The notes under the pieces were generated by a model. The model had not been told where the DNA came from, did not search any database, and saw nothing but the letters and a program-made list of their open reading frames with translations. This document shows, one piece after another, positions 1 through 64,000 of a DNA stretch of 64,000 nt. The stretch covers positions 298,636 through 362,635 of the forward strand of contig WELB01000032.1 of NCBI GenBank assembly GCA_009602725.1. The letters are read 5' to 3'. Both the position numbers and the translations under genes were made by a program. The stretch comes from Spirogloea muscicola. Lineage: Eukaryota; Streptophyta; Zygnematophyceae; Spirogloeales; Spirogloeaceae. Position 1 is the first letter of the stretch, and each line of letters opens with the position of its first letter.

Positions 1-1200
1 TTTCCCTGCAGCGAGCTACTCAGACCTGATGTTGCTCACTCGTGGGTACTGAGCTTTCCTCTGCATCGTTTCTGTGTTCTGCAGTATGTTGTAGTGTAGT
101 CCTTTCTCCGGCTCCTCTTGCTTTGGCTTTGGACATTGTCCATTCTTTTTTGGGCTGGCTTGGCCAGCCCCTCTTTTCTATGGGCGCGCTTTTCTTTCGG
201 CAACCGCTGGCTGGATCTCATTCAGCGGCTTGCCCGCCAGGACATTGACCGGCGGCCGGGTCTGCCAGGGGCGATGCCCGGCTTCAACGCCGCCGGTTCG
301 CTCGCCCAAGTCTTCCGCATGCGCCTGGCCGTATCGCTTCAACGCCGCTGGCTCGTGGGCTCAGGTATATCGTATGCGCTTGTCCGTCTCCCTGCAGCCT
401 CAGGCACCTTAGGCACCTTAGTTTAGGTCTCTGTATTATGTAGCCTTGTTTACTTTGCACTCGCCTCTGCTTGAACTGTGTATTGGCTTGAATTGGCCTC
501 CCTTTTCATTTCATGCGCCCCGCGCGCCTTTCTTCTTCTCCAGCGGTCCATGGCCCACGCCTTGCATCTGCGTGCTGGCCGTGCTCTCGCTGCGGCCTCC
601 GGCTTTCGTCAGGGGGATAGTTTTCCGGCAGCTAGTTTGTCGGATGTGAGGCTCCTAACTCGTAAATACTGAGTGGTCCATTCTCCCCCGTTCTGCCATA
701 GCCTCTTCAGGCCCCGCAGTCGCTGCTTAGCGCGTAGTTTGGCCCCTTCATACTTTGTCATGTCTTTTCGGGCTGGCTTCTCACAGCCCTTGCCCCCATT
801 GAGAGAGCCACTTCTTCTTCAACGCTCCCTTGCCCACGCCGTCCACACGCGAGCAGGCCGTGCTATGGCCGCCGCCTCTGGGTCTCGGCGGAGTGCCTCT
901 TTCCCTGCAGCGAGCTACTCAGACCTGATGTTGCTCACTCGTGGGTACTGAGCTTCCCTCTGCATCGTCTATGTGTTCTGCAGTGTTTTGTATGTAGTCC
1001 TTTTTCCGGCTCCTCTTTCTTTGGCTTTGGACATTGTCCATTCTTTTTTGGGCTGGCTTTGCCAGCCCCTCTTCTCTATGGGCGCGCACTTCTCTTCGGA
1101 CCTTGTCCATTTCTTTACGGGCTTTATGGCTTCCGTGGTGGTGGTTTGGCGCCTCAGTATAGCTTGTCAGATATGCATGTGCTCACTCGGGTATATCAGT
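1..1200 (+). mobile_element. Cluster of 5'-truncated LINE 3' ends
   Basis: At least five fragments of the LINE described at 37,700-41,775 lie head to tail. Each keeps part of the extreme C-terminal coding region, with motifs such as RAGRALAAASG and SDVRLLTRKY before a stop, followed by a 3' tail with a GGGCTGG/CCAGCCC hairpin. Stops lie near 51, 672 and 950, and a variant ending (GFRGGGLAPQYSLSDMH) lies near 1,125-1,195. The stretches 1-195 and 900-1,095 are near-identical copies. A fragment at 200-400 also keeps the AAGSLAQVFRMRLAVSLQ segment. Fragments differ enough to represent several subfamilies. No intact gene is present. Confidence 0.85.
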
Positions 1201-1229
1201 GTCCCCCTTACCCAGCTCATTACCCACAT

Positions 1230-1420
1230 TAACAGGACATTTGTAAGGCTAGAATTGGCCTCCCTTTCAATTTCATGCGCACCTTCTCTCTTTCGGGCTT
1301 ACTGGCAGGGGACGAGTTCGTCACCCTGGCCGGCGATGTGCACGGGGCTTTCGGGTCCTTGTGTCAACTGGAAGAGCTGCTTTCCCTGTGTGTTTCAGCG
1401 TTTTCCCTGCCCCCCCTGGG
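1230..1420 (+). mobile_element. LINE C-terminal fragment (nuclease-distal region)
   Basis: A short + strand frame reads GDEFVTLAGDVHGAFG. It matches DEFFPLAIDTHGALG in the long LINE, just downstream of its nuclease-like domain. The fragment is preceded by a recurrent module (AATTGGCCTCCCTTTCA) that also occurs near 485, 42,220, 54,550 and 55,310. It is diverged and truncated at both ends. Confidence 0.65.
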
Positions 1421-1436
1421 CAAGGGCTGTGAAAAG

Positions 1437-1605
1437 CCAGCCCGAAGAGTCTTTCCCCTGGTCTTTCTTCCATTGACAGAAGTGGCTCTCCCAATGGGGG
1501 CAAGGGCTGTGAGAAGCCAGCCCGAAAAGAATTGACAAGGTTCGAAAGGGCCAAACTACGAGCTAAGCAGCGACTTTGGGGCCTGAAGAGGCTATCTTCC
1601 ATTGG
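1437..1605 (-). mobile_element. Reverse-strand LINE tails
   Basis: Two reverse-complement copies of the LINE 3' tail lie here. They carry the CAGCCC/GGGCTG hairpin and the GGCCCCTTCGAACC segment read on the minus strand. They face the + strand cluster, so the left edge of the window is an inverted arrangement of the same family. Confidence 0.75.
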
Positions 1606-2007
1606 CCCCACTCTTGCTTCTCCTGCACTTCCTCTCCAGAACCTACCTGCTGGTCAGTCCCCCGGGCCCCTGCAGCGTTTGCGGCACTCCGCTTGACGTC
1701 GTTCCGCCTGGCCCCCGCTCCCCCGCAGCCAAAACCCGCGCAGGCCCCGCCCCGCCCCGCTCCCCCTTTCTCGCCGCTGCCCTCGGCTGCCTTGCCCCGG
1801 CTCGCTAGCCGACCGGCGCGGCACTGGAGAGGCGCAGAGCTGAGCCGGAAGTTGCACCAACAGGCTTGCCTGCTCAGGCGAGCTCGGTAGCCGGCTGCGC
1901 TCTGAGCAAGCCCGCGTGACGAACCAGCGGAGGCAGTCTGCAATTAGAAGAGGCACTGGGAGCTTCCTGTCGTAGAGGGGCAGGGCTCGGGGCCGCTTTT
2001 GCCAGCC

Positions 2008-5000
2008 ATGAGGGTGACGGTGATGACCCCAGACGATCGGATGGTGGCAGTCGACGTGGACCCCAACGAGCAGGTGCGGTTACTGACACGCGCTGGCAAA
2101 GGCGAAAAGAATTTGGCACTCGAGATAGATGTGGGTATTGGTGGTAGCTGGATTGCGGCTACAGTCAGAGGCAAAGAAGAATGCACTCCGCAGTCCAGAG
2201 GTCTACAGGATGCTGCAGCTCTGTGTTGCTATACAGACTCTACCTTCTACCTGTGCTATGCCAGTGCGAGCTGCACAAGCATAGCCCCTGCTGCAGAGTC
2301 AAGTCTTGTCTCAGCCTCTCTCGTCTTTGCACCCACCAGAATGACATGACATGTGCTTCATAGTTGTGGGGCTTTCTGCTCGCCTGTGGCTCCTCTTTGT
2401 CATGCCTTCCATTTGTATTTATTATGGGTTCAATGGCCCGCACTGCAGGTCGAGAATGTGAAGGCTATTCTTGAAGTAGAGGTGAGGTTGGTCCAAGTCT
2501 ACATCGTCCATGTTTGTGTAGCATGTTCGAGACTCTCTTGCAGCTACGTTTCACTGTCTGGTCATGGAAAAAAGGCTCACAGGATGTCTGTCCAATATTT
2601 GTCCAGTCTTCTAATTCCACTGGTCGTCAAGTCTGCTACTCTTATGCACACAGCCCAGTGATCCTCAATTCCAATTTATGGTGCCGTCTACTTTGAGTCC
2701 TGCAGACCCAGCTTCCAATCGCAAGCCAGCAGCTCATCTATAATGGCATCAGTCTTCAAGATCACCTGACCTTGTCAGCTGCTGGCGTGCATGAGGACGA
2801 TCTTCTGGTGCTCACACAAACACCTCCTAGGTGAGGCTGTTGACCCTTGCAGTCTTCGAGGTCCTGGACTTTGTTAGTAGTCATTGCTTCATGCAGTGTA
2901 GAACAGTCTGCTTGCTGTGGGACTGAATATCAGCAGAGGGAATCATAACGCGACTTTGGTGCTTATCTATCTTGGCCATTTGCCAGCAGACCTGGCAGGC
3001 ACCACGGAGAGCCAGTCAGAGCACAAGGTGATAGAGGAGGACAAGAATTGGGGATGCTTCCTGATGGATCTGCTGTGAACCCAGTCGCTCTTCAGCGGCA
3101 ACTTCGAGCTGACCGCCATCTCATGGGGCGCATGATGCAGGTATGAGCTTTTGCCAAGCCCATTGCACCTGTACATATGGTATATCATGCAAGCCTTTGT
3201 AATTGCTTCCTTGCTGAGAGGCATAAGAAGATGCACCTGGTGCATGTCATGGATGTAAGCAACCGGTTGCTGGTGCCAGACCTCTGTAATCTCGGCCCCA
3301 ACCACAAGGTCTTCTGACTTTGTAGGGTCAGTTGCACAGAACAATAGATGCTCAATTACTCCCCTGAGCTAACAGTTTCGTTGTTGTTGTCATATGAGCT
3401 AGGCAAACAGGCACTTTGCTGAAGTCATAATGGGAGACAACATTGAGGCCTTCCAGGACGCCCTGCGCATACAACATCAGGCAAGAGCAGAGGCGGAGCA
3501 CCAGCAGCAGGAGGATATGGTGAGACTGGGGCTGAAAATCATTTCGAGTCATTTCATACAACACTCAACAATTTCACTGCAACCTGGAACCAGTGAGATG
3601 TATATAATGGTTGCATCTTCTCTTTTATTTGGCAGGATCTCCTGAGTGCCGATCCATTCGACATTGAAGCCCAGAGGAGGATTGAAGAACGCATTCGCAA
3701 GGTACCTGCCTTTACCTCTCCAGCAAATTCGTGACTGGCGATTTTGGCTTCTGATAGCCTCATCGGCAGGCAATGTAGTGCGGCAGTCTCTTTCCTCTAC
3801 AGGGATTACTAGCGGTCCATACCAGCCCCTTCCTCTTTTGAGCACTTCGCGATTATGAGTTGGGGCTCCCCCTTTGATCCGGTCCCTTGCCTTAAGGATG
3901 GCCTTTACACCCACCACCTCATTTGGAAGGGCTTCTTCTCCTTCATAGCCACTTGCCCTACTGAGCGTCTGGGCTGTCTTGGTCGGGCTTCCCCGTCACT
4001 TAGGCGGAGATTCTCTAGTCTGTCCTCTCTTTTGGGCTGGCCTTGTCACAGCCATGGCCACCTTGTTCTTTGTGCTTCTCGGTTGCTTTATCCATGACTT
4101 GTTTGACCTAGTCCTGTGGCTATGTATGCTGGTTGATGAGGCATGTCGCTTGCTTGCTCAGAAAAATGTGGAGGAGAATTGGGAGAATGCTCTTGAATAC
4201 AACCCTGAGGCTTTTGCACAAGTGGTATTTCCAGAGCTCAGTCTCCACAGTGTTGTGACCCAGAATACGCTTGTGCCAATTCTGTATGTCTTGCTTCTGC
4301 ACTGATCTGGAGTTCTTGGCACACAGGTGATGCTCTATGTCGATGTGGAGGTCAATGGTGTGCCCCTCAAGGTGAGGAGCCTGCCTTGCATGGTCCATCC
4401 AAGGATATCAAACGCAGAGCTTGCTTGCTGTGGTTGTTCTATGGGTATGAGTGGCTATTTGTGTGCTTCACTTATCACGATAAACAATGGCTTCTCGAGT
4501 GCTTCTTCTGAAATTTTACAAGGACCCTACCCTTCAGGCATTTGTGGATAGTGGAGCTCAAACGACTATTATGAGCAAGGACTGTGCCGAGCGCACAGGC
4601 CTCCTTCGATTGATGGACTCACGGTACTCAGGGGTGGCCAGGGGCGTGGGTACTGGAAGGATTTTGGGGCGCATACATGTGGCACAGCTCAAGGTCAGCA
4701 TTGGTAATGTGATGTCAAGGAGGTCTGGAACACCGTACTGTCGGGGTCATACAAATATTACAGATGCTGATGCCTTGTCAATCTGACTCCTGACAGCAGC
4801 AAGCAGTGTCAATTAACATCATTCTACACACTACTTGCAGATTGGAACACAGTTCTATCCGTGCTCGTTCACAGTGCTTGAAGCACAGGACATGGAACTT
4901 CTTTTTGGCCTTGACATGCTACGCAAGCACCAGGTACTACTGGAGTGCATGTCAAATTGGTAAGACATGCTTTTCTCCTACTGCTGGCTGTCTTCATCTT

Positions 5001-6030
5001 GTCAGGCAAGAGCTATTTTGTATGAGACAATCCGACTCACTAGGACGACATGTGACACTCATATACTGGACTGCAAAATTGTACCCTTCTTGTTTGGCAC
5101 AGTGCTTGATTGACCTGAAGAACAATTCTTTACAAGTTGGAGGTGGAGAGGTGGCAGTTCCCTTTCTAGCAGGTAAAAAGACAGCGTCAGTTTCCTTTCT
5201 AGCCCGTAGCATCACTGTGCTAGTGACATGGATGCTGCTGAAACTCATACTTCTGTATTATGTGCTTTGTTTCTTGCTCGCTACTATGACAAGAAGAGAA
5301 GCAAGGGTCACGGCATCTCTAGTTATTGCCTTCTTGAGGTTGTGCTTTCTCTGAGCTGTCTTGGACAGCTTTTCTGAGGCATCAATTCATGCTTGGATTG
5401 CAGAGAAAGATCTACCTTCAAGATTAAGAATGCATCCGGATGTACAAGATGCAGACTCAATGAGAGTGAGCCTCCTGTACCTGTCAGATCAACTAACAAG
5501 CTCAGGGGGACTGAGATGAGCTGCTTTCAGGTCCTGGTCCAATCCTTGTCACCGCGAAACAGTGATGTTGGCCAGACTGACCCACAGACACAATAGATAT
5601 CAAAGACAGCACTGTCTGCCAGACTGGCCTTGATGACATGCACCATTGTTCCAAGATGATGTACAGGGCAATGCCACCAGCAGTGCCTCAGGCCTTCCAT
5701 CTACACCAGGCCAGCTTGCTGATGTTCGTCAACCACCAGTGGCACCTTCAGATGTGAGTAACTCTGTGCTGGTAGCACAAATGATGTGCTTTCAGCTCAA
5801 ATGATGTTATTTACAAATTGAGCTGGCTTTGGCTCTCTTCTTCATGTCAGAAAGGCAGTCTCAGATGCTCTGCACCAACTTGCCTGGTTGCATCTCATGG
5901 TAGTCAGGGCATGGAAGAGAAAGTTGTGAGATTGAGTGAGCTAGGATTCGACAGAGCCCAAGTGCTTAAGGCGCTGGCCCTCTGCCGTGGAAATGAAGAA
6001 GAGGCTGCCTCCCTGCTATTTGGAGGATAG
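2008..6030 (+). CDS. DDI1: DDI1-type ubiquitin-shuttle aspartic protease
   Basis: Host protein of about 418 residues in 14 exons: 2008-2073, 2449-2481, 2706-2830, 2990-3140, 3403-3519, 3636-3701, 4162-4224, 4327-4371, 4538-4693, 4841-4933, 5103-5172, 5404-5465, 5667-5753, 5908-6030. All phases agree. Residues 1-75 are a ubiquitin-like domain (starts [18 protein letters not shown]). A helical region follows (about 125-205). The retropepsin-like protease domain has [11 protein letters not shown] near residue 224 and [22 protein letters not shown] domain closes the protein ([19 protein letters not shown]). DDI1 shuttles polyubiquitinated clients to the proteasome and cleaves some itself. The catalytic Asp is present and length is normal for the family. 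The ATG at 2008 is preferred because the UBL begins there. Exon 13 (linker) is the least certain. Intron 6 contains a LINE-tail fragment. Confidence 0.93.
3985..4110 (+). mobile_element. LINE tail fragment inside DDI1 intron 6
   Basis: The intron between exons 6 and 7 of DDI1 carries a diverged LINE-tail motif. TTTTGGGCTGGCCTTGTCACAG is followed by CCATGGCC near 4,028-4,056, an imperfect form of hairpin 1 seen in intact tails. It lies in the sense orientation of the host gene. It is old or degraded, because the second hairpin is not clear. Confidence 0.5.
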
Positions 6031-7005
6031 CCTTCTGTTTGGGGTCAAGGAACTGTGCCACTTCTGGGCCTCTGACGAGGTAATTGACCATGCAATGCCA
6101 ACGTGAAATTGCATGTGCGCTATAGCTCGTTTACAGAGTGGCGTTGCAGCAAGGAGTGGCTCCCATCCCTCTACGTTCCAAGCATGTAACTGGACATCTT
6201 GGTTTTGTGGCTGGGCCTGTGTCCAAGCACAGGGTCGAATGACTCTGCCTGTCACCAGGTTGCTTGACGGGCGGCATCTAATTGTGCACATTTGTGATTG
6301 AAGAGCATTCGCAGGAGGTTTGCAGACTGTGCGGCTCCTGGTGTGCTGAGTGGTTAGATACCCTTTTACGTCCATGACAGCTCTCTCCGTGAGGAGCACG
6401 GCTGGAGGCTTCCTGCTGTCTCTTGGTGGGGCAAACTCAGGAAGAAGCGCTTTGCTGAGACTCATGGAGCAGCTGTGAAGGGCCAGCCCTGTCTCTTGGG
6501 AGAGTCAGCGAGCAGATGAGGTGCCAGAGCTGACCCATTGGTAGCGGAGCGCAGCGGCAGTCCGCGACTGGCGGCGAGGCCCCTCCCAGGAGAAGTAGCT
6601 CTTTCGAGGGGTGCGATGGCTGTGAAAGGTTAGCTCCCAGGGGCCTCCTTGTTTGTGGGGCTTTGCCTTTGACCTTGTCCACTCGCTTTCGGCTCCTTTA
6701 CCATCCTTTTGAGTTGGCCTTTCACGGCCATCGCCACCTCTCACAGAGCTTCTTCTCTTGTCTATCCATTTTTGGTGTGGCCCCTTTGGAAGACCCACTT
6801 CACTTTATGCATCTTGTCATTCTTTTCGTCGGCTGCTGGCCCTTGCAGCCCTCGTCCACCTCGGAAAACACCAACTTCTACTCTCACAGCCGTTGCCCCC
6901 TCGTGCACGAGCTTCGTCGTCGCCTTCATCTGCTAAACGTTGAGGAAGGCATGGACGGTAAGGTCGGCCCGGGCAGCTTGGACCGGGGGCCGGCCGCAGC
7001 GCCCG
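6031..7005. other. Intergenic stretch with a LINE-tail remnant
   Basis: About 1 kb between DDI1 and the next gene. No coding exon was recognised. Near 6,663-6,790 a + strand LINE-tail variant occurs: GACCTTGTCCA, then TTGGCC-tttcac-GGCCA, a hairpin that differs in sequence from the GGGCTGG form but occupies the same place. The rest shows nothing I can name. Confidence 0.5.
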
Positions 7006-7009
7006 GGAT

Positions 7010-7036
7010 TAGGGTTCGGGAGTTTAGGGTTAGGGG
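7010..7036 (+). promoter_or_regulatory. Telomere-like TTTAGGG motifs upstream of a gene
   Basis: ATTAGGGTTCGGG and TTTAGGGTTAGGGG lie about 170 bases before the ATG at 7,198. Read on the minus strand they give AACCCTAAAC, close to the plant telo-box AAACCCTAA found in promoters and 5' UTRs of growth-related genes. Too short and irregular for a telomere tract. Confidence 0.4.
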
Positions 7037-7197
7037 CCAACCCCCCTTCCCCCCGCCGCCTCTTTCGGCGTCGCCTCCCTCTGCCGGCGCCTGGCCCGGC
7101 GACGGCTCGGCCCCCAACTCACCGACGCCGCCGCCGCCGTCGCCGCCGCCCACGACAGAAGGCCGCCGTCTGGCTCTGCCGTGAGCCGTGGCGGGGC

Positions 7198-8279
7198 ATG
7201 GCCACGCCGTTGTGGGCGGGCCTCGACACGGGCTTGTCGGACGCGTCTGACGACGAGAGCGACGAGAGCGACGGCGCCGCCGGAGAGCCGGAGGACGGCC
7301 ACGGGGGGCAGGCTGCGCCGGGTACACCGCGAGAGGACGTCCCGGAGGGCGAGGGGAGGCTGGCTGCGGGCACCGCAGCCGGCGCCTCCGGTGAGGGCCG
7401 CTGGCGATCTGCGGGATGCCTCAGTCTACGCCGCGCGCGGCTGCTGCTAAGCGGCAGAGCCGGGCAGGCCGCGGAGAGACTGGGTCCCATGGCCACGTTG
7501 TAGGCCAGACGAGCCCCTCTCGGACCCAACAGCAACGTTCCCAGTCGAGCATACAACGTTCCCAGTCGAGCATACCACACCTCTCGAGGCTTCTGAGGTG
7601 CCCACTTGTGGTCGCGAGCTGCCACGCCTGCCGTGTCTGCGCCCCTGACTGTTACTCGTCGTGTGTGAGTCAAGGTCGCCTGCAGCCGGCCGCTGGCGCC
7701 AAGAAGGCAAGGCTGGACTATGAGGCTCTGAAGCGCCACGGCTTCCGGGGCGGGCCCTCCGTGCTGCACGTTCCAGCTCCCCGCGCATCCGTGGAGCAGC
7801 AGGCCTGGGACTGGGCGAATGGCGAAGCGCAGGCCAAGGTGGACGACAAGGAGAGCTTTGGCGAGAGGGAGAAGCTGCGGGCTGCTGTCAACGAGGGGAG
7901 CATGCAGGTCGCTCTCCTGGGTGCCCTCGCGGCTGTTAGACATGTCCTTCTTCCCAGACCTCTACTCCCATCACCTGCTGGCCTGACTGTGGGGGACCTG
8001 GCTGCTATGTAGCTCACACTGGGACTGCTTCGAGATGACTTGCCTGGCTGAAGAGAAAACCATGGCTGTTGATTGCAGGCAGCCGCCTTGGCCTTACAGC
8101 ATAATAGTTTCGCGAAGCAGCAGCGCAAGGATGCAGCAGAAGAGCGCAGGCAGATGACCTTCAGCCAAAAAGAAAAGCGGAAGCGAGATCTGGGGCAGGC
8201 AAGCCGAGGCAAAAATTACGTAGAAGAGGAGAAACGGTTGTTAAGAGACTCAGGTGTTTACTCAGGGTTTGACGCCTAG
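7198..8279 (+). CDS. Conserved small nuclear-type protein of unknown function
   Basis: Predicted about 208 residues in three exons: 7198-7390, about 7675-7907, 8079-8279. The N-terminus is acidic and Ser/Asp-rich (LSDASDDESDESDG). The middle reads LDYEALKRHGFRGGPSVLHV. The C-terminus is strongly basic (QKEKRKRDLGQASRGKNYV) and ends GVYSGFDA. The ordered acidic-to-basic layout suggests a nuclear or RNA-associated protein. I recognise the C-terminal block as conserved-looking but cannot name a family with confidence. The first exon ends at a GT after a phase-1 codon and the acceptor for exon 2 is chosen to fit that phase; the last acceptor (TTGCAG) is clear. Intron 1 holds a small tandem duplication at 7,535-7,580. 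Confidence 0.6.
7535..7582. repeat. Two-copy tandem repeat (about 23 bp)
   Basis: The unit CAACGTTCCCAGTCGAGCAT occurs twice in direct succession within intron 1 of the gene at 7,198-8,279. Confidence 0.8.
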
Positions 8280-9505
8280 AGCGCTCTGGTTGCCAGATAC
8301 TTTCGACCACTTCTGGACATACAGGCTTGCTGCAAACTCAAGCAACGTCCACGTGTAAAAGTTGCACCAATCTGCCAAAGGTGATTAGAAAAGCTTAGTT
8401 AGTATGTTATCTTTGTGACTTGCAGCAAGGACCTCTGCTGCAAGCTCTAAAGTACCCCTTAAACCAGATGTGTAGAGGGCTGTCATATTCTATGATCTGC
8501 CTGCCAGGTAAAGCGTTGGCATATCAGGTCAGCTTTTATTAGCAGGTCTAAAGAAAATGGAGAATCTTCCCTCAGCTTCTGCACGACATCGCACGTATGC
8601 AAACAATAAGCTGATGTGTGCAATGATGTCACTGGAGTTAGGGGCCATGCATTGAGGTTGTCAGTCAGCATGGCACCAATTCAAAGGTTTGACGAGAAAC
8701 TATTTCATTAGTCGGGAAATACATCCTCACCATAGTCAAGCGTGTGGCCTTACATGATCTCTGAGGCTGCATTTACCAACGCATACGCACGGATATACAT
8801 TGCACAATTACTCTGCTTGACACCCACTACAACCATGTTGTGCAAACTTTACTTGCCACTCTACAGGCTACTTTATGGCACGATTGCTAGCTGACAGCTC
8901 GTTTGCTTCAATGAGAGAGACAACCAACCTCACTTCCTGTCGATCTAGCTTGCCACAAAGGACAAGTCTGACAACAGGCCTCGGAATAACAAGCAGATAG
9001 TGCAGCCATCTGCAACGCTATTTGCATGCATATACACTGCCAGTACAGAAACAGCTCCAAGAGGCAGCTCCAAGAGTCATGGGCTGCCTGCCCACGTTGG
9101 GCCTGCCGCTTGCTACTCGTCTGACCTCCTTGGACTACCCAAGAACCTGCTGAAGCAGGCGCTAGACTGCACAGCTCTGTGAGGGCCGTCCAAACTGGCT
9201 AATCAGAGGCCACGCAAGGACGAGCATAGGTGAAAACGTGCACCCATCTAATAGCAGTCGGATGTGCTTGCAATTTAGCAACTGGAAGAGGAAAGGCTTG
9301 AGCCCCTACTGAGGAAGAGGGATGCAAGTAAGAAGATAATGCCTACAGAACTGCCATGAAGCGTGGGTGGGCCTCTTCCTTACGCCTGGTTGATGACTGC
9401 CGTCATGGTGCGTTTCTGCTTGCCATGCCCTCACATAAGGATTTGAAGTCGTGCAAGCCAAGCACACTAGTCGTGCTGAGATATCTCCAAGGAAGGATAG
9501 AGAAC
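8280..9505. other. Intergenic region, convergent gene ends
   Basis: About 1.2 kb between two convergent genes. It is AT-richer than the coding sequence, with no ORF that looks coding, no repeat family member and no recognisable RNA. It presumably contains the 3' UTRs of both neighbours. Confidence 0.5.
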
Positions 9506-9509
9506 AGCC

Positions 9510-10965
9510 TCAATGCTTCAACGACCGTGGGTCCTGGTCGTCCTCCACGCGTGCTTGTATGCGCTTCCTCTTCCGATCCAAGGGTGGCCGAGCGACGTCC
9601 TCCTCCTCCTCATCCTCCTCGTCAAAGTCCTCATCCTCACCATTCTCTTCCTCCCCAGGCTCAAAGTCGCTCTGGCCCTCTTCGTCAGCTGCCTGGCCAA
9701 TGGGGGCCACGAGGTACTCGGTGCCGTAGACCTCGTCGTCATCCTGCACGCCATCCAATGTGTTCTGTCACTGGAGAGAATTCGCAGGCAAGGTTTCAAA
9801 GCTGTCATTGAGAAGTACCCCCAGGCGCTCTCAGACATCAATGCTTGCTTCCAGCATGCAGATGATCTGAGGAGCAAGAGCTGAAGAGTTGCCACGTCAA
9901 GCAGACAGCAAATGAGCTGCTAACCTCCGCGACGTCGTCATCATTTTCGTTGTCCTCCTCCACTTCTGGCCCACCTTCTGCGACGCCACGGCCAGCTTTG
10001 GCATGGTTGCCATCACCAGCCGCCCCTTCTTCCTCGTAATCTCCATCACCATCGCTGGGCTCCTCATCGTCCTCCTCGTCCAGCGCCCCTTGTGCCAGGT
10101 TCCCGCCGTCTCTGGCTCGCAATGCACGACCGCCAGGGACTTCATAAAGGTCTCCCTGCTCCAGCGCTTCGTCGTCCTCCTCGTCCTCGTCCTCGTCGCC
10201 GCCGTCGTGCTCTTGGCTGCCGTCATCAACATCTTCCACCTCCACCCTCGCATGGCTGCCGTTCCCGGCCTCGTCCTCCTCCTCCTCGTCGTCCTCGTCC
10301 CCCGGCCCGAGGTCGTCGTCACGGCCATCCTCGTCGTCCTCCTCCTCCTCCTGGGCCACAGCCACCCGGGGCGCTTGCCCAGCCTTGGCAACATGCACGC
10401 GGCCACCCTCCTCCTCCTCGTCCTCCTCGTCGTCCTCGTCCTCCTCATCTAGAGCCTCGTCCTCCTCGCTCCCCTGCTCCACCTGGACTCCCTCACCGCC
10501 CTCAGCCCCTGCTCCGCCTCCGCCGCCATCCCCGTCGTCATCATCCTCGTCGTCGTCGTCGTCGTCGTCGTTGCCGTCATTGTCGTCCTCGTCATCGTCG
10601 TCGTCGTCGTCGCCCTCGTGCTCGTCGTTGGCCCCCTCCTCTTCTTCGTCATCCTCGTCGAGCTCCTGCACGTCGTCCTCCTCGTCACTGAGCTCCACAA
10701 CGTCCGCGCGGCTAGCGCCGCCACGACCACCGTACTCGGCCCCGCCGCCTTGTCCGTTGTCCCCCTCCCCGTCCTCTCCATCGTCATCCTCGTCGTCTTG
10801 CTCTCCGTCCTCCTCGTCGTCCTCGTCCACCTCGTCCTCCTCGTCTCCAGCATCACGCCCGTCATTGCCGGCGCCGCCTCTCCCGTCGACGCCGTCGTCC
10901 TCGTCCTCGTCCACCTGGTCGTCGTACTCCGCGTCCTCCTTGTCCAGGTCCTCGAGCAGCGTCAT
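9510..10965 (-). CDS. Acidic Asp/Glu-repeat nuclear protein
   Basis: Two exons on the minus strand, 9925-10965 and 9510-9743, joined in phase 0, give about 424 residues. Most of the protein is runs of D and E broken by short G/A/R segments. The start is MTLLEDLDKEDAEYDDQ. The second exon encodes DDDEVYGTEYLVAPIGQA and a basic end with RPPLDRKRKR, a likely nuclear localisation signal. The ordered C-terminal block followed by an acidic stretch and KRKR recalls acidic plant nuclear proteins often labelled VHS3-like, but low complexity makes this weak. It may act as a histone-binding or chaperone-like protein, which is inference. Codon repeats (GAC/GAG) make the opposite strand read as a long Ser-rich ORF, which is a shadow. 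Confidence 0.62.
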
Positions 10966-11039
10966 GAGGCCGAGCGCGGCTCCGGGAGGGGCGCGTGGGA
11001 GATCGGGCGAGGCTGCCGTGGGAGCCTCAGGATGCGCGG

Positions 11040-11440
11040 CGGCTAGAGAGATGCCGCTGCGGAGCTGCGAAACAGCGGCGGCGGCGCCGCTGCACCGCCG
11101 AGAGCGACTGATTCTGCCTCCGAGGCTCTCCGGGTGCGCGGGGCAGGGCTCGCGGAGGCTGGCAGCAGGTCAAAGCTGCGACGGCGCTGCAGGGCCGCGC
11201 ATCGCGGCAGCGGCGGGCTCAGAGGGCGAGCGGCGGGGGCCGGCGGGGAGGCGGCGGCGGAGAGCGCAGGGGCCCGGGGGNGGCGTCACAGCGCTGGGGG
11301 GGGGGGGGGGGCGCAACGGTGCGCAACGAAACACCCCACCCGCTCTGGCGTGTCGTCACGTGTCGTTCCCGTTGCTTTCTTCTCGCCAGGGGCGGCCCCA
11401 GCCTGGCCCTCATCAAGCACTGACCGGCCCTTCTCCACCG
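11040..11440. other. GC-rich region with poly-G and an ambiguous base
   Basis: Upstream flank of the acidic-protein gene, very GC-rich, with CGGCGGCGGCG triplets. A G-run with an N at 11,281 and 16-18 G residues near 11,297-11,314 probably marks a sequencing difficulty. Likely 5' UTR or promoter of the minus-strand gene. No coding exon recognised. Confidence 0.45.
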
Positions 11441-11760
11441 GGCGAGCCCTTCCCTTTGCCAGCCCCTCTTCTCTACGGGCGAGCACTTACTTTCTTATAC
11501 TTTGCTCATCCTTTTTTGGGCTGGCCTTTTCCAGCCAATATCCTCAATGGGCGAGCCCTTCTTGTCTCCGTAGCACTCCGGCTCCTTCAGACCTTGTCCA
11601 TTCCTTCTCTCTCTCTTTGGGCTGGCCTCTCCCAGCCACCAGTTAATCTGGCCGCGCTTGCTTCTCTGCGTTCGCTTGCCTGGACAGTGGATTGGAGAAA
11701 ACTGGCCACCATCCTATTTCATGCTCACCGCGCGCCTTCACTCCCCCTTTCAGCGCCGTG
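11440..11760 (+). mobile_element. Group of LINE tails
   Basis: Successive + strand tails: TCTACGGGCGAGCAC, then TTTTTTGGGCTGGCC followed by TTTTCCAGCC and CAATGGGCGAGCCC, then GGGCTGGCCTCTCCCAGCC. A CATGCTCACCGCGCGCC module lies at 11,720-11,742. No C-terminal coding piece is clear, so these are tail-only copies. Confidence 0.7.
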
Positions 11761-12338
11761 GCACAGCTGGCGTCCTCGTCCGCGAACGATGTGAATGAAA
11801 GTGGTGGACGTGCCGGCCCTGACGTCGGGCAAGAGCCGGAGGCCACCAAGGTGGCTGCGGGCTGAGAAAGCGGCTGGCCGACCGCGGACGAGAAGCCTGG
11901 CTGGCTGTGCTCCGTGACGAGAGCACAGCCACGAAGGCCGCCGCCGCACACCGTGCACAAGCCGTGCGCTGGCTCAATGGCCAAAAAGGGCGTGGAGGAG
12001 CACATCTACCTGTCTGTCTCGGGGACCACCATCCCCCTCAGTGCTGCCAGCTGGCCTACTCGCCAAATGAGCGCATAAGCCGCTGCTCCGTGCAGGGAAC
12101 CCAGAGCAATGGTCAAGGGCAGCAGCTGATAACACAGGAGAAGGGTGAGACACCTGCAAGCCCAGGCTGCCGCACCACATGCTTGCCTCTCGCCGCCTGG
12201 CTCATGCCTTGCGCTTACGCACCTGGCTGCCTTATCCGCCTGTCCGCCCACTTCTTCTCTCCTTTTCCTGGCAGACTGTTGTGCTAGAAGGTTAAAGCCA
12301 CTTGCATTCCAGCTACTACGAACGCCTTACAAGACGGG
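11760..12338. other. 3' flank of the trehalose gene
   Basis: About 580 bases downstream of the TPS stop codon. Several overlapping frames are open on both strands but none resembles a known protein. No repeat family member was seen. Confidence 0.4.
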
Positions 12339-15300
12339 TTATGATGGCGCCATTGGCATCATCACCATATCTGGCTCAGCTGGCGCTGACAATTGCTCAT
12401 GCTGCCTATGGGCCCGCTCCTCAGCAGCCCCTAGCTCATCTTCCTCAATCCCCCGCCCGGGCTCGCCAGCTCGCCTGCCCTCCTCTGGCTCTGGCGTCTC
12501 TGGCCGCGCCGATGCCACGGCTAACCCCTGCAGCGTTCGTATCACCTCTGTGGTATCGTCCAGATAGTACTTAGCCTTGCTCGGCTTTTGCCCAACCGTG
12601 CATGCAAACACCTCCGTAGGCCTCGCCGCCGATGCACCCAGCATGCCATCTATCTTCTCAAACATGTCCTCGTCAGACCGATCATCCCCAATGCAAAGGA
12701 TGAAGTCTGGAAGCTGCCCTTCGCCCGCCTTGAGCTGGGAGAGGAGCTTCTCCACGACCACACCCTTGCTGACTCCCTGGAGCAGCATCAATCAGGAAGC
12801 ACCACAAGTCAAGACATGGGTGATGAGCCAAAGGAAAAGTGAGCGCCAATTTGTGTGCAGACAGATCTGGCTTGCTATTATGCTGGTGGAAAGGCATGAT
12901 CACGCCAGAGGAGCAGAGAATATGCAAGGACGAGGCCACAAATGGCAAATAGAGAACGAGGATGGGGCTCAAGACATCAAAGTAGAGTGCGTGACATGCA
13001 GACTGGCGCACTAAGTGCATAGCCTGCGGAAGTGTCTGTCACCGGCCCAAAGGTAGTTGAAGAAGTACCTGCGGCTTGACTTCCACAATGTGATGGCCAG
13101 ACTTCACCGACACGTGCTCGCTGGCCAGCACGCTTTCTAGATGGTCTTGCAGCTCCTTGGCTTGCCATGCCCCAAAATCTGGGTCAGCATCTTTATGATG
13201 CCACACCATCGCACTCTCTTTGACTTCTATGAATGAACCATCAGTGCTCTCTGTGTAGAGCTCCATTACTGGTGCAGCAATGCTCTTCCACGCTGTATCA
13301 GTATGGGGCACACTTGTTTCCCAGAAACCTTCTTTGTCCCACCTGCTTGTTAAATGGACAAAGAGGTGCATTCAGGCAATCTGACAGTAGCTGCAGGCTG
13401 GAAGGACAAATAGTTCTACATAGTTCCAAGCACACAGCATGACATCCTGCCTGACCAGGCTAGACACTCCAGGAGATCCTTCATGGACGACGATGCAGAG
13501 AAGATTTAGGTCTCATGTCATCTGTGCCAATGGTGCAAACTAGCTGTCCAGCTCATACTTACCTGTAAAAGTAACCATGCTCTGCGGCAATGCCAAGCTT
13601 GGCACAGCGATCAAACCACTCAGCCAGTGTGTCACGGGATCTACCGGACACCAGAAATACTGCGTTTCTGGGGTCGGCCGAGAGCATGTCCAGAAGGGCC
13701 ATCACTTCGGAGCTCGGCTGCTTATTGATGGACGTCTGCAAGAGACAGAGAAGGCAGCTTCATAAGTCATGCTCCAATTCCAATGAAAATAGTCTATGCA
13801 AAGCTCGCGCACTGTGTGCCTTTACCGTGGCAAGATGGCCTACAGTCTTGCTAGATTGCCCACAACGTCAAAAGTTCTGATGCATGAACAAGAGCAGAAG
13901 TTCCTGTCTACTTGCTTCTAGCCTCAATGTACCATAGGAAGCCTGCAAAGCAGGCACTATACCTGCGGCATCATGGTACCATCATAGTCAAGGAGGATGG
14001 CACGCCTGCTCGCAGCTCGATACTGGCTTACAATGTATTCTGTCTGCAACTTCCTGAAGTTGGGATCCAAAGCAACGGTACGAAAACCCAAACCAAACCC
14101 AATACCATAGCATCGCAGCCGGTTGTGCTCTCTGGTCAACACACGTTGGAGCAGCTGTTACTTGCAACATCAGAAGCCAACGGATGTTGAAGTCTTGTGC
14201 GTGCTGCTATGCAGTGCTGAAACAGATTCATTGTCATGCATGCCATCAAAGTGACCTGAAAGACAGCAAAAGCAGAGAGATGCACGCTAAGGAAGACAGT
14301 GATTATTAAGGGGCATCTCCTGGACAGGCCAAAACTTGGCACAGTACACCGACAAAATCAATTGGCACTGGAAGGGAAATGTTTCACCTGCACGTTCGTT
14401 CTAGGTCTCCCATGAAAGACTGAGCCCAATATGCTACATCATGCGTGGCCACATAGCGGTAGTGCTTCTCATGCCTCATGCGTTGCTCAGCTTCGGGCAT
14501 CGTGATTGCGGCGTTCATGGCTTCTGCGACGGCTTCTACGTTCCACGGGTTGACGCGTATGGCCCCAGACAACGATGGGGAGCATCCAATGAACTCTGAC
14601 ACGACCAGCATGCTCTTCTTTCCAGACTCCCTAACCTGCTGCTCCAAGCCCAGTCGTGAAACTCCTGCTTCATACAGACGAGATTGGAACCTTCTATCAG
14701 CTGATGTAGAAGGCACCATGACCACAGGCATGCAAGTCTATTTGGAGCAGGAAGCTATCCTGCAGGCAAAAGCCTGCTGCAGGGAACAGCCAAGGGCATC
14801 GGCGCTGACATGAGCGTAAGAATGAGGGACATGCCAAATCATATCATGTATAAAGGGAGATGGAAGAAGGATCATGACTGTTTCTGCAGCAACAAGGACG
14901 GGCAGTGGATACCTCTAGAACTGCCGGCAATTGCAGCTCCACGAGCAGTTGCATAGAGACCTGCTGGCCTGCTCTGGGGGTTGCCTCCCTCTCGGCATGC
15001 AACGTACTCATAAGGAATGAGATTCATGCCATCCCTTACAGCCGTCACGACGCAGCACTCCGCAAGGGTGTAGAACGCAATCTTCTCGTAGAGAGGCACA
15101 TGCCTCTCAATGAGTACAATGGGCAGATAGCCGTCCCTCCCAAACTCTTCATTAATCCTCCTGCATGACAGGAGCCAGAACTCAGCCATCGAATACGTGG
15201 CAATCTAGATGGTTGTTCTCTTTCTGGCATTGGCCATCCTCTTAGACAAGGTAAAAGCTATCACTCCACGTCCAAGCTAAGCCTTGGAAACCCATGGAGA

Positions 15301-17466
15301 TATGAGACGACCATGCTTCGTACAAGGAAAACTTTTGCCAGCCAAGAACATGTGTTGGTCCATCAAGCATGCCAAGCTTCATGATGAGGTGCATACTTTG
15401 TAAGAGCATGGGCTTCCTCTTGCACCTCAAGAACATCCTTGCCCCGACCTCGTGCTGGATTGGCAATCTGCACAAGCACTGCCTTCCCCTGCCACTCTGT
15501 GTGTTGCCTCAGGAGCTGTTCCATTGCCAGGAGCTTGAGGCCTGCAACATATTAACAGAAGGATCACAGAGCTCATTGCTACCTGTACATACAACCTGTA
15601 CATACAGACCTCTCTCACTTCAAAGGGACTTGCCTGCAAGACATTCACATCTGCTGCACTCGAACTAGACCAAGACCATGTTGGTCTTCCCAGATGCATA
15701 CCTATGCCTTTGAAGATGTCCATGTCATCAACACCAAGAAGGACCGTCTTGCCCTCAAATTGAGCTTTCAGTTCACCAAATCGCCACTCTGTATCTGCAA
15801 GCTGTAGTCCGATTGACATTTGGCCCATATCTATGCCCACTGGCATGATCTTGATTCCTACGGTGCGGCCATAGTACTCCAGACCTGCAAAACAGGCTCA
15901 CTTTCGCATCATCACCACCGCCTAGCAATATGCCTTGCCGGAAGGCTTAGACCACTGTCTCAATGAGTTTAAAGGCATGATGCGTTGATGTGACAGCTAG
16001 GAGCCACTTACCAATGTATCCACGCTTTGACTCGTACTCTAAACCAAGCATTCTGCTGCAGCATGACAGGAAGTGGCGAGCGTAATCGAAGGTATGGAAG
16101 CCAAGGAGGTCAGCATTCAGGAGAGCACGAAGAATCTCGTCCCTGACTGGGAGAGTTCGGTATATCTCGGAAGAGGGAAAAGGGCTGCATTCACATATTG
16201 CACAGCAGCCATCAGCCAGCACTTTCAGCAGGCACGGGTGCGGGGGGACCCTCTGCTTCATGTGAAGAGGCGGTCCTAGAAATGCAAGGCCATGCTGGCC
16301 GGTGCTTGCTCAATTGCATCACTCAATCAAGACTAGAAAAGCTCCAAGGAGCTGGCTGTTGCAAGAGCTGTGCAGTTGCCGGTGCACACTGAGGTTGTTG
16401 CAACCTGTGTAGGAAAAAGCCAAGGCGCACTTTGTGGAACCGCTTGCGCAAGAATGTAGGTAACACCATGAGGTGATAGTCATGGACCCAGACATAGTCG
16501 TCATCCGGGCTGATAATCTCCATGATCTTGTCTGCAAAAATTTTGTTGGCAGAAACATAGGCCTGCAGGTCCACAGGAGCAGAATTGCATGGACACTGTA
16601 AGCCACTGTTGGTCATACGGAGGTTGCTGTGGCTGCAAAGCGCACGTGGCTCGACCACGTCACAGGTTTCTCAGAATCCTGATGAGGCATGACAGTATCA
16701 GACAGCTGACCTGCCAAAGGTTACGATTGAAGCGGCCGCCGTGGTCTGGCGTAAGGGGCAGCATGTAGTGGAAAAGGGGCCACAATTGCTGCTTGCAGTA
16801 GCCGTGGTAGAACTTGCTCTTCAGCTCCGGGCTGAGGAATGTAGCCACGCTGTTATACTTCTCCAGCAGAATGCTTGCCACCTCGTCCTGCGCGGCTCCA
16901 TCAGGTGGCGGACGGGGTCACAAACCACAGGAGGCGACGAGGCCGTTGATAGAGCGCATTTGCAATGTGGCGCTGCTGCTGTCGCCTGCTCGCTGGGGCC
17001 GCCGGGTGCCAGCCAAGGTGTACTTACCGGAAGGACACCTAAGGTGTCCGGAGGAGGAGCGGTCTTTCAGGAGGAAGAGCGTCACCTGCTCGCTGGGCTC
17101 GACGTCGACGTTGAGGGAGCCGACGTAGAGGACCTCCATGTCCTCGGGCAGGCCGCGCTTCATCTGCAGCAGCAGCGCGTCCTCGTTCCACGAGAACTGC
17201 CAGTCGCGCTCGTCGGGGCGGCGCGTGGCGATAACGGGCAGCTGGTTGGCGACCAGGATGAGGCGCTCCTGCGACACAGAGGACGGCGCCTCCGACGTGA
17301 CGCTGTTGGAGTTCTCGTCGTCCTTCTCCAGGCTCAGGCCTGCCACGGTGGCCGACCGCGGGAAGCCCGAGCGGGAGGCGGAGCCGCCGGGCCGCAGCGC
17401 CGGCCCCTTGGTGAACATTGGCGACTCGCCCGACAGGTCCAGCAGGTTGGCGTACGACCGCGACAT
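12339..17466 (-). CDS. TPS: Class II-type trehalose-6-phosphate synthase/phosphatase
   Basis: Twelve exons on the minus strand, all phases consistent: 17086-17466, 16711-16887, 16405-16562, 16012-16184, 15702-15884, 15397-15541, 14913-15160 (alternative donor 14961), 14388-14700, 13963-14131, 13563-13735, 13069-13342, 12339-12776; about 943 (or 927) residues. The start MSRSYANLLDL and APSSVSQERLILVANQLP are signatures of plant class II TPS. The glycosyltransferase-20 domain follows, with VWVHDYHLMVLPTFLRKRF, GFHTFDYARHFLSCCSRML and ECCVVTAVRDGMNLIPYEY. The C-terminal phosphatase domain has DYDGT in ILLDYDGTMMPQ and the late HAD motif GDDRSDEDMF. In land plants such proteins mostly act as regulators with little synthase activity. 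Here the phosphatase motifs are intact, so phosphatase activity is plausible. The C-terminal tail past YYLDDTTEV is acidic and lineage-specific. Confidence 0.95.
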
Positions 17467-17657
17467 GGCGGCGGCGCGCGAGGCCCGGCGGCTCCTGGCG
17501 CTGGAGCGGCGGCGGAGGTCAAGCGGCGGCGGCAGCCGGAAGGACTGGCGTCGTCTGCCAGCGGTGGCGGCAGCGGCAGGGGCGTGTGGACGCGCGAGGC
17601 AGCGGCGTTGCAGACGGCGGCGAGGCCGCCGAGGTCGCGAGCGGGAGCAGCGCGGGT

Positions 17658-17849
<192 letters not shown>

Positions 17850-20619
17850 GCGCGCCGCCGCGCCGAGTACCGCCTGGCCCGCCGCGCCCCGCGCCCGGCC
17901 GACTATGCGCGCTACGTGGCCTACGAGACGAGGCTGGAGGCGCTGCGCGCGCTGCGCAAGAAGGCCCTCCTGGCGCGCCTGCGCGCCTCCGGCGCCACCG
18001 TGCACTGGCGGCCATCGATAAGCGACCGCACATACGTGCGCCGCGTGCTCTTCATCTACGTGCGCGCCGTCCGCAAGTTCCCCGGCGACCTCCGCCTCTG
18101 GCTCCAGTACCTCGAGTTCGCCGCCGCGCGCGGCGCCACCAGGCAGATCCAGAAGGTGTTCAGCAACGCCGCGCTCTCCGTCGGCATGCCAACTAATCCT
18201 ATCGCCAGCGCAGCCTTCCTCTGTGCGGGCTTGCTCTCTGTGGTATCCATTAACCCTCGCCAACCCTAATGCCCGTCCCTCCAGCTAAACCCTAGCTTAA
18301 ACTCTAATGTGACTGCATGGCTGTCGGCTATAGCCGCCGCGGCGTCCTGACAGCGCGGCTGGCATCCCACAGATCCTTACGCGCGCGCTGCAGCTGCATC
18401 CGACCGTGCCGGGCCTGTGGATCTACGCAGCGGCGTGGGAGTTTGAGCACAACCTCAACGTCGTCGCCGCCAGGGCGCTGATGCAGCGCGGCCTCCGCTT
18501 CTGCCCTGCCTCTGCCAGCCTCTGGCTGGAGTACCTGCGCCTGGAGCTGACTTACGCGCGCAAGCTCCGGCAACGGCGGGTTGTCCTCGGACTGGTGGCG
18601 GAGAGCTCGCCTCCAGAGGCCAGTGCTGCTACAGACGCAGGCGGCGGTGTCACAGGGAAAACCTCCGCCTCGGATGCAGACGCTGAGCTCACGCTCAAGG
18701 TTGCCCAGGCTATATACCGCAGTGCGATTGCTGCCATTCCAGACAAACCGGCCTTCAGACTACATATGGCCACGGTGCTACAAGAAAGCGACGACCCAGA
18801 TAGCTTGGCGCCCCTGGCAGACGAAGTGTACGAGGGAATAGCCCAAGACTTCCCGACCAGCGCCGATTGCTGGGAGTGGCGTGCTCGGAGGTGGCTGCGG
18901 AAACAATCAGCAGATGGTCGAAGCTCACCCCCGCAAGGCGTTTGGCAGAGAGTGCTTGAGGTATGCCTCTGGGATACCAAAAGTGGAGTATTCGCATGCT
19001 GGAAGCTTGATGTAATGTGGAAAGCGTGTCCCCTTCAGCATAGTGCCTGTCAGCACATGCATGGTGACGGCAAACAGGACTCCTGCTGTCTGTTGCATGG
19101 TACGCTGATAAGATTCTGGTCAGCTTATACGGAAGTCTCTTCTTGATGAAGCAGACTTGGGAGGCAGCTCTTGCGGCTGTGCCCACACCCATCATGTACG
19201 AGAGGTTTATCGGCTTCCTCGAAGAACACGTGGTGCTGGAAGAAGACCGTGCCAGTGAAGAACGTGGCATGGCTGCCGCCAAGGCGCATTCTCAAGAGAG
19301 CATGGCAACGCTGAAGCAGCTCTATGAGAGACTGGCCGCAAAGGACATGATGACTGCCGATCTAGCCGCACGCCGCAAGGCATTCCTACTTCGATGTGGC
19401 TTATTGAAAAGGGCAGATGAAGCTCCTATGGTGACCAGAGCACCTCTGGATGCATCAAGACTGGCTTCAGAAGGAGGGGGAGCTGCCAGTCTTGCTTCAC
19501 AAAGTGCAACAGGCATTGCTAGTGAGCTTCTGCTGCATGTAAGGAGTCCCAACATCTCACTCTGATTTGACCTGCCTTTACCGTGGGACTCACTGGAGCA
19601 ATTAGCAGCAACGTAATTTGTTATGGCCCTACGTTTCCTTTGTGAGCTTCTTGGACACATGATACTGGTGAACGGACTCAACAGGACATGTGTTCCTTCC
19701 TGTTACAGGCTTTGGAGCGTGACGCTGTAAGCAATGAAGTTGTTGAGAAGGTCCTGCAGAGCTTGCAGAAAGGGCCCTTGGACGCTGAGATTGAATTGCT
19801 TGCCTGCTCAATACTAAATTGGATTCTTCAGGCGAAAGGCATATCAAGAACTCGACAAGCTTATACAAGGCACATATTCGTCGCTACTGCCTGATTTGTT
19901 GTGCATTGTAACCGATGTCAGTAGAGTATCGGTATGGTGCAGCATTTGCCCCTAATGTCTACAACAGGTTTATGACACATTGTAGCACCTATTCATTGCT
20001 CCAGTACGATAGAACTGTTAAGGTAACAGTTGTCTTCGTATTGGCATCCGCTCTGTATCACTTCTGAGCGTCAAAACAGAATCTTGCAATCGTCTCCAGA
20101 ATCTCGTTGATTGTAAGCAAGTGCCACTGTGGAGGCAGTTTTGCTGCCCGTCTGCTGACATTGCCAGTTGACCATTCTTGAATGTGGCAGGCTGCTAGGC
20201 TATGCAGGTATGAAGTTGCAGCTATACAAGCAATGTATACAGATTGAGGCATGTGCGGCAGCAGCTGGCGACATTGAAGCACCAAAGCAGTGGCGGACGC
20301 TTTTTGAGTCTGCACTGGGCATATATGGCAGTAAGGATAGCACTCTGTGGCTAGAATACTGCCGGGCAGAGCTCCTGGTAAGTCTGTAAATTTTTGCAAC
20401 AATCAGCTGCATTTGTATAGTCATCACCGTCGTAAGTTGGTGCTTCTTACGAGCAAACAAGGATGAGTTGGTTAATGTTTGCTGCAATGTCACCTTATTG
20501 TCTGTGTTCAGGCAGGCAATCCATCGGCCGCCAATGCTATTCACTGGAGGGCAAAGAAGCTCCTTGAAGAACCAAGTAATTTTCTGGTCAGATATCAAAA
20601 TCTTATTGCTCAGACTTGA
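17850..20619 (+). CDS. UTP6: UTP6-like U3 snoRNP/SSU processome protein, 5' end missing
   Basis: The visible part begins at the gap edge in frame (RRRAEYRLARRAPRPADYAR), matching UTP6 from roughly residue 35. Exons: 17850-18155, 18373-18960, 19155-19538, 19709-about 19890, about 20207-20377, 20512-20619. RQIQK joins ILTRALQLHPTVPGLWIYAA across intron 1 and LNVVAARALMQRGL follows, typical of the HAT repeats of UTP6. Later exons carry YKQCIQIEA, TLFESALGIYG, STLWLEYCRAELL and NAIHWRAKKLL. UTP6 is a subunit of the UTP-B module that assembles on nascent pre-18S rRNA in the nucleolus. The join between exons 4 and 5 has no clean GT donor before the in-frame stop near 19,892 and is unresolved. About 35 N-terminal residues are lost in the gap. 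Confidence 0.9.
18255..18310. promoter_or_regulatory. CCCTAA-type motifs in UTP6 intron 1
   Basis: Degenerate plant-telomere-like motifs AACCCTAATG and CTAAACCCTAG occur in the first visible intron of UTP6, close to the 5' end of the gene. They resemble telo-boxes, which in plants enhance expression of ribosome-biogenesis genes. A functional role here is inference. Confidence 0.35.
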
Positions 20620-21054
20620 AGAACCAAGTTATCTTCTGGTTAGAGACCGAAACATTTACAACTCGGATTCAGATAGGTCAGAGTAAGTGTATCTTGATTT
20701 GCGGGAGGGGCTAATAGAATCTATAACCGGAGGAGCTACGCCACCATTCACAGAGATTGTGATGTGTTGAAATAGCTGAATCACCTGCAAGCTTGCAGGT
20801 GACTATTGGGCTGCATTCAAGGTAATTAGTGCAGGACACGCTGTCCAGTATGCACAAGTCATGATGCAAAGCAGAAACCACTCATCTGGCAGTAATATTT
20901 TGCTGGTATTGCTTGGCTGTATTCAAAGAACAAGGAACAATGAACAAAGAACAAAGAACAGCTTGACTAGCGTTTGAAGCTGCGTGCACTATGATGCACA
21001 AGCAGCAACAAGACAGCTTCTCCTTTCCAGCAGCGGATTAAAATCAAGGAAGAA
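20620..21054. other. Convergent UTP6/uS9 intergenic region
   Basis: About 435 bases between the stop codons of two convergent genes. It holds a perfect 22-base palindrome at 20,781-20,802 and a short AACAAAG-type tandem repeat at about 20,922-20,960. Probably contains both 3' ends. Confidence 0.6.
20781..20802. repeat. Perfect 22-bp palindrome between convergent genes
   Basis: TCACCTGCAAG is followed directly by its reverse complement CTTGCAGGTGA with no spacer. It sits 160 bases past the UTP6 stop and about 250 bases past the uS9 stop. It could form a cruciform or bind a dimeric protein. A terminator role is only suggested by position. Confidence 0.85.
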
Positions 21055-22185
21055 TCATCGGTATGACTTCTGGAAGCGAGCACGAGCACCACGGCCACCA
21101 AACTTCTTAGGCTCGCAGTGCCGCGGGTCGGCCACAAGCAACGTCCGGTCATATCGCACAAGGATGTCCTTGATTTCCTTCTTGGACTGCTCGTCCACGT
21201 CTGCGACCAAAGACATGGTATTGTGACGCAGTGCCAGAATGTGCCCACGTTGCCCACGTTGCAATATGCATCAAGTGAAATAACTGTCTGAGCAAAGACA
21301 CATGAACAGCTGCCTTGACATGCTCCTCGCGTGAATTTGACGCTGAGTGACGGACCAGAACCTCAAGTTTGCTGGTTGTGAGTAAATCTCAGCTGGCTGA
21401 CTCAGACTCGAAAATCACACATGTGCCTGATGGATGATGAAGAGACAACTCTACAAATATCTGCTCACATTTTTGATAGTAGGCCACGAGCGCCTTAGCG
21501 ATCGACTGCCGAATGGCTGCACGCAAGAATGACTGACAGGCTCATCAGTGGTGCATCAGCCTGCTGAGACATGGCATGTCTTCAATGGTGGAACAGTCCA
21601 TAACCCAGTTCTCAAGCAGCACACACCGTATATTTGCGACGTATGACCACCGCCCTTCACGCGAATACGCATATCCACATTCGCAAAGCGTTGCCGACCG
21701 AGGAGAAGGACTGGCTCATAAGCCTTGTATCGCATTATCTCGGGCTCAAGAAGCTCAATGGGAGTTCCTGCAAGAGGCCCCAGGACAGGGTAAACCTCCA
21801 TATATGTGACAATCCATCTGGCAGACTTAACTCAGCCAAGACTGTGAAGACAAGCCCTCTGCACAAGCGAAATGCATTGTTGATGCCTGCAAGAACTTTT
21901 CAGCAGCCAGGGGCCAGCTTAGTGCCCAACTGCTCTCTCGTGTACCCAATAACGTCCGCCTGGACGGGGCGCAAAAGGTTGATGAGGCAGCCAGAAGAGA
22001 TAGCGCACAACCCCGCACAATGTCGCACTACTTCACCCCATGCGACCTAGGTCAAACACATCAAAATGTGCGGAAGAAAGATGGCCAGACTCAAGGAGTA
22101 AGTCTGTAGGCGCACCATTAATCTTGATGAGGCCGCGGCCTCGCTTGCAGTAGGTGACGGCAACAGCCGACTTCTGCAAGGCCAT
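21055..22185 (-). CDS. RPS16: 40S ribosomal protein S16 (uS9)
   Basis: Four exons on the minus strand: 22116-22185, 21627-21767, 21469-21516, 21055-21200, giving 134 residues with consistent phases. Sequence runs [73 protein letters not shown] and ends [14 protein letters not shown], the universally conserved uS9 tail that reaches the decoding centre. The usual protein is about 145 residues with a segment ending FGRKK before AVAVT. Here the first codons MALQKS may be a shortened start, or AAGTCG may follow a CAG acceptor with an unseen upstream exon. Head to head with eL13 about 1 kb away. Confidence 0.96.
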
Positions 22186-22618
22186 TGAGAACGGCGAGTG
22201 CCGCGTGAGTGGAAGCCCAAGTACTTTGTGCCACGCTCCTGAAATTCGCTCCTTGCGCTAACGTGCTATAGATGACCGGCAGCAGCGCCTGCTCCAGGAC
22301 TTAAGCGGCGAGCCCAATGGCGCGCATAGTCTAGCAGGGGGCAGAGCGAGCTCACCTTGCGACCGAAGCACTGAACTGACTGCAACGCCCACCAACATGC
22401 ACAACACACGGCGCACCAGTCAGCGCAACACATGCAGAGCTAGCCCAAGGCAATCATTCGAACGAGTCAGAGAAGCAGGAGGAAGGCAGGAGGCGCAGCC
22501 GCGGCCGGGGAGAGGGTCCCAGCACCTCGGCCATGGCTGGCGGGCCGCCCGGTCGGGCGCGCGCCGCAGCGGGGGCCGCGGGAGAGCGCCCCACGAGCAG
22601 GCGTCCTTGGCGGCTGCC

Positions 22619-22652
<34 letters not shown>

Positions 22653-23177
22653 GTATGACCTGAGTCGGGCAAGACTTGGCAAATAAACCCCTGCCCGACG
22701 ATTTGGACGCCGGTCTGGCCAGGGGGGCCGCGGGGGTTTCTCCCAAGCCGCCGGATGCCGCACATCGGACGGAGTTCAAGATGGACCCCACAGGGGGCCC
22801 CCGGAGACCCCGGCTCTTAAACCCCCCTTGCAAATGCCGCGGCGCTCCCCCCCACCCCCCCAACCCTCACCCGCCGCCGCCGCCGGTGCGCCCCGCCGCG
22901 GCTCGTGCCGCTAGGTGCGCCCCGAGCTCTCTCCCCGCGGCGCCTTGCCCCCTTGCTCAGCCGCCTGCCTGGGAGCGGCCCTTGTGGGCTGCATCCGTGC
23001 TCGGCTCACGGCCCCCGGCGCCTGCAGACTGCTCTTGTGCTGCAGGGGAGCCGCCGGCTCGGCAGGCATCCTCCTCTGCAGCTTGCTGACGATGCGTCCC
23101 CATGCATTGCTCCGTCATGCGCGCCGCAGGGGCGGGAGTCGTGCGCCGGCGTCGCCGCTGCCGCGGCCGCCGCCAAC
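22186..23177. promoter_or_regulatory. Shared GC-rich region between two ribosomal protein genes
   Basis: Roughly 1 kb separates the divergent ATGs of uS9 (-) and eL13 (+). The middle is very GC-rich with an uninterrupted GGC/GCG triplet run at about 22,618-22,652 and C-rich tracts near 22,840-22,890. Open frames on both strands here have biased composition and are not convincing genes. A bidirectional promoter plus 5' UTRs is the simplest reading. Confidence 0.55.
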
Positions 23178-24446
23178 ATGGTGCGGCACAACAACCTCAT
23201 CCCGAACCAGCACTTCAAGAAGGACTGGCAGTCCTATGTGAAGACGTGGTTCAACCAGCCCGCGCGCAAGAAGAGGAGACGAATTGGTGAGGCCGCGGCA
23301 GCTAGGCCGCCGGTGTGACTGCCTCGTAGGCGGCCACTCCTGCTGCTGACATTGTCTGAGCGCAGCATAGCCTGGTGCCACCTCTCGTGGCTAATGCACG
23401 CGCCTTCTCTCTGCCCTCTGCTCGTCCAGCCCGTCAGAAGAAGGCTGTGCGTATCTTCCCGCGCCCCACGGCGGGTCCCCTGAGGCCTGTCGTTCGCTCC
23501 CAAACTCTCAAGTACAACACCAAGCAGCGCGCTGGCCGGGGTTTCACCTTGGAGGAGCTTAAGGTGACGTGCTTCCCATACAGGGCCAGTTGCAAGCATT
23601 CACAAAAGCCGTGGCCATATGGTCTCATTGGGGGTGGGTTATGTGGCCCCAAGGAAGCAAGGGGGAGCAGGAGGCGTGCACACACGCTGTCCTTTGCAGG
23701 CCTAGCCCTATTCAGAGGATATGCTTGTTTGGGGGGCGTGCACGACATATGCCAGAAGGCCGGATGATAGCGCCACTAGCTTGAGTAGCCTGTACCTCAA
23801 ACGTTTGTCAGTGATGGACACTCTTTACATTCTTACCTGAAAGTCCTGCATAAAGTTCTGTTGTCCCATCGAAATCGCTCATCTTGACCCATGAAGGCGC
23901 ATCACAAATCATCATCATATTCTGAAAGAGCGTGCAACTGATCTACTGCAGGAAGCAGGCATTTCACGGAAGTTGGCGCCCACAATTGGGATCGCTGTTG
24001 ATCACAGGAGGAGGAACAAAAGCCTTGAGAGCCTTCAAGAGAATGCTCAGCGCCTCAAGGCTTTCAAGGCCAAGCTCATTCTCTTCCCGCGTCGGTCCAA
24101 GCGGGCCAAGGTATCCACATTTTACGTTGTAACTGAATTTGCCACATTACACTTGTCTGGTACTGGAGTTGCTCACGAGTCTGGTCATATACTAGACCCT
24201 CACCAGTCCTTCATCACTTTGCAGGCTGGCGATTCGAGCGCCGAGGAATTGGCTAATGCCACGCAGTTGACTACCCCAGTCCTGCACATCACCAAGGAGA
24301 AGTACGTACCTGAGATAGTAGAGATCACGGAGGAGATGAGGAGCTTCAAGGCATACCAGAAGTTGAGGATTGAGCGCGTGAATGCCAAGCTTCAAGGCAA
24401 GCGGAAGAGGAAGGCCGAGCTGGCTGAGAAGGAAGAGAAGAAGTAG
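23178..24446 (+). CDS. RPL13: 60S ribosomal protein L13 (eL13)
   Basis: Four exons: 23178-23286, 23430-23563, 23952-24110, 24225-24446, giving 207 residues, the normal family length, with all phases consistent. It begins [20 protein letters not shown]. Other diagnostic blocks are [49 protein letters not shown] and [14 protein letters not shown]. The end is Lys/Glu-rich ([10 protein letters not shown]). eL13 is a structural protein of the large subunit. First intron short, second about 390 bases. Confidence 0.97.
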
Positions 24447-25409
24447 CATACTGGTAGTACAGGCTTTGCTGATGCTGGTAGGATGTGAGCCCACCAATGC
24501 CTCAGTAGCCGCATTGCTTGATCTGATAATCTGATCCGTGCCCGCATTGAGATCAGTCGGGACGACCCGACAGCTTACCTTGACATCAGGCTTGCTGTTT
24601 GGGCTTGTCTGCTACTTTGTAAGCCATCGGGAGGTAATTGCACGGCCTCTGTTTTGTTGTGAACATGGGCTGCACCTTCAGCAGATGTGAGTTGCCCACA
24701 TGGGGGGGTCTATATGAATCGGGACCCAGTTGTTGGGCAAATAAAGTGAAGCACTTCCTGTCTTTGGCTGGCCTTGATTACTGTCACTTGTTACCAAGGA
24801 CTTCAATGACCACCATCGGCAGCCTGAAACTGCAGAAGGTTATGCTTTTGCCCCTCAAACAGCTAGTCGGCGTGTGTGTGCAAAGTTGGTAGATTTGGCA
24901 CGAAGGGCGAGTTGGCTTGCAAAAGCCAGCTCTTCGGAGAATCAAGAGTTGATGGATGGCAAGGCTATGGAATGCTTGCGGCGATGACGGCAAGGTCATC
25001 TTCTAGGGCCTACGTACTTTTCTGTAATGACTTGCGGCTGGCTTACCCGGTCATGGCTGATTAGCTCGCTTGAAGCCCGAAGCCAATTGGAGGCGGAGAA
25101 ACGACAGCTCCCACAACACATGGCAGCAAACAAGCTACGCACCGCGTCGCGGCCGGCTAGCAAGGTCTGAGCCGGCGCCGCGCCGGCGGCGGAGCTGGCC
25201 GTGGCCATGCAAGACTCGTGGCATGTCCTTGAACGGTGGCCATACGGTGCTCTGACTGTGCGGCGTTTGGTGTATTTGGACGTGCTTCCGGCAGGCGAGC
25301 GGCACAGCCGCGCACCTCGTCCAGGCGTAAAAGCTGGCCGAAGGTGCTTGCCCGTGTGGCCCGCACTTGGCTGGGGTTGCGCAATACGTGCGCAGCAGGA
25401 CCTGAGGCC
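24447..25409. other. Intergenic region downstream of eL13
   Basis: Nearly 1 kb without a recognisable exon. 25,130-25,410 is GC-rich and could be a promoter or 5' exon of the unresolved gene that follows. No repeat family member seen. Confidence 0.4.
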
Positions 25410-27229
25410 ATGATCAGCACAGAGGAAGCCCTGGCGCTGGTCGCTCACCTACCAGGCTTGCTGCACCCGCCCAAGCTGAAGAGACATTGGCGCCGGCTCG
25501 CCTATGGTGAGTCAGTGGGCTTCTCCAGTACGAGGTCTGCTGCCGTACTTCGAGATCACGTAACAGTAGCTCCGTGAGCAGATTTGTCTTTGCATGTTGG
25601 AAGGTTGGAATGTACGTGGAGGAGCAATGCAGAGTAACCAGGGCTACACAGCACATCATAAATCATCACATCTAGGTGCAGATGGCTCAAGCACAGGGAG
25701 CTCGTTCCCATCCCATCGTCAGCAGTTTCCGTGTCTTGCAAGTGGATGCTTCAGTTGCGACACGACTGTCCTTCTGATCAGTTGCTTTGCTGGTAATAAT
25801 GCATCCTGCAGACTTACTGTGCCTATGCTCTGGGATGCGAGCTACTGTGATGTTGGACTACATGTGCATACATCCTAGCCAACTGGCTGCAGTATTGGCT
25901 AATCTCTTCCAGGTTTCAATCTCTGAGACATACACGACATGCATGGAGGTGACCCCATAGGGAGGAGTGTCTCAAGTACTAGCTCAAGTAACTTGCAGCC
26001 CTGGCCCTTGCAAGCTAATAAATTGACAAGTTGGTATTTGAGCAGACACAGCTGCTTGTCTGTGCAGCGCATTCGCGTATCTTCGTCGTTGGGTGTCATG
26101 TACATGGGTGGCTGCTCTTATGTGTACCATGAAAAGAATCTGTTAAGCACTGGACAAGCCACCCTGGATGGTCTACATTTCACCACCAACTTTATTATTC
26201 TTACAGCAGAAGGTGCCAAGGTAAGTGCACGTACTCAGAGCGCTGTGCTTTGTTGGTACTTTGGCTTCTCTGAAGTTGCTGCGAGCAGCTTCTGCCTTGT
26301 TGGCTACGCCTCAATCATGTCTGCTTCTGCCCCTTCAGTGTATGCATGTTGCAGCCCTCACGACAGGATACTGATCACACAGCCATAGCAGCTGCTGTCT
26401 CATGATGGTACAATCTCATGCATTCCTAGGTCTCAACAGTTTGCAGGCCCTGAGCAGCACAAGTTCATACATGAGCAACTTGTACACTTTCTGGCTCATA
26501 TGAGCTCTTTACTTAATGACATGCCTGCGCAAGGTTGCTACTCTTTCTGCCATACTGAGACCTTGAAGCCTTGATTCAGATGAATTAGCATCACTTTCTC
26601 TACACTGGGTGCTATTCTAGAGTGTCAAGAACATCTATATGCTTTTACCCGTCCTAGTGCTTCGATCAGTCCAATGCTGTCCGGTTTTCTGGATGGCCAA
26701 TTCAAGCCACACTTCTGTAGTTGGTGTGTGCAAATATGAAGCAGGTGGAGTTGCAGGGCAGTACCTTGATCTTGAGGGCTATTGTCAAGAAGGACAGCTT
26801 CCACTGCCAACACTCAATGGGTACACCCCTTGGCTGTTTGCTCATTATTGGGAACGCTCACGTAGGTCTTTGCGCTTGCGCAAAGGGGCTTACTACTGCA
26901 GTACCATATGTTGGCTGATGACAGTGCCTGCGCAAGTATGTCAGGTGGCTCCTTGGCTACCCTGTAGTCTACTACTTCAGAAAGCAACAACAAAACGCCG
27001 TTACAGGGCTCTCTCATGTCAATCTTTTGCAGCTGAAGCTCATGCTACCAAGGTTAGTGGCATTATCCAATTTCTGTTGTCGATACAGTGTTCACTCTCT
27101 ATCACTGGCACAATCTTACGAACAAGGACTTGCTGCTGACCTGTCCTGCAACAGCAAACTCCTCAGCAGTGGGCCAGTCCTTTCAAAGAATCACGCAGAA
27201 TCCACAGACCTTGACGTATTACTGAGGTA
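25410..27229 (+). CDS. Possible unrecognised multi-exon gene
   Basis: Candidate exons, each ending at a good donor: 25,410-25,505 (MISTEEALALVAHLPGLL then KLKRHWRRLAYG, donor GTGAGT); about 26,067-26,220 (VSSSLGVMYMGGCSYVYHEK, donor GTAAGT); 26,451-26,535 (AGPEQHKFIHEQLVHFLAHM); 26,742-26,876; and about 27,082-27,229 (donor GTAAGG). The short peptides look protein-like but match no family I can name, and phases between them could not all be reconciled. Treat as a region likely to hold a gene of unknown function rather than as a gene model. Confidence 0.22.
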
Positions 27230-28277
27230 AGGATTGCCATTTATGTACAAATAAGCTTGGCTGCTAGACTAGTGAAATGAAAGTCTGCATTAGAACTAGA
27301 ATCAATCTCAGCTTACGATATGAGCAATATGGAGAGTCTCTGGCTCAGAGAGGTTCTTGTCTGTCAGCCGTGACATCACACAGGCTCCTTCTAATCTGCA
27401 CTGCAGCTTCACAGTGCCGAGTGCACTCTGTCCAGCTGGCTCGGATTCACCATGGGCCAGAAATTTGTTAGCTGACTATTGCAATCGCCAGGGCAAGTCA
27501 GCACAACTGTGGGACAAACCATACATATTGAACTCATTACATCGGCTTCACAATGTGCTACTTTGAAATGGCAATTTTTGTTGATCAAAAGTTGTTCTAA
27601 AGCTCATGATATTTAGCTGCTTCTGAGAGAGACCTTTTGTTTGCACAAACTACTTCACGTGGACAACAAGCGTATGCAACATCTGACAAGTTTGTATCAC
27701 GATTGTCTTTCCATGGTTGTCCTACGAATACTTCCTGAAACAATTCTCATTACTTAGAACATACTGCAATAATCCAGAGATTCCTTAAATCTTTTCAATG
27801 CAGCTATGAAAGCCATTTTGCATCTGACAATTGTACTTTCAGCCCCCACTCAAACCGAAAATTCCTGTTATGGACTGGGCTTCTACAGAAAGGAAGAGCT
27901 TATGTCTAATTACGAAATGCGAGACAATGCGAGCTCAAACATAGTATTACTTAAGTACATATTCAATGCTGATTATGAGCTTAAGCGAATGCAGAATGCT
28001 GCTATTTGTCATGACCTTATCGTTATGACCTTATACATGACATTAGTGGCATCATCACGGCCAAGGAGCACTATCTACATCACAATATGTAAGACTGTAC
28101 AGCAAATTTAGAACCTTCTTTTCCAGGATCGACAGAATGGTCTAAGGCTATGAAGCCATAGAAGTGTGAGGCCTACAATAAGTCATCACCATTACCAAAC
28201 AATCAACCAACCTAGTGTGATAAAGCTGAGCAAGATATGCTTCTAATATAAACATCTATGATCTTTTACGAGGCCAT
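27230..28277. other. AT-rich intergenic stretch
   Basis: About 1 kb, the most AT-rich part of the window, with no coding exon, repeat or RNA gene recognised. Confidence 0.45.
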
Positions 28278-29063
28278 CTAGACCTCGATGATGTCAAGTG
28301 TGCTGCCACCAGGTGACGCAGACGAAGAGCAGCTAGTGCAGACCAGTGATCCCAAACCATGACAAGCTTTGCATATATTTTGCTGTGTCCTGCACTCTTC
28401 AAGCCTCTGCAGCTCTTGCTTTTGCAACCAACCCATGCTCCAGCTCGCTCTGTCCTGCAACATTCCAGCTTGACCTCATAAGCCTTAGATCGCAGACTAT
28501 CTCCTAGTACTGCCCTGCGTACGGCCTACCTTTTCATCTATACAAAAGCAGCAGTCACAGTGTCGTGATAATGGCAGCACTGTGAGAAAGTCTGCAGTGG
28601 CGCTGAAGGCATGAGATACTTAAGAGATACTGACCTTGAGGTTGCGGAGATTCACAAAAAACCGCGTATTGGAGTCACAGGTAGACACCATCTCCACAAA
28701 CCACTGCTTCCCTTGGCCCTTCGTCTTGGAGTCTACTTGAAAATGTCGCCATCCGAAGGTGCTCTCCATCGCCGTCCATTTTGAACCTGGATAAATTTGA
28801 CGAGATGTTGAGTTTCAGATGTGAAGCTACTGCCAACACCCAGAAGGCAGAGCTGCAGCATGACCAGCACGGTAGATCCAAGCAATGAAAGCATGTGACC
28901 TGGACGAGCCTGAGCTCGCTGACCCTACAGCAGCTTGACAAGGAGGAAGATCACGTGCTCTTACCCACAATACGGTCTGCGTTGACAGGATTGTGTCTGT
29001 GGAAGCCGCCTTTGAGGAGGTAACCGCGCCCTTGGCAGACGTTGCAGGACACGCGCTTTGTAC
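28278..29063 (-). CDS. Zinc-finger (DnaJ Cys-rich-like) plant-type protein, N-terminus unresolved
   Basis: Three phase-consistent minus-strand exons: 28965-29063 (KRVSCNVCQGRGYLLKGGFH), 28635-28786 (SKWTAMESTFGWRHFQV and WFVEMVSTCDSNTRFFVNL) and 28278-28454 (DRASWSMGWLQKQEL, CKACHGLGSLVCTSC, stop). CxxCxGxG in the first exon and CKACHGLG...CTSC in the last form two zinc-binding halves around a GWRHF domain. I associate this layout with plant, often plastid, proteins with DnaJ-type Cys-rich knuckles, but the function is unknown. The 5' end is not assigned. A minus-strand frame at 29,238-29,546 starts MACLPARLSAPLAAADSF and is Ala/Pro/Ser-rich like a transit peptide, ending CRYCRGG, so it may be exon 1. 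Confidence 0.68.
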
Positions 29064-29379
29064 CTGCATGAGGCCGACCGGGACTCCTGCGTCAACAATG
29101 GAAGAGGAAGCGCCCGACTGGAGCCCAACTGCTCGAAGTGTGCAGCACAGTCAGCTACAAGCTTCCCAGCCAAGGTGGGGCTCAGAGGCAAGCGGCGGAC
29201 AAAGACCTGATGGAGGCAGGGGGCAGCTGTAAGCTTCTTAAGGAGGCTTAAAGGAGAGGAAGGGCGCGCGCAACAGCGGCTGAGGAGGAAGGGCAGCTGA
29301 GGAGAGCCCACCTCTGCAGTAGCGGCAGGGGAGACGAGGGTATAGGTGCGCCAGTGGCTTGACGAACTGGGTCCGAGTG

Positions 29380-29520
29380 GCAGGAGCCGCTGCGGAGGCG
29401 AGCGGCGACCGTGGCGGCGGCGGCGTCGGCGGCGGCGGCAGCTGCGGCGGCGGCGGCGACTGCGAAGACGCAGCAGGCGCAGGCGGAGCTCTGAAGGAGT
29501 CGGCGGCGGCGAGGGGGGCG
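29380..29520. repeat. GGC/GCG triplet-rich tract
   Basis: Imperfect GGCGGCGGC runs in a GC-rich block upstream of the zinc-finger gene. They generate spurious poly-Arg, poly-Ala and poly-Gly frames on both strands. Confidence 0.7.
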
Positions 29521-29624
29521 GAGAGGCGGGCGGGCAGGCAGGCCATTCGGGAGGTGAAGCGTGTATCGAGCGGAGAGCCAAGGCGGCACTAAGTACAAGG
29601 AATGAAGTGTGTGTTACGGAGAAG

Positions 29625-29835
29625 GAGTGGCTCTCCCAATGGGGGCAAGGGCTGTGAGAAGCCAGCCCGAAAAGAATTGACAAGGTTCGAAGGGGCCAAA
29701 CTACGAGCTAAGCAGCGACTGCGGGGCCTGAAGAGGCTATGGCAGAACGGGGGAGGATGGACCACTCGGTAGTTACGAGTAAGGAGCCTCACATCCGACA
29801 GACTAGCTGCCGGTAAACTATCCCCCTATGGAGGG
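29625..29835 (-). mobile_element. LINE 3' end, minus strand
   Basis: Full subfamily A tail in reverse complement: GTGGCTCTCCCAATGGGGGC, then GGGCTG/CAGCCC hairpin, GAATTGACAAGGTTCGA, and the end of the coding region (AAACTATCCCCC upstream of the stop). Near-identical copies lie at 36,640-36,840 and 55,540-55,620. Confidence 0.85.
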
Positions 29836-30059
29836 CCTGTGTGGCCATCTGCATAGGCAAGCACATTGACATATGTATATCCCCTGCTGCTAAGCTGACC
29901 CGCTCAGTAACCACGAGTCAGCACAAAGAAGGGTCGCTAATTGATGCCCAAATACCGGACGGCAATCGACAAGTCAAGAGAGAAATGCAGGTGTACTCAT
30001 CCAGGGGAGTGACACTGCTGCGCAAGGATCAAGAGTCCAGTAATACTGGGGGGGAGGCC

Positions 30060-30960
30060 TGGTGCTTCTTCGGGGGTCGTTTCTTCACTCTGGCTCTGGC
30101 CAGGGGACCCGCTACCCGGAGACTAGTTTCTCTGACCTCCGACTGCTCAACAGGGTGACTGAGTGCCTCGTGGCCACTCGAGTCACTGTGTGCTGTAGCC
30201 CTTCTCCATCCATTTCACAGCTTTCTCTCTATAGATGAGCTAGAAAGAGAAGAAAAGGCTTCTTCTCTTTCACAGCCAGCGCCTCCTCCTGCAAGAAGCA
30301 GCTCTTGCAAACGCAAGGGCTGTGAAAGGCCAGCTCAAACAAAGGACATAGTCCAAGGAGCCGGAAATGTAGAGACCATTGAAGGTGCCAGCTAAGTAAC
30401 TCCTAGTCAGCAGTCGCAAGTGGGAGAGAGTAGCAGCAGGAAAGGAGTTGCCCCGCTTACAACCTGAAGCGGCAGCCAGGGCACGACTAGCACGAAGATG
30501 CAAGGCATGGTCCAGGGAATGCTGTAGGAACGCAGTAGACAATACACCGGGGCCTGAGAGCCCGCGGCATTGGATCTGCCTGCTCCCCTTGATGACGTCG
30601 GGACACAGCGCTTCCTGCAAAAGCTTCCTCCGACAGACTCCTCTGGCTGTTTGTGGCGGTCACACTTCCTTTCCTGCGTGTCTACGGAGTCCAACTCGTA
30701 GGCCGCTCTTAGTGGAGTATTTCTCGAATCCTGTCAAAGGGGTCGGTGGCTGTCATCGCCCCCTTTGACAGAGCCTCTTCTTCCTTCAGCTTGCCCTTTG
30801 ACATACCCATGCTTTCGTTGGTTTGCGCTTTCCAACCCCTTCAAGCTTGTCCGTACCACTTTGGGCGGGCCATCTACAGCCATTGAACCCCCTCCTGGAA
30901 TTAAATGCTACATCCTCATCGTAGATCAGGTACAGCTTGCGCTGTTAGCTGTATGACAGG
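30060..30960. mobile_element. Diverged LINE fragments, both strands
   Basis: A + strand piece near 30,070-30,165 reads an ending with GDPLPGD-like and SDLRLLNR-like codons before TGA. Minus strand 30,300-30,590 encodes HALHLRASRALAAASG and LRLLTRSY with a stop, followed by a tail with GGCTGTGAAAGGCCAGC. Near 30,720-30,900 another + strand tail variant occurs (CGGGCCATCTACAGCC). All are truncated and diverged. Confidence 0.65.
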
Positions 30961-31228
30961 AAGGTGCACCTGAAATATGAAAGAGATGGAGTGTGTATTA
31001 AGTGATGGAAGGGCAGAGTGGCCAAGTACAAAGGCAAGCACATTGACAGGTATACATCACCTGCTGCTAAGCTGACCCGCTCATTAACCACGAGTCACCA
31101 CGTAGAGGTTGCCAACCGATGCCCGAGTACCAGACGGCAGGGCAAGAGATGGAGTAGAGGCGCGCCACTTGGCTGCCAGCTACCAGCGTCCACGTCGACT
31201 TCACTGCAGCCTCCCCTCCCGCGCTCCC

Positions 31229-31258
31229 ATGGCCGCCGCTGCCGCCGCCGGTGCTGCC

Positions 31259-31289
<31 letters not shown>

Positions 31290-33547
31290 CGNCCCGGCCC
31301 GCCATGGCCGCCCCCGCTTCCCGGTCCGCCCGCCTCTCCCCGCCCGCCAGCCAGTCCTCTGCCCCCGGCGCCCGCGCACTCAGCAGCCCTGCTGCGGCAG
31401 ACCGGCGCCAGCTTCTCTCCATCTACTCAGCTCGATCACCTGATGTCCTGCTGCTCGGTGGTCTCGTTGCTGCAGACCTGCTGGCTTAGTGAGGGGCCCC
31501 GCTCCTGTACCAGAGGCAGCTGCGCAGAGGGGTTCTCTGCCAGCCTGCTCGGCCTCCCTCGCCGAGGCTCAAGAGGTCTCGACCAGCTCGGGGGCTGGAT
31601 CCAGCCCAGCTCAGCTCACCTACTTGGAGGTTAGCTCCCGGCGGGCAGCAGACCTGCACGTGAGTGCAGCTGACTGGTCATTCCAGCTTGGCCGTCTTGC
31701 CGGCAAGCTGACTGAGCGAGAGGCTGTGGCTGAGGCTGTAAGCGTGCAGCAGTCAGTTGGTCACCTTTAGCCTACTGCCAACTTGGAGCTGGGCTGAGCT
31801 GCACTGTCTGTCTCTCAGACCATTCCACAGTGGATTCGTGGAAGGCATGCAGGGTAACAGCTGGCTTTGGAGCGTAGCAGGTGTCAATGTGCTTCTGGAC
31901 CCTGTGCTTGTGGGTGAGCTTGACTTCAATATGCCGTTTCTCTATTCAGCAAAGAAGAAGGTTCTGAAAGACTTTTCAGTGAGTTCTTGATCCTTTCCCA
32001 CCACGATAGGCTATCAACCCGTTGTCTCATTCTCCAAGTGCATCAATCTTGGTGTATTGTGCCTTGAAGATACATGGTCGCCACAAAGCTTTTGGGCGTG
32101 ACATTCAGTTTGTTGTCGTTACTGTTTTGTTTCCATCTTCGAGTCTGTGTGTGGAAGCTTTGTCTGACTGCCGTCATGTGCTCTCGCTTCCATGTCTCTG
32201 TTGTGCAGCTGGAGCAGCTCCCACCACTTGACTGTTTGCTAATCACTCAGAGTCTGGATGACCATTGCCACAAGAAGACCCTGGGGCCTCTCTCGCAGAA
32301 GCTGCCAGACCTTCGCGTCATTGCTACTCCAAATGCAGAGGCCTTTTTGAGCAAGCACTTCAATAATGTTAGTCAGCTTCCTGGGCTTATCCTGAAGGAT
32401 GCTCAACTCGCGTCTCTTGTTTGTGATGATGCACGATGGAGGCTTGGGTTGCTTCAACCTGTATGCCAATGATGCTAAGTTCCAGTTGTGGCCTTCTTAG
32501 CAGTTGTTTGAAGCCTGCAGGTGACATATCTTTCCCCTGGTGAAAGCACATCCTTCACTGGGTCCAACAACGTGGAGCTAAGCGTCAAGGCCACAGCAGG
32601 CCCTGTTCTGGGCCCCCCTTGGCAGCGCCCAGAGAATGGGTGAGTGCTGCATGTGAATAGGACCGTTGTGAATCTTCTAACGCTTGCAACAAGTGTCTGG
32701 TGCACGCGAAAGCACTATCACTGTCATGGCAATGCACAAGGTATTTGCAGAAGACTTCAGTTAGTCAACATAAGATTTTAAATTACTCTGACAGCGGTTG
32801 AAGAAGTTGAGCCTGTCAGAATACTGCTCCTTATTCTGCACTCCTAGTGACTGAGTGCCCCTAGTGCAATCCCAGGTACATAGTTCGTGCCAAGGATCCC
32901 AAAGTTTCATTGTACTACGAGCCTCACTGCGTCTTCAAGGAGGAGAGTTTGGAAGGAGAGCAAGTGGATGTGCTTGTTTCTCCGGTGGTGAAGCAGACGC
33001 TCCCTTTCTACTCACTTGTCTCTGGACAAGATGACGCAGTTCGACTTGCACGGAAGCTGCAAGTCAAGTGAGCTATTTCTGAACTCAAATATTACTTCAC
33101 TAGTACTACTGGTCTCAATATACGTTCTTGAGCCTTGGTTCAAGCACATAAGTGTTCCTCATAACACAATATTCATGGGTGCTGGGTTGCATGTCCTGCA
33201 ACAGGTATGTTGTACCTACTGCAAATGCAGAAGCTAATGCCTCCGGTCTTCTGGCACTTATTGTCAAAGCCGTCGGCACAGTGGACAACTTTGAGGTTAG
33301 CAAGCCAGCATACCACTTGCTGGTTAAGGGAGTATCTTGTGGCCACGCGTATGTTTCTCGGGCAGGGGTGTATGTGACCATCTCCTGCCTTTCACAGGAC
33401 AAGGTTGGTGATGACTTGCAGCAGCAGGTCCTGACATTTTGCAAAGGTCGCATGTACGTGCAGAAACTGCTCAGTGAGCAGGTCAAGGATGCGAAGGTGC
33501 TGAAGCCTGAGCCAGGACAACCCTTAGAAATTCCCTCCTTGCAGTGA
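31229..33547 (+). CDS. Metallo-beta-lactamase-fold protein, plant chloroplast type
   Basis: Exons: 31229-about 31448, about 31573-31629, 31853-31978, 32209-32367, 32521-32639, 32876-33067, 33205-33295, 33464-33547. The start is an Ala-rich, GCC-repeat stretch (with an N at 31,292) then a Ser/Arg/Pro-rich segment, consistent with a plastid transit peptide. LTYLE joins GNSWLWSVAGVNVLLDP. LDCLLITQSLDDHCH, LRVIATPNAEAFLSKHFNN and GPVLGPPWQRPENG are diagnostic of the plant family that includes Arabidopsis At1g29700 (from memory). The HxHxDH metal motif appears as QSLDDH: the two first His are replaced and the Asp-His are kept, so classic hydrolase chemistry is doubtful. The final exon at 33,464 fits the family better than the upstream in-frame CAG at about 33,400. 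The first intron is uncertain. Confidence 0.87.
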
Positions 33548-33665
33548 GTACATTTCCACAAATCTAGCTCACCTATTAACCTGCCTGTAACGAGACAACA
33601 GTTTGTAGATACTGAGATATCTGCACAGTAGACATTGTCCAGCTTATCTAGCAAAGCTGTTCTCA

Positions 33666-33772
33666 CTAGCAATACACAGTGCTTGCAAGTTATGCTGCTT
33701 GCAAGGGCCTCATGGGCCTCACTAGCAATACACAGTGCTTGCAAGCCATGCTGCTTGCAAGAACATCATGAG
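33666..33772. repeat. Imperfect two-copy tandem repeat (about 58 bp)
   Basis: CACTAGCAATACACAGTGCT then TGCAAG...ATGCTGCTTGCAAG occurs twice in succession just after the metallo-beta-lactamase-fold gene. Each unit itself contains the repeated word GCTTGCAAG. Confidence 0.85.
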
Positions 33773-34540
33773 CGCCATAGTATCCGGGAATTGTATAAGT
33801 CTGCAAGCGCGCCATGGAGTTGTGCCAACAGTCCTACAGCATATTGCTTGCATTACTGTGACAGACTGCAAAGAAAGCATCCAAGGATTGCCAGCAACTA
33901 TACAAGGCAATGGTTCAGTACCCTGTCAAGGCTGTGTGCGTGTGCCCAAGCTTAGATGTAATGACAACCAACCATGACAGGGGAGGGGTTTGAGGTGGAG
34001 CCTCTTGTTTGTCATATTAAGGGAATATTGACAATCAAGTTCTATGAAAATACATTGACCTCCTACTCCTAGTTTTCATCTTCAGTGTCTGGGTTGAATG
34101 ACAGAATTCGTGTGTGTTTGAGGATCGGTGATTGCCCTGCCACCTGGCCAGGAAATAGACAAAGCGATCAGCGACTTGTCAACAATGACTAGTCACAAAC
34201 TCGCAATTAAGAATCTCTGTGGCTTGCATGAGACATGGCCGTGGCATGCTACTATACTCTACCTCAGTTGGGCCATTGGACGGGCCAACAGTCCCCGACT
34301 TCCGCTTCCGAAATTGGTGACGGCCGAGTCGTATGTCCTCTGCTTCTTGCTTCCTCATACGCTCTTTCGTCTGTTACAATTGTGATGCCTGGATAGTTGT
34401 CAGCACGACAATGGCATTGAGCCAGCCACGCACCCTTCGTGCTGGCCACAACCACAGAAGATGGCTTCACAACATCACTAGTTACTGCATTGTGAAGAAT
34501 GTCAGCACCTAGACACCAGCAAGGGTCCAGACTGGCAAAC
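33773..34540. other. Region between two gene 3' ends
   Basis: Convergent interval. A minus-strand frame at 34,264-34,470 is open and could contribute a C-terminal exon to the TPR gene, but a CAG acceptor directly followed by TAA at about 34,485 would end that protein at once. Otherwise nothing recognised. Confidence 0.4.
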
Positions 34541-35742
34541 CTGGTCGAGGGCCTCTTGTAGCTGCTGATAGTCTGGCTCTTGTTTCAATCCGGCTTCATA
34601 TGCTGACACTGCCTGCAATGACCTTTCAGTGTTAGGCGGAAGCCTTCTCCACTGCTTAAAACTCTTACCTGTATGTAATTTCTTTCAAACGTACTCACAA
34701 GAAGCTGGCAGCTCTGTCACCTGACTACCGGAATGTACCAACTGGGGGCTGAAGGTCACGCACAAATGAAGGCGCAAAACATCATCAAGATACATGACTC
34801 AGTACCTCCTCAAATCTTCCAAGACCGTGAAGAGCTATGCCCACACGAAGATGAGCCTTTCCCCAGTCTGGCTTCAGCTCCACTGCCTGTGGATGCAGAC
34901 TCTCACAGAAGGGCATCAACTTTGTTTGAGGAACTTATCCATGCGAACTCCACAAGGTCCTGGCCTGCAAGCCCAGCCAACATCGCATGCTTCTTGCACT
35001 GCATGGTTGCTTGATTGGGGGTAGTGCCGTGACATACTCTGAGTGCATCCTCGAGCGCCTGCCTGAAATCCTTGAGACCTGCATGTGCGGCAGACCTGTT
35101 GCTGAAGAGGACAGCATTCCTGCTCGTAGCAGAGTGCAATGAACCCATTCCTGTCAGCTTGTTATATCAAGGATATGCATGCAGAGCTAGCACTAGCTAG
35201 CTTAGGAGGTCGAGGATGTCAGAGTTAGGAACTCCCAGACGATGGCCATTAGTGTCATGTGCCAAAAGGCTAGGCTGTCGACCCGCAGTGAGGTAGAGTA
35301 CCTCAAATGACAGCGCAGGTCAATAGCTGAGCAGGGAGGACAGCAATTTCATGTGGCATGTCACAAGGCGGGCTCTGCTGGCTCACTGGGGCGTCAGAAC
35401 TATGGCCCTGCCGAAGCACTGCACAGCCTCCTTGTACTTGCCCTTCCCAAAGGCCGCATTTCCCTTCTCTTTGGACTTGGCTGCCTGACAGCAGAGGACC
35501 AATTACGCATCACAATCCATCGCCATCGTTACTGACGCAATTGCCTCTGCAAAGTCATGGGAGGCCTCACATAGCAGGGCCCAACTCAGCAGCCGCAACC
35601 ACAGCCTGGGCAACTGCATGCAGATGCTACAGTACCTCAAGGATAAGGAGAGGACCTCAGTTTCTGCGCGCGACGGCGTAGCTGCTGGGAGCTCTTGGCC
35701 AGGAGCGTCCGCCGAGGGCACGAACGTGGCACCTGCAAAGTC
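34541..35742 (-). CDS. TPR co-chaperone-like protein (partial model)
   Basis: Phase-consistent minus-strand exons: 35656-35742 (FVPSADAPGQELPAATPSR), 35387-35484 (AKSKEKGNAAFGKGKYKEAV), 35038-35119 (NAVLFSNRSAAHAGLKDFRQ), 34806-34886 (AVELKPDWGKAHLRVGIAL) and 34541-34612 (AVSAYEAGLKQEPDYQQLQ). Together these form one complete three-motif TPR domain of the Hop/STI1, RPAP3 or SGT type, including the K-x3-N/N-x3/K-x3-R-like carboxylate-clamp spacing (KEKGN, SNRS, KAHLR) that binds EEVD tails of Hsp70/Hsp90. Whether the protein ends soon after or carries a further domain is unresolved. An acidic minus-strand segment at about 35,880-36,015 (EEDDDDFPE) may be an upstream exon. Confidence 0.75.
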
Positions 35743-36087
35743 CTACGACAAGCAAAGTCCAGGTGGGGTCGTCTGTGTCCGTGACCACTGCTGCCAAAGT
35801 CCCCCAGCTTGACGAGGACGAGGACGAGGACAGCAGGACACGGAAGCAGCCGCTCGATTGAGGCGGCGAGAGGCCAGTGAGAAGAGGTGCTGCCCACCTC
35901 GGGGAAGTCGTCGTCATCCTCCTCTGCCGCTGCGCCCGCCGCCGCAAGGGCGCCTGGCCCGCTGCCCTGGCCCGCCGCCGAGAACTCTGGGCGCGCGATT
36001 GCACGCCTGCGCGCCCTTTCAAGGAGCCACCATTGCCACAGGAAGGGTGGAGCTCGTGGCTCGCCCGGCGCCACCCGGGTGTTTATG

Positions 36088-36110
36088 ACTTAGGGTTTAG
36101 GAGTTAAGGT
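36088..36110. promoter_or_regulatory. Telo-box-like motif
   Basis: CTTAGGGTTTAGGAG contains TTAGGGTTT, the exact reverse complement of the plant telo-box AAACCCTAA. It lies at the 5' side of the TPR gene on its sense strand (CCTAAACCCTAAG). Confidence 0.45.
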
Positions 36111-36283
36111 TCAGCCGGGGTGGGGGCGTCGGGCGCACCCGCCCAGGCGGCCTTGGCTTCGTCGTGGAAGCCGTCGCGCTGGAGGAGGTGGCCGTAGGGC
36201 TGCAGGAACTTGGGCACGCGGCGCACGTACTCGGGCGCCCCCTTGAGCGGCCGCCCGCCGCCAGCGGTGCCGCCGCCGCGCAT
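36104..36283 (-). CDS. Small ORF or first exon, unrecognised
   Basis: A 59-residue minus-strand frame starts MRGGGTAGGGRPLKGAPEY, continues VRRVPKFLQPYGHLLQRDGF and ends APTPAEP. The middle looks like ordered protein. It could be a separate short gene or an upstream exon of the TPR gene. No donor is obvious before its stop. Confidence 0.35.
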   Translation of the reverse strand: MRGGGTAGGGRPLKGAPEYVRRVPKFLQPYGHLLQRDGFHDEAKAAWAGAPDAPTPAEP

Positions 36284-36299
36284 GGCAGGAAAGCGAGAG

Positions 36300-37690
36300 A
36301 GGAGAGAGCGCGAGAAGGCGCGCGGGGCGCATCAAATGGAAGGGTGGCCGAGCCAAACCAACACATTGTTCAGGCAACAGCTAGTGCAAGTAGTGGGGCT
36401 ACCTGGAACGAAGGCCCTATGCCGAAGGGGCTAAGGTAACAGTGTGCGCAGAGAAGTGGCTCTCCCAATGGCGGCAAGGGCTGTGAGAAGCCAGCCCGAA
36501 AACAATTGACAAGGTTCGAAGGGGCCAAACTACGAGCTAAGCAGCGACTACGGGGCCTGGAGAGCAAGCGCGGCCAGATGATCTGGTGGCTGGGAGAGGC
36601 CAGCCCAAAAGAATGGACAAGGTCTGAAGGAGTCGGAGAAGTGGCTCTCCCAATGGGGGCAAGGGCTGTGAGAAGCCAGCCCGAAAAGAATTGACAAGGT
36701 TCGAAGGGGCCAAAGTACGAGCTAAGCAGCGACTGCGGGGCCTGAAGAGGCCATGGCAGAGCGGGGGAGGATGGACCACTCAGTAGTCACGAGTGAGGAG
36801 CCTCAAATCCGACAGACTAGCTGCCGGCAAATTATCCCCCTGACGAAAGCCGAAGCGCAGAGGAAAGAGAGGTGCCACTCCCAATGGGGGGCAAGGGCTG
36901 TGAAAGCCCAGCCCGAAGAAAAATTGACAAAAGGTTCGAAGGGGCCAAATGATGGAGGGGCCTGAAGATGCTATGTCGGAACGGGGGAGGATGGACCACT
37001 CAGTAATTACGAGTGAGGAGCCTCAAATCCGACAGACTAGCTGCCGGAAAACTATCCCCCTGACGAAAGCCGGAGGCCGCAGCGAGAGCACGGCCAGCAC
37101 GCAGATGCAAGGCGTGGGCCATGGACCGCTGAAGGGAGGAAAACCAGCCCACAGAAGAAATAAGTGGGGCGAGGAGGTCAGCTCTTCCGAGAGCTCACTT
37201 CCAAGAGGGGGCGGGGGCTGTGAATGGCCAGCCCAAAAAGAAGACGGCTCGCCCATAAGAAAGTGAATGGACAATGTCCGCAGGCATCAAAGGCCACAAA
37301 ATAGTGCCCGGAAAGACAAAACTACACACCAAGACACGAAATGATGCAGATGGATGCTTAGTAACCACGAGTGAGCAACAGCAAATCAGAATAACTCGAA
37401 GCAGGAAAAGCGGCACTCTGCCGAGACCCTGAGGCAGCAGCCATTGCGCGGCCGGCGGGCGTGTGGACCGCACGAGCCTGAGAGCGCTGGAGCGAGACCG
37501 CCAGTCGCATTCGAAAGACCTGAGCGAGGGAGCCGGCAGCATTGAAGCCTGGCGAACCCGGCCGCCGCTCGATGGCCCCGCCGGGCGAGCCGCTGGAGGA
37601 GATCCAACCAGCCCCTGCCGAAGGCCCCGTGAACGTCAACGGCCAGGGCCGCGAAGTCATGGCCTGGAGGGTGGTCAGCCTCGCGCTCTC
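36300..37690 (-). mobile_element. Nested minus-strand LINE 3' ends
   Basis: At least four reverse-orientation pieces are stacked: tails at 36,450-36,560, 36,590-36,660 and 36,640-36,840; a further tail plus C-terminal codons at 36,880-37,140; a GGGCTGTGAATGGCCAGCCC tail at 37,208-37,228; and a longer C-terminal piece at 37,350-37,660 (ALAVDVHGAFGRGWLDLLQR, FNAAGSLAQVFRMRLAVSLQ, ending DLLLLTRGY). Repeated breakpoints within tails show insertion into earlier copies. Confidence 0.85.
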
Positions 37691-37699
37691 CCTCTCCTC

Positions 37700-37715
37700 G
37701 CGCTAGGTCGCCGGC

Positions 37716-37754
<39 letters not shown>

Positions 37755-40700
37755 CCTCCAAAACTCCGGGCCGCCGCCGGCGTCGCCGCCGGCGGCGGCC
37801 AGGGGTTCTGCCATCCCGCCTCTCGAACCGCCCAGCCTTCCGCAGTCGGCGCCATCGACGCCGCCCCCGTCACCGCCGCCTCCAACCCCGCCGAGCGAGC
37901 CGGCTTNCCCCCATCTCTTCCGCCGCCGTCACCCCCGCCTGCCGAGCCCGCGCGCGTGCTGTGCCCAACTTGTCCTCGGGATTTCGCAACTTGCTGCGGT
38001 GTCTCATTGCACCGGAAAGACTGCAAGGGGAATGCCAGCCCCACCGGCACGCCGCCCGCAGCGGCCGTAGCGGCTTGCAGCCCCATCGCCCCGGCCCTGG
38101 CATTTACTCAGGCGGAGCATATCACGGAGCATACCATGGAGGCCATTACTCTATCGCCTCCCGCCCGAGAGAAGCGTCGGGCATCTGCGCTATCGCCTCC
38201 ACCCCTGAGATGCGAGGGGACCCGCGAGGTGACCACGCTCGTCCATCCTCAGGGTACCATGCCCCATGTGCTCGGCCCTGACGTCCCTGAGTGCTTCTCC
38301 GGCGTCAGAGGTGCCGCAGCCGCCACCGCCCGCCGAGCCGTCGCCACAACTGCCGCTGTCGTCCCCACCGCCCCCATCTCCCCCGACGCCGCCTTCCCAA
38401 CCATCCGCCATCCCGCCTCTCAAACAGCCTAGCCCTCCAGTCGGCGCCATTGACGCCGCCCCTGTCGCCGCTGCCTCCAACTCCGCCGAGCGAGCCGGCT
38501 TCACTGCCGTCGCCCCCCCCTCACTCGCCCGAACCACTGCTGTGCCAGCACTGCCAGAGGACCTTCACCTCGCGGTCCGGCCAGGCCAACCACGAGCAAG
38601 CCTGCACGTGCAGTAACAGCCGTGCAGCACAGGCGCGGAGCGCAGCGGCAGCGCGTGGTCGTCGGGGCAGACCAGGCAGGACTCCCGCGCCGTCCCCGCC
38701 CACGCCCCATCACTGGCAGTGGCTGGCTGGCCTCGACCTGGCCGCAGTCCACCGCCAGGCGGCCCTGCCGCTCCTCCGCCACATTCCGCGCTGGGTGCGC
38801 CCGCACCTCCGCCGCGCGCTCCGCTCAGTGACGCAGCGGATTGGCGCGGACCACCGGGACGAGGCGGCGTGGAAGTTATTCCTCCTCTTTCCCAGCTGCT
38901 GCTTGGGCGTGCCTCTCCCGACAGCCGCAGGCAGGGCCAGCAGCCCATGCTGGAGCGCGTCCAGTTGTTTGAGAGCGGGCACTGGGAGGAGCTTCTGGCA
39001 TCATGACGCCGCCGTGGCAGCCTCTGCGGCCTACCGTGGTGGCACAGGGACAGCGCCCGACAGGGCCGCCTGCGTCCGCCGGGCACTTCGCTTCGGCCAC
39101 GCGGGTGAGCTTTCCAGGGCTGTGCAGGCCCTCGACGATGCTATGCAGGCGCCAACCAATACGGCGACTCGGGCGGCCCTGGACTCCCTGCACCCCCCGG
39201 CGAGCTCCCCCCTGCCACCGTGGTTGGCCGCCTTCGCACCGCCAGAGGAGGTGGTCTTGGATGCCAACGCCCTCAAAAAGGCTTTGCAGACCAGCCGTCG
39301 CGCAGCCGCCGGCGGCCCCTCCCGCATGCTTACTGAGCACCTGCGGGAGATCTTCATCGAGGGAGAGGCTGCGGACTTCAACGCGCTGCTGCAGATCTGC
39401 CAGCATCTGGCCCGGGACAATGTGCCGGTCGGCATCCGCGGCGTACTGTGCACGAGCACGCTGCTCGCCCTCGACAAGCCGAGCGGGGGAGTCAGGCCCA
39501 TTGCCATTGGGGAGGTCCTCTACCGCCTGGTGAGCCGCGTTCTCTGGCAGCAGCATGCGGGGCCGGCGCAGGTGCACCTGCCGCCACATCAATATGGCGC
39601 GGGGCTGCGGAGTGGGGGCGAGGCCGTGGTCCACGGGGTCCGTGCAACCTTGGACCAACACCCGGGGTGGCTGGTACTGGCCGTCGACGCAAAAAATGCG
39701 TTCAACACCGTGGAGCGCGCCTGCATTGCAGAGGAGCTCCGGGCCGCCTTCCCCTCCCTGGTACCCTTTTTCCGCTTGGGGTACGGTCAGCCCAGCGACC
39801 TCCTCTGGAGGATGGGGGGTGACCAAGTGGAGGTCCTGCAGTCCCAAGCGGGCACGCGGCAAGGGGACCCCCTCGCCGGCTTCTTCTTTGCGCTCGCTCA
39901 CCACCAGCTCTGCAGGCTACCGCGGCGGCACATCCAGGGGTCCTACTGCCCACCTTCGCTGACGACACCACCATGGTTGGCCCTCCGGAAGACGTGGCGG
40001 CAGCCTTCGTCACCTTCAAGCAGCAGTTGGCCACCCTCGGCCTGTCCACCCGGGCGTCAAAGTGCGCAGCTTGGTCCCCCTGCGGCCTCCCATCCACCCT
40101 GGCGCTGCCCCCCGGATGCCTGACTCCTGCAGACGGCTTCACCCTCCTGGGGTCCCCATCTGGGCGCCGTCCTTCGTGGAGGGGCAGCCGCGAGCCCGCC
40201 TCGAGGAGCACCTCCAGCCTGCGGCCCGGCTCCCCGAGCTGCAGGATATGCAGCTGGCACTGGCCATGTTGACCAAGGCCATTGCGTAGAGACCCCAGTA
40301 TCTGACGCGGGCCACCCCGCCGTCCCCAGGGGCGCTGGCGGCGCACGCGGATTTTGACGCAGGCATGGTGACGAGCCTGGCGGCCCTGGTCCGCCACCAG
40401 GGCTTCCCCCAGTCGCCTGCCGCTCTTTATAAGGCGACGCTACCCCTCAGTTACGGCGGTTTCAGTTTGCGCCCGCTCGTCCATTCCTGCCGGGCGGCGT
40501 ACCTCAGCAGCTGGGCGCAGACAGCCGCCTCCGTGGCCCAGCGCTTCTTGGTCCACGGCCGGCGTGCGCTGGAGCAGGCGGTGGTGGAGGTAGAATCGGG
40601 TGTGCTGCCTTTCCAGGCGTCGCTACGCTCCTCCCACCAGGAGCTGCTCGCGACGCACCTGGACCAGGCGGGCCAGGCGGTCTCCTTTGCGCACCTCGCG

Positions 40701-41775
40701 CACACCGCCGACCTGCGCGTCCAAGCGCGCTTCGCAGCCGGACGGACAAGGCCGCCTTCACCACCGCCTTGCTGCAGCTCCCGGAGGCGGACCTGCGCGG
40801 GCGCGCGACACTCCACTTGGCGTCTTCCCCAGGGGCCGCGGCGTGGCTCCAGGCCCTCCTCCTCAACGACGCCCTCACTCTCTGACGAGGTATTTCGCAG
40901 TGCCGTCCACCGGCTCCTGGGCCTGCTGCCGCCATGCCTCCAGGGTGTGCGTCAGTGCGAATGTGGCGAGCGAGGTGCCGAGCCTGGGGAGCTGGCCGCT
41001 TATGTTCTGCGCTGTTCCCACGGCGGAGAGCGGACAACGGCCCACGACCGCCTTCTGGATGCGATGCATGGCATCCTGGTGGAGGCTGGCTTCTCGGTGG
41101 CAGCGGAGAACTCCGCCGTCATGCCGCTCCAGCAAAGGGCCGACGGTCTCCACGCACGTCGTGTAGACCTTGTGGCCACCCCACAAGCCGGCGGGCCACG
41201 TCTTATCCTGGACGTGGTGACCACAGACGCACACGACCGCTCACACCCAGCCCAATGTGCCATCAAGGCTGGGTATGCGGTCGCCTGCGCCGCTCGAGCT
41301 AAGGAGCTCATATATGCTGATCATCCGCGGGAAGACGAGTTCTTCCCGCTGGCTATCGACACGCATGGGGCATTGGGCGCGCTCGGTTGCTCGAGCTGCT
41401 CAACCAGCTCGCCCGCCACGCCATCGTCCGCCGCTTCCATGGGGAGCCAGTGGGCTTTCCTGCAGCCGGGTCGCTAGCGCAGGTGTACCGGATGCGCTTG
41501 GCCGTCTCGCTGCAGAGGTCTATGGCCCGCGCGCTGCACCTGCGTGCCGGCAGAGCCCTCGCTGCTGCCTCTGGCTCTGGCCAGGGGACCCACTTCCAGG
41601 AGCCTAGCTTCTCTGACCTGAGGCTGCTTAGCAGGGGTTACTGAGTAATACGTAGCTGCTGTATTTCTTGTTGTGCTTGTTTTTCTTAGCGCTTCCCCTG
41701 GCCCCCTTCTCGTACTTCGTTCCTTCCTTTTTGGGCTGGCTTTTCCAGCCCCTATCCTCGATGGGCGAGCCCTTC
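37700..41775 (+). mobile_element. Near full-length LINE with CCHC fingers, RT and nuclease-like domain
   Basis: The 5' edge is at a GCC triplet run (37,707-37,753). Two CCHC fingers follow: CPTCPRDFATCC...H...C near 37,962 and CQHCQRTFTSRS...H...C near 38,542. The RT domain spans about 39,250-40,110 (LLALDKPSGGVRPIAIGEVL, AVDAKNAFNTV, GTRQGDPLAGFFFALA, FADD at about 39,955). Downstream lie CECGERG...H...RCSHGGERTTAH (zinc knuckle, about 40,960) and a PD-(D/E)XK-like block GGPRLILDVVTTD (about 41,187). The C-terminus SFSDLRLLSRGY stops at 41,644. The tail has GGGCTGGCTTTTCCAGCCC and GGGCGAGCCC. The copy is inactive: frame changes near 38,930/39,000, 39,950, 40,150, 40,740, 40,880 and 41,390, and an in-frame TAG at 40,287. 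The layout fits site-preferring LINEs with restriction-like nuclease (R2/CRE/NeSL-like); clade is not certain. Confidence 0.9.
37811..38560 (+). repeat. Tandem duplication of the LINE's finger module (about 597-bp period)
   Basis: CCATCCCGCCTCTC followed by a Pro-coding stretch (GTCGGCGCCAT, GACGCCGCCCC, GAGCGAGCCGGCTT) occurs at 37,811 and again at 38,408, each leading to a CCHC finger about 150 bases later. The two fingers therefore probably arose by duplication of one module. An N sits at 37,907 in unit 1. Confidence 0.75.
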
Positions 41776-41945
41776 CTTCGGTCAGCGTACTTGCGCTCCT
41801 TACTCCGAGCCGCCAAAGCGACCGCTTGCCCAGCGAGCGTCGCCGACTTTGCGGGGTTGGCGGAGTCGTCGCAATCTGCAGTCACCACATCTGCGACGAT
41901 ACGCGGACCTCCGCGTCCGAAGGTCCGAAGGGGCCGAAAAGTGCT
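41776..41945 (-). mobile_element. Older opposite-strand LINE nuclease-domain fragment
   Basis: Minus-strand frame reads GRGGPRIVADVVTADCDDSA then KSATLAGQAVALAARSKERKY. It aligns with GGPRLILDVVTTDAHDRSHP and YAVACAARAKELIY of the long LINE but is clearly diverged. The + strand element's tail ends directly against it, showing that the younger copy inserted into an older, oppositely oriented copy. Confidence 0.75.
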
Positions 41946-42084
41946 GAAAGATGGAAAGTGACGGCATGACCAGCACGCTGGAAGCGAATGGCGCAGCACC
42001 CAGCTGTGCTGGCACCCCCATCATTGAGTCTACAGCGCTCCCAGGCACTCGCGATACACCAGCGTGCTGGTCGTGCATTAGCCC

Positions 42085-42625
42085 AGGCTAATGGCTTCCG
42101 TGGTGGTGGTTTGGCGCCTCAGTATAGCTTGTCCGATGTGCATATGCTCACTCGGGGATATTAGTGTCCCCTTAGCCAGCTCATTACCCAGTTAACAGGA
42201 CATTTGTAAGGGCTAGAATTGGCCTCCCTTTCAATTTCATGCGCACCGCGCAACTTCTCACTACTCCCACTCCCAGCCGGCTCCCAGGTAGTGGTGCGCT
42301 GGAGCGGCCTTCAGAGGCCCAGTCCAAGTGGGGCCCCTCTCGTACTTTCTTCATCCTTTTTTGGGCTGGCTTTTCCAGCCCCTATTTACAATGGGCGAGC
42401 CCTCTCTCTTTCGACCGTATACCGTATGCGATTGTCCATTCTTTTTTGGGCTGGCTTTGCCAGCCCCTCTTCTCTATGGGCGCGCACTTCCTCCGATTGT
42501 CAGTCTCCCTTCAGCAGTCCATTGGCCACGCCTTGCATCTGCGTGCTGGCCGTGCTCTCGCTGCGGCCTCCGGCTTTCGTCAAGGGGATAGTTTTCCAGC
42601 AGCTAGTCTGTCGGATTTGAGGCCT
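42085..42625 (+). mobile_element. Stack of LINE 3' ends
   Basis: Three + strand fragments: one with ending GFRGGGLAPQYSLSDMHMLT (copy of 1,115-1,290, including the AATTGGCCTCCCTTTCA module), tail B at about 42,355-42,400, tail C at about 42,443-42,495, then a C-terminal piece HALHLRAGRALAAASGF cut at 42,625 by the next insertion. Confidence 0.8.
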
Positions 42626-42629
42626 CCTC

Positions 42630-43309
42630 CCCTGGCCCCTTCGTCGCGTGGACCTTGTGGCCACCCCACCGGCAGGCGGGCCACGTCTTCTCCTGGACGT
42701 GGTGACCACCGACTCCTATGACCGCTGCCATCCAACCCAGTGTGTCTGGGCCAGCCCCTCTTTTCTATGGGCGCGCTTTTCTTCTTCTAGTGTGCCACCA
42801 AAGCTGGGTATGCGGTAGCCTGCGCAGCTCGGGCCAAGGAGCTAAAATACGCAGATCACCCGCGGAAGACGAGTTCTTCCCGCTCGCCATCGATACGCAC
42901 GGGGCGCTGGGCGCTCGGTGGTGGGCGCTCGGTGGCTCGAGCTGCTCAACCAGCTCTCTCGTCACGCCATTGCCCGCCGCTTCCATGGGGAGCCGGTGGA
43001 CTCCCATGCAGCAGGCTCGCTAGCGCAGGTGTACCGCATGCGCTTGGCCGTCTCGCTGCAGAGGTCTATGGCCCGCGCGCTGCACCTGCGTGCAGGCAGA
43101 GCCCTCGCTGCTGCCTCCTGGCTCTGGCCAGGGGACCCGCTTCCAGGAACCCAGTCTCTCTGACCTGAGGCTGCTTAGCAGGGGTTACTGAGTGCTTCGT
43201 AGCTGCTTCGCTTCTTTTCTGTGCTTGTTGTTCTTCGTACTTCCCCAGGCCCCTTCTCGTCCTTTGTACATTCTTTCTGGGCTGGCTTTTTCCAGCCCCT
43301 ATCCTCAAT
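42630..43309 (+). mobile_element. 5'-truncated LINE copy, nuclease domain to tail
   Basis: Begins within the nuclease-like domain (VDLVATPPAGGPRLLLDVVT) and continues through KELKYADHPRE, a short duplication of GCGCTCGGTGG near 42,912, and the C-terminus to a stop at 43,187-43,189. It carries two tail-only insertions, at 42,745-42,788 and 43,310-43,374. Close in sequence to the long element at 37,700, so from the same subfamily. Confidence 0.85.
42745..42788 (+). mobile_element. 44-base tail-only insertion with target duplication
   Basis: The insert TCTGGGCCAGCC... to ...GGGCGCGCTTTTCTTCTTCT interrupts the nuclease-domain codons. AGTGTG at 42,739-42,744 is repeated at 42,789-42,794. Removing it restores alignment to the long element. 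It contains only the 3' arm of hairpin 1, hairpin 2 and the CTT tail. Confidence 0.85.
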
Positions 43310-43374
43310 ACCTTGTCAATTCTTTTCGGGCTAGCTTCTCACAGCCCTTGCCCCCATTGGGAGAGCCACTTCTT
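43310..43374 (+). mobile_element. 65-base tail-only insertion with 11-bp target duplication
   Basis: A subfamily A tail (ACCTTGTCAATTC, GGGCTAGCTTCTCACAGCCC, TTGGGAGAGCCACTTCTT) splits the subfamily B tail of the copy ending at 43,309. CTATCCTCAAT at 43,299-43,309 is repeated at 43,375-43,385. Both hairpins are present and no coding sequence remains. Confidence 0.85.
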
Positions 43375-43625
43375 CTATCCTCAATGGGCGAGCCCTTCTC
43401 TTTATCCTCAATGGGCGAGCCCTTCTCTCACTCGTAACTACTGAGTGGTCCATCCTCCCCCGTTCTGACATAGCATCTTCAGGCCCTTTAGTAGCTGCTT
43501 AGCGCTTTTTAGGCCCCTCCATAATTTGGCCCCTTCGAACCTTTTGTCAATTCTTTTTCGGGCTGGCTTTTCACAGCCCTTGCGCCCATTGAGAGTGCCA
43601 CTATTCTCTCTTTCGAGGCTGGCCT
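43375..43625 (+). mobile_element. Further tail pieces, one with duplicated end
   Basis: TATCCTCAATGGGCGAGCCC plus TTCTCT occurs twice in a row (43,376-43,401 and 43,403-43,428), then a C-terminal stub CTCGTAACTACTGA and a subfamily A tail ending at about 43,612 (TTGAGAGTGCCACTATTCTC). Confidence 0.75.
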
Positions 43626-43691
43626 CTCCCTCCAGTGCCCTGCCGCGCCGCCCGCCCCGCCTCGCCTCGCCTTGCCCGCCGCATAGCCGCC

Positions 43692-46000
43692 ATGGCCAGC
43701 CCCGCCGCGCCTGCGCCGCCGCCGGCGTTCCAGGAGTTCGACTTCGACAGCAGCGCAGCGTGGCTGGAGTACGCGCGCAACCTCACCATCCCGCCCGCCG
43801 CCAACCAGGCCGCGGCGCTGCGCCGCGTGCGCCAGAAGTGGTTCCAGCGTAACGTCGTGAGCCTTCCTCCGAGCCCGCTTCCGTCTCCCCGCACCCCCGC
43901 CTGGTCGACTCTGCGCGTTCACGACGGACCTCCGCTGCTACTTGGCATCCTTAAAGCGTCGTCGCAGCACGTCCTGCGCATGAAGCAGCAGCATGTTGTT
44001 CCACTGCTTTCAGATTGCTCGCTCCTGTCAGCTCCTTCACCTGCCACTTCTGGCTGCACAGGATCCGAGCTTCCAAGTGGATGCGCCGCTCCCGAGCACC
44101 CCCGCCGCAGGCCCGGGCCCAAGCTCTACCTCCGGCACTGGCGCCAGCCCCGGGCCTAATGTCTACCGACGGCCCAGCATGTCCAGGCCTGCCAGCGAAG
44201 CCACAACGAGTAGGGGTCCTGCACCTAGGCTCCATCGACACACTGAAAGTGCTCGCCAATCAGCTCAAGCTGTTGCCATGGCGCTCGCCGTCAAAGGCAC
44301 GCCCTTTCTCAAGCACCTGTGTCTTCGCTGGGCGCGCCCATAGGTGGTGGAGCCTCGCCTGCAGGAGGTGCTGCAAATGCAGGGCGAGGGCCTACGGGAG
44401 GCATGCTGAGCTTCTGGCAGAAGCACAGCAAGACAGCCCTCTTCCTGGCGAACGCTTGGGTGAGGGGCTTGCTGTGACCGCCTGTGCTTGCTCAGTGGCC
44501 TTGCAGCGACGACCTTTTGCACCGCTGCAAACACACGCGGCTTTGCAGTGCATCTGTTGCTTGAGGTGCAGCGAAGCCTGTGCAGGTGCTGGTGATGGCC
44601 GTGGTGCACATCCTCCCCTTCACTCCGCGCAGGCTGTCGCAGCGCGCCTTCCGGTTCTCTCTCCTCGGTTCAGTAGTTGCTGCACTCACCTCTCTGTATA
44701 TCCAGCACGGGGTGAGCTCCCCCAACATTGGATTTTGTGGCCGTGCTGGTTCATTGAGCAGCAGTTGGCTCCATAACTCCGGCAGCCATTAGCTGCGATG
44801 CCTAAAGTACAACTTCCTGGTGATTAGCGCTTATGTAACAACTGGTGATGAGGGTTTATGTACAACGAAAAGGGATGACACACTGTAAATGATGTGTGTT
44901 CTCCCTTGAAAGCAGCCCCTATACTACTGAAGATGCTGCTCAGCGTCAAGACAGTGACAGCTTGTGCTCGCTGCTGGCTGAGCGCATGTGCAGCTTCCTG
45001 CAGCACTGCAGCTGGAGGCGCTTAGAGCCTGGCTGCAGCGCGCCTCCTCCAGTGGTGACCTCATTCAGCTGCTGCACTCAATCATCTTCCTATCTTCCCC
45101 TATGCCGCTTCAATGTGAGCTTTCTCTACCCTTGACTGAGCAATATCGGCCACATTGCCTGGACAAGAAACAAGCTACGAGATTGGGGACCTTACTTATG
45201 AATTAGGACTCTTGCTCTTATTGCTCCTGGTTGCAGTGGCTCTGTTGCCTTGCGCAAGTGCAGCTCTGCTTCAGGCGGCATCCCACCTTCGCACTCAGTT
45301 CAGTGCCACACAAATATACCGGTATTGCAATAGCACAGCTTTACCATCACAATGTCTAAGAGTTGTGCTTATTGATGTGGCCTTTCTGGGCATCAGGGTG
45401 ATGATGAGACACGAGCCAGCTACCAAGCAGTGTGACCGTCTCGTGTTGCTCTTGCCAAGCAGGACATACCTTGCTGGCCCATGCATGTGGTTACAACAAA
45501 ATGCCAATCAGGTGCAACAGTTCGCAGCTTCAACGGCCCTTGGCCTTGGCTTTCTTCTCATATTCCTCCTTTTCACGTAAGGCTCTTGGCCCTTGTCTGA
45601 GGTCCTGGACGGCCATTGTGTGTCAAAGGGAGCTGAGTCCTGCCTTCTCTGAGCTCTTGCTCCTTTCTGACCAAGCAATCTCCTCGATGGCAGGCCCAAT
45701 CGAAACTTCCTCCAAGTAATTCTGTACTGGCAGGTGAGCTCCATTCCTGCATGCTTACCCTCAACAGTGGTCTCTTTAAGTTGAACACGGCAGCAAGAGG
45801 ATGGCAATGCTGAGCCTGTTTTTTATGTGGCGCCATGGCAGCTCCTCAGGCTGCAGTACCATGCTCCAAGCACTGCAGCACGGCAGCGGCAGGCATGGCA
45901 GGTCGTAGGACAGCAGGTCGAGCCTCTACTGCACCGGTTTATTCCAGCAGTTCTCCCGCTCCTTGCCAGAGCCAAGGCCTGGTTCACCACTCCACGTTGA
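43692..46000 (+). CDS. Multispan ER-type membrane protein, plant At3g02420/TMEM33-like
   Basis: Recognisable exons: 43692-43853 (FQEFDFDSSAAWLEYARNLT, RVRQKWFQRN), 44062-about 44300 (DPSFQVDAPLPSTP, Ser/Pro/Ala-rich), about 44,310-44,458 (MLSFWQKHSKTALFLANAW), about 44,587-44,709 (VLVMAVVHILPFTPRRLSQR, LYIQHG), about 45,020-45,112 (ALRAWLQRASSSGDLIQLLH), about 45,235 onward (ALLPCASAALLQAASHL), about 45,507-45,579 (VQQFAASTALGLGFLLIFLL), about 45,692-45,733 (NFLQVILYWQ) and 45,839-46,000 (LLRLQYHAPSTAARQRQAWQ to stop). Four or more hydrophobic segments are seen. The order matches a plant membrane family often mislabelled as a dihydroflavonol reductase, and resembles TMEM33/Pom33 proteins of the ER and nuclear envelope. 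Exon 2/3 and the 45,235-45,510 joins are unsettled. Confidence 0.75.
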
Positions 46001-47397
46001 ATCATCTCATATGTACTGCACCCAATGTATCTGCCTGAGCTTGATGTGCTCCAAAGCAAAGACAGCTTGGACTGCACCAAGACATGTCAGACACATGCAC
46101 CTCAATAAGATGCTGACCAGCTGAGATACCCCTGATCACTTGAACCTAGAGGCTAGCACAATCCATCAGTGGCTTGAGTGCACTCTCACGGTGAGATGTG
46201 CAGCTCCCTCTGCAGTGGACTGCAGGCCACTGCTCAATCGCCTCAGGTTAAGGTCTAGCATTGGGTGCATTACGTGCAGCTCAGAAGATGACACATTGTC
46301 CAGCAGGGTCAGCTTCCGCGCATGCGACTCCATCCAAGGGCCGCAACCTGTTCTGTATAGGACAAGTCCAGAATTCTCTCATGCGTGTTGAGCCATCTAT
46401 TATTGGGCCATCTGTCAACAACCTGGGGCTATGGTCCATGGTACATGTTGCACCGAGTACCAACATCATTCATCAAGTTCTCCTGTCTAGTGCCTCGCTG
46501 AGATTGATAACGCATAAACAATTGCACCACTGCTACCTGTTGTATACAATCACATGGACATTGCTGGTCCTAATTGTGGTTGGCTCCAACCACATGAGAA
46601 CTAGGCAGAGGCTCAACTAAGGCAGTGAGCCACAGCTTACAACCACTGTACACACTTATGCTAATTTGGATTGTTGGCGTATGTCGTGGTCCCAACCTCA
46701 TATGGCATTGTCCTCACAAGATCAATGAGGAGATGTCACCTCCAAGCTAAGCAGTGCCATGATCAGTACCTGAATCACTTCATGTGACTTACTTTCTCCC
46801 TCTTTGCACTAGTCGGCCGAATTGTCCATATTGCTGTTCAAACATCAACATCTACAAATAACAATGTCTACCAACTATTGTCTTCGTACATCGGAGTGCA
46901 GTGGGGTAACGCCGACGTTGCAGAGTATGAAGTGGATTGGAAGCATGTATCTGATTGCTTAAGCTTGTTCGAGATGGGCGTGGTTTTCACCGCCGTCGGA
47001 CATGCGCAGGCAAGATTGGTCGTCACTTGACTCGCAAGGACCTGCTGGGCCCTAATACCAACACAACCAGGAAGGTCTTAGCAGGAGAGCATGCAGCTGG
47101 AGACAGCGCTCTCCAATGGAGTTGCCTACTATAAGGTGCAGAGGTGATTCAAGAAGGCATGGGTGTAATAAAGCCATGCGCGCACCACTCATCTACAAGC
47201 AATACAAGGTGGTTGTCACTCACCGAATGCCAGGCAACTGTCAGATGGCAAGGGCAGTGCCCCCAGGCGTGCCTCATGGTGATACTGATGATCCCAGAGT
47301 TGCTTCCGCAGCAGCTACCAAATGGACCTTTCCTGCCCATCCAGTGACTACTCAATCAAGCACGTCCTCCACCTGTTACTTCCCACAGTGTCGTGCT
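46001..47397. other. Intergenic region, convergent gene ends
   Basis: About 1.4 kb between the membrane-protein gene (+) and ELP3 (-). No convincing exon, repeat family member or RNA gene was found. Confidence 0.5.
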
Positions 47398-50087
<2,690 letters not shown>

Positions 50088-50432
50088 GGCGCACGGCCCG
50101 CGCCGCGGCGCCCGCAGCTGCGCCTCCTGCGGCGCTCCTCAGCCGCCGCCTCGGCTTCGCCGTCGTCCGCCGGCCCGGCACAACTCCCCGCCTCCGCCGG
50201 TGCGCCGCCCACCGGAACCCCCCATGGCTCCACCTCTCATCAAGGCCCTCACTCCCGAGCTCCGCGCTTGCGCCGGCTTGGCGTGAGGGCCTTCAGCCAG
50301 CCCGTTGAGCTGGCCGCCCATTGACATGCACGCCTCGACCAGACCGGACTCCGCACCCCCGGGTGCGCCGAACGCCGGCCAGGCTGCTCGCGCCCAGCCG
50401 CTGAACTGTCGAGCGAGCCCCTCCTCCGGCAG

Positions 50433-51854
50433 ATGGCCCTGCTCGCCGGCTGTTCGTGAACCACACCATCTACAAGGGCAAGGCAGCTCTGGCCATGCAC
50501 CCCATCCAACCCGTGTACCGGCTCCTGGAGGTGGGTGGCGGCTACTCCCCATGGGTGGCGGCTACTCTTCAGAGAGGCCAGCACTCCTTGAGCTGCCCCG
50601 CTGTGTATCTGCATCGTACCCGTTGCTCATACCTGCTGCGGTCTCTGTGGGGGCTTTGGCGCTCAGAACAACAGCGCGACTGTCCACAGAGAAGGCTCCC
50701 TCTTCCTCGAATTTGCTCCAGCAATGGCACTACGCGAGTATGACTGGAGCAGGAAGCAGGTAGGTCGCCCATGACCGAGAGCAGCGCTGCATGCACTCGT
50801 CTGAACGTCCAGAGCCCGCTTGTGTCATGCAGGCAGCTTGCGTGCACTTTATTTCTAGCCTTGGTTGATGCAATTATTTACTTGCCCTGTGTGCAGACGT
50901 TTGCACTGTCCATCACAGAAATTGGGCACCTCCTGTGCCTCACGCCAGACGGCTCGTGCGAGTTTTATCACGACCCGAACAAGGGCAAGAGGTGTTGCAT
51001 CTTCCTGGTGATCCCTCTCAACTACTAGCAGCTGCTTTGACCAGGATCGCATGTGCTGCTCTCACAGCACCCTGTCCCTCAGTCCTAGTATGTGAAATCA
51101 GCAGAGACGACGTGGGGCTTCACTGCTTGCCTAAAGTCTCAAGGATCTGTATACTAGTTGCAGCAAGGCTGACAACTGAACTGTGTACCTGCCTGTTTCG
51201 GTTGTCATCAGGGAAGATGACCTGCACGTTTTGCCTGTGCAGTGAGGAGGGCAAGATCAGAAAAGTGCTGAGGATAGAACCGGCGCCAGATGGTGGAACA
51301 TATTTCTTCAACCTAAGTATTCGTCTTCTTCGACCTAAGTATCCGTCAAGACAGCTGCTTATGGCTGATGCTGGAGCTTAGTTGTACAAATCTTCAGTCA
51401 CACGCCTGAACGCCTGCTGAGATGCTCATGGCCTTGCGGATTGGCAATCTGTGACACTGCTTCTGATTGCCTGTGACATGTGCGCAGATGTAAGAAACCA
51501 GCTCAGTGGCATTGATGAGAGAATTGGTCTGCCCATTCTTCATGCCGAATTTGCTGTGATGCGAACTGCAATGAATGTGAGTTGCATGCCCCTTGTAACA
51601 TATGGTCAGTGCCCATGTTATCCATTGCGCTGCTATCAGCATACTAGACTTGCAAGTTGTTAGTAAGTTCATCTTTGTGGTTCATTATTGGGCTGCACTC
51701 CTTGCATCCTCTCACACAAATTGGTGGGATGTGACAGTTTGTTCTTCCCTACCTTATGGGCTGGCATGCTTTGGTCGACCCTACAGCGCTGAATCTTTTG
51801 GCATTTCATCACAATTCCCCAGATGGATTGCGAGACGACGAGTTTGACTTCTGA
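50433..51854 (+). CDS. WHY: Whirly single-stranded DNA-binding protein
   Basis: Phase-consistent exons: 50433-50530 (RLFVNHTIYKGKAALAMHP), 50667-50759 (HREGSLFLEFAPAM, REYDWSRKQ), 50897-50991 (TFALSITEIGHLLCL, GSCEFYHDPNKGK), 51243-51316 (EEGKIRKVLRIEPAPDGGTY), 51488-51576 (GIDERIGLPILHAEFAVMRT). The KGKAAL motif is the hallmark of Whirly proteins, needed for 24-mer assembly on ssDNA. Whirlies act in plastid, mitochondrial or nuclear genome stability. The last exon is less sure: FIFVVHYWA fits the usual hydrophobic end, and a final PDGLRDDEFDF before TGA at 51,852-51,854 would be an acidic-aromatic tail like that of plant Whirlies. The N-terminal targeting region lies upstream (about 50,224-50,420, Ala/Pro/Arg-rich) but its start is not fixed. 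Confidence 0.9.
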
Positions 51855-52312
51855 CTGTCTTGAGCACACAGTAGCAATAATTTGAGACCTGTCAACTAGC
51901 TTTTACCATTTTTGCTCAGGACAATAGACTAAGCACATGTACAGATTAAACCATGCACCGAATAAAGCATCTGAAAATTATTAGCTGCTGCCAGATCAAC
52001 ATCAAGGGCCATTTCAAGATTGAGAGAATCAGTCCTTCAAGATCGAGGTGCCATGCGGCATGCTTGCAGCTCATGTTCTATACAAACGGTTGCATCAGCA
52101 AGCAATGATGGATGTGAGTGACTTGGTATCGAAGCTACCAGCCTAAGGTGGTCACTTCTGCATTCAAGGGTACTACTCCTTTAGACAAAAAGGGCCATCG
52201 TTGCTTGTTGACCTTGGATGCTGAGGGATTGTCTGAAGATCCCAGTGCTGCTTCGACCTTGCAATTCTAAGTAACCTAAGTTGCAGTGTACAAGGGTTGT
52301 TGCTTCCTACTT
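51855..52312. other. Convergent Whirly/SDR interval
   Basis: About 460 bases between convergent genes, AT-richer than coding sequence. Nothing recognised. Confidence 0.5.
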
Positions 52313-54227
52313 CTAGGCTTGGACTGGCAACAGATGGCCCTGTGCTTGCGATGCCCCAACCTGTAAGAGGATCAACAGGTGGCTTACTCGTCCTTCCTCG
52401 ATGAAAGCTGCACAAAAGGCAAGAGTAGTATCAGTCATGCTGCAACTACATGTGCTGCACGTTCTCTGCTTCAGCATATCTTGCATAACATGAGGGCTGC
52501 AAAGACGACCTGTGCAGTTGCGCGGGAGCCCCAAAGCTTAGGAATGAGATTGGCGACGGCTCGAGAAGGGGGTTGCCTCATCAACAGCACGCGTTGGGTC
52601 CAATCCATCAGCTCCGGGGTGAGCAGTCGATATGGTAGCCAAGTCGCATACCAGGCAGGCACCACAACATAATGCTTGCGTTGCAATGACTGCTCTACCA
52701 AGGAAGCTGCAGCTGTGTCTGTAGCCATCATCGGCCACCACTTTGGTATATGATCCTGAGTAGCAATCCAACAAGAGCACAAGTCGATCAGAATCATCTG
52801 CAGCTGTGACGAAAAGGCTGTTGGGACTGATGCGCTTGCTTGGAGGCACCTGACTTACAGGGGGGGCTCGGCTTGTCAACTCGGACGTGATAAACCCTGG
52901 CAGTAAGATGGTAATAGCTATATCTGCACCAATTGGCTCTGCTCGAAGAGTGTCATAGAACTGAATGAGACCTGCCTTCACTGCCTGATAATCAAAAGAA
53001 TGCATCAATGTCAATCCCTGGCCAATTCTGGGCTCAGCTCAACGTGGACACAAGCAAGAAGTGGTCGGTCTGAACTTGCAACCACATTGTGCACGCAGAC
53101 AGACTTTGTGGTCTCACGTTGTACAGAGACTGGCGAGGCATGGTAGTAAAACCTCCCACAGATGCCGTCACAACAACCTGTCCTCTGACTTTCCGAAGGT
53201 GTGGCAAAGCATACATGGTAGGAAGTATATTTCCCCACAAGTCGACATCCTGGAATAAGCTCACGCGCAAACAGAGCAACTTAATTGCTGAGAAAGAAGG
53301 TGCACATGCTACTTCTGTTTTCATGGCAGGCTCAAGAGCCTAGTACATGAAGGCAAAGTGGAGGTCCTGATTGTCAGGACTTGAATAGACGGGCAGGCGG
53401 GTCCAGTGAGCTGTTTTGGTCAACAATATGACAAAACGAGAGGCCAAAGCTGGAGTCCAGCAGCTTTTACCACTGTCTTTTGGAAGTCTTCCACGTCCTT
53501 ATAGTCTTCAAAGAGGCCACTCTCTCCTGTCCCTGCATTGTTCACCAGCACATCCACTGGCAGGCGACCGCACAGAAGTGAGAGTTACAATCATATGAGA
53601 GCATCATCGCATCTTTTCAACGAACAGATCTTCAATTGCCTTCCTGTGACGCACAAGGAGTGCGAAACAGACATCGATTGAAGTGATGGAGCGATGTCTC
53701 GATGATGGACCGGCAGTCCGACTCCTTTGAGACATCGGCCTTGCAGACAACAGCAGAAGGGGATCCAAGTTGCTGGCAGTGTTCAGCCACTTCCTGGAGC
53801 TTCTCCAGCCTCCGTGCTGCAAGTACTAGCTTCGCTCCTCGCTTTGCGTATTCGTAGGCCATACCCTACAAGGAGACACCACCCAGTTCAGTGGCTACCA
53901 TTGTCACGTATCATGGGGTTGAGAGAAGTGGACCTTGTGACAGTGAGCCACCTTCAAATGAAGACGAATTTGGTTAGTCCAGCAGGAGGAAAAGGCTCCT
54001 CCTGCTGGACGATAAGGAAGAACGGAGGGGGAAGGGCTGAGCGACACCTTGCCGATTCCGGATGATGCGCCGGTGATGGCTACGACCTTGCCGCGGATGT
54101 CGGTGAGGGCGCCTCCGAAGAGCCAGGTGGCGAAGCCGAAGAGCCACGAGGCGAAGGCCACAGGCAGGAGCAGGGCTAGGAGCAGCGGGAGCAGGGTGGC
54201 GTCCAGGAGGAGCGAGAGGAGCGCCAT
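52313..54227 (-). CDS. Short-chain dehydrogenase/reductase, membrane-anchored (DHRS7-like)
   Basis: Seven phase-consistent minus-strand exons: 54048-54227, 53673-53865, 53471-53556, 53118-53249, 52859-52984, 52510-52755, 52313-52360; 336 residues. The N-terminus is a long hydrophobic anchor (LLLDATLLPLLLALLLPVAF). The Rossmann motif is TGASSGIGKGMAYEYAKRGA, then LDVLVNNAG, the catalytic Ser region VVVTASVGGF, and Y-x3-K as YNAVK formed across an intron. LLPGFITSELTS and DHIPKWWPMMATDTAA follow. This resembles DHRS7/11-beta-HSD-like ER reductases; the substrate is unknown. If the last splice is not used the protein ends at 52,471 with a few different residues. Two neighbouring reading frames overlap exon 6, so its end is the least sure. 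Confidence 0.9.
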
Positions 54228-54329
54228 GGCGGACGGGCCCGGCGACCGGCAGCGGCGGAGGGCCGGGGGGGGGCGGAGTGGGGGCTTGCCTGCGCTGGAG
54301 CATGCATGTGAGCTCGGGCCAGCCGAGGC

Positions 54330-55420
54330 TGGTAGCTCAGCAGCGCCTTCATTTCGTATCTTTGGGCTGGCCCCTCACTGCCATTGCCTTACATTGGAAG
54401 AGCTGTTCCTTTCTTTCTTGGGGGCGGTTCCCGTTTCCCGCGTCACACTGTTACTTTAGCCATCTTAGCATAGGGCTTCATTTCATGTAGCCCCACATTT
54501 TGCATTGTTTCTCCCTTGTATTAGCTTGAAAGAAACAATGTATTAGCTTGAAATGGCCATCCTTTTTTTTCATTCGCACTGCGCGCCTTCTCTCTTCCTT
54601 CTCCGTCATTTTGGCCCCTTCGAACCTTTGTCAATGCTTTTCGGGCTGGCTTCTCACAGCCCTTGCCCCCGTTGGAAGTCACTTCTCTTTCCCTTGGTAG
54701 CACAGAGAGGGAAGGGCTCGCCCACTGAGGATAGGGGCTGGAAAAGCCAGCCCAAAAAAGAATGAACAAAGTACGAGAAGGGGGCCAGGGAAGCGCTAAG
54801 GAAAACAAGCACAACAAGCACAACAACACACGCAGCTACGTATCACTCAGTAACCCCTGCTAAGCAGAGAGGAAGAAGTGGCTCTCCCAATGGGGCCAAG
54901 GGCTGTGAGAAGCCAGACCGAAAAAAATTGACAAAAGGTTCGAAGGAGCCGAATGACGGAGGGGGGTAGCCAGGTAACGAAGCGGTTGGAGCAGCTGAGA
55001 CACCGAAACCCTTGTGCTGTGCTTCTCATTGTGACGGCGGCTTGCCCGCGTCGGGCCACCTAGGCAAGCCTCCAAGTGGCGGCGCCCGGGCTCCACTCCC
55101 CGCCCTGTCGCCGCGTGGCGGCACGAGGCCCCCTGATACTCTTTTTCTCTTTCCGCTTTATGTAGCCCAACTTTTTACATTGGCTTTTTGCCTAAACGGT
55201 GCATCGGCTAAACCTGGCCACCCTCGTTTCATGAGCACTGCGCGCCTTCTCTCTTTACCTGCCTGGAGGAAGGCGCGTTTTCTGCCTAAACAGCGTATTG
55301 GCCTCAAATGGCCTCCCTTCCATTCCATGCGCACGGGGCGCCTTTCTCTGACGCACCAGGCCGCCCTCTTTCCTAGACTATGGGTCCGTCATGAACACCT
55401 GTATGCATCTGGCTGGCCTT
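54330..55420. mobile_element. Mixed-orientation LINE tails
   Basis: + strand tails at 54,360-54,420, 54,615-54,690 and 55,400-55,440, several joined to the GCGCACTGCGCGCCTT module (54,575, 55,230, 55,330). Reverse tails at 54,712-54,880 include GTACGAGAAGGGGGCCAGGG and the CCCCTGCTAAGCAG coding end. GC-rich single-copy sequence at 55,020-55,140 separates them. Confidence 0.75.
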
Positions 55421-55539
55421 TTACAGCCGCTCTTTTAATACCAGCAGCCGCATACCTTTTTTCCCCTTTCCTCCCGCGCTCAGTTCTTCCTGCGGACCTT
55501 ATTCCTTTGTGGCCTTTGAGGCCGCTGCTTAGCTCGTAG

Positions 55540-56150
55540 TTTAGAAGAAGTGGCTCTCCCAATGGGGGCAAGGGCTGTGAGAAGCCAGCCCGAAAAGAAT
55601 TGACAAGGTTCGAAGGGGCCAATAGCTGTGAGAAGCCAGCCCGAAAAGAATTGACAAGGTTCGAAGGGGCCAATAGTTTGGCCCCTTCGAATCGGGAGAG
55701 CCAGTTCTTCTTCTTCTTTCTTCTTCTTCTTCTTTGAGGCGAGTGAGGCTTCCTCTCGCTGCGGCCTCCGGCTTTCGTCAGGGGGATAGTTTACCGGCAG
55801 CTAGTCTGTCGGATGTGAGGCTCCTCACTCGTAACTACTAAGCGGTCCATCCTCCCCCGTTCTGCCATAGCCTCGTCAGGCCCCGCAGTCGCTGCTTAGC
55901 TCGTAGTTTGGCCCCTTCGAACCTTGTCAATTATTTTCGGGCTGGCTTCTCACAGCCCTTGCCCCCATTGGGAGAGCCACTTCTTCCTCTCTTCGCAGGA
56001 TTCTCGCTTCTTCGACACGCTACCTTGGCTGCTAGCTTCCACAGCTGTTTACTTTTCTTGCATTGAGACCCTTCGGACGTTGACCACTCTTTTCGGGCTG
56101 CCCTTGTTTGCGGAAAAGAGAGAAAGCTCTTCAGCTTTGCTATGCCTCCC
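55540..56150. mobile_element. Head-to-head LINE tails forming a palindromic junction
   Basis: Two minus-strand tail copies in direct repeat (55,545-55,622 and 55,626-55,673) meet a + strand copy at 55,678. TTCGAAGGGGCCAA and its exact reverse complement flank a TAGT spacer (55,660-55,691). The + strand tail ends in a long CTT/TTC run (55,701-55,733). A further + strand C-terminal piece and tail follow at 55,740-55,990. Confidence 0.85.
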
Positions 56151-56224
56151 AACATCGTGGAGAGAAGGGGCTCTTCAACGAAAGCTTGGAAAAGCAGTGC
56201 TTCCAAACAGCTCTTTCGTAAGGT

Positions 56225-56515
56225 GACGGCTGTCCAGCCCAAGAAGAGAAGAAAGGGCTCGCCCATCCCTTTGAGGATTGGGGCTGGACATGGAAATGGA
56301 AAGAAGAGAAGAAGGGCCCCGCCCATTGAGGATAGGGGCTGGAAAAGGCCAGCCCAAAAAAGAATGAGCAAAGGACGAGAAGGGGCCAGGGGAAGCACTA
56401 AGAACAACGAGCACAAAAATGAAACGAAGCAGCTACGAAGCACTCAAAAACCCCTGCAAGAAGAGAACCCCCCAAGCGGGGCGAGGGCTGTGAAGACTCA
56501 GCCAACAAAATAATT
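56225..56515 (-). mobile_element. Minus-strand LINE tails
   Basis: Reverse copies of subfamily B tail: GGGCTCGCCCAT then GGGGCTGG...AGCCCCAAT variants at 56,250-56,300 and 56,320-56,365 with AGAATGAGCAAAGGACGAGA and the coding end CACTCAAAAACCCCTGC, then a piece to 56,515 joined to GC-rich unique sequence. Confidence 0.75.
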
Positions 56516-57080
56516 AACAAATGTCCAATCTCGGCAGCAGCCTCCTCGCTTCCTGCCACGCCTCGCCCGTCGCGCACTCCCTTCCTCCCGCCGTCGCCGC
56601 CGCGGCGGCGACGGCGGCAGGCCCGGCAGCCGCGCCCGCGCCCGGGCCGGGCCCCCCCCTCTAGCGGGAGGCCCGGAGCGGAGCCCTGCTCGGATGACGC
56701 GGGAGATCGTGCGCACCCCCGGCCTTGCGCATGGCGATGGCGATGACGGTGTCAGCGGCGGGGATCGTCCCGGTGCGTGACCAGCACCTGGCGCTTGAGT
56801 CTGGAGCTCCGCCGGCACTGCAGTCTAGCGCGCTGGCTTGCGAGCAGCAGTGCGGACGATCCTCAGGCTGCAGCTGCAGACTGAGGATTCCGACCTCGTC
56901 AGACCAGCTCAATCACCGCCATATGCCGCGGGCAGCGCGGCGCGCGGCCGGGCTTTGCACAGCCTGCTCGAGCCATCTATCCAGCGCGCCAGGCTCGCTG
57001 CTACCCGATGCCACTCGGCCATTACCTGTGCGACCTTCCTGAGCTTGCCTTCCGGCTCTGTCGCCTGTGCGGCGGCAGAC

Positions 57081-59890
57081 ATGGCGCCAAACGGCTCCTT
57101 GCTCGCCTACGCGCCAGTGGAGAAAGCGGCGGCGGCGGCGGCTGTCGAAGCGCAGGAGGAGGATGATCATGAGCAGACAGCTGGGCTCGCGACGGCGCTC
57201 CCCTTGCGGGGGGGTGTGCCGCGGCCGTCAGAGCTGCTCGGCGAGTTCAAGCGGCTCTGGGCGTTGGCGCTGCCCATCGTCTGCATGTCCGCCTTCTCCT
57301 TCATGCTCGGCGTCATCTCCGTCGTATTTGTCGGCCATCTCGGTGCGCTGGAGCTCGCCAGCTCCGCTGTTTCCACAACGCTCACCAACGTCACTGGACA
57401 CTCCATCCTGGTGCGCTGGGCGTGCGTGCCACCTCCCCTCACGCCACACATTTGCTACAAAACGTCACAGGACCTGTTGCCGCTGAGCGGCAACAGCAAT
57501 TGCAATGCTTGCTGATGGGGTGCCTTACCACCCCTGCGATCGCATGGCCAGGTCGGTCTGGCGAGCGGGATGGAGACGCTCTGCGGGCAGGCCTTTGGGG
57601 CAGGCCAGTTGATGCAGCTGGGCGAGGTGCTTCAGCGCGTGTGTGTGATGCTGCTACTAGGTTCTGTCCCGATTGCCGTGCTGTGGACCTTTGCCGATCC
57701 CGTCCTTCGCCTCCTCGACCAGGTGCAGGCTGCGCTCGTGCTTCTCAGGCATGTGCCTCACTTACGTCGCTGCCTCAAAATCGCAAGCAAGGCGAAATCA
57801 TCACACCGTTGCCAACTTGGATGACGCAGTGGCCGATTGGAAAGTGCTAGCTGCTCAATGTTTCTCATGAACTTAAGTCTGTGCCACAGTACGTGGAAGA
57901 GTCGTTGCTTGTTGCAAGGGCCTCTTGTTCGAGCCTCCGCAGCACCCTCTTCTTTTGCTCAGGAGCCGAGTATAGCTCGCATGTCGGGGGTGTACATACG
58001 CGGCCTGCTCCCAGGCCTCTTCATCCACGCGCTCTCTGAGCCGGTCATGAAGTACCTCCAGGTCCAGGGCCGCATGTTCCCGCTGGCCCTCTCTGCGTCA
58101 GCGTCTTTCGCGCTGTGCATTCCCCTCAATTGGCTCCTCATCTACGGCGTCAATCTCCGCTTCTTGGGTGCTGCCATCGCCCAGACCATCTCGTACATTG
58201 TCGACTTCAGCGTCCTCCTTGCATACATCCGCTACTCCGGCATATATAAGTAAGTGTCCGTGCTTCATTGGGGTCTCGCCGCCACGATCGCAAGGGGTGC
58301 TAGGCAAACACACGTCATCCTGATGAATTAGGAGTCTTCACAGGCCCGCAGGCAATGTGCACCCACTTATCAGGCCCTTGCTTATACTGATTGAGTTGCT
58401 ACATCTTGGAGCAGGGAAACTTGGCCAGGCTTGTCTGTGAAGGCCTGCTTCTCTCAGTGGGGGCAGTACGCCGTGCTCGCACTGCCGGCCATGGCCATGA
58501 TCTGCCTTGAATGGTGGTGCTTTGAGATCCTTCTGCTCCTCGCAGGGCTGCTCCCTGATGCAGAGCACCAGGTTGCAGCGATGACCATACTCTTCAATAC
58601 CATCTTTTTGGCATTTATGGTCACTTTTAGCCTGAGCGATGCAGCCAGGTTTGCCTCTATAACCCACATGTGACTGTGACATGCTGTAGGTCTACCTCAG
58701 CTTTTGTCTTAGCTTCTCCTGTCTCTTTATATCTTACAGAGTCCGTGCACATGGGCTGCTCTGGAGCAAGTGCAGCACTCTGACCGTCTCGCCTTGAAGG
58801 AGCAATAATCAGATTATGCAATGACTGGATTTGTTAATGCAATGTCCACCTTGCAGCACACGGGTTGCCAACGAGCTGGGAGCTGGCAATGCCAGCCGTG
58901 CCAGGCTGGCCACGATCACAGCCGGCATTGCCGGCCTTGGCGTAGGTGTCTCTCTGAGCTCTGTCATAATCTATTTCAGAAAGGACTGGGGTCTCATCTT
59001 CACTTCTTCATCAGAGACAGAGGTCATCCAGCTTGTGGCAGACCTCATCCCCCTTATGGCACTCCTTGTAGCTGGGAGCAGCGTTCAGGTGGTCTTGGCA
59101 GGTAGGCTTGCAACAACTACGCCACTTTCTTTTGACCTCTGTGTCACAGTACTTACAGCTCATCAGGCATCACCAAGATTGCTAGTCTTGGCTTGAAGGA
59201 GCACGCTGTGTTGTGGGATGGCTCGACCTCATGCTGTCGCTGTTGTCGCACATATCAGTTTCAGGCTTGCTGTTGTGTGTTGCAGGTGTGCTCCGTGGAA
59301 CTGGTAAGCAGTTCACTGGGGCTGCTATAAACCTCGTTGCCTACTACTGCTTTGCTCTGCCGATGGCGTGCTTGTTGGCCTTTAAGCTGCACCTGGGCAT
59401 TAAGGTAAGCCTCTCCCGACTGCATTCAGCAGTCATATCAGGTGACAAAGATGCAGATGTGGTCTTCGATTACTGCCTGCCTGGTAGCTTAGAGAGCTGA
59501 CTTTGCACGAATCAGGTGGATTGTGAGGACAAGCAGGAGGGCAGCAGTGCTCAATCAGATTAAAAACCTCCATGCTCATATTATATCTCTCAGCATTCGG
59601 ATTGAGTTTGAGGAGCCCTGACATTTTGGGCTCGGGGAGTTTGTGCTCGACATGACTCTGAACCCAGTTGCTCTGTCGTGCAGGGGTTGTGGCTTGGCGC
59701 GATGCTGGGGGACTTTGTGCAGGTGCTGGGCATCGGCTCGGTGGTGTACAACATGGACTGGGAACAGGAAGTGCGCACTGCGCGGCTGCGGGTTGCGGGC
59801 AAGGAACCCACCGATGCTGAGCAGCAACCCCTAGTAGCTTCTGCGGAACAACTGTCTAGTGGGGCTAGTGAAGCCCAAGGGCTCCGCTGA
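57081..59890 (+). CDS. MATE/DTX family multidrug-and-toxin efflux transporter
   Basis: Seven phase-consistent exons: 57081-57410, 57552-57722, 57963-58249, 58415-58648, 58857-59101, 59286-59404, 59684-59890; 530 residues. An Ala/Glu-rich cytosolic N-terminus (MAPNGSLLAYAPVEKAAAAA) precedes 12 predicted hydrophobic helices. Diagnostic MATE blocks: LWALALPIVCMSAFSFMLG, VGLASGMETLCGQAFGAGQ, YIRGLLPGLFIHALSEPVMK, CLEWWCFEILLLLAGLLPDA, STRVANELGAGN and GVLRGTGKQFTGAAINLVAY. The C-terminal tail is hydrophilic (DAEQQPLVASAEQLSSG). These are H+ or Na+ antiporters exporting organic compounds or loading vacuoles in plants. Normal length, no defect seen. The ATG at 57,081 starts right after a CAG-rich segment; the frame is open upstream but without an in-frame ATG seen nearby. 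Confidence 0.93.
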
Positions 59891-60950
59891 GTGAGAGTGA
59901 AATTGGCCACCTCTGACTGCAGGGCCCTTTCAGGTTTTGCCGTGTTAAGTCGTCAAGCGTACACGACAGGCGAGTGTTGACCTATTTGCGCAGCTGATTT
60001 GTCAGACACTCACCACACAAATCTCAACAGGTTTACCCGCACAGAGCAATGCAGCCCCGCTCCAAAGAGCCGCTGAGTAGCTGGCATGGCCGAAGCTTCG
60101 GTTGCACATAGCTCCTGTAGCAGAATGTGATCATTCTTTGCCAAATTGTGGCTTGCACCACTGTACTCTGCTCCGCATCAGCAGCGAAAGACAGCCCAAG
60201 GACAGGCTGCAGCGAAAGACAACCCAAGGATAGGCTGCGGCTGCTCAACAGAGGTTACTACTGAAGCAAGCCATTATGTTCCCAGAGGAGCATCTCTGAT
60301 GGGACGGAGCATTTGATGTCATACCATGCACTTACGCATGGCTATGAGTAAGACAAGTTGGCTGTTTGCTGATTTCGAAGCCACCCGGGAAACACTTTCG
60401 AAAATTAGGTCGGATCACCGGTAGTCAGATCGCTGGCCGTGCAGACCTCATGTTGGCAGCAGTAGCCTATAGGCAGATGGAGGTGGCAGTGATGGAGGCG
60501 GGCAGAAGCTACGGAAGACAAGCGGGTGCTGGGGGCGCTTGGTGATGAGCTCCATATTGGTGACGACGCCAGGGCGTCTCACAGTTTATGTGGCCGATAA
60601 TGAAGGGCCGCTCGGATGGCCGAGGCACTCTGGATGCCCGCACTTAGACGGTAGTGCTTGCGGCGGTGCAGTGAGACGACGATGGGCTGCGCTCCGTCCC
60701 TAGGAAGCAGAGCGCGGGTGAGGAGGCGACCCCACTCTGGCAACCAGAGCTGCCGAGTCACGGCCCAGCAGCAGGAGGTGGGCGGCCGTCCTCGAGCAGC
60801 GCACGCCGTGCCCCAGCGCGACGAGGCTCGCCAGTTCGCGACGGGCACAGCCCTTTCCGAGCGAGGCGGCGCAGCGCGGGTGGCTGTGGAAGCAAACAGC
60901 AGCCTGCTGAGTGCAAAAGAAGAATGCGGCTGCTGATATTGAAAGAGCGG
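59891..60950. other. Downstream flank of the MATE gene
   Basis: About 1 kb without recognised genes. It contains a short tandem repeat at 60,180-60,240. A minus-strand open frame at 60,579-60,977 has no recognisable domain. Confidence 0.4.
60180..60240. repeat. Two-copy tandem repeat (about 29 bp)
   Basis: GCAGCGAAAGAC(A)GCCCAAGGA then CAGGCT recurs as GCAGCGAAAGACAACCCAAG GATAGGCT directly downstream, with few differences. Confidence 0.8.
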
Positions 60951-61650
60951 CTGTGAAAGCCAGCCAGATGCATACAAAGAGAAAAGGAAGCTCTTCCAAC
61001 TTAAGGTAGTGGCTGGGAAAGGCCAGCCCAGAAAGAATGGACAAGGTCCGAAGAGCCGAAAGGCGCCTAAACCACACAGCTATGCACGAGACTGCAGCGG
61101 AGGGGAGCTTAGTGACCCCAACAGAGGGACTTAGAAATGTATCTACACCCTGCAAAGCCGGAGGCTAGGCTAACATAGCCCTCACAGTGCCCCCGCATCT
61201 GCAGTGGAAATTTAAATAAGCTGGGGTTCCGAGAAAAACCCCGCTGCTCTTGCCAGACGAAAGGGCTCGTGATAGGGGCTGGAAAAGCCAGCCCAAAAAA
61301 GAATGAACAAAGGACGAGAAGGGGCCAGGGGAAGTACGAAGAACAACAAGCACAGAAACGAAGCAGCTACGAAACACTCAGTAACCCCTGCTAAGCAGCC
61401 TCAGGTCAGAGAGACTGGGTTCCTGGAAGCGGGTCCCCTGGCCAGAGCCAGAGGCAGCAGCGAGGGCTCTGCCTGCACGCAGGTGCAGCGCCAGAGGCTG
61501 CAAGGGCACGACCGGCACGGGGTCCAGAGCAAGCTATTGGAATCACCGGAGGAAAGAAGTGGCACTCCCAATGGGGGCAAGGGCTGTGATAAGCCAGCCC
61601 GAAAAAGAATTGTAAAAGGTTCGAAGGGGCCTCCGGGGGTTTATGTAAAG
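60950..61650 (-). mobile_element. Minus-strand LINE 3' ends
   Basis: A tail at 60,945-61,050 (GGCTGTGAAAGCCAGCC and GGCTGGGAAAGGCCAGCCC). A fuller copy at 61,265-61,510 has the B tail, the coding end CAGTAACCCCTGCTAAGCAG and codons for GRALAAASG-type sequence in reverse. A subfamily A tail lies at 61,558-61,630. The 61,265-61,500 copy closely matches 43,060-43,310 in opposite orientation. Confidence 0.85.
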
Positions 61651-61949
61651 ATGCATTCGGTAGCACGACATAATCTCAAAAGCACTGAGCCACCAAAGAG
61701 TGCCGCATGCTGCCCGCGGCCCCGCTGGTCAGCTTGAGAGGCCAACCGGTAGGGGGAGGCGAGTCGCCGTAGCCACCAGACGCCGCACACACCGGTCCGC
61801 ACGGAATGAAAGGTCCAGAAGAGACGGCAAGCGGATAGCATGCAGGAAAAGAAGGAATCACAATGATGGCCCCTCAGTCACCCCTTGACAGCAGCCGCAA
61901 GTCGGGAATGAAGCAGGAAGTGTAGAAAGAGAATCCTGTCTGTCAGGAG

Positions 61950-62560
61950 GCAATGGCTGTGGAAGGCCAGCGGAGGTGCCCAAGCCTTGGACCTTGTCCA
62001 ATCCTTTTGGGCGCTGGCAATGGACGTGCACCGGGCAGTTGGCAGTTGGTAGCAGGACCCCCTGCAGCAGCTTGCGCAGTGGGCCATTCAATCGTCGTCA
62101 AGGACAGCGAGATGAGCCGCCCAGCTTCAATGCCGCCGGGTCGCTCGTCCAGGTGTTCCGCATGCATGGATCTCCATCATGTCAGCGATCGGGTCATGCA
62201 GTGCACGTGCGGGCAGGCCGCGCTCTAATTGCTGCTTTTGGGGTCGAACCGGGTGAGAATTCAGCTGCTATTTACCCCGACTTGAGGCTGCTGGACGAGG
62301 CCGTGCGGATAATGCTGGAAGAAGAAAGACTCGTCCAGTAGAGGGCGATGGCTGTAATTGGCCAGCCCAGAAGAGGATGAACAAAGTTCGAAGAGGCTAG
62401 CGCACGTGATCGCATGCGCCCCTCCGAATGCCTCCAGCGATCTATGGCCCACGCCCTGCATCTGCGCGCTGGCCGTGCTCTAGCTGCAGCCACTGGCTTT
62501 CGTCAAGGAAATTGCAGTCCGGCGGCTACTCTTTCTGACTTGGGGCCGCACTCTGATCTG
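61950..62560 (+). mobile_element. Diverged LINE C-terminal fragments
   Basis: 62,108-62,320 reads FNAAGSLVQVFRMHG, HVRAGRALIAAFG and PDLRLLDEAV, a diverged C-terminus. 62,437-62,560 has a second C-terminal piece with CATCTGCGCGCTGGCCGTGC. Reverse tail motifs lie between (62,345-62,385). Confidence 0.65.
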
Positions 62561-62651
62561 AGGAAGAGAGAAGGCGCGTGTTGCGCTTGAAATAAAAGCG
62601 TGGCCAATTCAAGCCCATACATTGTTCAGACAAAAAGTACTGCGAAGAAAT

Positions 62652-62915
62652 GGGGGCCTTGTCAACCCGTCCTACGACCACTTCTGGAGCTGCGGGAAGA
62701 GTGGGGCAGCAACAGTGGCAGGAGGGATGGCAGGTGTGGGAATGAGGGCCCGGAATGCCGATGAGGGCCTTGAAGACCTGTCCTTCATCCACTTCTGGAG
62801 CCGGTAGAGGAGCAGGGCAGCAGCAGTGGCAGGAGGTTGGCGGAGGGGGGAAGGAGAGCCGGAAAAGCCGATGAGGGGCCTTGACGACCCGTCCTGCGAC
62901 CAGCTGCTGGAGCTT
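62652..62915. repeat. Minisatellite, about 113-bp period, 2.3 copies
   Basis: The word GGCCTTG...GACC/CGTCCT...CACTTCTGGAGC starts at about 62,651, 62,766 and 62,878. The intervening segments share GGGCAGCA, CAGTGGCAGGAGG and GATGAGGGCCTTGA. Copies differ by substitutions and small indels. Confidence 0.8.
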
Positions 62916-62959
62916 TTGGAAGTGATCATCCTCGGGGAAAGCTTTGCTTTGGGGGAGCG

Positions 62960-63345
62960 CGTTTTGGCCCCTTCGGACCTTGTCAATTCGTTTCGGGCTG
63001 GCTGTTCACAGCCCTCAGCCCCCTTTCTGGGCTGGCTTTTTCAGCCCCTATCCTCAATGGGCGAGCCCTTCTCCCCCTTTCTCTATGGGCGCGCACTTCT
63101 TCTTTGAGCCACTTTCTTGGTGCCGTCGGGACACAGCGCTTCAGGAAAGCGCTTCAGGAGGATCACTCCTCTCCCCCAGCAGAGACGAAGAAAGGGCTCG
63201 CCCATTGAGGATAGGGAAAAGCAAGCCCAAAATAGCAGGAACACAGTACGAGAAGGGGGCCAGAGGAAGCGCTTAGAAAAACAAGCACAACACGAAACAA
63301 AGCAGCTACGTAGGAGATGGGGCGATGGCTGTGAGTGGCCAGCCC
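62960..63345. mobile_element. LINE tails in both orientations
   Basis: + strand A, B and C type tails in series at 62,967-63,100 (GGGCTGGCTGTTCACAGCCC, GGGCTGGCTTTTTCAGCCCC with AATGGGCGAGCCC, and TATGGGCGCGCACTTC). Reverse B tail at 63,190-63,290 with the GTACGAGAAGGGGGCCAG segment. Confidence 0.8.
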
Positions 63346-63754
63346 AGAAAAGGGGGAGATCCGACCGGGAGGAGAAGCTGACGGCGCCGGGCCAGTGAGC
63401 GGCAAGGCATCCCGCCGGCGGCTGGGCGAGTTGCCGCGCACGCGGTTGCCGCGGCGCCGCGTGGCGCCTTGGCACGCGCGTCCGTGCCACGCGGCGCCCC
63501 TCGCGCTCCACGTGCCAGGCCGAGCCGCCCGCCGCGACCGATGGCCGGCAGGCGGCGCCTGCGGAACGGCAAGATGACGGCGTGCCGTCAAGCAACGTTC
63601 TGCCCCGCCACCAGACCCGCCCACCGCCAGCGGCCCGCTTAGCACGCCGCAACTCGCGGCGCGCCGCGCGGCGCCGGGCTCGCCGCCGTCTTTGCCGTCG
63701 CCGCCGCCGCCGCCGCCGTGCCAGCTGAGAGCGCGCCCCGCCAACGCCGCGGGC

Positions 63755-64000
63755 ATGGCGTCCCTGCCAGCCGTCGGCGCTGCGAGCGCCGCGAAGCTGC
63801 CGCACGACCACGTCCTGCCCTTTGGCCTGCCAGGTACCCCACTTGCGTCCCGCCCGCCGCCACCGCCGCCGCCGCAGCGCCGGCATCCGCCGGGACGGGC
63901 TCCTCCTGCGGCGCGCGCAGCCATGCCCTTCGCAAGAAACCCCACTCCACGCTGCGTCCTCTGCTGCAGCCCTCAGCCGTTCGTTGGCGCTGGACGGCTT
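63755..64000 (+). CDS. Possible 5' end of a gene running off the window
   Basis: ATG at 63,755 opens MASLPAVGAASAAKLPHDHV then LPFGLPG, with a plausible donor (CAG/GTACCC) at about 63,832. The region is very GC-rich with CCG triplet runs, like 5' ends of other genes here. No domain is visible, so it may not be coding. Confidence 0.22.
   Translation, partial: MASLPAVGAASAAKLPHDHVLPFGLPGTPLASRPPPPPPPQRRHPPGRAPPAARAAMPFARNPTPRCVLCCSPQPFVGAGRL

Follow-up and report, generated by a model that had tools for sequence, protein, structure and literature searches.

Two short insertions within a single LINE copy of Spirogloea muscicola are confirmed as genuine 5'-truncated copies of LINE 3' ends, in a window of 64,000 nucleotides. 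Both very probably arose by target-primed reverse transcription (TPRT) in which synthesis stopped early. The finding is general beyond these two inserts, while the underlying process, LINE 5' truncation by TPRT, is already known.

Two inserts in an A-family LINE copy

Insert 1 (42,745–42,788, plus strand) consists of 44 nt of a C-family LINE 3' end, and is flanked on the same strand by the target duplication AGTGTG at 42,739–42,744 and 42,789–42,794. Insert 2 (43,310–43,374, plus strand) consists of 65 nt of a B-family LINE 3' end, and its duplication, CTATCCTCAAT, is present on the plus strand at 43,299–43,309, within an A-family tail, and at 43,375–43,385. The coordinates, the lengths of 44 and 65 nt and the flanking repeats of 6 and 11 bp were exactly as given in the original prediction. 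Both inserts lie in the 3' portion of one A-family LINE copy (42,642–43,412, plus strand, ends approximate), delimited by self-alignment to 41,157–41,759, and with insert 2 a B tail has integrated into a tail of another family, namely that of the host copy. The excision of the inserts had been claimed to restore the host alignment, and this holds for both: without insert 1 and one AGTGTG, global alignment with the copy at 41,206–41,325 scored 156 instead of 107, and without insert 2 and one CTATCCTCAAT, alignment with the A-family tail at 41,715–41,790 scored 79 instead of 9. At random positions in the 40–46 kb region, a perfect flanking repeat of the same length and spacing occurs at a frequency of about 8e-4 (6 bp) or 1e-4 (11 bp). 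Elsewhere in the window, a tail at 159–196 is identical to insert 1 at 37 of 38 bases, and the B-family tail at 55,921–55,985 to insert 2 at 63 of 65 bases; 55,753–55,986 (plus strand) is occupied by a B-family copy, about 230 nt long, whose duplication is CTTCCTCTC.

Both inserts had been described as only the last hairpin or hairpins and the CTT end. They are indeed 3'-end pieces, but insert 1 starts within the hairpin and retains the 3' arm alone, without the 5' arm. The 3' boundary of the element, previously regarded as exactly fixed, can be placed no more precisely than a few bases, given that tail ends are variable and overlap with targets starting in CT. Directly after insert 2, a 27-nt piece of A tail is tandemly repeated (43,358–43,429), which may represent another stub or have arisen by plain duplication.

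The hairpin GGGCTG/CAGCCC is common to all six tail types in an alignment of 24 window tails. Its columns are paired in 95.8% of cells, yet they are near-invariant and too constant for covariation. For the outer stem covariation gave no support, and the fold z-scores by tail type were -3.2 (A), -4.4 (C), -2.1 (E), -1.3 (F), -0.8 (B) and -0.5 (D). Tails of differing families also occur in clusters, several of them in a few hundred bases, mainly at 11,440–11,660 and 36,450–37,250. The window further contains two perfect homopolymers in a GC-rich context, 113 T (17,659–17,771) and 121 A (49,966–50,086), possibly retrocopy poly-A or an assembly effect, and nearly two tandem copies, 90% alike, of a 56-bp unit at 33,662–33,770.

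Abundance, length and target duplications of tail copies

A scan of the genome (153 Mb, 471 contigs) for the 3' cores, with at most two mismatches, detected 2,790 places for family A, 3,964 for B, 1,281 for C and 1,469 for D, summing to 9,504 near-identical places, a lower bound in which diverged copies are missed, with 0 in backwards-read control patterns. The exact reverse transcriptase (RT) motif G-T-R-Q-G-D-P, in the codon choices of the pattern, was present at 359 places and 1 in the control, a count to which other RT families may contribute and from which diverged copies are absent. A B segment located 577 nt upstream of the end was found at 123 places with at most three mismatches, diverged subfamilies being missed. 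Since the tail cores far outnumber both the RT motif and the upstream B segment, most tail copies look like 3' stubs. The original prediction had named, as the outcome that would speak against it, few or no tail-only copies, or flanks not duplicated elsewhere; tail-only copies are instead common in the genome sample, and they carry duplications.

For the length of the copies, an unbiased sample was taken by the exact 3' core alone, in contig order (B, L031–L060 and L111–L130; A, L061–L090; C, L091–L110), and 84 of the 100 sampled loci yielded an index copy (43 B, 24 A, 17 C). The 5' extent was obtained by alignment to other copies under a single uniform rule at three thresholds. The 5' ends of the 84 index copies form an unbroken range, 31 nt at the shortest and at least 700 nt at the longest, extents above about 600 nt being lower bounds with few long partners, and neither a common 5' end nor a fixed 5' head was seen. 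Together with this variable 5' truncation, the 84 copies display the constant 3' end that characterizes LINEs and TPRT. Four short A 'copies' (L068, L078, L086 and L089) were ruled out as genuine stubs, as each adjoins the end of another tail; they are right halves of split A tails, and L085 may be another. Median length was 131.5–136 nt across the three thresholds, and 141 nt without the four remnants. Index copies of at most 66 nt numbered 15–17 of 84 (13 of 80 without remnants) and those of at most 50 nt 7–9 of 84 (5 of 80). Early stopping had been said to occur often within 50 bases; such short copies do exist, but in view of these counts 'often' is too strong.

At the middle threshold, the fraction of copies surviving was 0.89 at 50 nt, 0.80 at 66, 0.58 at 100, 0.35 at 200, 0.14 at 400 and 0.09 at 600. 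Stops per 100 nt amounted to 0.54–0.63 between 30 and 66 nt for all 84 copies (0.48 without remnants) and to 0.65–0.72 between 66 and 300 nt, the middle threshold giving 0.63 and 0.65. The rate is uneven at this middle threshold, with 0.94 per 100 nt at 66–100 nt, about 0.5–0.6 at 100–300 nt and 0.27 at 300–600 nt (8 events), and 8 of the 17 C index copies form a local cluster at 69–98 nt. No bulge of copy number was observed at tail length among the 84 index copies. Stopping is thus no more frequent below 66 nt than at 66–300 nt, which places the tail-only copies at the lower end of a single truncation curve.

Target duplications were scored when the upstream repeat ended no more than 8 bp from the homology boundary and the downstream repeat began in the first 13 positions counted from two bases before the end of the tail motif; without the boundary requirement, the background of the test is high. 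Of 317 tails, 304 were testable, under two boundary rules (first and uniform) and with permuted flanks and a shifted boundary as controls. Target-site duplication, a further hallmark of LINEs and TPRT, was evident against control rates of about 2%. Over all lengths, duplications of at least 8 nt were present in 57 of 304 copies by the first rule (controls: permuted 2.0%, shifted 1.9%) and in 66 of 304 by the uniform rule (2.3% and 2.1%). Among copies of at most 80 nt, the values were 17 of 98 by the first rule (2.1% and 1.5%) and 23 of 126 by the uniform rule (3.4% and 2.4%), and for those of at most 66 nt, 15 of 83 by the uniform rule (3.1% and 2.1%). Loci L001–L030 are biased, having been chosen for their similarity to insert 2; without them, 40 of 190 copies of all lengths (2.1% and 2.2%) and 14 of 82 of at most 80 nt (2.8% and 2.1%) carried a duplication. 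Relative to the two controls, duplications are enriched about 9- to 10-fold when all lengths are pooled; among copies of at most 80 nt the enrichment is 5- to 8-fold. Below 50 nt, 6 of 31 copies qualified by the first rule, one of them being a low-complexity repeat. Approximately 80% of copies, short or long, have no exact duplication of at least 8 nt at the estimated boundary, which could be explained by decay, short duplications, boundary error or split-tail remnants. Some real duplications are missed by the test because the boundary is blurred, as in L031 and L046, whose 8- and 10-bp repeats were not credited by the first rule; L031 measures 56 nt by the uniform rule and near 36 nt by its duplication.

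Landing sites and the protein of the A-family element

The 57 duplication-bearing sites, of which about 6 are expected by chance from the controls, are all distinct, and 54 of them have repeats of 8–11 bp. The target base at position -1 is C in 36 of 57 (binomial p 2e-7), at position 0 it is C or T in 54 of 57 (p 4e-12) and at +1 it is T in 37 of 57 (p 2e-11), where the bases inside the repeat may be inflated by overlap with the CTT of the tail and the C ahead of the repeat is immune to this effect. The resulting common target motif, C|YTT, agrees with the CTT end of the tail. Without L001–L030, 8 of 36 sites, some of which touch a tail only via the flank, lie in or near an existing tail, compared with 26 of 600 random window positions (Fisher p 3e-4); landing in existing tails is about five times more frequent than at random positions.

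A B element within an A tail at one identical base position was found 15 times genome-wide with at most two mismatches, insert 2 included, while simple arithmetic on the copy numbers predicts about 0.04 such coincidences. Where measured by the first boundary rule (L002, L005, L006, L007 and L012), the B parts at this position vary in length. Given these differing lengths and the low expectation, the 15 cases look like separate, independent events. Besides, 4 of the 24 A index copies point to a second hotspot in the A tail: each is the right-hand remainder of a tail that a B or C tail interrupted at an almost identical base. As for the CTATCCTCAATGGGCGAG that recurs downstream, the end of the B element was considered and ruled out; it is the target, as shown by the left half of the A tail directly upstream of the L005, L008 and L012 copies.

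Regarding the orientation of neighbouring tails, 23 of 233 pairs in 90 loci and the window face each other at less than 150 bp, versus 1 that faces outward. Inverted short tail pieces stand directly at the 5' junction of a tail in L038 (near 1500, minus strand) and L026 (near 1618, minus strand), where double priming or nested insertion may have occurred; a head-to-head form of double priming was set aside for L038, as outward-facing pairs at less than 150 bp number just 1 against 23 inward.

The window also holds a longer, decayed A-family LINE (all parts on the plus strand), composed of an ORF with an RT domain at 38,291–40,123 (Pfam RVT_1, E 1.7e-8), a C-terminal ORF piece with a cysteine knuckle and an endonuclease-like end at 40,365–41,477, and an A-family tail at 41,733–41,775. 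In the A family, the one examined for RT ORFs, such an ORF thus lies upstream of the common 3' end (RVT_1 at 38,291–40,123, A tail from 41,733). Ranked by E-value, the best solved relative of this ORF is an R2 protein (E 6.9e-5), followed by matches at E 0.05 or worse, and the best protein match of the RT has 47% identity across 43% of the query and bears a gene name in the style used for the streptophyte alga Spirogloea. The C-terminal piece shares 27% identity over 299 alignment columns with the homologue P0004, an RT protein, and had no relative among solved structures. The decayed copy reads C.C...RC and then RRVDL...LILDV, where P0004 has RRPDL...MLVDV, a clean RPD...D stretch. We take the (K/R)PD...D motif to be the signature of a restriction-like endonuclease, and this motif and one distant homologue suggest a putative domain of that type at the C-terminal end. 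On the N-terminal side, protein P0001 carries CQHCQRTF...H....C, a candidate C2H2 zinc finger, which zinc finger chains match weakly (E 0.19 and 0.36). From its sequence, the A-family element looks R2-like.

Origin of the short copies and comparison with known LINEs

We propose that an R2-like RT with a putative C-terminal restriction-like endonuclease would nick a loose C|YTT site, leaving a free bottom-strand end that would read ...RAG/AAG. This end would anneal to the CUU terminus of the RNA tail and serve as the primer for cDNA synthesis, which would break off early, with a more or less constant probability of about 0.65% per nt over 66–300 nt. The second strand would then be cut, mostly 8–11 bp away, and the stub sealed in. 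Halts in the first 30–66 nt would give rise to tail-only copies, and C|YTT-like sites inside the tails would allow repeated landing on tails. The original suggestion of TPRT with early stopping is well supported by the duplications of short copies, by the common 3' and free 5' ends, and by the microhomology between target and tail. More tentatively, and with some doubt, this could be an R2-like LINE group in which the RT quits with that nearly uniform probability of about 0.65% per nt, while the tails both prime on and carry C|YTT, accreting on one another and filling the genome with thousands of stubs.

The shortness itself could have another cause if the RNA templates were mostly short 3' fragments already, by decay or processing, and were copied to their end without the enzyme being responsible. 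DNA reveals the end product alone, and random RNA cleavage would likewise give a smooth length curve. On the other hand, some duplication-bearing copies (insert 1 and copies of 29–44 nt) do not have the 5' arm of the hairpin, and should recognition depend on the hairpin, as it does in stringent-type LINEs, the RNA of these arm-less copies exceeded the copy in length; we regard fragmented templates as rather unlikely.

The alternative contained in the original prediction, a SINE-like parasite made of the tail alone and expressed as a short transcript of its own, is highly improbable. It would fit the identical layout of the six tail types and the 15–17 of 84 index copies of at most 66 nt (13 of 80 without remnants), but no common 5' end was seen among the copies, their stop rate at 30–66 nt (0.54–0.63, or 0.48) does not exceed that at 66–300 nt (0.65–0.72), leaving no tail-only excess over the truncation curve, and no tRNA gene was found in the window. 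That chance repeats, tandem duplication or assembly errors mimic insertions is hardly credible: although many duplications are short and CT-rich, and the 27-nt A-tail piece after insert 2 is in tandem, the families of the two inserts comprise thousands of dispersed copies, with 0 in the reversed controls, and duplications of at least 8 nt exceed both controls about 9- to 10-fold (5- to 8-fold at 80 nt or less).

Early-terminated TPRT can be compared with several known systems. Among solved structures, the RT of the A-family LINE is nearest to that of R2, an element that targets rDNA. In stringent-type LINEs the tail hairpin is needed for RT recognition, and copies of ZfL2 and UnaL2 are far longer than the present stubs. 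Like the group described here, these zebrafish (ZfL2) and eel (UnaL2) elements share a tail formed by a 3' hairpin, lack poly-A and show 5' truncation (PMC4176376, PMC5135761). They differ from the present group, which appears R2-like, carries a putative restriction-like endonuclease and ends in CTT. CR1 elements have an apurinic-type endonuclease and an average length of a few hundred bp, compared with the median of about 130 nt here. For chicken CR1, about 26,650 copies are reported, with a full length of about 4.5 kb and only six identified full-length copies with intact promoters (PMC2734521). As in the present families, most of its copies, which number in the tens of thousands, are 5'-truncated and have no poly-A tail, whereas they end in 8-bp repeats (PMC2734521). 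Utopia is described as having N-terminal zinc fingers, an RT and a C-terminal zinc finger, with a target specificity that is weakened in crocodilians (PMC4640811). Utopia targets U2 genes, while insertion here is dispersed, at a loose C|YTT and with duplications of mostly 8–11 bp; judged from copies across many contigs with varied flanks, there is no site-specific insertion of the R2 or Utopia kind.

The stubs are an extreme form of a known process, and among open-licence PMC papers we recognised none that describes, in its title or the start of its abstract, such stubs in this kind of element. What is notable is their extreme shortness, the number of families per genome, the C|YTT rule and the landing in tails, with the scale and the self-made landing sites as the surprise. 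The stubs are a natural record of the stop points of cDNA synthesis and of the positions of the first nick, and with thousands of copies, processivity, nick-site choice, the pairing of primer and RNA, and the second-strand offset could be deduced purely from sequence. A self-made landing site would account for the growth of tail arrays. If the same is true for dispersed R2-like LINEs, annotation that discards matches shorter than 80–100 nt would miss many insertions.
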